NCBI GenBank assembly: GCA_003671275.1 | Contig: QWPB01000141.1 | Coordinates: forward strand, 1 to 40,344 | Length of the DNA: 40,344 bases | From: Planctomycetota bacterium | Lineage (GTDB): Bacteria; Planctomycetota; Planctomycetia; Planctomycetales; Planctomycetaceae | Direction: 5' to 3' | Part shown: positions 1 to 40,344 of the stretch, in pieces | Position numbering within the stretch: position 1 is the stretch's first letter | How the letters are laid out: every line of letters starts with the position of its first letter | The notes under the pieces: generated by a model | Told to the model about the DNA's origin: nothing | The model's input: only the letters and a program-made list of their open reading frames with translations | Database searches by the model: none | Position numbers and translations under genes: made by a program

Positions 1-1607
1 ATCCACAGGCGGACCATGTTCTGGTTCTCGGGGACACCAGTTCCGTGGAAGTGGCAACAGCTCTGGAACTCCCGATCCACTCGCTAACCTGTGTGCAGCC
101 GCAGGGGCCCCTGCAGGCATTCATTCAGCAACAGGCCAAGACTTTAGGAGTCGAGCATCGCTGGGAAGATTCCCGGTTGCAGGCGGTGTCTCTCGACCCG
201 TCGCGATTCCTGGCGGCTTCGGTGGAGAAAACGTTTGATGTGATTGTCTGTCCGGCGGCGCTGACCATGTCACTGCCCACCCAGCCGCTTCTGACCCGCG
301 AATATTACCAGCGGGCGGCGGCACGTCTGAATGATTCGGGGCTGCTGTGCCAGCGAGTCAACATCGTGGATTATGGCTCGCAACCCGTGAAAGAGCTGTG
401 CCAGACGCTGCGTGATGTTTTTTCGCAAGTGACCATTCTGACGACGGATGGTTCAGAGGTGCTGCTGCTGGCCACTTCTGCATCCTCACCGATGTTTGAT
501 GGAACGATGGTGGCCCGGCTGGACACTCCTCAGGTACGGCGGTTGTGCGGGGAACTGGGCGGTGACTGGACGATGGTCACCCAGCTGGCCGGTCTGTCCG
601 CGGAATCCGTCGAGGAATTGCTGAAGACGGAGGTTCCAACGAACTCGTCCCGGAATGTCCGATTGATGGTCACACTGGGGCCGGAAATGCTTCGCTGGGG
701 CGACAAACATCAGGAAAAACGCGAGCTGTTCTCCCATGGAGTGGATCTGGTTCTGAACCAGATGGGACTCACGGATGAAGCCAAGCAACCGTTGGTTCGC
801 CGGATTCAGGATAGCCAGGAACGAGTCACCACCCTGACGGAGATTCCGGATAATGCCTGGGAATATCGCAAGTTGCTGAAGACCGCCCTGAAGGATCGCC
901 CGCGGGCCAGCCTCAGGACGGTCAATCACGAACTGAAGCGGACACTGGATCCGGACGATCAGCGGCGGAAGGCCTACCTGGCAGCTCTGGGAGAGTTGGC
1001 GACCCAGCCCCAATTGGCACCGGAAGCTGCGGCGGGACTGCTGGAGTTTGCTGCGCCGTTCGATCCCTTGCTGACGGATTTCGTTCATTTTGAGGTCGCC
1101 CATCTGCTGGCCCGGGCCACGCCTCGCGACCCGGTGCAGGAGTACCGCCACTGGATGCACTGTGTGTTGTCAGCGCCCGATCGGGATCGGTCGATCCGGA
1201 CGGTGGGTAACGCGATGCAATTGCTTGCGGGGCATGCCGATGTTCCGGGGCATCCCGATCTTCGGTGGGATCATGCCCAATTGTTGTTGGAGGTGATGCG
1301 AATGCGGTGGGTATTGCGGTGGCAACCGGGCGTTCCTCCGTCGAAGTTTGAACCGTCCGACCGGCAGTTCAGCCTGGATGCGATTCAGTCCGTACTGCGG
1401 ATGATGGACGCGACTCGTGAATCGGCGGGAATCGATCAGGCGACGTGGCAGGTACAACGCCGCGTCTGGGAAGATACGCTTGTCAGTCCTCTGCGGACCC
1501 GGCAGACATATGGCACCTCCAGCGAGCAAATGAAAGCGATCGTCCAGCAGGAATGGCTGAAAAAGCAGATGCAGGAGAAGTCGACGCAGTCACTCAATCA
1601 CCAGTAG
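1..1607 (+). CDS. Spermidine synthase-like protein, C-terminal part (5' end outside window)
   Basis: The reading frame is open from the left edge, so the gene begins upstream; the in-frame GTG at 45 is not a credible start. The visible N-terminal part looks like a Rossmann-fold methyltransferase/aminopropyltransferase of the spermidine synthase type: a VLVLGD strand at the edge, then FDVIVCP and a segment LLTREYYQRAAARLNDSGLL that matches the pattern of SpeE-like proteins (loading helix, then 'GG/SGxL'). The remaining about 350 residues are helical and rich in Leu/Arg/Gln and probably form a helical-repeat or TPR-like tail; I do not recognise it. Many planctomycete SpeE-like proteins carry a membrane-spanning N-terminal half, which would lie outside this window. 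The family call is moderately sure; polyamine synthesis as the actual role is not, because active-site residues cannot be checked here. Confidence 0.6.
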   Translation, partial: PQADHVLVLGDTSSVEVATALELPIHSLTCVQPQGPLQAFIQQQAKTLGVEHRWEDSRLQAVSLDPSRFLAASVEKTFDVIVCPAALTMSLPTQPLLTREYYQRAAARLNDSGLLCQRVNIVDYGSQPVKELCQTLRDVFSQVTILTTDGSEVLLLATSASSPMFDGTMVARLDTPQVRRLCGELGGDWTMVTQLAGLSAESVEELLKTEVPTNSSRNVRLMVTLGPEMLRWGDKHQEKRELFSHGVDLVLNQMGLTDEAKQPLVRRIQDSQERVTTLTEIPDNAWEYRKLLKTALKDRPRASLRTVNHELKRTLDPDDQRRKAYLAALGELATQPQLAPEAAAGLLEFAAPFDPLLTDFVHFEVAHLLARATPRDPVQEYRHWMHCVLSAPDRDRSIRTVGNAMQLLAGHADVPGHPDLRWDHAQLLLEVMRMRWVLRWQPGVPPSKFEPSDRQFSLDAIQSVLRMMDATRESAGIDQATWQVQRRVWEDTLVSPLRTRQTYGTSSEQMKAIVQQEWLKKQMQEKSTQSLNHQ

Positions 1608-1890
1608 CGGGTGGCCAGTTTTCGGTCTCTGAGCAGCGAGTACGGTCCTCGATTTGACGGCCCCTTCCTTCAGCAAGCGGTGTCCCCCTGGCTTTTGTCC
1701 CTGTTCAGGGTTATCGGGGACCGGGCAGGTCGGTTGACGTAGTCGAGTTTTGTGGGATAAAGATCGACCGATGGATTTCGGCTGTGTCTTCGAGTCTGGT
1801 CGCTCGACCATCTGCAATGAAAGACGGCGGAATCTTCTATCAGTCTGGGGCTGGTCCCTGCGTGTCGCTTACTTAGACCTCGGAGTTGCC

Positions 1891-3246
1891 ATGAAACGCT
1901 GGTGGATGGGGGCTGTTTTGGTGTGGGGGGCCTGTTCTGTTCTGGTCCAGATTGGGCAGGTACAGGCTGAAGAACCCAAGAAAACTCGCGAACAGAAAGT
2001 CCGAGAGGATCGCGAGAAACACGAGGCCCGTGGGTATTGGATCTACAACGATCTGGTCAAGGGGTTCGCCGAATCGCAGCAATCCGGCAAGCCGATGATT
2101 GTGATTCTGCGGTGTCTGCCGTGCGAGGAGTGCGTGAAGCTCGACGATGAACTGATGGATAACGATCCGGCCCTGCGTCCGCTGCTTGACAAGTTTGTGC
2201 GGGTCCGAGTGGTGGGAACGAACGGGTTGGATCTGTCCCTGTTTCAGTTCGACACCGATCAGTCATTTACCGCGTTTTTGCTGAATGCCGACGGTACCAT
2301 CTACGGAAGGTTCGGGACTCGTTCACACCGGACAGAGTGGATCGGCGATGTCTCGCTGGAGGGGATGGCCCAGGCTCTGGAAGGAGCCTTGGAACTGCAT
2401 GCGGACTTCCCGGCCAATAAGGCTTCCCTGGCGGCCAAGCGCGGGCCCAAGCCGGAGATTGCCTCGCCGGAGCTGTTTCCAGAACTCAAGGAAAAGTACA
2501 CCTCAACCCTGAACTACAAGGGCAATGTGGTACAAAGCTGCATTCACTGCCACCAGATTGGGGATGCTCAGCGGGACATGATTCGGTCGCGGCGGCAGCC
2601 GATTCCCGATCAAGTGCTGTTTCCTTACCCCCATCCCAAAGCCCTGGGAATGGTGTTGAATCCCAAGGAGCGGGCCACGGTCACCGAGGTGACCGCCGAG
2701 TCGTTGGCCGCAAAGGCCGGTTTCCGGGCGGGAGATCGTATCGAAACGTTGGCGGGACAACCGATTTTGTCGATGGCGGATGTGCAGTGGGTTCTGCATC
2801 AGACGGACGCTGCGGGTGGTTCGGTGAACGCACAGATCCAACGGGGCGGGAAATCAGTGCCAGTCACTCTGAAACTGCCCGCAGGCTGGCGGCGGCTGGA
2901 TGATATTGCCTGGCGATCCAGCTCCTGGGGGTTGCGACGGATGGCCACGGGCGGGCTGTTTACAGTGGCGATGACGCCCGAGGAACGGAAAGCTGCCGGA
3001 GTTCCGGAGTCCGGAATGGCTCTGCTGGTGAAGCATGTCGGGCAATATGGTCCGCATGCGACCGCCAAGCAGGCGGGCTTTCAGAATGGCGATATTATCA
3101 CGGAATTTGACGGTCGCTCCGATCTGTCCCGCGAGGCGGATCTGCTGGCGCATGGGGTGACCCAGCACTTTCCGGGGGATACCGTGAAGGTCAAAATCCT
3201 GCGGGGAGGCCAGCCCCGCCAGATGACGTTGCCACTGCAAAAGTGA
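1891..3246 (+). CDS. Exported thioredoxin-like / CxxCH / PDZ protein
   Basis: A 451-residue exported protein. ATG at 1891 is chosen because it is followed at once by a good signal peptide (MKRWWMG, hydrophobic stretch, cleavage after VQA near residue 26) and preceded by GGAG; the frame stays open upstream to 1750 but that stretch looks non-coding. Domains in order: a thioredoxin-like region (about 50-175) with a cysteine cluster C75-L-P-C78-E-E-C81 where the redox CxxC would sit; a linker with a c-type haem motif C217-I-H-C-H221; then two PDZ-like repeats (about 250-335 and 365-445), each with a GFRAGDRI / GFQNGDII type carboxylate loop. I infer a periplasmic redox or haem-binding protein that binds peptide C-termini. 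It lies 103 bp before another CxxCH protein on the same strand, so the two may be co-transcribed. Domain calls are by pattern; the function is unknown. Confidence 0.8.
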   Translation: MKRWWMGAVLVWGACSVLVQIGQVQAEEPKKTREQKVREDREKHEARGYWIYNDLVKGFAESQQSGKPMIVILRCLPCEECVKLDDELMDNDPALRPLLDKFVRVRVVGTNGLDLSLFQFDTDQSFTAFLLNADGTIYGRFGTRSHRTEWIGDVSLEGMAQALEGALELHADFPANKASLAAKRGPKPEIASPELFPELKEKYTSTLNYKGNVVQSCIHCHQIGDAQRDMIRSRRQPIPDQVLFPYPHPKALGMVLNPKERATVTEVTAESLAAKAGFRAGDRIETLAGQPILSMADVQWVLHQTDAAGGSVNAQIQRGGKSVPVTLKLPAGWRRLDDIAWRSSSWGLRRMATGGLFTVAMTPEERKAAGVPESGMALLVKHVGQYGPHATAKQAGFQNGDIITEFDGRSDLSREADLLAHGVTQHFPGDTVKVKILRGGQPRQMTLPLQK

Positions 3247-3349
3247 GCTGCGGCGTTCAATGATGGCGGATGACGACGAGCGGGGGGATGCCTCGCCCGC
3301 GCGGTATCCTGGCCGAATTGTGTAGGCAACGGGGGGATATCCAATTACG

Positions 3350-6322
3350 ATGATGAACGGAGTTCTCCGCTGGGGATCTCGTTGCGGACGATCATTGACG
3401 GGAGTCGCGGACGTGAAGCTTGGAGGACTCCTGACGCTGGTTGTCTTGTCGGTTGTCTTACCGTACAGCCGCAGCGTCTGGGCTGATGATGAGGGGGCTG
3501 CGTTTTTCGAGTCCCGGATTCGCCCCGTCCTGGTTCAGCATTGCTACGAGTGTCATTCGTCCGCTGCCGGAGAATTGAAGGGGAATCTGTCCCTGGAGAA
3601 TGCCGCCTCGCTGTTGAAAGGCGGCGATTCGGGCCCTGTCCTGGTCGCGGGCCAGCCTGACAACAGCTTGTTAATTGACGCTCTGGCGTATGACGGACTG
3701 GAGATGCCTCCCGGCGGAAAGCTTCCGGAGACGGTGCTTGCTGATTTTCGAAAGTGGGTCTCAGGGGGAGCCCCTGACCCACGAGTGGGTGATGCGGCCG
3801 TTTCCCGGGGGCATGCTGCCATCGATATCGCGGCGGGTAAAAAGTTTTGGGCGTTTCAGCCTCCCGCCAAGTCTCCATTGCCGGTTGTGCGAGATTCGAC
3901 TTGGTCGGTTTCGATGATTGACCGGTTTGTCCTGGCCCGGTTGGAGGCGGCCGGGTTGGCCCCCTCAGCGGAGATCGATCGGGCGCGGCTGTTGCGGCGA
4001 GTGACATATGACCTGACGGGGTTGCCTCCCACCGAGGCCGAAGTTCTGGCGTTTCAGGCGGATGCCGACCCCCAGTCGCTGGCCCGTGTGGTGGATCGTC
4101 TGTTGTCATCTCCCGAGTACGGGGAACAGTGGGCTCGCCACTGGTTGGACGTTGCCCGGTATGCGGACTCGAATGGAGGAGATTTCAATGCGACGTTTCA
4201 CGATGCGTGGCGCTATCGTGATTACGTGATCGCGGCCTATCGGAATGACATGCCCATCGATCGCTTCCTGCGGGAGCAGATCGCCGGGGATCTGCTGGAG
4301 GCCCGATCTGACGATGACCGGCAGCGACAGTTGATTGCCACGGGATTTCTAGCCGTTGGCCCTAAGATGCTCAGCGAACGCGATAAGGTGAAACTTAAGC
4401 TGGATGTCGTCGATGAACAGGTCGACACGCTTGGCAAATCCCTGTTGGGGATGACGTTGGGGTGTGCCCGCTGTCATGACCACAAGTTCGATCCCATTCC
4501 AACGGCGGACTACTACGCATTGGCCGGCATCTTCCAGAGCACGGAGTGCATGGATGGAGAGATTCAGAAGTATGTTTCAGACTTCGTGCGTTGTCCGCTG
4601 CCGATTGCCCCGGAGCATGCCGCCGCATTGAAAAAGTACGAAGCCGAAAAAGCAAAGCTCGACGGCCAGCTAAAGTCTGCCAAAAAAACACTGGATGAGG
4701 CGAAAGCCCAGCTGAAGAAGTCATTGGCAACCGTGGACGGGCCGCAGATTGTGGTCGACGACCGCCAGGCTTCGCGGATTGGGAACTGGAAGGCATCTAC
4801 GCTCACCAAACCCTTTGTGGGAGAGGGGTATGTGCATGATGACGATCGGGACAAGGGGGCCAAATCGATCCGCTTCACGCCTAATATCCCCGTGGCGGGA
4901 AAATATGAAGTGCGGGTCGCCTACACCGGTAGCGGCGGGCGGGCGGATAATGTGCCAGTCACGATTCAGCACGTCCACGGAGTCGCCGCTGTCACGCTCA
5001 ATCAACGCCCCACGCCGGCAGTGGATGGCCAGTACCAGCCACTGGGAGAGTTCGAGTTGGCCGCTGGGGAGGCCAGCTATGTGGAGCTGGGGACCACGGG
5101 GACTCATGGACATGTGATTGCCGATGCCGTGTCGTTCGTGTCGCGGCCAGCCGCCTCCCCGTTTCCGCCCGCTCCTCCGGCTGCGATGGCCTTGAAGGGA
5201 GCTGTTCCCACTCCGGCGGAGCAGGTGAAGCTTGCGGAGCAGGCGGTTCAGTCGATGGAAAATCAAATCAAGGGTTTAGCAAAGACGGCCCCGCCTCCTG
5301 CTCCCATGGCGATGGCCATTCGCGAAGCCCCGCATGTCGAAGACTGTCAAATCCGCGTGCGGGGTGAGCCGCACCAACTGGGCCCTATGGTTCCGCGTGG
5401 TTTTTTACAGGTGGCCTTGTACGGCGATCCGCCGGTGATCCCTCGCAAAATCAGTGGTCGGCTGGAGTTGGCGGAATGGCTCACCGATGCTCGGCACCCG
5501 CTGACCGCACGGGTCTATGTGAACCGCGTCTGGCAAAAACTGATGGGCGAAGGGCTCGTGCGGACAGTGGACAACTTTGGAGAATTAGGCGAACGCCCAA
5601 GTCATCCGGAGCTGCTGGACCGTCTGACGGTGGAGTTTGTCGAGCACGGCTGGTCGACCCGCTGGCTGGTCCGAGAGATCGCCTTGTCTCGGGTTTATGC
5701 TCAAGATTCTCGTGACCGCCCCGAGGCATTTGAGCGAGATCCCGAAAACCGGTTGCTCTGGCGAGCCCATCGCAAGCGGTTAACTGCCGAGCAAATTCGG
5801 GACTCCCTGCTGGCCATTAGTGGCCAGTTACAACCGCATTCCGGGGGCTCTCCCGTCGCCGGACTGGGACAACTGGTTGTTGATAATGCGGGAGGGGCCG
5901 CTACGGTCTCTCTCAATGATCCGCAGCTGCGGACAATCTACCTGCCGGTGATTCGGAATGAGGTTTCAGCGTTGTTAACCGTGTTTGATTTTGCCGATCC
6001 GGACTTTGTCGTGGGGCGAAGAGAGACCACCACGGTTCCGTCTCAGGCTCTGACTCTGCTCAATCACCGCTTTGTGGCGACCGCTGCCCAAGCCACCACG
6101 GATCAGATGTGGTTGCAGGCCAGCCCGTCGGATGACCAGCGTATCGATTGGGCTGCGATGCGTATCTGGGGCCAGCCAGCGGGGGCCGCCGAGCGATCGC
6201 GAATTCGGGACTATCTGGAGAGAGAGCGGGCGGGGCAGGGCGGAGGTGCTGCGGATCGAGGTGTCTGGGGGCGGGCGATTCATGGGATGTACGCAGCGAC
6301 GGAATTTCAGTTTCTGGACTGA
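3350..6322 (+). CDS. Planctomycete cytochrome c-like protein, PSCyt1-DUF1549-DUF1553
   Basis: A 990-residue exported protein of a family that is greatly expanded in Planctomycetes. A hydrophobic signal (about 24-44, ending SVWA) is followed by a PSCyt1 cytochrome-c-like domain with C65-Y-E-C-H69 and the LEMPPGGKLP segment that carries the expected distal Met. The DUF1549 domain follows (about 165-385; EYGEQWARHWLDVARYADS) and contains a second haem-type motif C372-A-R-C-H376. A beta-rich insert at about 466-600 resembles the golvesin C-terminal-like sandwich (GKYEVRVAYT, VELGTTGTHGHVIADAVSF). The DUF1553 domain closes the protein (about 690-960; LTARVYVNRVWQKLMGEGLV, TTTVPSQALTLLNHRFV). The family's biochemistry is unsettled; roles in polysaccharide degradation and electron transfer have been suggested. 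It often pairs with a DUF1501 protein, which is absent here. The upstream Trx/PDZ protein may be its partner. Confidence 0.93.
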   Translation: MMNGVLRWGSRCGRSLTGVADVKLGGLLTLVVLSVVLPYSRSVWADDEGAAFFESRIRPVLVQHCYECHSSAAGELKGNLSLENAASLLKGGDSGPVLVAGQPDNSLLIDALAYDGLEMPPGGKLPETVLADFRKWVSGGAPDPRVGDAAVSRGHAAIDIAAGKKFWAFQPPAKSPLPVVRDSTWSVSMIDRFVLARLEAAGLAPSAEIDRARLLRRVTYDLTGLPPTEAEVLAFQADADPQSLARVVDRLLSSPEYGEQWARHWLDVARYADSNGGDFNATFHDAWRYRDYVIAAYRNDMPIDRFLREQIAGDLLEARSDDDRQRQLIATGFLAVGPKMLSERDKVKLKLDVVDEQVDTLGKSLLGMTLGCARCHDHKFDPIPTADYYALAGIFQSTECMDGEIQKYVSDFVRCPLPIAPEHAAALKKYEAEKAKLDGQLKSAKKTLDEAKAQLKKSLATVDGPQIVVDDRQASRIGNWKASTLTKPFVGEGYVHDDDRDKGAKSIRFTPNIPVAGKYEVRVAYTGSGGRADNVPVTIQHVHGVAAVTLNQRPTPAVDGQYQPLGEFELAAGEASYVELGTTGTHGHVIADAVSFVSRPAASPFPPAPPAAMALKGAVPTPAEQVKLAEQAVQSMENQIKGLAKTAPPPAPMAMAIREAPHVEDCQIRVRGEPHQLGPMVPRGFLQVALYGDPPVIPRKISGRLELAEWLTDARHPLTARVYVNRVWQKLMGEGLVRTVDNFGELGERPSHPELLDRLTVEFVEHGWSTRWLVREIALSRVYAQDSRDRPEAFERDPENRLLWRAHRKRLTAEQIRDSLLAISGQLQPHSGGSPVAGLGQLVVDNAGGAATVSLNDPQLRTIYLPVIRNEVSALLTVFDFADPDFVVGRRETTTVPSQALTLLNHRFVATAAQATTDQMWLQASPSDDQRIDWAAMRIWGQPAGAAERSRIRDYLERERAGQGGGAADRGVWGRAIHGMYAATEFQFLD

Positions 6323-6517
6323 GAATTCCGGGTTGGGCGAAAAATGGACGGGAGTGTCGGTCGCAGGGTTGAGAAATTCGGCGAACATTCCCAAAATCAA
6401 GCTGTCCAGAGTGCCAGCTACGGGGAGAAATCGCCGGACAAAGCTGGCGAAATGGACCTGTGGTACACAAACGGCGTTCGAAAATCCTGGCAAAGGATTC
6501 CGGCAATCGGTGTCCCC

Positions 6518-6545
6518 TTGCAAGGCGAAACGTCTTGTGTATACT
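6518..6545 (+). promoter_or_regulatory. Probable sigma-70 promoter of the tRNA-tuf operon
   Basis: TTGCAA (6518-6523) and TATACT (6540-6545) are separated by 16 bp, and a TGTG precedes the -10 box (extended -10). The predicted start is near 6552, about 25 bases before the first tRNA. The bases after the -10 are GC-rich (CCGACC), as is typical of stringently controlled promoters in other bacteria; that control is inferred only. Confidence 0.6.
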
Positions 6546-6575
6546 CCGACCTTCCCTCGCCGGGGGGTAGGCGCC

Positions 6576-6647
<72 letters not shown>

Positions 6648-6693
6648 CTGTACGTAAGTCCGTTCGGCAGATGCTGTTTCGGCATGGGACGAT

Positions 6694-6775
6694 GGGGGTG
6701 TGCCCGAGCGGCCAATGGGGCCAGACTGTAAATCTGGTGGCAATGCCTTCGCAGGTTCGAATCCTGCCGCCCCCA
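6694..6775 (+). tRNA. tRNA-Tyr (GUA)
   Basis: A class II tRNA of 82 bases with a long variable arm. The acceptor arm GGGGGTG (6694-6700) pairs with CGCCCCC (6768-6774), with one G-U pair. The anticodon stem CCAGA/TCTGG encloses CTGTAAA with anticodon GTA at 6728-6730. The T arm is GCAGG-TTCGAAT-CCTGC. The discriminator is A6775, the Tyr identity base in bacteria, and CCA is not encoded. Confidence 0.97.
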
Positions 6776-6917
6776 CTTGGTTCGCCAGTGGAAGCGTCCC
6801 GTCGGAAGCGTCCAGAAGGAAGCGTCCAGAAGGAAGAAGATGCCTGCAGGATTCAGGGTCGTGAGCCTTGAAGCTGGAGAGAGCGATGAATCGGCACACC
6901 CAGGCCGGTTCGGAATC

Positions 6918-6988
6918 GCGGGTGTAGCTCAATGGTAGAGTTCCAGCCTTCCAAGCTGGCCACGTGGGTTCGATTCCCATCACCCGCT
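6918..6988 (+). tRNA. tRNA-Gly (UCC)
   Basis: A 71-base cloverleaf. The acceptor arm GCGGGTG (6918-6924) pairs with CACCCGC (6981-6987). The anticodon stem CCAGC/GCTGG encloses CTTCCAA with anticodon TCC at 6950-6952. The discriminator is T6988, usual for bacterial tRNA-Gly. It is the third tRNA of the cluster, and 3' CCA is not encoded. Confidence 0.97.
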
Positions 6989-6997
6989 CTGGGGTCC

Positions 6998-7070
6998 GCT
7001 GCTGTAGCTCAGTTGGTAGAGTGCGTCCTTGGTAAGGACGAGGTCCTGGGTTCGAATCCCAGCAGTAGCT
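6998..7070 (+). tRNA. tRNA-Thr (GGU)
   Basis: A 73-base cloverleaf only 9 bases after tRNA-Gly. The acceptor arm GCTGCTG (6998-7004) pairs with CAGTAGC (7063-7069), with one G-U pair. The anticodon stem CGTCC/GGACG encloses TTGGTAA with anticodon GGT at 7031-7033. The T arm is CTGGG-TTCGAAT-CCCAG. It complements the UGU isoacceptor at the head of the cluster. Confidence 0.97.
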
Positions 7071-7221
7071 TACCGGTGTGTGGCCGGTGAGGTGAGGTCG
7101 GCGGCGGCATTTGCATCCGCAGAGTGCCGTTTCGCCCGTTGATGATCGAGAAGTCAGTGACCCAGTCGGGTCGCAGGGATCCCGAAGAAGAAACTCTCAA
7201 GGGGGTTTGGAGCACGAGACT

Positions 7222-8418
<1,197 letters not shown>

Positions 8419-8433
8419 TCAAGATTGCGTGGC

Positions 8434-8463
8434 AACCGCCCGGCCTGTAAAGGTCGGGCGGTT
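8434..8463 (+). terminator. Hairpin after tuf (terminator or processing site)
   Basis: The arms AACCGCCCGGCC (8434-8445) and GGTCGGGCGGTT (8452-8463) form a 12-bp stem with one G-U pair and a 6-base loop, starting 15 bases after the tuf stop. No T-run follows, so partial termination or RNase processing is as likely as full termination. Confidence 0.6.
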
Positions 8464-8489
8464 CTGCGTTTAGATCGGAGTTCTCTGCG

Positions 8490-8642
8490 ATGCGTGAATA
8501 CGTATGGCTTGAATGCACTGAGTCTGGTAGCCGCAATTACCGGACACCCAAGGAAACTCGGGGAACCGAACGGCTTGAGCTGCGCAAGTACGACAAGAAG
8601 TTGCGCAAGCACACCGCTCACAAGGAATCTCGCAAGAAGTAG
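8490..8642 (+). CDS. rpmG: 50S ribosomal protein L33
   Basis: A 50-residue protein starting MREYVWLECTESGSRNYRTP and ending KHTAHKESRKK, the L33 pattern: a beta strand with ECTE, a SRNYRT turn, then LELRKYDKKLRKHTAHKE. GGAG lies 9 bases ahead of the ATG. Zinc-binding L33 proteins have four cysteines in two CxxC pairs; here only C9 is left (CTES instead of CTEC, KYDKK instead of KYC..), so this is a zinc-independent (C-minus) form. A C-minus L33 is often a paralogue that helps cells live with low zinc, or simply the only copy. Placement ahead of tRNA-Trp and secE is a common bacterial arrangement. Confidence 0.95.
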   Translation: MREYVWLECTESGSRNYRTPKETRGTERLELRKYDKKLRKHTAHKESRKK

Positions 8643-8711
8643 CCAATTTCCGCTGAAGGGGTTACACTCTTCGGCAGAATCGTCGGCGGTTCCTGGAACT
8701 GCGGGCGGACT

Positions 8712-8784
8712 ACGAGCGTAGCTCAATTGGCAGAGCGGCGGATTCCAAATCCGCAGGTTGGGGGTTCGATTCCCTCCGCTCGTG
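8712..8784 (+). tRNA. tRNA-Trp (CCA)
   Basis: A 73-base cloverleaf between rpmG and secE. The acceptor arm ACGAGCG (8712-8718) pairs fully with CGCTCGT (8777-8783). The anticodon stem GCGGA/TCCGC encloses TTCCAAA with anticodon CCA at 8745-8747. The discriminator G8784 is the usual Trp identity base. 3' CCA is not encoded. A tRNA-Trp just ahead of secE is widespread in bacteria. Confidence 0.97.
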
Positions 8785-8844
8785 CTCGTGTCTTTCCGAT
8801 GTCGTTCGCGTCATTGGGTGTCTTAACCGTTCGCCTGGATCGCC

Positions 8845-9285
8845 ATGTCGAAGACCATGGATAGCCCGACCTTGTTGTCGACAGTGATGTCGACCGGGGC
8901 CTATAAAGAGTCGCAGGGTCGCATTGTTCGTCAGGTGACACTGGCGACCTTCCTGGCAGGGGCCTTCACCGGGGCCTATCAGCTCCACTCGACGTTCACA
9001 GCTGAGCTGGCGAATGCCTGGTTGTCGCTGGGAATCCCGGCGTTGGTGTTTGCTCTGTCGTCGTGGTTTGTGTATCGCCTGGTTCAGTGGCCCCGTTTCG
9101 CGGACTTCCTGGTTTCGGTTCAGGGCGAGCTGGATAAGGTGAATTGGGCGACGTGGGAATATCTGATTCGTGCGACAGGCGTCGTGGTCGTGACCATGGT
9201 GCTGTCGACGGGTTTTCTCTGGTTGTGTGACTTCATCTGGATCAATTTGTCTCAACTTGTCGGGTTTTTGCAAACCACGAAATAG
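8845..9285 (+). CDS. secE: Preprotein translocase subunit SecE
   Basis: A 146-residue membrane protein, the small essential subunit that clamps SecY in the SecYEG channel. The C-terminal SecE core is clear: an amphipathic helix (FADFLVSVQGELDKVNWATW) followed by a final membrane helix (about 112-133). Two earlier hydrophobic segments (about 30-50 and 57-76) make a three-helix SecE like that of E. coli rather than the single-helix form. The ATG at 8845 is the first in frame after tRNA-Trp; the ribosome site is weak. It is followed after 71 bases by nusG, the standard secE-nusG pair. Confidence 0.95.
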   Translation: MSKTMDSPTLLSTVMSTGAYKESQGRIVRQVTLATFLAGAFTGAYQLHSTFTAELANAWLSLGIPALVFALSSWFVYRLVQWPRFADFLVSVQGELDKVNWATWEYLIRATGVVVVTMVLSTGFLWLCDFIWINLSQLVGFLQTTK

Positions 9286-9356
9286 GTTGAGAGGAAAAAT
9301 CGTGCCGCGCACGCTTGAAACTCTTCGGAGTTTCGAGGAACATCTTCCCCCTTCCC

Positions 9357-9992
9357 ATGACTACCCAACCACCTAGCATTGAGACCACCAGCACTCCGGA
9401 CCCCGGTACGGAAGAGATGTTGTGGTACGTCTTGAAGGTGCAGAGCAATCGCGAAAAGTCGATTCGCGAACAGCTTTTGCGCCGCATCAAGATGGAAGGT
9501 CTTGAGTCTGAGTTCGGCGACGTGGTGATTCCTACCGAAAAGGTTGTTGAGACCAAGGGTGGGAAACGGAAAGTTCGCGAGCAGAAGCTGTTCCCCGGAT
9601 ACATGATGATCCGGATGCGGTTGACTGATGAGACTTGGTATTTGGTGCTGGGGACCAATGGTGTCGGTGATTTCACCGGTGCTGGCGGGAAGCCGATGCC
9701 AATGCCTGAGTCGGAAGTGAAGCGACTGCTGGGGCAGGGCAAGGAAATCGAAGAGGAGCTGGTTGAGGGCGAGCCGGTGGTTGCCCCCAAGGCCACGAAA
9801 GAGGCCACTCCAGTCTTTCGGTTTTCGGTGTCAGTGGGTGAAGCGGTTAAGGTCAAGGAAGGCCCGTTCGAGAATTTCGAGGGTCAGGTACACTCGCTTG
9901 ATGATCACACCGGCAAGGTGAAGGTCATGATCGAGATCTTTGGCCGCTCGACGGAAGTGGAACTCGAACACTGGCAGGTCGAGAAGGTCTGA
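9357..9992 (+). CDS. nusG: Transcription termination/antitermination factor NusG
   Basis: A 211-residue NusG. The N-terminal NGN domain (from [17 protein letters not shown], through [11 protein letters not shown], to the LGTNGVGDF segment) binds the RNA polymerase clamp. The C-terminal KOW domain (about 155-211; [20 protein letters not shown]) binds Rho or ribosomal protein S10. The ATG at 9357 gives a 20-residue Pro/Thr/Ser-rich extension before the domain; an alternative ATG at 9417 (MLWYV), preceded by GGAAGAG, would start directly at the NGN domain as in most bacteria. A TTG at 9315 is unlikely. It lies in the expected place between secE and rplK. Confidence 0.96.
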
Positions 9993-10007
9993 TTCACGAA
10001 GAACACC

Positions 10008-10037
10008 CGCCTTGAAAGCCCCGGTGTTTTCAAGGCG
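10008..10037 (+). terminator. Hairpin between nusG and rplK
   Basis: CGCCTTGAAA (10008-10017) and TTTCAAGGCG (10028-10037) are perfect inverted repeats with a 10-base loop, followed by ATCTTGTTTT. It could be an attenuator that separates secE-nusG from the ribosomal protein genes, or part of an autoregulatory site. Only 21 bases separate it from the rplK start. Confidence 0.5.
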
Positions 10038-10058
10038 ATCTTGTTTTGGGTGGTTGCG

Positions 10059-10484
10059 ATGGCAAAAAACATGGTGGCGCAGGTCAAGGTTCAGATCCCT
10101 GGTGGTCAGGCTACGCCTGCGCCTCCCGTGGGAACCTCTCTGGGGCCTCACGGTGTCAACATCGGTCAGTTCGTGAAGCAGTTCAACGATCGGACTAAAG
10201 AACTGAACGGGATGATTGTTCCCGCTCTGATCACCATCTACAGCGATCGCTCTTTTGAGTTCGTCCTGAAGAGCCCTCCGGCAGCTGTTCTTCTCAAGAA
10301 GGCTGCGGGGATCGCCAAGGGGGCTCAGAATGCCCGCACAGAGAAGGTGGGTCGCGTTACGCGGGCGCAGGTTGCTGAGATTGCCAAGGCGAAGCATGCC
10401 GACATGAACTCTTCAGGCCCCGAAGAGGCGTTTCGCGTGATTGCTGGTACCGCTCGCAGCATGGGGATTGAAGTCGTCGATTGA
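10059..10484 (+). CDS. rplK: 50S ribosomal protein L11
   Basis: A 141-residue L11, essentially the family's usual length. It binds 23S rRNA at the GTPase-associated centre and helps elongation factors and the stringent factor RelA. The N-terminal domain shows VKVQIPGGQATPAPPVGTSL and GPHGVNIGQFVKQFN; the C-terminal RNA-binding domain ends GTARSMGIEVVD. ATG at 10059 (MAKNMVAQ) is chosen over an upstream ATG at 10041, which would add a hydrophobic hexapeptide not seen in L11. It is first of the rplK-rplA pair. Confidence 0.97.
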   Translation: MAKNMVAQVKVQIPGGQATPAPPVGTSLGPHGVNIGQFVKQFNDRTKELNGMIVPALITIYSDRSFEFVLKSPPAAVLLKKAAGIAKGAQNARTEKVGRVTRAQVAEIAKAKHADMNSSGPEEAFRVIAGTARSMGIEVVD

Positions 10485-10544
10485 TGACGGCTCGGTACTC
10501 CGGCTGATTACGATTCAAGGTTCATTGGAAGCAAAGGCTCTCCC

Positions 10545-11252
10545 ATGTGGTTGTCGAAGCGGCAGAAGGTTCTCACTGAGCGTGCTGGCAAGATTGGCGT
10601 CGTCTCTGTTCTTGAGGCCGTCGCAGCTCTGAAGAAGTTTGAGACTGATCTTCCAAAGGGTGTTAAGCCTTGCAAGTTCGATCAGACGGTCTCCATCGCC
10701 ATGCGTTTGGGGATTGATCCCAAGCAGGCCGATCAGATCGTTCGCGGTACGATCGTGCTTCCCAATGGGATCGGCAAGTCCAAGTCCGTGCTCGTGTTCT
10801 GTCAGGGCGCCAATGTGGATGTCGCGTTGAAGGCCGGTGCGGCTTTCGCGGGCGGCAAAGAGTTGGCCGACAAGATCAAGGAAGGTTGGACCGACTTTGA
10901 TGTGGCCATTGCTACGCCCGACATGATGGGAGTGGTGGGTCCCTTGGGTCGCGTGCTTGGCCCTCGTGGCTTGATGCCGTCTCCCCGGGCTGGAACAGTG
11001 ACTCAGGACGTGGCTAATGCCGTCCGCGAGTACAAGGCCGGTAAGGTGGAGTTCCGTAATGACGATTACGGGATTGTTCACTCAATTGTCGGCAAGTTGT
11101 CGTTCGGTGAGCAGCAGTTGGCTGAGAATGTCGAAGCCATGATTCAACTGATTCGCACGCTGAAGCCAAATTCGTCCAAGGGGCAGTACATTCGCAGTGT
11201 GACGGTGGCTGCTACGCAGTCTCCGGGTGTGCGGATTTCCGTGTCGATGTAG
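10545..11252 (+). CDS. rplA: 50S ribosomal protein L1
   Basis: A 235-residue L1, the full usual length. L1 forms the mobile stalk next to the ribosomal E site and in many bacteria represses its own rplK-rplA mRNA. Recognised by [40 protein letters not shown] and the terminal [14 protein letters not shown] segment. The start [10 protein letters not shown] is slightly unusual but the only reasonable one. It lies 60 bases after rplK. Confidence 0.97.
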
Positions 11253-11429
11253 TTCGATGGCGGCGTTGCTGTCTGTCGGGTGAGTGTCTCGCAGCGAGAG
11301 CTGCTCTGTGTGCACCAGAAAACGTGTACCGCAGAAAACGCGAACAACAGGAAATGCCAGGTCGGGACGACGATAGTCGGCCAAAGAGCCAGATGGCTCT
11401 CAAACCGGGTTGGCAGGCACAGGTGATTT
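11253..11429 (+). promoter_or_regulatory. Candidate L10 (rplJ) leader
   Basis: A 177-base untranslated stretch ahead of rplJ holds several short hairpins: TCTCG-CAG-CGAGA (about 11288-11300), a GTGTGCAC...GTGTAC pair with an A-rich GAAAAC loop near 11310-11327, and AGAGCC-AGAT-GGCTCT just ahead of the ribosome site. In many bacteria the L10(L12)4 complex binds such a leader and represses rplJL. The assignment is by position and shape only. Confidence 0.35.
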
Positions 11430-11954
11430 ATGAGCAAGGCCGTCAAGCGTTTGATGATCGATGTGATCCTGGGAGAGCTCTCCGGGGCACGGGACATGAT
11501 CGTTCTGAATACCGCAAAGCTGGGACCTGTGAAGGATCATGCCCTGCGGACCGCATTGCGGGCAAAGGGGATCAAGATCCTTCAGGTTAAGAACACTTTG
11601 GCCAAGGTGGCTCTGAAGGAGACTGGCGTCACCGGTCTGGAAAGTTTGCTGGCTGGTCCCAGCGTACTGGTCTGGGGCGGCGAAGATGTTGTCATGTTGT
11701 CACGGGTGGTCGTCAAGATCGCTGGTGAAAATAAGGACATCGAGATTCGCGGCGGAACGGTGGATGGCCAGTCGCTCGATACAGCTGGAGTCGATGACCT
11801 CAGCAAGAGTCTGGGTCGGCCGGAATTGCTCAGCAAGATTTCTGGTTTGATTCTGGCTCCTGGTGCTCGTCTCGCGGGTGCCTTGCTTGGTGCGGGTGGT
11901 GTGGTGGCAGGTCAGATCAAGTCGATCGCTGACAAAGAGCCCGCTGCCGAGTAG
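11430..11954 (+). CDS. rplJ: 50S ribosomal protein L10
   Basis: A 174-residue L10. It anchors the L7/L12 dimers to the ribosomal stalk base. The N-terminal rRNA-binding domain shows [18 protein letters not shown] and [14 protein letters not shown] (the canonical 'VxKNTLaxxAl' motif); the C-terminal helix that carries L12 is the Ala/Leu-rich tail ([20 protein letters not shown]). AGGTG precedes the ATG. It is followed after 101 bases by rplL. Confidence 0.97.
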
Positions 11955-12055
11955 TTGGAACACCTCCCGCGTTGGGCGGGTATGGGAACAACGTTTCGTG
12001 TGTCTTGCAGCCCCTGGGAATTCAGGCGGTCTGCCCTGTTTCTGGGAGAAATCCG

Positions 12056-12454
12056 ATGTCCGAAGCTCGTGAATTCGACGCGACCACCAAAGATCTTGGT
12101 GACAAGATTGTGGGTCTGACCCTTCTGCAGGCGAAGGCCTTGGCAGATTATCTCGAAGAAGTCCACGGCATTAAGCCGGCGGGCGGAGTCGCTGTCGCTG
12201 TGGCCGCTGGTCCGGCAGCTGCTGCTCCCGTGGTTGAAGCTAAGACCGAGTTCGACGTGATTCTGGCCGCTTTCGGCGAGAAAAAGCTGGAAGTCATCAA
12301 GGTCATCCGCACCATCACCGGTCTGGGGCTCAAGGAAGCCAAGGATCTGGTCGAAGGCGCTCCGAAGCCGGTCAAGACTGGCATTTCGAAGGAAGATGCC
12401 GACAAGATCAAGGCAGAGTTGACAGCTGCTGGCGCCACCGTCGAAATCAAGTAG
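12056..12454 (+). CDS. rplL: 50S ribosomal protein L7/L12
   Basis: A 132-residue L7/L12, the multicopy stalk protein that recruits translation GTPases. ATG at 12056 with GGGAGA 9 bases upstream gives [14 protein letters not shown]; the frame open from 11972 is leader. The N-terminal dimerisation helices (about 10-37) lead to an Ala/Val/Gly/Pro hinge (about 42-62) and then the conserved C-terminal domain: [55 protein letters not shown]. Confidence 0.97.
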
Positions 12455-12946
12455 TTTTACTTGGGTGGCACGGGAATTCTTGAGGAATTCTTGTTCACTT
12501 GACGTTGACGTGGCTGACGACGATACTCTCAGGATCGACGTCGAAATCTAAACGCGCGAAACAGACAATTCACGAGAGGTGTGGCCTCGGACTGCACACC
12601 TCTCGTGTTGTTTCCGCGTCTGAAGCGTCTTGAAGCTATGCGCTTGTCGTGTGGTTTTAAGATGTGTCGCAGCATGATCGACTCGCTGACCCCTCAGCGT
12701 TCGTCCCTCTTTGGAGTGCAGCTCCTTGCGACAGTCTCATCGGATGGTGCGTGTTGTGTCTAGCTCAAAATCGGCGCCCATCAGCGGACAGTTGGAGACG
12801 ACTGCCCGCCTCTGTTCATTTATCGCCAGCTCGCCCCGGTGTGGCTTGAGCTGATTGAGTCCGCGATGTTGCGATTCGTGGATGGCTTGGCGACGGGCTA
12901 CTGTGGATCGCGTGATTGTCCTACCGCAGCACTGTGAGGATTTGGC
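12455..12946 (+). other. rplL-rpoB intergenic region, no gene seen
   Basis: A 492-base gap without a convincing gene. It contains a direct repeat GAATTCTTG (about 12472 and 12483), the strong hairpin at 12571-12607 listed separately, and about 340 bases of unassigned sequence up to rpoB. In E. coli the same gap holds an attenuator and an RNase III site, and the position here suggests a comparable role. I could not place a convincing internal promoter by eye. Confidence 0.6.
12571..12607 (+). terminator. Strong hairpin (attenuator or RNase site) before rpoB
   Basis: CACGAGAGGTGTG (12571-12583) and CACACCTCTCGTG (12595-12607) are perfect 13-bp inverted repeats with an 11-base loop, followed by TTGTTTCCGCG. 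The flanking CGCGAAA and TTTCCGCG could extend the pairing with small bulges. Its place between rplL and rpoB matches the attenuator position known from enterobacteria, which sets the ratio of ribosomal protein to polymerase. Confidence 0.6.
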
Positions 12947-15900
12947 ATGCCGGTTCCCGCTGAACGCTACATCAAGGCTTCGACGGTCCGCAATTTTGGG
13001 ACGCTGCCTGGTGGCTTCGATCTCTCGGATCTGACTCAGATTCAGACGGAGTCCTACGCACGGTTCCTGCAGCTGGATCGTCGTCCAGACCAGCGACGCG
13101 CTCAAGGATTGGAAGAAATCCTTCGAGAAGTGTTCCCGGTGATCAGCAATGATCAGCAATTCCGTCTGGAGTACGTGAAGTACGAACTGGGAAAGCCCCG
13201 GTACACTCCAACGGAATGTCGCCAATTGCGACTGACCTACGGTATGCCTTTCCGTATTTGGCTGCGACTCGTCAAGGAGCAGCCGATTGAGGAAGAGGTC
13301 TACCTCGGCGATATTCCGATCATGCTCGGCGGTGGCGAGTTCATCGTCAACGGTGCTGAGCGGTGCGTGGTGTCCCAGCTGCATCGTTCCCCGGGTGTCG
13401 ACTTTGTGAAGTCGGAAGAGCCGGGTGAGCGTCGGACCTATTCCTGCCGCGTGATTCCGGAACGCGGAAGCTGGATCGAGTTCGTCGTCAGCAAGAAGGA
13501 AACGCTGGGTGTGCGTATCGATCAGAGCGGTCGCTTCTCCGCGATGACTCTCCTGCGGGCTATGGATGCCAACTACACATCGAGCAGCTCTCTTTTGAAG
13601 TTGTTCTATGATGTCGAAACCGTCAAGGTGGCCAAGGTCGGAGCCGAAGGGCTGGTCGGCAAGTGGGCTGCGGATGACATCGTTTATGGAGAGGGCGAGC
13701 GCCTCGGAGAAATCATCGTCGAGTGCGGCCATCGGATCATGAAGTCCACGGCTGCGGAAATCGTTGAGGCCGGGATTAAGCAGGCCGAAGTGATTGCCAA
13801 AGTCGAAGATCCGCTGATCATCAATAGCGTGCTGGAGGATTCGACTAGCAGCCATGAAGAAGCCCTGCTGAAAATCTATCAGCGGCTTCGTCCGGGCAAT
13901 CCTCCGCAGCTCGAAAAAGCCATCGATCTGTTCCGTGAGAAGTTCTTCGACGTCAATCGTTATCGATTGGGGCGAGTGGGCCGGTTCCGTATCAACCGGA
14001 AGTTTGGTCAGGACATTCCCGATGACGAGATGACCCTTCGGGCTGAGGACTTTATCAACTCGATTCGCTATCTGGTGAAGCTGCGGGTGGGGGATCAGTC
14101 GGCCCATGTGGACGACATCGACAACCTCGGCAACCGGCGGTTGCGGACGATCGACGAACTGGCATCAGAAGAGATTCGCAAGGGCTTCCTGAAGCTCCGC
14201 CGCACGGTCGTGGAGCGGATGGCGATGAAGGATGTCCAGGAGATGTCCCCGCGTTCATTGGTGAATCCCAAGAGCGTCTCGGCGGCCATCGAATACTTCT
14301 TCGGACGCAGTGAACTGTCTCAGGTTGTCGACCAGACGAACCCGCTGTCGATGTTGACGCATGAACGGCGTCTGTCAGCGCTGGGACCTGGGGGCTTGAA
14401 CCGCAAGCGTGCGGGCTTTGAGGTTCGCGACGTTCACATCTCGCATTACGGTCGTATCTGCCCGATTGAGACCCCCGAAGGCACGAACATCGGTCTGATT
14501 TCGAGCCTGTCGATCTACGCCAAGGTGGATGACTACGGCTTTCTGATCTCTCCGTATCGTAAGGTGCATAACACCAAGATCGGAGAAGAGATTGAATGGC
14601 TTCGCGCCGATGAAGAGGCCAACGTGATGGTGGCCCCCGCCGACACCCGTGTCGAGAAGGGCAAGCTCATTGACGAACGCGTCCTGGCACGCTGGCACAA
14701 TGACGTCCACTGGGTTGAGGCAAAGCAGATCCAGTACATGGACGTGGCTGCGGCTCAGATGGTCGGTATCTCTGCGGGTCTGATTCCATTCCTTGAGCAT
14801 GACGACGCCAACCGCGCCCTGATGGGTTCGAATATGCAGCGGCAGGGTGTGCCCCTGCTGATCACCGAGCCACCACTGGTGGGCACGGGGATGGAAGATG
14901 AAGTTCCCAAGTATTCTGGCATGACGCCGCGCGCCGAGCGAGCGGGCAAGGTGACCTATGTCGATGCTGATCGCATCGAAATCGATGGGAAGAAATATCC
15001 CATGCGAAAGTACACCGGTCTGAACGAGCGGACCTGTCTCAATCAGAAGCCGCTCGTCCGCATGGGACAGAAAGTCAAACGGGGAGAGATCCTCGCTGAC
15101 AGTGCCGCCACTCGCGATGGAATTTTGTCCCTGGGACGGAACGTGCTGGTCGCGTTCATGTCGTGGGAAGGGTTCAACTTCGAAGATGCGATCATCCTGT
15201 CTGAACGTCTGGTGAAGGATGACGTATACACCTCGATTCACATCGATGAATTCGACGTGGAAATCCGCGAGACAAAGCTGGGTCGTGAAGAGTTCACCCG
15301 TGACATCCCGAATGTCAGTGAGAAGGCCCTCCGCCATCTCGATGACAACGGCATTGTCCATGTCGGAACTCGGGTCCGTCCGGGCGATATCCTCGTCGGT
15401 AAGGTCACGCCGAAGGCCAAGGCCGAGCTGACGCCCGAAGAAAAGCTGCTACATGCGATCTTCGGCAAGGCCGGGGAAGACGTGAAGAACGAATCGCTGG
15501 AAGTTCCCAGCGGTGTCGAGGGGATCGTCATCCATACCGAGAAGTTCTCTCGCCGGATGAGCCTGTCGGAAGCCGACAAGAAAAAGTTTGACCAGGATGT
15601 GAAGCGGGTCGAACAGGAAGGCTACAAGCGAGTCGCTGAAGGCTTCCTGGCCTTCATCAAGGAACTGGATGGCGTGCTCGGCAAGCACGTGACCGACGAC
15701 GATGGACGCGAACTGCGTTCGATCGAAGACTTCAAGTTTCTCGCCGAATTCGCTCGCAAGTTTGAAGTCCACTTCGAGACGCTGGATATTCGCAGTCCGC
15801 AAAAGCAGGCCGACGCCCGCAAGTTGTTCAAGGACAGCTGGCCGCTGGTGATTGATGTCATCGATGATGCCGAACTCAAGAACAACAGCATGAAGCGTGG

Positions 15901-16657
15901 CGATGAACTGCCCAACGGCGTGCTTCAAATGGTCAAGGTCTACGTTTCGTCGAAGCGACAGATCTCGGTTGGTGACAAGATGGCCGGTCGCCACGGGAAC
16001 AAGGGGGTGATCTCCAAGATTCTGCCGATCGAAGACATGCCGTACCTTCCGGATGGAACGCCTGTTGACATTGTTCTCAATCCGCTGGGCGTGCCAAGCC
16101 GCATGAATGTGGGGCAGATTCTGGAAACTCACCTCGGGTGGGCGGCCTCCAAGATGGGCTACCGGGCGATCTGCCCGGTGTTCGATGGAGCTGCGGAAGA
16201 GGAGATTCGCGAATGTCTGAAGGAAGCGGGACTTCCTGAGGAAGGCAAGGCTCGGCTGCATGATGGCCGGACCGGCGAATTGATGGAGCAGAAGACGACG
16301 GTCGGCATCATCTACATGTTGAAGCTGCACCATTTGGTGGACGACAAGGTTCACGCACGGGCGACTGGACCGTACTCGCTCATCACTCAGCAGCCTCTGG
16401 GCGGCAAGGCTCGCTTCGGCGGTCAGCGGTTCGGGGAAATGGAAGTGTGGGCACTGGAAGCATACGGTGCCGCCTACATTCTCCAGGAGTTGCTGACGGT
16501 CAAGAGCGACGACGTCGAAGGCCGAACCAAGATTTACGAATCGATGGTCAAGGGCGAGAACACGCTCGAAGCGGGCACGCCTGCCAGTTTCGACGTGCTC
16601 ATCAACGAAATCCGCGGCCTGTGCCTGAATGTGCAGATGGAAAAGGCGAAGGTTTAA
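12947..16657 (+). CDS. rpoB: DNA-directed RNA polymerase subunit beta
   Basis: A 1236-residue beta subunit, somewhat shorter than E. coli (1342), as expected for a lineage lacking some of its inserts. Landmarks: [20 protein letters not shown] (lobe), the rifampicin pocket (residues 456-480; [25 protein letters not shown]), [38 protein letters not shown], and the C-terminal [20 protein letters not shown]. With an offset of 54 from E. coli, D462, H472 and S477 correspond to D516, H526 and S531 and are the sensitive-type residues; only N518 is changed (T464). GAGGA precedes the ATG. A hairpin separates it from rpoC. Confidence 0.98.
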
Positions 16658-16670
16658 CCATTCGCAGCAA

Positions 16671-16694
16671 CGCGGGTGACCTCGGTCACCCGCG
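16671..16694 (+). terminator. GC-rich hairpin between rpoB and rpoC
   Basis: CGCGGGTGAC (16671-16680) and GTCACCCGCG (16685-16694) form a perfect 10-bp stem closed by a CTCG tetraloop, followed by ACAACTTTTC. Full termination here would uncouple rpoC from rpoB, so mRNA processing or stabilisation seems more likely. Confidence 0.5.
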
Positions 16695-16760
16695 ACAACT
16701 TTTCATCTCGCAACTTCCTGCCCTCTGACAACACACATCACTCCTTCCCGGGAGATCGCC

Positions 16761-21104
<4,344 letters not shown>

Positions 21105-21133
21105 CGGTGTGTAAGCACGCCGCTTGAAACTGG

Positions 21134-21160
21134 AACGCCCCGAGTGAATCTCGGGGCGTT
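21134..21160 (+). terminator. Terminator-like hairpin after rpoC
   Basis: AACGCCCCGAG (21134-21144) and CTCGGGGCGTT (21150-21160) form a perfect 11-bp stem with a TGAAT loop, 30 bases after the rpoC stop. Only TTC follows instead of a T-run, the same pattern as the other hairpins in this operon. Confidence 0.7.
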
Positions 21161-21353
21161 CGGCATTGGGGTTCCGCGAAAGCTCGGTGGCGATCAACTT
21201 GATGCGGCCCCGATTGACCGGATATTTCCTGGTGCGGTACAACCCCATCTGCAAGTCGTGGCGGTTTCCTCACCATTCGTAGCGGTGGGCGTTGCGATTT
21301 GAGTGCTGGGAGTCGAGTGGGCGGCAGGGCGCTAGCCGCCGCTTCTGCGGTTG

Positions 21354-21411
21354 TGGGATAGGCTTCCAGCCTGTCATTTATGCTAAGACGACAGGCTGGA
21401 AGCCTACCCCA
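21354..21411. repeat. Long palindrome ahead of thrS (REP-like)
   Basis: The left arm 21354-21375 (TGGGATAGGCTTCCAGCCTG...) and right arm 21390-21411 (...CTGGAAGCCTACCCCA) are inverted repeats of 22 bp with one mismatch (A/G at the fifth base), around a 14-base A+T-rich loop. It is 53 bases before the thrS start. The sequence looks like a mobile or dispersed palindromic repeat rather than a T-box, because no T-box features were seen. A regulatory role for thrS is possible. Confidence 0.75.
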
Positions 21412-21463
21412 CGAAACGGTAACCGCCGCTCACAGACTCACCTCTGTCAGGCTTTCACGATCC

Positions 21464-23650
<2,187 letters not shown>

Positions 23651-23682
23651 GCCGTACGCCGGACATCCTCGTCCGTCGCGTT

Positions 23683-23720
23683 GGGTGCCACTGGCGGTCG
23701 CTTTGGGCCGCCAGTGTTTT
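23683..23720. repeat. REP element, left copy flanking the RAYT pseudogene
   Basis: A 38-bp sequence (GGGTGCCACTGGCGGTCGCT...) that is the exact reverse complement of 24471-24508. Inside it, CACTGGCGG and CCGCCAGTG form a 9-bp stem around a 10-base loop, the normal shape of a REP. It starts 33 bases after the thrS stop. Confidence 0.85.
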
Positions 23721-23769
23721 TGAGCGTGGAGCGACCATGACCCGACCCTCCCGGAGTCGAGCGTCTCAG

Positions 23770-23797
23770 CACTGGCGAGTCAAAGCCCTCGCCAGTG
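23770..23797. repeat. REP-like hairpin, variant copy
   Basis: CACTGGCGA (23770-23778) and TCGCCAGTG (23789-23797) form a 9-bp stem, and GGCAC follows. It is a close variant of the flanking REP with a compensating change in both arms (GG/CC to GA/TC). A partial further copy (GGGCCGCCAGCATTTT) lies at about 23810-23825. Confidence 0.7.
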
Positions 23798-23845
23798 GCA
23801 CACCAAGTTGGGCCGCCAGCATTTTCGCGGTAGACTCACCTCAAC

Positions 23846-24424
23846 ATGAACAGCCACCGCAAGACCATCCGGCATTTCCACGAACCAGGCGACCTGCATG
23901 AGTTGACATTCTCGTGCTATCGGCGGATGCAGCTGCTCACCAATGATGTCTGGCGAGAAATGCTCTGCCGGTCGATCGACAAGGCCATGATTCGCTGAAA
24001 CTTTCGGCTGGTGGCCTTTGTGCTGATGCCGGAGCATGTGCATCTGCTGGTCTATCCCACGACGGCCTCCGTCGAGATCGACAACCTGCTCTCGGCCATC
24101 AAACAGCCGTATTCCGTCAAGATCAAGAACGTACTCCTGGCCTCTGGCAGTGATCTCATCCATCGGCTCACAGTGCAAGAGAGACCGGGAAAAAAAGTCT
24201 TTCGGTACTGGCAGGAAGGGCCGGGCTACGACCGGAATCTGTCCAGCCAGAAAGCTGTGCTGGCAGCTATCGACTACATCCACCGGAACCCGATTCGCCG
24301 AGGGTTGGTCGATGAGATGACGCACTGGAAATGGTCGAGTGCCCGCTGGTATACCTCGGAAAGACAGATCGTCGATTCCGACTTGCCGACGATTCACGGC
24401 CTCCCGCCGGAGTTCTTCGATTGA
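23846..24424 (+). pseudogene. REP-associated tyrosine transposase (RAYT), interrupted by a stop
   Basis: Reading from ATG 23846 gives MNSHRKTIRHFHEPGDLHEL, the usual N-terminus of IS200/Y1-type RAYT proteins, until a TGA at 23996-23998. The same frame goes on without loss with LVAFVLMPEHVHLLVYP, which holds the HUH-family H-V-H metal motif, and continues to 24424 through IHRNPIRRGLVDEMTHWKWSSARWY, a hallmark of the family. Without the stop it would be about 192 residues, a normal RAYT length. No frameshift is needed, so a single base change (for example CGA or TGG to TGA) explains the break. Perfect inverted REP copies flank it at 23683 and 24471. The fragment from an internal start (about 138 residues) might be made but lacks the first beta strand. 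Confidence 0.85.
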
Positions 24425-24470
24425 GGTGGCCCAGTGAAAGGGGACAACCTTTTGAACAAGTCGATCGCCG

Positions 24471-24508
24471 AAAACACTGGCGGCCCAAAGCGACCGCCAG
24501 TGGCACCC
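24471..24508. repeat. REP element, right copy flanking the RAYT pseudogene
   Basis: A 38-bp perfect inverted copy of 23683-23720 (AAAACACTGGCGGCCCAAAG...), 46 bases after the transposase stop. The identity ends sharply on both sides. Confidence 0.85.
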
Positions 24509-24663
24509 GGCGGGAGATCCTGAGCGATGATGTCCCAACTCATACTGCACCTAACGACTGCGGTAACCGGTGTTGCCGCGATAGATTGTCCATTTCAAAT
24601 CTGCGTGAACGGCAACTCCGGTTCACCGCTTTGTTCGCATTTGGCTTGTCGCAGCAACAGACG

Positions 24664-25197
24664 CTAGCCCCTGATTGCAGCCCCAAGCCATGCTATCAGA
24701 ACTGAAATGATTGGAAAAGAAATGGAATTCCGAACATGGTACGCTGAAGCCCAACCAGCTGAGTAACGTTTCACCCACGGAGTCGCAGCCAGTGAGACAG
24801 CCATAATGCAACTGTTCACAATCGGAGGCCAAGTGACGATTGCCCATGCAGCTCCTATGCCCTCATGGTCATGTTTCATAGCGTTGATACACACCCAAAA
24901 CAGAAAGCCTGTGGGAACAACGAATAGGGTGAAGTAGAAGAATATGATCTCAGCAGATTCGTTGTAAATCCCACCCGACGCAAGTAATTTGGCATCATGC
25001 GGACGTGATCGATAGCCATAGCGAAACCCCATGACGCCAGCCAAAACGAATGCAAATACTTCGATCGCGACACCTTCGTCCATAAACCAAGGAAACCATG
25101 GTTTGATGATGAATATCGCGATACTCAAGAAGCTAATGAATGAAACGCAACAAGACAAAATCGCAAACGCAGTTCCTCTGACAATTCGAGTCATCAT
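24664..25197 (-). CDS. Small multi-pass membrane protein, unknown
   Basis: A minus-strand protein of 177 residues if it starts at the ATG at 25197 (MMTRIVRGTAF...); the frame is open upstream to an ATG at 25272, which would add 25 residues. Five hydrophobic stretches look like membrane helices: AILSCCVSFISFLSIAIFII, IEVFAFVLAGVMGF, IIFFYFTLFVVPTGFLFWVC, AIVTWPPIVNSCIMAVSLAA and SFPIISVLIAWLGAAI. I do not recognise the family. The DNA is clearly richer in A+T than its surroundings and lies beside the RAYT pseudogene and repeat array, which suggests recent arrival. The length, the repeated membrane pattern and the lack of a competing frame support a real gene. Confidence 0.6.
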   Translation of the reverse strand: MMTRIVRGTAFAILSCCVSFISFLSIAIFIIKPWFPWFMDEGVAIEVFAFVLAGVMGFRYGYRSRPHDAKLLASGGIYNESAEIIFFYFTLFVVPTGFLFWVCINAMKHDHEGIGAAWAIVTWPPIVNSCIMAVSLAATPWVKRYSAGWASAYHVRNSISFPIISVLIAWLGAAIRG

Positions 25198-25510
25198 CAA
25201 AGATCTCAATGCGAACAGGTATTCGACCGCCGATGTGCGGTAGAATCTTACCGCAGTTTGGCGGTGCGGCATGGATTTGTCAATTTTGATGCGTCAGACT
25301 GGCAAACGAGTTGCGACGGAACGCTGGACGAAATCCCATACTACACCGCACTTGGCCTCTATGCTATGCCGCAATCTTCACAATCGTACTTTCGGGTGAG
25401 TCGCGTATCAGTCGGTATCACTGTCCGTCGGGACGCGGCGGAAAGATCTCCCGACGCTGAAACCGCCTCGTTCGACGTGCCGTGGATCTCGCGAGGCGGG
25501 CTGGTGGTTT

Positions 25511-25591
25511 CGGATCGGGTGGCACACCCCTGAGTCTTCGAAGGGGGTGGCGAGCGTCAATGGTCCACGGGCTTCGCAAAGCCTCAGACCG
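25511..25591. repeat. 81-bp direct repeat, copy 1
   Basis: CGGATCGGGTGGCACACCCC... through ...CCTCAGACCG. It matches 25761-25841 with two substitutions, and the two copies are exactly 250 bp apart. It includes a small GGGTG-GCA-CACCC hairpin that shares the GGCAC foot of the nearby REPs. Confidence 0.9.
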
Positions 25592-25601
25592 TGCCGGGTG
25601 C

Positions 25602-25620
25602 CACGGCTCTGTGAGCCGTG
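25602..25620. repeat. REP-like hairpin
   Basis: CACGGCT-CTGTG-AGCCGTG, a 7-bp perfect stem with a 5-base loop, preceded by GGGTGC. It has the same GTGCCAC foot as the REPs around the RAYT but a different stem sequence. Confidence 0.6.
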
Positions 25621-25653
25621 CTGCTTGATCCACGACTCCCGGCTGTGAAGAGG

Positions 25654-25672
25654 CACTGCTCACAGAGCAGTG
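25654..25672. repeat. REP-like hairpin
   Basis: CACTGCT-CACAG-AGCAGTG, a 7-bp perfect stem followed by GCAC. The foot matches the REP family in the opposite orientation to the hairpin at 25602. Confidence 0.6.
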
Positions 25673-25760
25673 GCACGCTCAGAATTTCGCGGGTGTCTCC
25701 AGTCGACAGCCTTCTGTCTACTGACGCGGCGATGCCGGAAGAGGATTGAACTCGAACGGC

Positions 25761-25841
25761 CGGATCGGGTGGCACACCCCTGAGTCTTCGAAGGGGGTGG
25801 CGAGCGTCAATGGACCACGGCCTTCGCAAAGCCTCAGACCG
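25761..25841. repeat. 81-bp direct repeat, copy 2
   Basis: Second copy of 25511-25591, differing at two positions (TGGACC for TGGTCC, and GGCCTT for GGGCTT). The sequence between the copies is not repeated. Confidence 0.9.
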
Positions 25842-25850
25842 CGTTGTGTG

Positions 25851-25875
25851 GCACTGCTGACTGGCCCAGCAGTGC
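25851..25875. repeat. REP-like hairpin
   Basis: GCACTGCTG (25851-25859) and CAGCAGTGC (25867-25875), a 9-bp perfect stem with a 7-base loop ACTGGCC. It sits 10 bases after the second direct repeat, just as the hairpin at 25602 follows the first. Confidence 0.65.
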
Positions 25876-26017
25876 CCGCTGGATGTGGGCTATCCGTGGA
25901 AGGTGACATGGGAAATGGAGGGTGACATGGGGCACCAAAGGATCTCCCTCGTTGCTACTCCCAGCAGATCCGGTGAAACCGAACGGTAGCCGAGGCTGAC
26001 ATATGGCGATGGACAGG

Positions 26018-27172
26018 TTAGTAGGTCATCTCCGTTGGCAGTGGGCGCAATATCGGCTGCGGCCGGCCCGTGCGGTCGATCGGCCCGTCGGGGGGATTGT
26101 CATGCAGCTGGGTTGCGTAGTGAATCATGGCAGTGAGTGTTGTAGCTACCTGCGGTTCCGTGGGGGCTACCTCCGTGAGAACGGTTGTAAACAGTTCGCG
26201 GGCTCGTGCGGCGTGCCGGGTGATGCCGGGTAATTGGTGTTGATACACCTTGACGCCGGCTGCGGCCAGTTTAATCAGGCCCTTGATGAAATCGGCCAGC
26301 GGTCCTGTACGGCCCAGTGATAACCAGAGGGCTTCCCACTCTTCATGGGCTTCCCAGTAGTAGCCGTGATGAAACAGGGTGAATCCCCGCTGGCATTCGG
26401 GCTCGCGAAGCAGAGCGATCAGCGTGGTCGCGGTCACGAGGCGTACTGCACGATCCGTCTTATACGCATGTCCCGCGGGGTTATTGATGGGGTGGGGGGT
26501 GACGCCGGGAATATGCGTGTACGGTGGTAGTCGCGGCGGCGGAGTGTTTCCCAGCCCCAGCTTATCGAGGGCCCATGCATATTCCTCAGGGGTGTTGGTG
26601 TTACAGAGTGATTCGAGATTCGGGTCCGCTGTACGCAGTGTCTCGGTGGAGACATTGTGAGTCGTGCAACACGCGTACAGGAAGACAGGCCGCAACTGGT
26701 CGGTGGCAAGAAGTGCCTCGATCCGGGGTCGTATGCCGGTTCGATAGACCGCCGCCAGCGGGTGATGAAACTGTCCATCGTGCGGGACGGCGATTTCGGC
26801 TGAGCCCAGGGCGGCAATCATGGCTCGCACGAAATCCGGACACAGCAGTGGCGCATCACAGGCTGAGACGTAGACCGCATCCACCTCTGTGGCAACGGCG
26901 GCCAGTCCCACGGCCAGACCCGCCAGCGGGCCGCGGTATTCGACCGGATCGCGGACGATTCGTATCTCGCAGTCCTCGATGTTCAGGTCCGGAAGAAACT
27001 GGTCGGCAGCTGCGACGACCACAATCGGGTGAACAACGGAGGACAACTGGCGCACGACGCGCTGTAGCATGACCTCGTCCCCCACGGGGAGCAGGGCCTT
27101 GGGCTGGCCCATGCGCGAGCTGCGACCGCCGCAGAGGACGATCCCTCCGACTCGCAGGGGCAGGTCCGTCAT
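26018..27172 (-). CDS. MobA-like nucleotidyltransferase fused to a DUF309 domain
   Basis: A 384-residue fusion. Residues 1-200 are a MobA/MobA-like NTP transferase: LCGGRSSRMGQPKALLPVG (13-31, the sugar-nucleotidyltransferase loop), RDPVEYRGPLAGLAVGL, and ACDAPLL with the metal-binding D106. MobA attaches GMP to molybdopterin to make the molybdenum cofactor dinucleotide. After a Pro-rich linker (about 210-240) comes a DUF309 domain (about 265-340) with FHHGYYWEAHEEWEALWL and a conserved GLIKLAAAG helix. ATG at 27172 overlaps the stop of the upstream cysteine desulfurase (ATGA), so the two are translationally coupled. The frame is open a further 210 codons upstream but there it only shadows the desulfurase. 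A related transferase activity (MocA-like CTP:molybdopterin) cannot be excluded. Confidence 0.9.
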   Translation of the reverse strand: MTDLPLRVGGIVLCGGRSSRMGQPKALLPVGDEVMLQRVVRQLSSVVHPIVVVAAADQFLPDLNIEDCEIRIVRDPVEYRGPLAGLAVGLAAVATEVDAVYVSACDAPLLCPDFVRAMIAALGSAEIAVPHDGQFHHPLAAVYRTGIRPRIEALLATDQLRPVFLYACCTTHNVSTETLRTADPNLESLCNTNTPEEYAWALDKLGLGNTPPPRLPPYTHIPGVTPHPINNPAGHAYKTDRAVRLVTATTLIALLREPECQRGFTLFHHGYYWEAHEEWEALWLSLGRTGPLADFIKGLIKLAAAGVKVYQHQLPGITRHAARARELFTTVLTEVAPTEPQVATTLTAMIHYATQLHDNPPDGPIDRTGRPQPILRPLPTEMTY

Positions 27173-28329
27173 GTCGATCTCCGCAGTTCGTTCACGATGC
27201 GGACGACGATTTCCACCGCCTGCCCGATCTCGGATCGGGTGGTATACCGTCCCAGGCCAAATCGCAAACTGGCCCGGGCCAGAGGGCCCGGCACTCCCAT
27301 GGCAGTCAGTACGTGGCTGGGCTCGCGATGGGTTGTCGAGCAGGCTGCTCCGGAGCTGACGCAGAGTTCGGTCAGCTGGAGTTTCACCAGCAACGCATCC
27401 CCATCGATGCCAGGTATGCCCACATTCAGCGAATGCGGCAAGCAGCAGGCGGGGTCGCCATGCCGGACCAGATCGGGGATCGCCGTGAGCAGCTGTTGGT
27501 ATATTTCGTTTCGCAGGGTCGCCAGGCCTAGCCCATCGCTGGTGCGTTCTCGTTCCGCAATCGCAGCGGCCTCCGCGAAGCCGATGATCAGCGGCAAGGC
27601 CACGGTTCCGCTGCGCAGCCCTTGCTCCTGACCGCCGCCATCGATCTGTGGGAGCAGCGGAATGCGGTCCCGATCCCGGCGGACCCACAACGCTCCAGAA
27701 CCTACCGGGCCGTACAGCTTGTGGGCCGTCAAGCTCAGCAGATCCACTCCGAGAGATTCGATATCGATTGGAATCTTGCCGTACGCCTGGGCTGCGTCGC
27801 AATGGAAGAGCGTGCCTTTCTCGTGGCAGATCCGGGCAATCTCAGAGAGCGGGTGCAGAAGCCCGGTCTCGTTATTCGCGGCCATCAATGAGACCAGGGC
27901 GGTCTGGGGGGTAATGGCCTCGGCCAGCTGGTCCAGGTCGAGATGTCCCTGTGAATTGACGGGCAGGTAGGTGACGGCGATCCCACTGCGGGCCATACGG
28001 CGGGCGGGGGCGAGTACGGCGCGGTGTTCGGTGGTCGCCACCACGAGGTGATTCCGTCCGGTGGCCCCGGCAAGCGTCCCCTTGATGGCCAGATTGTTGG
28101 CCTCGGTGGCTCCACTGGTGAAGATTAGCCCTCGCGGGTCGGCGTGGAGCGTGTTAGCAATCCGTTGGCGAGCATTATCGACAGCTTCGGCGGCCCGGAG
28201 CCCCAGCCGATGTCCACTGGCCGGATTGGCATACTCCGCTTGAAAATACGGAATCATGGCCTGAAGCACGCGCGGATCGACGGGCGTGGTGGCATGATGA
28301 TCTAAATACAAGGGTGGTGGGGAGGAAAT
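27169..28329 (-). CDS. Cysteine desulfurase, NifS/IscS family
   Basis: A PLP enzyme that removes sulfur from cysteine as a persulfide for Fe-S clusters, thiolated tRNA or molybdopterin. It begins YLDHHATTPVDPRVL, has TTEH, DAAQ, the PLP lysine in SLTAHKLYGP (K198 counted from the TTG) and the catalytic cysteine in SSGAACSTTHREPSH (C324), a group I enzyme of about 380 residues. The start is unusual. No ATG fits. TTG at 28311 gives MYLDHH, but the only good ribosome site, AAGGAG at 28338-28343, lies 8 bases ahead of an in-frame ATT at 28329, giving MSSPPPLYLDHH. I mark the ATT tentatively. The stop overlaps the mobA-like start. The pairing suggests sulfur supply for molybdenum cofactor, by inference. 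Confidence 0.93.
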   Translation of the reverse strand: MSSPPPLYLDHHATTPVDPRVLQAMIPYFQAEYANPASGHRLGLRAAEAVDNARQRIANTLHADPRGLIFTSGATEANNLAIKGTLAGATGRNHLVVATTEHRAVLAPARRMARSGIAVTYLPVNSQGHLDLDQLAEAITPQTALVSLMAANNETGLLHPLSEIARICHEKGTLFHCDAAQAYGKIPIDIESLGVDLLSLTAHKLYGPVGSGALWVRRDRDRIPLLPQIDGGGQEQGLRSGTVALPLIIGFAEAAAIAERERTSDGLGLATLRNEIYQQLLTAIPDLVRHGDPACCLPHSLNVGIPGIDGDALLVKLQLTELCVSSGAACSTTHREPSHVLTAMGVPGPLARASLRFGLGRYTTRSEIGQAVEIVVRIVNELRRST

Positions 28330-28473
28330 GAAAGTGACTCCTTCTGATGGCCCTCCCCACTACCGCAGTGGCCCCGGCGATGTGAGGGGGAAACTGCTGA
28401 CACGTTCAGGATTTTTTGAAATCAGGGCAGCTGTCCCCGGCCCATGAGGGGGGGCAAGTTATCGGGGGGCATG

Positions 28474-28995
28474 TCAGTGCAGAAAGGTTGCCTCCTGAGT
28501 CAGGAGTGTCTGCTTAGTTGCGATACCGCCGGGGGCGCTGAATCCCCCCAGCTGCCCGGACGAACCCACGACGCGGTGACAGGGGATCACCAGGGGCACC
28601 GGATTCGTGGCCATCACTTGTCCGACGGCCCGGGCGGCCCCCGGCGATCCGGCCAAGGCTGCCACCTGGCCGTAGGTCATCGTTTGGCCCGGGGGGATCG
28701 ACTGGACGATCTCGATGACACGGGACTGGAAGGCCGTGAGTGGCCGGTCGCGGTCGATGGCAATACCGGGGAGGGGGAGGTTTTTTCCACGGGTCATGTC
28801 AACGCACCGCTGGCGGAGCACGGGATGCCAGTCCCGTTCGACAAAGTCGGGCGTGGTGGCTGCGATGGCGGCTCGCGCTGCCGCTTTCGTTGGGTGACCA
28901 ATGGTCACCTGCCGCAATCCACGTGCGGTGCCCAGCAAGGCCAACCAGCCACTGGGTGTTGAAAACAGGGATACCGCAGGCCATCGAGAGGACAT
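28474..28995 (-). CDS. ogt: Methylated-DNA--protein-cysteine methyltransferase
   Basis: A 173-residue suicide repair protein that takes the alkyl group from O6-methylguanine. The active centre is P138-C139-H-R-V, with the preceding GQVMATNPVPLVI and the helix-turn-helix stretch SIPPGQTMTYGQVAALAG. ATG at 28995 has AAGGAG 4 bases upstream and is preferred over a longer frame from 29043. The N-terminal ribonuclease-like domain is short and divergent, and no AdaA-type regulatory domain is present, so this is an Ogt/MGMT type. It is the upstream neighbour of the desulfurase on the same strand, with 145 bases between them. Confidence 0.93.
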   Translation of the reverse strand: MSSRWPAVSLFSTPSGWLALLGTARGLRQVTIGHPTKAAARAAIAATTPDFVERDWHPVLRQRCVDMTRGKNLPLPGIAIDRDRPLTAFQSRVIEIVQSIPPGQTMTYGQVAALAGSPGAARAVGQVMATNPVPLVIPCHRVVGSSGQLGGFSAPGGIATKQTLLTQEATFLH

Positions 28996-29119
28996 GGAAC
29001 TCCTTTGCAGAGTGCTGCACACACGCCGGTCTTCAAGGTCCATCGGCTTACTCCGCGAACCCGGAGACTGATACTATAGCAGTTCGAGTCGATGAGAATG
29101 AGTACAAGGGGGAACCACA

Positions 29120-30550
29120 ATGCAGCGGTACACGGCATGCATGCTGGTGATCTGGGCAGTGATCGTGGGAGAGGGCGCCGCCTTCTCGCAAGACGACCAG
29201 GTTGCCTTGCGGCAGGACTGTCTCGCGGGGATGAAGCGGGCTGCGACATACTACCATGATCGCGTGGCCCGACATGGGGGGTATGTCTACTACTACTCAC
29301 TCGATCTCCAGACGCGCTGGGGAGAAGGGGCGGCGACCGCAGATCAGATCTGGGTTCAGCCACCCGGTACCCCGACCGTAGGCATGGCCTACCTGCGAGC
29401 GTATGAAGCCACGCGGGATCCATTTTATCGGGAGGCCGCTACGCAGGCTGCCGAGGCGCTGCTGCATGGTCAGATGGTCTCGGGAGGTTGGGAGCATGCC
29501 ATTGATTTTGACCCACAGGGTAAGCGGTCCGGCCAGTATCGAAATGGCCAGGGGCGAGGCAAGGATCAGTCAACCCTCGACGATGACTGCACGCAGGCAG
29601 CGCTGCTGTTTCTCATGCAGTGTGATCGGGCTTGCGAGTTCCAACACGAGGTGATTCACGAAGCGGTCGAGTATGCCTTGTCGCGGTTGTACGCTGCGCA
29701 GTTTCCCAATGGGGCGTTTCCCCAAGTCTGGTTTGGTCCGGCACCAGAGCATCCGGTGTTGCCCGCGAGTTACCCCGACTATGACTGGAAGACCGAGCAC
29801 CGCGTGAAGGAATACTGGAACCTGTACACTCTGAATGATGACTTGGCAGGTGATATGTCCCGGACGTTACTGGCGGCCTATGAGATCTATCACGACGAGC
29901 GGGCCAGTCAGGCACTTCGCAAACTTGGGGATTTTTTAATTCTCGCGCAGATGCCCGCTCCCCAGCCCGCGTGGGCGCAGCAATATACCTTGGACATGAA
30001 ACCCGCGTGGGCTCGCAAGTTCGAGCCGCCCGCGATCACAGGACACGAGTCTCAGGACGCCATCGAGACGCTGCTACGGGTCTATCGCCATACGCAGGAC
30101 AAAAAGTATCTGGCCCCGATTCCCAGTGCCCTGGCGTACTTGAAATCGTCGGTTCTCCCGGATGGACAGATTGCCCGGTTTTATGAATTGCGGACCAATC
30201 GGCCCCTGTATATGACCCGGGCGTACGAACTGACCTATGGCGATGGGGATCTGCCCACGCACTACGGCTGGAAACAGAAGATCAAGTTGTCCCAGCTGGA
30301 AGCGGAGTACGCGGCGACACTTGCCGGGACGTGGGCTGTGCCCGCTCCGAAGAAAGCCAAGTCATTGGCGAAAGAAGTCCGGACGACGCTGATGGCACTG
30401 GATGCCGAGGGGCGCTGGATCAGCGGTGTGACCGGAGACCGTTTGGCTGGCCAGCCGAAGTTCGGTGACGTGCGGACGTATTTGTCGAGCGAGGTGTTCA
30501 GTGAGAATCTCGAAGCTCTGGCTGCTTTTGTAAAAGCCACCGTTCCCTGA
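29120..30550 (+). CDS. Exported pectate lyase, PL10-like
   Basis: A 476-residue secreted protein with a signal peptide ([23 protein letters not shown]). The body is an alpha/alpha toroid-type pectate lyase like family PL10: repeated helical pairs, [56 protein letters not shown], and the segment [20 protein letters not shown] (285-304) that is characteristic of these lyases. Such enzymes cut pectate by beta-elimination. AAGGGGG precedes the ATG. It stands alone between divergent or convergent neighbours, and no regulator or transporter of pectin is visible here. The enzymatic call is from family pattern; the catalytic Arg/Asp were not individually aligned. Confidence 0.85.
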
Positions 30551-30573
30551 TCGAAGCCGCCCGGATTGTCGGC

Positions 30574-33500
30574 TCACGTCACCATAAATCCGTCAAGGTC
30601 GGTTGCTTCGTCCAGCGGGCCGCGCCGCTGCAATGCCCCAGCGGCCCAATGGAGCCACGATGGTTTGGGCAGGCCATAGGGCCGGAACTTTTCAATGGCG
30701 CCACTTTCCTGGAAGTGCAGGAGGGCGCGATGCGTTCCCAGGCGGCTGGCGACTGGCGAGTCGATCAGGTTGCTGGAGTCCGCCGCATTCATCTGGAATA
30801 GCACCCGGCGTTCCATTTCTCGCAGCGACTGTCGGTTCATCCATCGTTCGAGGTTGTTGAAGGAATCGCACCAGAGAATGAAGTGGATTCCGTTTTCGGG
30901 GCCGTTCGCGATCAAGTCCGCAAACAGCTTGCCCCCCGAGGGAGCGGCCGCCTGACTGCCCCCAAATGAGTAATCATCATCCGGCTTGCGCAGGTCGCGG
31001 AACCGACTGAGCTGGCTGACGAAAATAAAAATCGGCGGATGGGCTGTTTCACGATCGGCATCTCGGGACTGTTGTTCGTCGGTCAACTCCTTGAGGAGAT
31101 CCAGGCAGAGCCGCGGTGAGACCAGCTGTACCCCGGGAATTGACTGAGCGACTGATCCCCATAGTTCGGCATCCGGGGAATCAACCGGGCTGCCGTCCAG
31201 GATCAGGATTCGGGACAGGAGGGTTGAGGAGGGGGGGGCGACAGTGTCGCTGGTCGTCAGTCTCGGCTCCTCGGATCTGACTGGCCCCGGGCTCAATTGT
31301 GCGGCAAGTGCGACCACCGCAGTCGACATCAGACCGAGCGCCGCTTCACTGTCCTGACCAATCAGCAGCAGATGACTACCTGATTGACGCGGGAACGGCA
31401 GTTCGGCAGGCTGCTTGATTTCAACGGCATCTCCCAGCCAGATCCGGGGCGTGATCCGCTGGGGCTGTGTGTCGTCGACTCTTTCAACGAGTCGCTGCAG
31501 GGCCGCATTGCGGGATGGATCGGAGGGGATATTCCCTTCGAAAATGATGGGAGACTCCAGCTTAAACAGAGCTTTGCGGGCTTGATGGGCGAGCTGCCGG
31601 AGAAGATCTTCACGTTGACTGTCGGGGAGCCAGGCCACTTGGAACGGGTGGTTCCCTTCGAGCAGACCATTGGCATCGTTGTAGATCGCTTCACCGGGAC
31701 GCGTCAGCAGTCGGGCGGCCGTATTTTCTTCACTGAGGATCAGGTGGGCATCCGCTTCGCTGCATTGCAGGGCCACTCGAATGGCCACCTGTCCCAGCGT
31801 GCTGCGGGCCAGCGAATAAGCTCCACCGAGAGTTTGCGACCCCAGGATCACGTGGATTCCGAAGGCCCGGCCCTGTCGAACCAGCCGATCGAGCATGAGG
31901 GACGCGGTCTGGGCCAGCTTGTCATCCTCGACAAAGAACTCCTGGAACTCGTCAATGACCAGCAGGATACGTGGCAGCGGGGTGTGGGGATTGGCGTCGC
32001 GGAAGCCGCGAATGTCTTGTACCCCATGTTTGCGGAACAGCTCGCCACGCTCCTGCAAAACGGAGTCGAGCTTTTGCAGGGTGCTGACTCCAAACTCGCG
32101 ATCACTCTCGATCGCCACCACCCGGCCATGCGGCAGGTGAAGAGCTGCGTAGTCTTTAAACTCGACGCCCTTCTTAAAGTCGATCAGGTAAAAGTTGACT
32201 TCATGAGGGTTGTAGTACAGAGCTACGTTGACAATCAGCGTGTGCAGGAATGTCGACTTGCCCGACCCCGTCTTACCCGCGACCAGCATGTGCTGACTGG
32301 TTCCCGATCCCAGCTTCAGGTGTTGTAGCTTGGTGGCTCCTGCCCGACCGAGGGGAATGTCGATTCCAGCACGGCTGTCTCTGGACCAGAAGTCGATCTC
32401 TTTGGGGGCAATGCGGTCGAAGGAGACTTCGACGCGCCGGGCATCGCGTGAGGCTTCCGCCATCTGCTTGACCAGGCGTGTGAACTGCTCGGGTTCCGGC
32501 GGGGGGGTGAGTTCCACGGGCCAGGTGGAGAGGGGGGACGTGCCAAGGGGCACGTGAGCAAGTGGCAAGGAAGAGTCCCCCTTGTCACTTGGCACTTGGT
32601 ACTTGGTACGTTCCTTCCACCGAAAGCCTTCCTCTGTCCACTGATACGTGGTCATGTGAGCCGCTGCGGTTTCCAGCGGTAACTGTTGCGGGAGGGCGCG
32701 GGCCATGTCGACCGACATCAAGGTATAGACCCCGCAGCGCGGGCCGCTGGTGATGATGCTCAGCAGTCGACTGGCGGCGATTTCGCTGAATTTGGCCGGG
32801 AAGTCGCTGATCACCAGGAACCGGTACGGCTCGGCCACCTCGCCCGCGTGATGGTTATAGTCTTCGATCGTGGCAAACTCGTTCCGCAGATAGGTCTGCA
32901 GCACGTTCTCCATATGTTCCGTCAGGTCGGCCAGCCGGGTTTCAATCTGGCCCGCTTCGGTCCAAATGCGGCTGGTCACCAGCAGCTCGTCGACATCGGC
33001 CAGATGCATGAATCCGCCAAAACTCTCGCCGAGTCCCACCGGATCGATCAACGTGAATCGGATCTTGCCGGGGGGGATCTGCGTGAGCAATCGCAGCATC
33101 GCCACCTGCAGCGTCTGCACCGCCGCAGTCCGCCCTTCGGGGCCTTTCCAGGTCAGGAGCAATGACGATTGAGCCGGGAATTCGATGGTGGCTGGAATCC
33201 GCAGATGGGAAGTCCGGGGGGCCAGTCGCATGTCACGAGAGACCGCTTCCGGCCACTGTTCCAGGTCAACACAGTGCTGGCCGATGGTGTAACCGGACGG
33301 GATCTCCCGGGCAGGTGACCAGTCAGCGGACTCGATGGCATCCCAGACGGGAGAAGCGGTGGTCGCGGACTGCTGCAGGAAAGCGATCTGCTGATTGATT
33401 TGCTGAAACGACTGCTCCCAGTGAGTTTTCAGGCTGGACCAGGCAGCGGCCTGCTGTCGGCGATGTTCGGACTGGCACTGGTCGAGGCGAGTCTGAGCTT

Positions 33501-34683
33501 CGGCACGGGCGGTTGCGTGCTGCGTTTCTCCGGCGGTGCGCTGCTGAAGCACCTGAGACTCTAGGGCGGTCAGCTGGGTGATGCGAATCGATTCGATGAA
33601 CGTTTTTTGGTCGGCGAAGCGTTGTTGACATGCGGTCTGCTGGGCCTGCCGTTGCGATTCGATCTCTGCCAGCTGATCCCGATGGGCATTCTGGTAACGG
33701 GTTAATGCCTGTTCGCGTTGCCGGTCGTACTGTTCCTGCTTCCGGGAGAACTCTTTGTCGGCGTCGGCGAGGTCTTTATCCGCAGTCTGGCTCCATCGGC
33801 CAAATAACCAGTCGACCGCGGTGACAGTCGACTGCAGCTGGGACAGGGCGTCCGATTGTTGAGAGCTGGCGATCACGTACAGGATTCCACTGAGGACCAG
33901 CGATACCCCCGCGCCGATTCCGCCCGCGATCCCCATCCAATGGGGGGTGTCTCGCCCGGCAGTGACCCCCAGCTGTTGCGGCGGGACAAACATCCAGAAG
34001 ACTGCTCCCGCCACCAGTGCGAGCACAAAGAACATGTAGATCGAACCGAACCCCATGAATAGCTTGGGCATCCACAAGCTGCGGGCGGCCTGCAGGTCTT
34101 GCCGTCCCCGTTCCTGGGTGGACAGGAGCTTTTCGGCGATGATGTCGAGCTGGCGGGAAAGTTGAGGGGGCTCGAAATGGGCCTCACGAGTCCAGCCGCA
34201 TCGATCGAACAGGGTTTGCGCTTCGGACTGGAGACCGGCTACCAGACTGGTCAGGTCTTCACGGGACTTGGTAATCGACCCCTGAGTCTTTTCAAACTGC
34301 CGTCGAGGGCTGTCTTCCGCAGTGTCATCAAGGATCGACGTGGTGACCCAGGTGCTATCGTGAAATCTTGATTCGACATCATCCCGCTCGGCATCGCGCT
34401 GCTGGTCGATATCGAACCGTTCCGAGCGGTGCAGGCTGTCGGCTTCATGCAGCTGGTCCGCAGCGGTCTGCTCAATCTGTTCCTCCGCCAGTGTGGCCTG
34501 TTCCGTCAGCGATTGTTGCCAGTCCTGAAACTGCTGGTCGAGCTGTCGCAGGGAGGCGACGAGCGTTTGTTCTTCGTCAGAGGGGCCTCGCTGAAAACGT
34601 TCGGCATAATCGACTTCGGCCCGGGTTCGCAGATTGATCGCTGACTGCAATCGAAGAAGTGGCTCTTGCAGGCGGTCTGACAT
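30574..34683 (-). CDS. Membrane-anchored FtsK/EssC-like ATPase
   Basis: A 1369-residue protein. Order: N-terminal coiled coil (about 35-200), two membrane helices (about 207-234 and 249-273), a long Gln/Arg/Glu-rich coiled coil (about 300-440), then three FtsK/SpoIIIE-type modules. Module 1 (about 495-690) keeps the strand IRFTLIDPVGLGESFGGF and a Walker-B-like FLVISDFP but has no P-loop (KGPEGRTAAV). Module 2 (about 750-1040) is intact: Walker A GKTGSGKST (803-811), LIDFKKGVEF, Walker B LLVIDEFQ (D911, E912). Module 3 (about 1075-1340) has LLLIGQDSEAALGL in place of the P-loop. The layout resembles EssC/EccC of type VII secretion, but FHA domains and WXG100 partners are not seen. The gene faces away from the FlgG-like gene at 35103. 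A palindromic insertion lies between modules 1 and 2. Confidence 0.9.
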   Translation of the reverse strand: MSDRLQEPLLRLQSAINLRTRAEVDYAERFQRGPSDEEQTLVASLRQLDQQFQDWQQSLTEQATLAEEQIEQTAADQLHEADSLHRSERFDIDQQRDAERDDVESRFHDSTWVTTSILDDTAEDSPRRQFEKTQGSITKSREDLTSLVAGLQSEAQTLFDRCGWTREAHFEPPQLSRQLDIIAEKLLSTQERGRQDLQAARSLWMPKLFMGFGSIYMFFVLALVAGAVFWMFVPPQQLGVTAGRDTPHWMGIAGGIGAGVSLVLSGILYVIASSQQSDALSQLQSTVTAVDWLFGRWSQTADKDLADADKEFSRKQEQYDRQREQALTRYQNAHRDQLAEIESQRQAQQTACQQRFADQKTFIESIRITQLTALESQVLQQRTAGETQHATARAEAQTRLDQCQSEHRRQQAAAWSSLKTHWEQSFQQINQQIAFLQQSATTASPVWDAIESADWSPAREIPSGYTIGQHCVDLEQWPEAVSRDMRLAPRTSHLRIPATIEFPAQSSLLLTWKGPEGRTAAVQTLQVAMLRLLTQIPPGKIRFTLIDPVGLGESFGGFMHLADVDELLVTSRIWTEAGQIETRLADLTEHMENVLQTYLRNEFATIEDYNHHAGEVAEPYRFLVISDFPAKFSEIAASRLLSIITSGPRCGVYTLMSVDMARALPQQLPLETAAAHMTTYQWTEEGFRWKERTKYQVPSDKGDSSLPLAHVPLGTSPLSTWPVELTPPPEPEQFTRLVKQMAEASRDARRVEVSFDRIAPKEIDFWSRDSRAGIDIPLGRAGATKLQHLKLGSGTSQHMLVAGKTGSGKSTFLHTLIVNVALYYNPHEVNFYLIDFKKGVEFKDYAALHLPHGRVVAIESDREFGVSTLQKLDSVLQERGELFRKHGVQDIRGFRDANPHTPLPRILLVIDEFQEFFVEDDKLAQTASLMLDRLVRQGRAFGIHVILGSQTLGGAYSLARSTLGQVAIRVALQCSEADAHLILSEENTAARLLTRPGEAIYNDANGLLEGNHPFQVAWLPDSQREDLLRQLAHQARKALFKLESPIIFEGNIPSDPSRNAALQRLVERVDDTQPQRITPRIWLGDAVEIKQPAELPFPRQSGSHLLLIGQDSEAALGLMSTAVVALAAQLSPGPVRSEEPRLTTSDTVAPPSSTLLSRILILDGSPVDSPDAELWGSVAQSIPGVQLVSPRLCLDLLKELTDEQQSRDADRETAHPPIFIFVSQLSRFRDLRKPDDDYSFGGSQAAAPSGGKLFADLIANGPENGIHFILWCDSFNNLERWMNRQSLREMERRVLFQMNAADSSNLIDSPVASRLGTHRALLHFQESGAIEKFRPYGLPKPSWLHWAAGALQRRGPLDEATDLDGFMVT
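32538..32606. repeat. Palindromic insertion inside the FtsK/EssC-like gene
   Basis: Two adjacent hairpins, ACGTGCC-AAGG-GGCACGT (32538-32555) and a 12-bp stem CAAGTGGCAAGG/CCTTGTCACTTG (32559-32591, one G-U), followed by three tandem 7-mers CACTTGG, CACTTGG, TACTTGG (32586-32606). It encodes a low-complexity linker (about residues 693-718) and keeps the reading frame. Confidence 0.65.
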
Positions 34684-35102
34684 AGCCGTTGATCCTCAAC
34701 CGGTCAGCGAAATTGCAATGGAAAGGAGCCCCCGTATGAAGCGGGAGCGAGGTGTCTGTCTGTAAGTGTACGACGCCCGCGACCTTTGGAAAGGTTTCGG
34801 TGGCACAATCCGGCTGCCAATCCCGGGTTTGGTCCGGGCCCCTTCCAGGGAACAGCGGGCTCAGCGGACCTGTGATCCGGTGGAATAGGCCATCCCCAAT
34901 CCCGTGGACTGGCTGGCTCTCAGGCGGAGCACAACAGATGACTCGCACCCCTGATGACCATCGAAAATGATCCCCTCTTGCGGTTGAGGAACCCCTTGCG
35001 GTACCGTTCGCGGCCTTCCTCGGGATGGGGGAGGACAGACCGGGAGCGCTCGAGACCTCTCGGAATCCGGTGATGGAATGACCGGGTCGCAGGAGGCGGT
35101 GC
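34684..35102. other. Divergent intergenic region, no gene seen
   Basis: A 419-base gap between the minus-strand FtsK/EssC-like gene and the plus-strand FlgG-like gene, so it should hold both promoters. I could not assign convincing -35/-10 boxes by eye. The minus-strand frames that cross it look like shadows. AGGAGG at the right end is the ribosome site of the next gene. Confidence 0.5.
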
Positions 35103-36488
35103 ATGGACTGGCAAAATCGGATCCCGTTTTTCTGCGGAGCCTGTCTGGGGCTGGCTGTTGGTTTTGCCACCGGGCATGTCACGTTCTGGCAGCCGGAAAC
35201 GCGCCAATCTCCTTCCTTGCAGGGAATGTTTGCGGAAACCCCTGTTGTGCTGGGTGGCGTGGATGGGTTGGAATCGCTTCCCGAAATGCTCACGGAATCG
35301 CCTTCGATTGAAGGGACTCCCGTACCGGGCGGTGCGGTCGTGCTGAACGAACCGGATCACGGCGAAGATCCCGTGCATGCCGACGCGATCGTTGCCCTGC
35401 CCGCAGAGCAACCCCAGGCCGCACGGTCGCCCGTTTTTGTCGACTCTCCGCCATCTCATCTCCGGGTGGCGGGGGCCCGACCGATCACCGCGCTGGAGCG
35501 GGTCTCCGACGAGCAGCCCGCTGTCGGTGAGCCGGTACCCGCGACGCTTCCCGAAGAGTCCGCTCCGGCCAAAGCCACGCTCGACCCGGTGGTTGTGGAG
35601 TTGCTCGGAGACGAGTTGAAAGACGTAACCGAACAGCAGCGGGAAATCTGGGCGGATGCCTTGCAGGGGCTGCCCCCTGGCGATGCGGCCGGGATCATCC
35701 GCATGTGGAAGAATTTTGGCGATTCATCGGCCCACCCAATGGGGGCGATGAGCCCGCCATTCCCCGGACTCGGTCCACGCGGGAGTACCGCCCCACCCGC
35801 AGTCACTCGCGAGTTGCCTCCACCGCGTCCACTGCCACCCGTTCTCCCGCCCGCTTCCACAACCGATGACCCGCGACTGGCACAGAGCGAATCATGGATG
35901 CGACAAATCGTCCGCCACAACACCGCTAATGTGGAGACCTGTGGCTATCTCAACATGGTTCCGCTGCGTCAGGAACTTCCGTTTGACCCCTTGTCGGAAG
36001 TGTCCTCCGTGATCATCGGGTATCGGCTCGATGTCATGCCGGGACGATATGTGAGGACCCGTAATCCATCGCATGTCGCGACCCAGAGGCAAACGTTCTT
36101 TGCAGTGCGCGACCCAGCGGGGCGGGATTTGTATACCCGCGTCGGACGATTGTCGCTGGATGCGGAGCGGCGGGTGTGTATCGATCTGGGCACGGAAGAT
36201 CTACCGCTCGTTCCCGAACTAAAGCTGCCGGAAACGGTGACACGCTTTTCGCTTCTGGGGGATACAATTCAGGTGTTGGAACCTGGTCAGTCGGAGCCAC
36301 GATCCATTGGCCAGTTGCAGGTGGCCGAATTTTTTGACGCCACCCGATTGGAGCCTCAGGGCCGGAGTCTGTATGCCGCGACAGCTGCCTCGGGCCTGGC
36401 TCGGATGGTCCCGGCGGAACTGATGCAGGAGACTCTGGAGTATCCGCCCCGCGTCGACGAGCTGGGGCAACGCATGACGCATCGATAA
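35103..36488 (+). CDS. Membrane-anchored protein with a FlgG-like rod domain
   Basis: A 461-residue protein of unrecognised exact family. ATG at 35103 has AGGAGG 6 bases upstream. Residues 8-24 form one hydrophobic helix (signal anchor, or signal peptide). Residues 35-260 are Pro/Glu-rich and disordered-looking, except for a helical stretch at about 160-205 ([20 protein letters not shown]). Residues 265-292 contain [14 protein letters not shown], close to the flagellar rod/hook N-terminal motif NNxANxxTxGY. Residues 300-440 follow the order of FlgF/Flg[21 protein letters not shown], a [20 protein letters not shown] strand pair, [10 protein letters not shown] and [12 protein letters not shown]. 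The long C-terminal D0 helix of true rod proteins is missing. No other flagellar gene is in the window. I infer an envelope protein built on a rod-protein fold. Confidence 0.75.
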
Positions 36489-36510
36489 GTGGTTGCGGAG
36501 TCTTCCGGTG

Positions 36511-36762
36511 ATGATCCGTGTTGTCAGTCGGGTAATCCACGGGTTCGAAGCGGCTCTCGCGGCGTTCCTGATTGCAGGTGTACGGCTCTATCAGATTTTT
36601 TTGAGCCCTATCTTTGGCCGTCAGTGCCGGTTTGATCCCACCTGCAGTCACTATTTCATCGGAGCCGTTCGTAAATACGGTCCGATCATCGGGGTCTGGC
36701 GGGGGATCTGCCGAATCGGAAGGTGTCACCCATGGCATCCTGGCGGCGACGACCCGCCGTAA
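36511..36762 (+). CDS. yidD: Membrane protein insertion efficiency factor YidD
   Basis: An 83-residue protein with the YidD signature: [20 protein letters not shown], then [22 protein letters not shown], and three conserved cysteines. YidD helps YidC insert membrane proteins and usually sits between rnpA and yidC, but here it follows the FlgG-like gene after 22 bases, probably co-transcribed. ATG at 36511 is chosen; a GTG at 36508 or TTG at 36493 would add a few residues. The N-terminal amphipathic membrane segment (about 10-32) is typical. Confidence 0.92.
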
Positions 36763-37021
36763 GAATGAAATGGTTCCTCGACACGAGGTATCAGACCTTC
36801 GAAATCAACGCCAGGACGGTTTCTGTTTAGGTGTCGATCGATTGATCGCCGATGCCATGGGGAACGAGTATTGATTAGCCTGATCTTGTGTTCAGGTGTC
36901 GGTCTTGCTTGCGGGCGGGCAGATTTGTTCCAATCTGGATCTGGTTTCCGGACTTATCCTCAGTGAGTGACAGTCGGAAGCTCCCGCCTCGCCATCCCGC
37001 CATTTTGCTTCGGAGACGTGC

Positions 37022-38413
37022 ATGTCCCGCCCCGCTACCCGCCGTGAGTTTCTGCGTCGGTTCGGATTGAGTGCCGCAGCGTTTCCGTTTCTGTGCAACC
37101 TGCCGAGTTTGGGGTTCGCCAACACCGAGGGACGCAAGAAGCGGCTGATCATCATGTTCAGCCCCAATGGGATCGTGCCGTCGGCCTTCTGGCCCGAGGT
37201 CGACAAAGAAAAGGATCTCGTCAAAGAGTTCATCACCAGTGTGGGTCAGCGGATCTCCGGTCCCATGGGATCGGAGATGCCGTTGACGGGGTTTAAGGAG
37301 ATTCTGTCTCCGCTGGAGCCGTTCCGGGACAAGGTGTTGACCTTGCACGGGGTGTGCGACCGGATTCGCGGGGACGGCGATGCCCACATGCGCGGGATCG
37401 GCTGTCTGCTGACTGGCGTTGAGTTGTTCCCGGGGAACATTCAGGGCGGGTCCGACACTCCTGCGGGCTGGTCGAGTGGACTGTCGATCGACCAGGAGAT
37501 CAAGAACTTCTTGCAGTCGCGGGCCGAAACCCGGACGCGGTTTGGCTCACTGGAGTTCGGCGTCGTGGTGCCGGACCGGGCCGATACCTGGACTCGGATG
37601 GTCTATGCCGGTCCCAATAAGCCGATTGCTCCGGTCGATGATCCGTACCAGATGCTGACCAAGATGTACGGCAATGTCAGCGACCGCGATACGCTGAAGA
37701 GCGTGCTGGACGATCTGAAGACCGACCTCGATAAACTGAAGTCCGTCGTCGGCAAGGAAGACCGGCATCTGCTGGAGGAACAAGCGGCCTTCGTCCGGGA
37801 CATGGAACAGGAACTGGCCGAGGCCCAGGCGGCGGCAGGGCACGCCGTGCCAAGTCTGGAACCGGGTGTGCGGGAGTCGAATGACAATCTGCCCAAGATC
37901 AGCCAGATGCAGATCGATCTACTGGTCCACGGTCTGGCCAGTGACTTTACGCGGGTCGCGACCTTGCAGTTCACAAACTCCGTAGGTCAGGCGAAGATGA
38001 CCTGGCTCGGAATCGACGAGAACCACCACACCCTCTCGCACGAACCGGACAGCAACGCGGATGCCCAGACCAAACTGACTAAGATCAACAAGTGGTATTG
38101 CGAGCAGTTGGCTTACCTGACCAAGAAGCTGGCCGACACGCCGGAACCGGGCGGATCGGGATCGATGCTCGATCACACACAAATTGTCTGGACCAATGAA
38201 CTGGGCAAGGGGAACTCCCACACGCTGGACAACATTCCGTTCGTGCTGGTGGGCGGGGGCTTCGACTTCAAGGGAGGCCGCGCTCTCGAATGCGGCGGTA
38301 TCCCGCATAACCGTCTGCTTCTGTCGCTGGCCCACGGAATGGGACACGCGATCGACCGGTTCGGCAATCCGGACCACTGCGGCGATGGCCCGCTCGGCGG
38401 TCTGACGGCCTGA
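37022..38413 (+). CDS. Twin-arginine exported DUF1552 protein
   Basis: A 463-residue protein with a Tat signal ([20 protein letters not shown]7-R8), so exported folded. The body matches DUF1552: [89 protein letters not shown] and a terminal DGPLGGLT. The family is related to DUF1501 and sulfatase/alkaline-phosphatase-like folds, is abundant in planctomycetes, and usually sits beside a DUF1592/DUF1588 cytochrome-like gene. None is adjacent here, though a DUF1549/DUF1553 gene lies far upstream. Its substrate is unknown. GGAG is 6 bases before the ATG. Confidence 0.93.
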
Positions 38414-38545
38414 TCCCGGTTCGGAGAGTCGCACCCCGTTGCCGTGGTTTCTGTGGCAGCGCTCTTGACGGTTTTCGTCTTTCGTTAGAGAACAGCCCCT
38501 GCCTCCGTCATTCGGCGGTGGTGATTTGGCAATCGGGGGGCTGGG

Positions 38546-39640
38546 ATGTTTTTCTGGTGGTTGGAGCAGCAGGCTCGCAACGTGACCGACGGGGCCGCCG
38601 TCCCGAACCCGGTTTATCTGACCGCGCGGATCGGATTGGCAGCAGTGTTGTCGTTTCTGGCGGCATTGGCTGTCGGTCCCGCATCGATCCGGTGGTTGCG
38701 AGGACGGTTTGGAGAGCGGATCGACAGTGCTTCGTCCCGCTTGAATGAACTGCACGCCAACAAGGCCGGAACGCCCACGATGGGGGGGATCTTTATCGGC
38801 CTGGCGATCACCTTGTCAGTGCTGATTTTCGGTAACCTGACCAACCCACGGATTCAACTGGCTCTGTTCGTCACGCTGACGTTTACGTTATTGGGAGCCT
38901 ATGACGACTGGATTAAACTGACGACCCAGCGTCGAGGGCTGACCGCCCGTCAGAAGCTGCTGGGGCAGGTGATCCTGGCTGTGGTAACGGCGGTGGGACT
39001 GTACAGCATTCAGTCCGAGGCCCCGCATGGAACCGAATTGCAAGGTCCGTGGGGTTGGGGGCACTGGACGCTGGGGAGATGGCTCATACCCTGGTCGGCC
39101 TTGGTGATCGTGGCCACCTCGAATGCGGTGAACCTGACGGATGGCCTGGACGGGTTGGCCTCGGGGTGCATGTTGTTTGCCGGCGGAGCCGTCATGGCAG
39201 CAGTCTATCTGTCAGGGCATCGCGAGTTGGCCGCTTACCTGGGGATTCCCCGGTTCGTGGGGATCGGCGAACTGGCGATACCGCTCAGCGCGATGATCGG
39301 GGCGGTACTCGGATTCTTATGGTTCAATGTGCATCCCGCGCAGGTCTTCATGGGGGATGCCGGTTCACTGCCTCTGGGGGCATTGCTGGCATTAGGGGCA
39401 CTGGCCACCCGGCAGGAGTTGTTTCTGGTGATCGTCGGCGGAGTGTTCGTCGTCGAGACACTGAGTGTCATCACCCAGGTGACCTACCGCCGCTGGACCG
39501 GGAAACGTCTGATTGCTTGCAGCCCGCTGCATAACCATTTTGTCTTTGCTCAAGTGCCGGAAACACGCATCGTCATGCGATTCTGGATTGTGTCCGCGCT
39601 GCTTGCGATCGTCGGACTCATCAGCCTGAAACGGTCGTAG
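38546..39640 (+). CDS. mraY: Phospho-N-acetylmuramoyl-pentapeptide-transferase
   Basis: A 364-residue integral membrane enzyme, the usual MraY length, that joins UDP-MurNAc-pentapeptide to undecaprenyl phosphate to make lipid I. Motifs: ANKAGTPTMGGIFI, AYDDWIK (D120-D121), SNAVNLTDGLDGLASG (catalytic D199/D202 region), FMGDAGSLPLGALLA, and the cytoplasmic PLHNHF histidine box. About ten hydrophobic helices are visible. It is alone here, not inside a complete mur/fts cluster, at least within this window; the 3' neighbour is convergent. Confidence 0.97.
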   Translation: MFFWWLEQQARNVTDGAAVPNPVYLTARIGLAAVLSFLAALAVGPASIRWLRGRFGERIDSASSRLNELHANKAGTPTMGGIFIGLAITLSVLIFGNLTNPRIQLALFVTLTFTLLGAYDDWIKLTTQRRGLTARQKLLGQVILAVVTAVGLYSIQSEAPHGTELQGPWGWGHWTLGRWLIPWSALVIVATSNAVNLTDGLDGLASGCMLFAGGAVMAAVYLSGHRELAAYLGIPRFVGIGELAIPLSAMIGAVLGFLWFNVHPAQVFMGDAGSLPLGALLALGALATRQELFLVIVGGVFVVETLSVITQVTYRRWTGKRLIACSPLHNHFVFAQVPETRIVMRFWIVSALLAIVGLISLKRS

Positions 39641-39729
39641 AGGATGGCCTCGTCGATTTTTGTGGAACGGGAGATCCACCGTGTGCATTCCTTTTGGTGC
39701 AGCCGGATGCCTGGAACTGCTGGTCGCCG

Positions 39730-40344
39730 CTACTCCCACTGAATCTCATCCAGATAAAACACGATCGGCTGGCCGGAGCTGGCCACGGTCCAGACGAATC
39801 CCATCTTAATCCGGGTCAGGCTCTCGCCATCCTTCAATGTGCTGACGGGGATCTCGAAACGTTGCCACTCCCGTGTCAGCTGGACCTTGTCCAACGTGCG
39901 CCTCGCGGTATCAAAGTAACGCTTTTCCGAGCCGATCAGTCCGAAACCAAACGAGACCACTTCGCCTCCGGACTCGCCCCGTGCATAGAACACCAGTCGT
40001 TTGGCTCCTGTTAAATCGTATCCACCGCGTCGGTCTCCCCAGTCTTGAGCAGGACTTTGCCATGCCACGCCGCCCCATCCGCTGGAGGCTCCAAACTCGC
40101 AACGCATGCAATTCTTGCCCGCCTGCGGTTGTGTTGTCCAAGCGGGGTCAACTCGCATGGACTTGGCGTCTCCCATCCACCCGGAAGGAACATAGGTGGC
40201 CGGTTCGCCGTCCTCGCGATAAATCGCGAGTGGCAACTTCGCGAGTTGTCCGGTGGCAATTCGGATGGGGGCGTCGACTCGAATCGGAACATTCGCGATC
40301 GCCGCTCCTCCATGTCCGTCACGGGCCGTCGCAAATACCCGGAA
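39730..40344 (-). CDS. Putative carbohydrate-binding beta-sandwich protein, C-terminal part
   Basis: The minus-strand frame is open to the right edge, so the N-terminus is outside the window; the TTG at 40236 is not taken as the start because coding-like sequence (VFATARDGHG, ANVPIRVDAP) continues ahead of it. The visible 204 residues end in a jelly-roll-like pattern: GKNCMRCEFGA, GAKRLVFYARGESGGEVVSF, QRFEIPVSTLKDGESLTRIK and IVFYLDEIQWE. The last strand resembles sugar-binding sandwich domains (CBM11 or CIA30-like) found at the ends of planctomycete glycoside hydrolases and surface proteins. The function of the whole protein cannot be judged. Confidence 0.6.
   Translation of the reverse strand, partial: FRVFATARDGHGGAAIANVPIRVDAPIRIATGQLAKLPLAIYREDGEPATYVPSGWMGDAKSMRVDPAWTTQPQAGKNCMRCEFGASSGWGGVAWQSPAQDWGDRRGGYDLTGAKRLVFYARGESGGEVVSFGFGLIGSEKRYFDTARRTLDKVQLTREWQRFEIPVSTLKDGESLTRIKMGFVWTVASSGQPIVFYLDEIQWE

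Follow-up and report, generated by a model that had tools for sequence, protein, structure and literature searches.

The window, that is, the whole 40,344-nucleotide stretch of planctomycetal DNA that was analysed, encodes a large EssC/EccC-like membrane ATPase, probably an inner-membrane motor that serves a minimal, type-VII-like system of four parts: the ATPase itself, the WXG-type helical hairpins WXGa and WXGb, and the long coiled-coil hairpin CC. In distant relatives, three small genes precede that of the ATPase. They encode WXGa (90 aa), a protein of the WXG100 family, CC, a coiled-coil protein of about 160-200 aa in most cases, and WXGb (about 71 aa). The window has the following features in this region:

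30574..34683, minus strand: EssC/EccC-like membrane ATPase, 1369 aa (ORF, domain searches, predicted fold)
33976..34068, minus strand: ATPase hydrophobic segment 1, residues 206-236 (Kyte-Doolittle maximum 2.46)
33862..33936, minus strand: ATPase hydrophobic segment 2, residues 250-274 (Kyte-Doolittle maximum 1.91)
32440..33207, minus strand: ATPase module 1, about residues 493-748, alpha/beta without Walker A (AlphaFold2 model; boundaries approximate)
31564..32361, minus strand: ATPase module 2, about residues 775-1040, canonical FtsK/SpoIIIE ATPase (Pfam PF01580; boundaries approximate)
30613..31446, minus strand: ATPase module 3, about residues 1080-1357, alpha/beta without Walker A (AlphaFold2 model; boundaries approximate)
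32251..32277, minus strand: Walker A GKTGSGKST, residues 803-811 (the sole G-x4-GK[ST] in the ATPase)
31948..31968, minus strand: Walker B ILLVIDE, residues 906-912 (sequence reading)
34684..35102, no strand: 419-bp gap between the ATPase gene and the FlgG-like gene (divergent arrangement, not conserved)
35103..36488, plus strand: FlgG-like protein, 461 aa, with the domain at about residues 266-446 (Pfam, NCBIfam, solved FlgG chains)
36493..36762, plus strand: yidD (Pfam PF01809, E 5.9e-26)

The ATPase is composed of a coiled coil, a transmembrane pair, another coiled coil and then three FtsK/HerA-type modules, the coiled coils being assigned by reading of the sequence, with no prediction tool. 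The initial annotation had described two membrane segments and a triple module. Both were recovered, the former as the two hydrophobic segments and the latter in the AlphaFold2 model of residues 440-1369 (51 sequences; pLDDT 90.1, pTM 0.85), which displays three alpha/beta modules. The only Walker A sits in the middle module of the window ATPase, and exactly one is found in each of the 51 sequences of alignment A5, window included. Walker B residues D911 and E912 are invariant in the 18 rows of alignment A4.

The kinship with EssC and EccC, also proposed before, was upheld by the fold and by the co-occurrence with WXG100-family proteins described below. With the whole modelled region, the best Foldseek matches were EccC (4nh0, E 1.0e-33; 4n1a, 9.1e-25) and EssC (4lya, 2.9e-22), and FtsK motors ranked below them (E 5.1e-16). 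The best NCBIfam models were EccCa, EssC and EccCb, at 101-103 bits against equivalog cut-offs of 347-778, while the best match of Pfam FtsK_SpoIIIE covers residues 793-951 (E 1.1e-37). In VIA-align, the top Z belongs to an FtsK motor (Z 32.0, rmsd 2.5, 278 residues) because this match is essentially the middle module. EssC follows over 494 residues (Z 29.7, rmsd 6.5) and EccC over 739 residues (Z 28.1), the latter with an rmsd of 15.4, i.e. with different domain orientations. One EccC5 chain (7npt_C1) aligns on module 1 (Z 15.4, rmsd 4.8, 239 residues), whereas module 2 is where other chains of the EccC5 DUF domain align (8rin, Z 16.8; 7np7, Z 15.3). Since the DUF domain alone aligns to module 2, module 1 is not equated with it.

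As for the small proteins, Pfam WXG100 matches all 13 WXGa sequences of alignment A1 at E <= 10 (best 4.8e-11). The first A1 member reaches 25.6 bits, below the cut-off of 27.3, and WXGa of the window genome passes it with 29.9 bits. When compared with the PDB, the A1 profile finds Helicobacter pylori HP0062 as its best match (E 3.8e-12), followed by EsxB (7.8e-8) and EsxA (1.8e-5). The turn motif of WXGa is W-x-D, and not the literal W-x-G, in 42 of 42 sequences, and the protein ends with its helix. A C-terminal Y-x3-D/E signal, sought in the last 40 residues, occurs in 0/42 WXGa, 1/47 WXGb and 3/45 CC. WXGb matches Pfam WXG100 more weakly (3/12). Its profile also matches WXGa in 16 loci among the matches listed (E 9e-4 to 1e-6), which makes the two probable paralogues as judged from sequence. 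CC is predicted to form one long two-helix hairpin (pLDDT 92.1). Foldseek returned no specific structural relative for it at E <= 0.001, only generic long helical hairpins.

A scan of named genomes gave at least 65 ATPase loci, which by title are mostly from Planctomycetota, with 15 from Verrucomicrobiota, Candidatus Electronema aureum and one "Bacteroidetes" record. In the cable bacterium, ATPase, WXGa and CC are present. For 49 of the loci listed, the sequence extends 2 kb or more upstream of the ATPase: all three small genes were found there in 37, one or two in 7 and none in 5, so that 44 of the 49 have at least one. The order WXGa-CC-WXGb-ATPase on one strand was observed in each of the 41 complete cassettes among the matches listed, with median gaps of 11, 8 and 51 nt. 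In a Rhodopirellula baltica locus (L197), WXGb lies directly upstream of the ATPase. Clustering of ORFs of 80 aa or more detected no other gene family that recurs near the ATPase in more than 4 of the 65 listed neighbourhoods, and hence no candidate for a cargo or immunity gene; this clustering is insensitive to small genes, WXGa being grouped in 9 loci only and CC in 20.

For the ATPase tree, 50 of the 65 listed loci passed the coverage filter (L185 failed). It separates 13 Verrucomicrobiota-labelled rows from 38 others with a branch support of 100/100, which speaks, as far as the sequences tell, in favour of descent over frequent exchange between the two phyla. Twelve of the 13 rows have verrucomicrobial titles. 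The remaining one, L159, is a "Bacteroidetes bacterium" that had been labelled Verrucomicrobiota before tree building as its hairpin resembled theirs, and its placement is therefore circular. Within families, the distribution of the ATPase is patchy.

Co-occurrence was followed in 199 genomes of the phylum, several of those without a match being incomplete. The three-module ATPase is present in 24 of them (E <= 8.1e-127), and the next-best match (4.8e-17) covers the FtsK module only. The initial annotation had named co-occurring WXG100 proteins as a check, and WXGa was indeed detected in exactly these 24 genomes (E <= 1.6e-27), with one match in each (24/24); its scoring covered at most 26 candidates per genome, and misses are possible. 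WXGb occurs in 23 of the 24 and in no other of the 199 genomes (E 2.1e-29 to 2.3e-6). CC was found in 23 of the 24 at E <= 3.2e-41, plus two weak extra matches within longer frames (999 and 1235 aa), which we take for chance coiled coils. The exception is G107, which has ATPase and WXGa without WXGb and CC; its ATPase frame is shorter and lacks the transmembrane pair, and a separate 119-aa ORF lies upstream. G079 shows two in-frame stops within the ATPase stretch. Fisher's p for the co-occurrence of ATPase and WXGa is 1.8e-31, phylogeny ignored. A better argument comes from four families that are mixed for the ATPase (7/10, 4/11, 1/2 and 1/2 members), in each of which WXGa splits identically.

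The window belongs to a family in which the ATPase gene lies away from the small genes in all seven ATPase-bearing genomes sampled. The earlier remark that no WXG100 gene lies nearby holds for the window, but not for its genome, where WXG-type genes occur on other contigs: WXGa and CC together on C123 (6511-6783 and 6863-7396) and WXGb by itself on C115 (about 8470-8715). G152 has kept the three small genes together, CC and WXGb are together with WXGa elsewhere in G024, G137 and G194, and all three are apart in G087 and G105. For WXGb, five of the seven genomes give weak matches (2.3e-6 to 3.2e-8). The complete cassette is kept in L142 and L143, both of which fall in the window's eight-row clade of the ATPase tree. 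It seems that an ancestral operon was broken up in this lineage, its parts being kept or lost together, and this break-up would account for the orphan motor in the window.

The ATPase and the FlgG-like protein had been put forward, as a hypothesis, as a functional pair, possibly part of an envelope export or transport apparatus that had borrowed a rod fold. Judging from its sequence, the FlgG-like domain is real but diverged: Pfam LlgE_F_G_D1 matches residues 331-383 just above the cut-off (27.6 vs 27 bits), NCBIfam FlgF matches residues 268-446 under its cut-off, and solved FlgG chains are matched at E 5.8e-10. The single helix ascribed to the protein stays below the hydropathy threshold for a membrane helix (1.6), and an anchor is plausible but marginal. 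The gene is followed by yidD, as had been noted. The FlgG-like query matches 84 of the 199 phylum genomes. Outside the window's family, the matches listed lie mostly in frames as long as flagellar FlgG/F (185-363 aa), and the larger frames among them have 374 aa (G183), 408 aa (G155) and 763 aa (G140). In the family itself, the domain lies in a long frame (461-648 aa) in 10 of 10 sampled genomes. These proteins are likely to be strictly orthologous to that of the window, likely and not proven because their identity to it is 25-36%.

Seven of these ten genomes have both genes, which are adjacent in the window alone. In G087 and G137 they are on different contigs, and in G024, G194, G152 and G105 they share a contig at a distance of at least 0.4 Mb; in three more family genomes (G048, G069 and G181) the FlgG-like gene is present and the three-module ATPase absent. 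The divergent pair around the 419-bp gap is thus present in the window and unlinked in 6/6 relatives with both genes. Conservation of the pair failing, so does, by the criterion set in the initial annotation, the proposed functional link, and the FlgG-like protein was rejected as a part of the ATPase system. The borrowing of a rod fold by an export apparatus finds no support here either: adjacency and divergent orientation in the window favour an envelope apparatus built from the two proteins, but the unlinked relatives and the three genomes without the ATPase leave this scarcely credible. YidD was also rejected as a part of the system, as tblastn (E <= 1e-4) found it beside neither the ATPase nor the FlgG-like gene in 15 relative loci.

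Several known type VII components were also sought. EssB/YukC and LXG effectors were over the cut-off in 0 of 17 genomes, each with one weak match in G107 (9.3e-4 and 5.5e-4, respectively) and with a positive B. subtilis control. YukD/EsaB was not detected in the window genome. It was detected in 4 of the 17 genomes, namely G056, G141 and G188, on contigs other than that of the cassette, and G181, which is without the ATPase. An FHIPEP match at G000 C69 was rejected as a type III cluster, as the nine other scanned ORFs of that contig contain no further export gene.

Like T7SSa (EccC, EsxA/EsxB) and T7SSb (EssC, EsxA), the present system combines a multi-module FtsK-like membrane ATPase with small WXG100 hairpins. 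The features of these classes that were found are an EccC/EssC-type ATPase with a transmembrane pair and several FtsK-like modules, and a WXG100 hairpin protein. In contrast to both classes, there is no EssB/YukC or LXG over the cut-off in the 17 genomes and no YukD in the window genome, WXGa has a W-x-D turn and no Y-x3-D/E, and the ATPase has one Walker A. With EssB/YukC, LXG and a cassette-linked YukD not found in the 17 genomes and no such signal in WXGa, the system does not qualify as T7SSa or T7SSb. The Gram-positive types T7SSc to T7SSj, in the accessible part of PMC11217815, are confined to Bacillota and Actinomycetota, have ATPases of four predicted NTPase domains and include a ubiquitin-like partner in most cases. 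The core of ATPase and WXG100 protein is shared with them, and according to the same part of that source, two EsxA paralogues occur as a pair in T7SSe and T7SSg.

A closer precedent is given in Table 1, footnote 6, of PMC3482391 (2012), where solo WXG proteins with a YueA-like ATPase are recorded from planctomycetes and verrucomicrobia. As described there, this ATPase has three HerA/FtsK domains of which the middle one alone is active, and the systems are termed "mobile". The present system agrees with this group in its three modules, in the one intact Walker A of the middle module, which is predicted to be the active one, and in the stand-alone WXG protein (24/24 genomes). The accessible text of that paper makes no mention of a second hairpin, a coiled-coil partner, a fixed cassette or a dispersal. 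As regards mobility, the ATPase is patchy within families, but its tree keeps the two phyla apart. Another parallel is H. pylori, a diderm, in which the accessible parts of PMC3397514 and PMC4978471 report a W-x-D hairpin clustered with an FtsK/SpoIIIE protein (HP0062/HP0066); among PDB entries, HP0062 is the one that WXGa matches best. For one strain of this species, PMC4978471 (accessible part) describes a TerY-P-type neighbourhood of WxG/FtsK; none was seen among the recurrent neighbours of the listed ATPase loci by clustering of ORFs of at least 80 aa. Within the open-access literature, partly in extracts, this kind of system is thus already known, though barely described. We found no description of the four-gene cassette in it, and relative to it the present analysis adds a second hairpin and a coiled-coil partner, the strictness of the cassette, its dispersal with kept co-occurrence and the absence of linked effectors in the loci seen.

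The type-VII-like explanation is based on observed sequence, predicted fold, gene order and co-occurrence, and its steps of oligomer formation, docking and transport are drawn by analogy with EccC/EssC. Like FtsK and EccC, the ATPase would assemble into a hexameric ring at the inner membrane, with module 2 hydrolysing ATP and the putatively non-catalytic modules 1 and 3 regulating it or binding partners. WXGa and WXGb may pair like EsxA/EsxB, dock on the non-catalytic modules and open or activate the motor. By the same analogy, they might themselves cross the inner membrane, or accompany or move a cargo encoded elsewhere, and CC may bridge or cap the complex. In the window's family the cassette would have been broken up, leaving the ATPase beside unrelated genes and its partners on other contigs. 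Counted against this explanation are the missing WXGa signal, the lack of EssB and LXG over the cut-off in 17 genomes and of YukD in the window genome, the lack of linked cargo in the clustering, the FtsK motor with the top VIA-align Z, G107 without WXGb and CC, the stops in G079, the 5 of 49 listed loci without small genes and the weak WXGb matches of the family.

Several of these points would fit a non-secretory complex, in which the three small proteins permanently belong to, or regulate, a membrane motor moving DNA or another polymer, and no WXG-type protein leaves the cell. It is consistent with the single WXGa match in each of the 24 genomes, with the absence of linked effectors in the loci seen and with the VIA-align ranking. 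This alternative, which we consider somewhat unlikely, stays live because WXGa lacks an export signal and is highly conserved: its columns show a mean conservation of 69% (13 rows) vs 38% for the ATPase (18 rows), the genome sets being different. The whole-region Foldseek search, however, prefers EccC/EssC to FtsK, and the WXG100 protein EsxA is secreted in characterised systems (PMC11217815, accessible part). An ordinary cell-division DNA translocase FtsK, to which the FtsK_SpoIIIE domain might point, is very improbable given the three modules, the one transmembrane pair and EccC/EssC as best relatives; moreover, another protein with an FtsK domain is encoded in the window genome, on C108 (794-aa frame). 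An anti-phage or DNA-handling ATPase of the SspH, Mads8 or HerA type, suggested by PADLOC matches to SspH (4.8e-27) and mad8 (3e-22) at the FtsK module, is very improbable too. These matches cover residues 775-1004 at most, i.e. the shared FtsK module only, and for this reason the defence-system reading was rejected. One CC, two WXGa and the FlgG-like protein matched nothing in PADLOC, and no recurrent nuclease or defence neighbour was seen in the clustering of the listed loci.

The motor of a type-VII-like system thus remains the preferred reading of the ATPase. A bolder version, which is speculative and rather unlikely, is that Planctomycetota and Verrucomicrobiota, as two-membrane bacteria, have a fixed four-part machine in which the WXG hairpin pair and CC are permanent subunits gating an EccC-like motor, and not secreted substrates. 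If true, the hairpins of this WXG/FtsK transporter would always have stayed in the machine, an arrangement perhaps near the ancestral one of type VII secretion. In the literature consulted by topic, partly in extracts, type VII systems are those of Bacillota and Actinomycetota, and the present case is a four-gene relative in diderms. Apparently without most accessory parts, it may offer a small model for what an ATPase and WXG hairpins do alone. The destination of a WXG protein also becomes a question in cells whose outer membrane contributes no known component to the system. Named organisms in which tests could be made include R. baltica (L197).

Finally, some genes near the ATPase were recurrent in the window's family, where the clustering grouped a DUF1501 gene in 6/6 relative loci and DUF1549/DUF1553 genes in 4/6. 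They are taken for neighbours by descent, a link being possible too. A DUF1501-looking ORF, recognised by eye, is also present in L196, L197 and L198.

FlgG was found above the family cut-off in all nine sampled relatives from the window's family, along with additional FlgG/F/E-type matches. Across the whole of G000, the genome containing the window, no FlgG/F/E-type match was found except the FlgG-like protein encoded in the window (positions 35103-36488); in this assembly of 198 contigs a flagellar rod seems to be absent and a rod-like protein is nevertheless retained, which is a small puzzle. The same genome bears a FHIPEP (FlhA-type) gene on contig C69 (positions 11039-13024, locus L204), and none of the nine further C69 ORFs scanned was another export gene. 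FHIPEP is followed by a sigma-factor ORF (C69, 13461-14237), which an opposite ORF overlaps, and gyrB is also located downstream.

As for the ATPase system, genome G107 displays a variant locus (L089) in which WXGa, one of the two WXG-type proposed partners, is followed by a 119-aa ORF, the ATPase frame and a 983-aa ORF. The 119-aa product has hydrophobic stretches as judged by eye, the ATPase frame (1006 aa) is devoid of the TM pair, and the 983-aa product gave a weak HEAT-repeat match. Among the 17 genomes searched, weak matches to YukC and to LXG were obtained in G107 only. Genome G076 carries two copies of the ATPase gene, on contigs C138 (L084) and C126 (L118), while its WXGa-CC-WXGb set (CC, coiled-coil hairpin) is located on a separate contig, C160. 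In G137 (L135:6835-7251), the RNase P protein gene (rnpA) lies directly downstream of WXGb.

Elsewhere, the window contains the following features:
6576-8785, five tRNA genes
7111, EF-Tu
12947, RNA polymerase beta
16761, RNA polymerase beta'
21380, threonyl-type tRNA synthetase
The stretch from 7111 to 23650 is made up of housekeeping genes of an ordinary kind.
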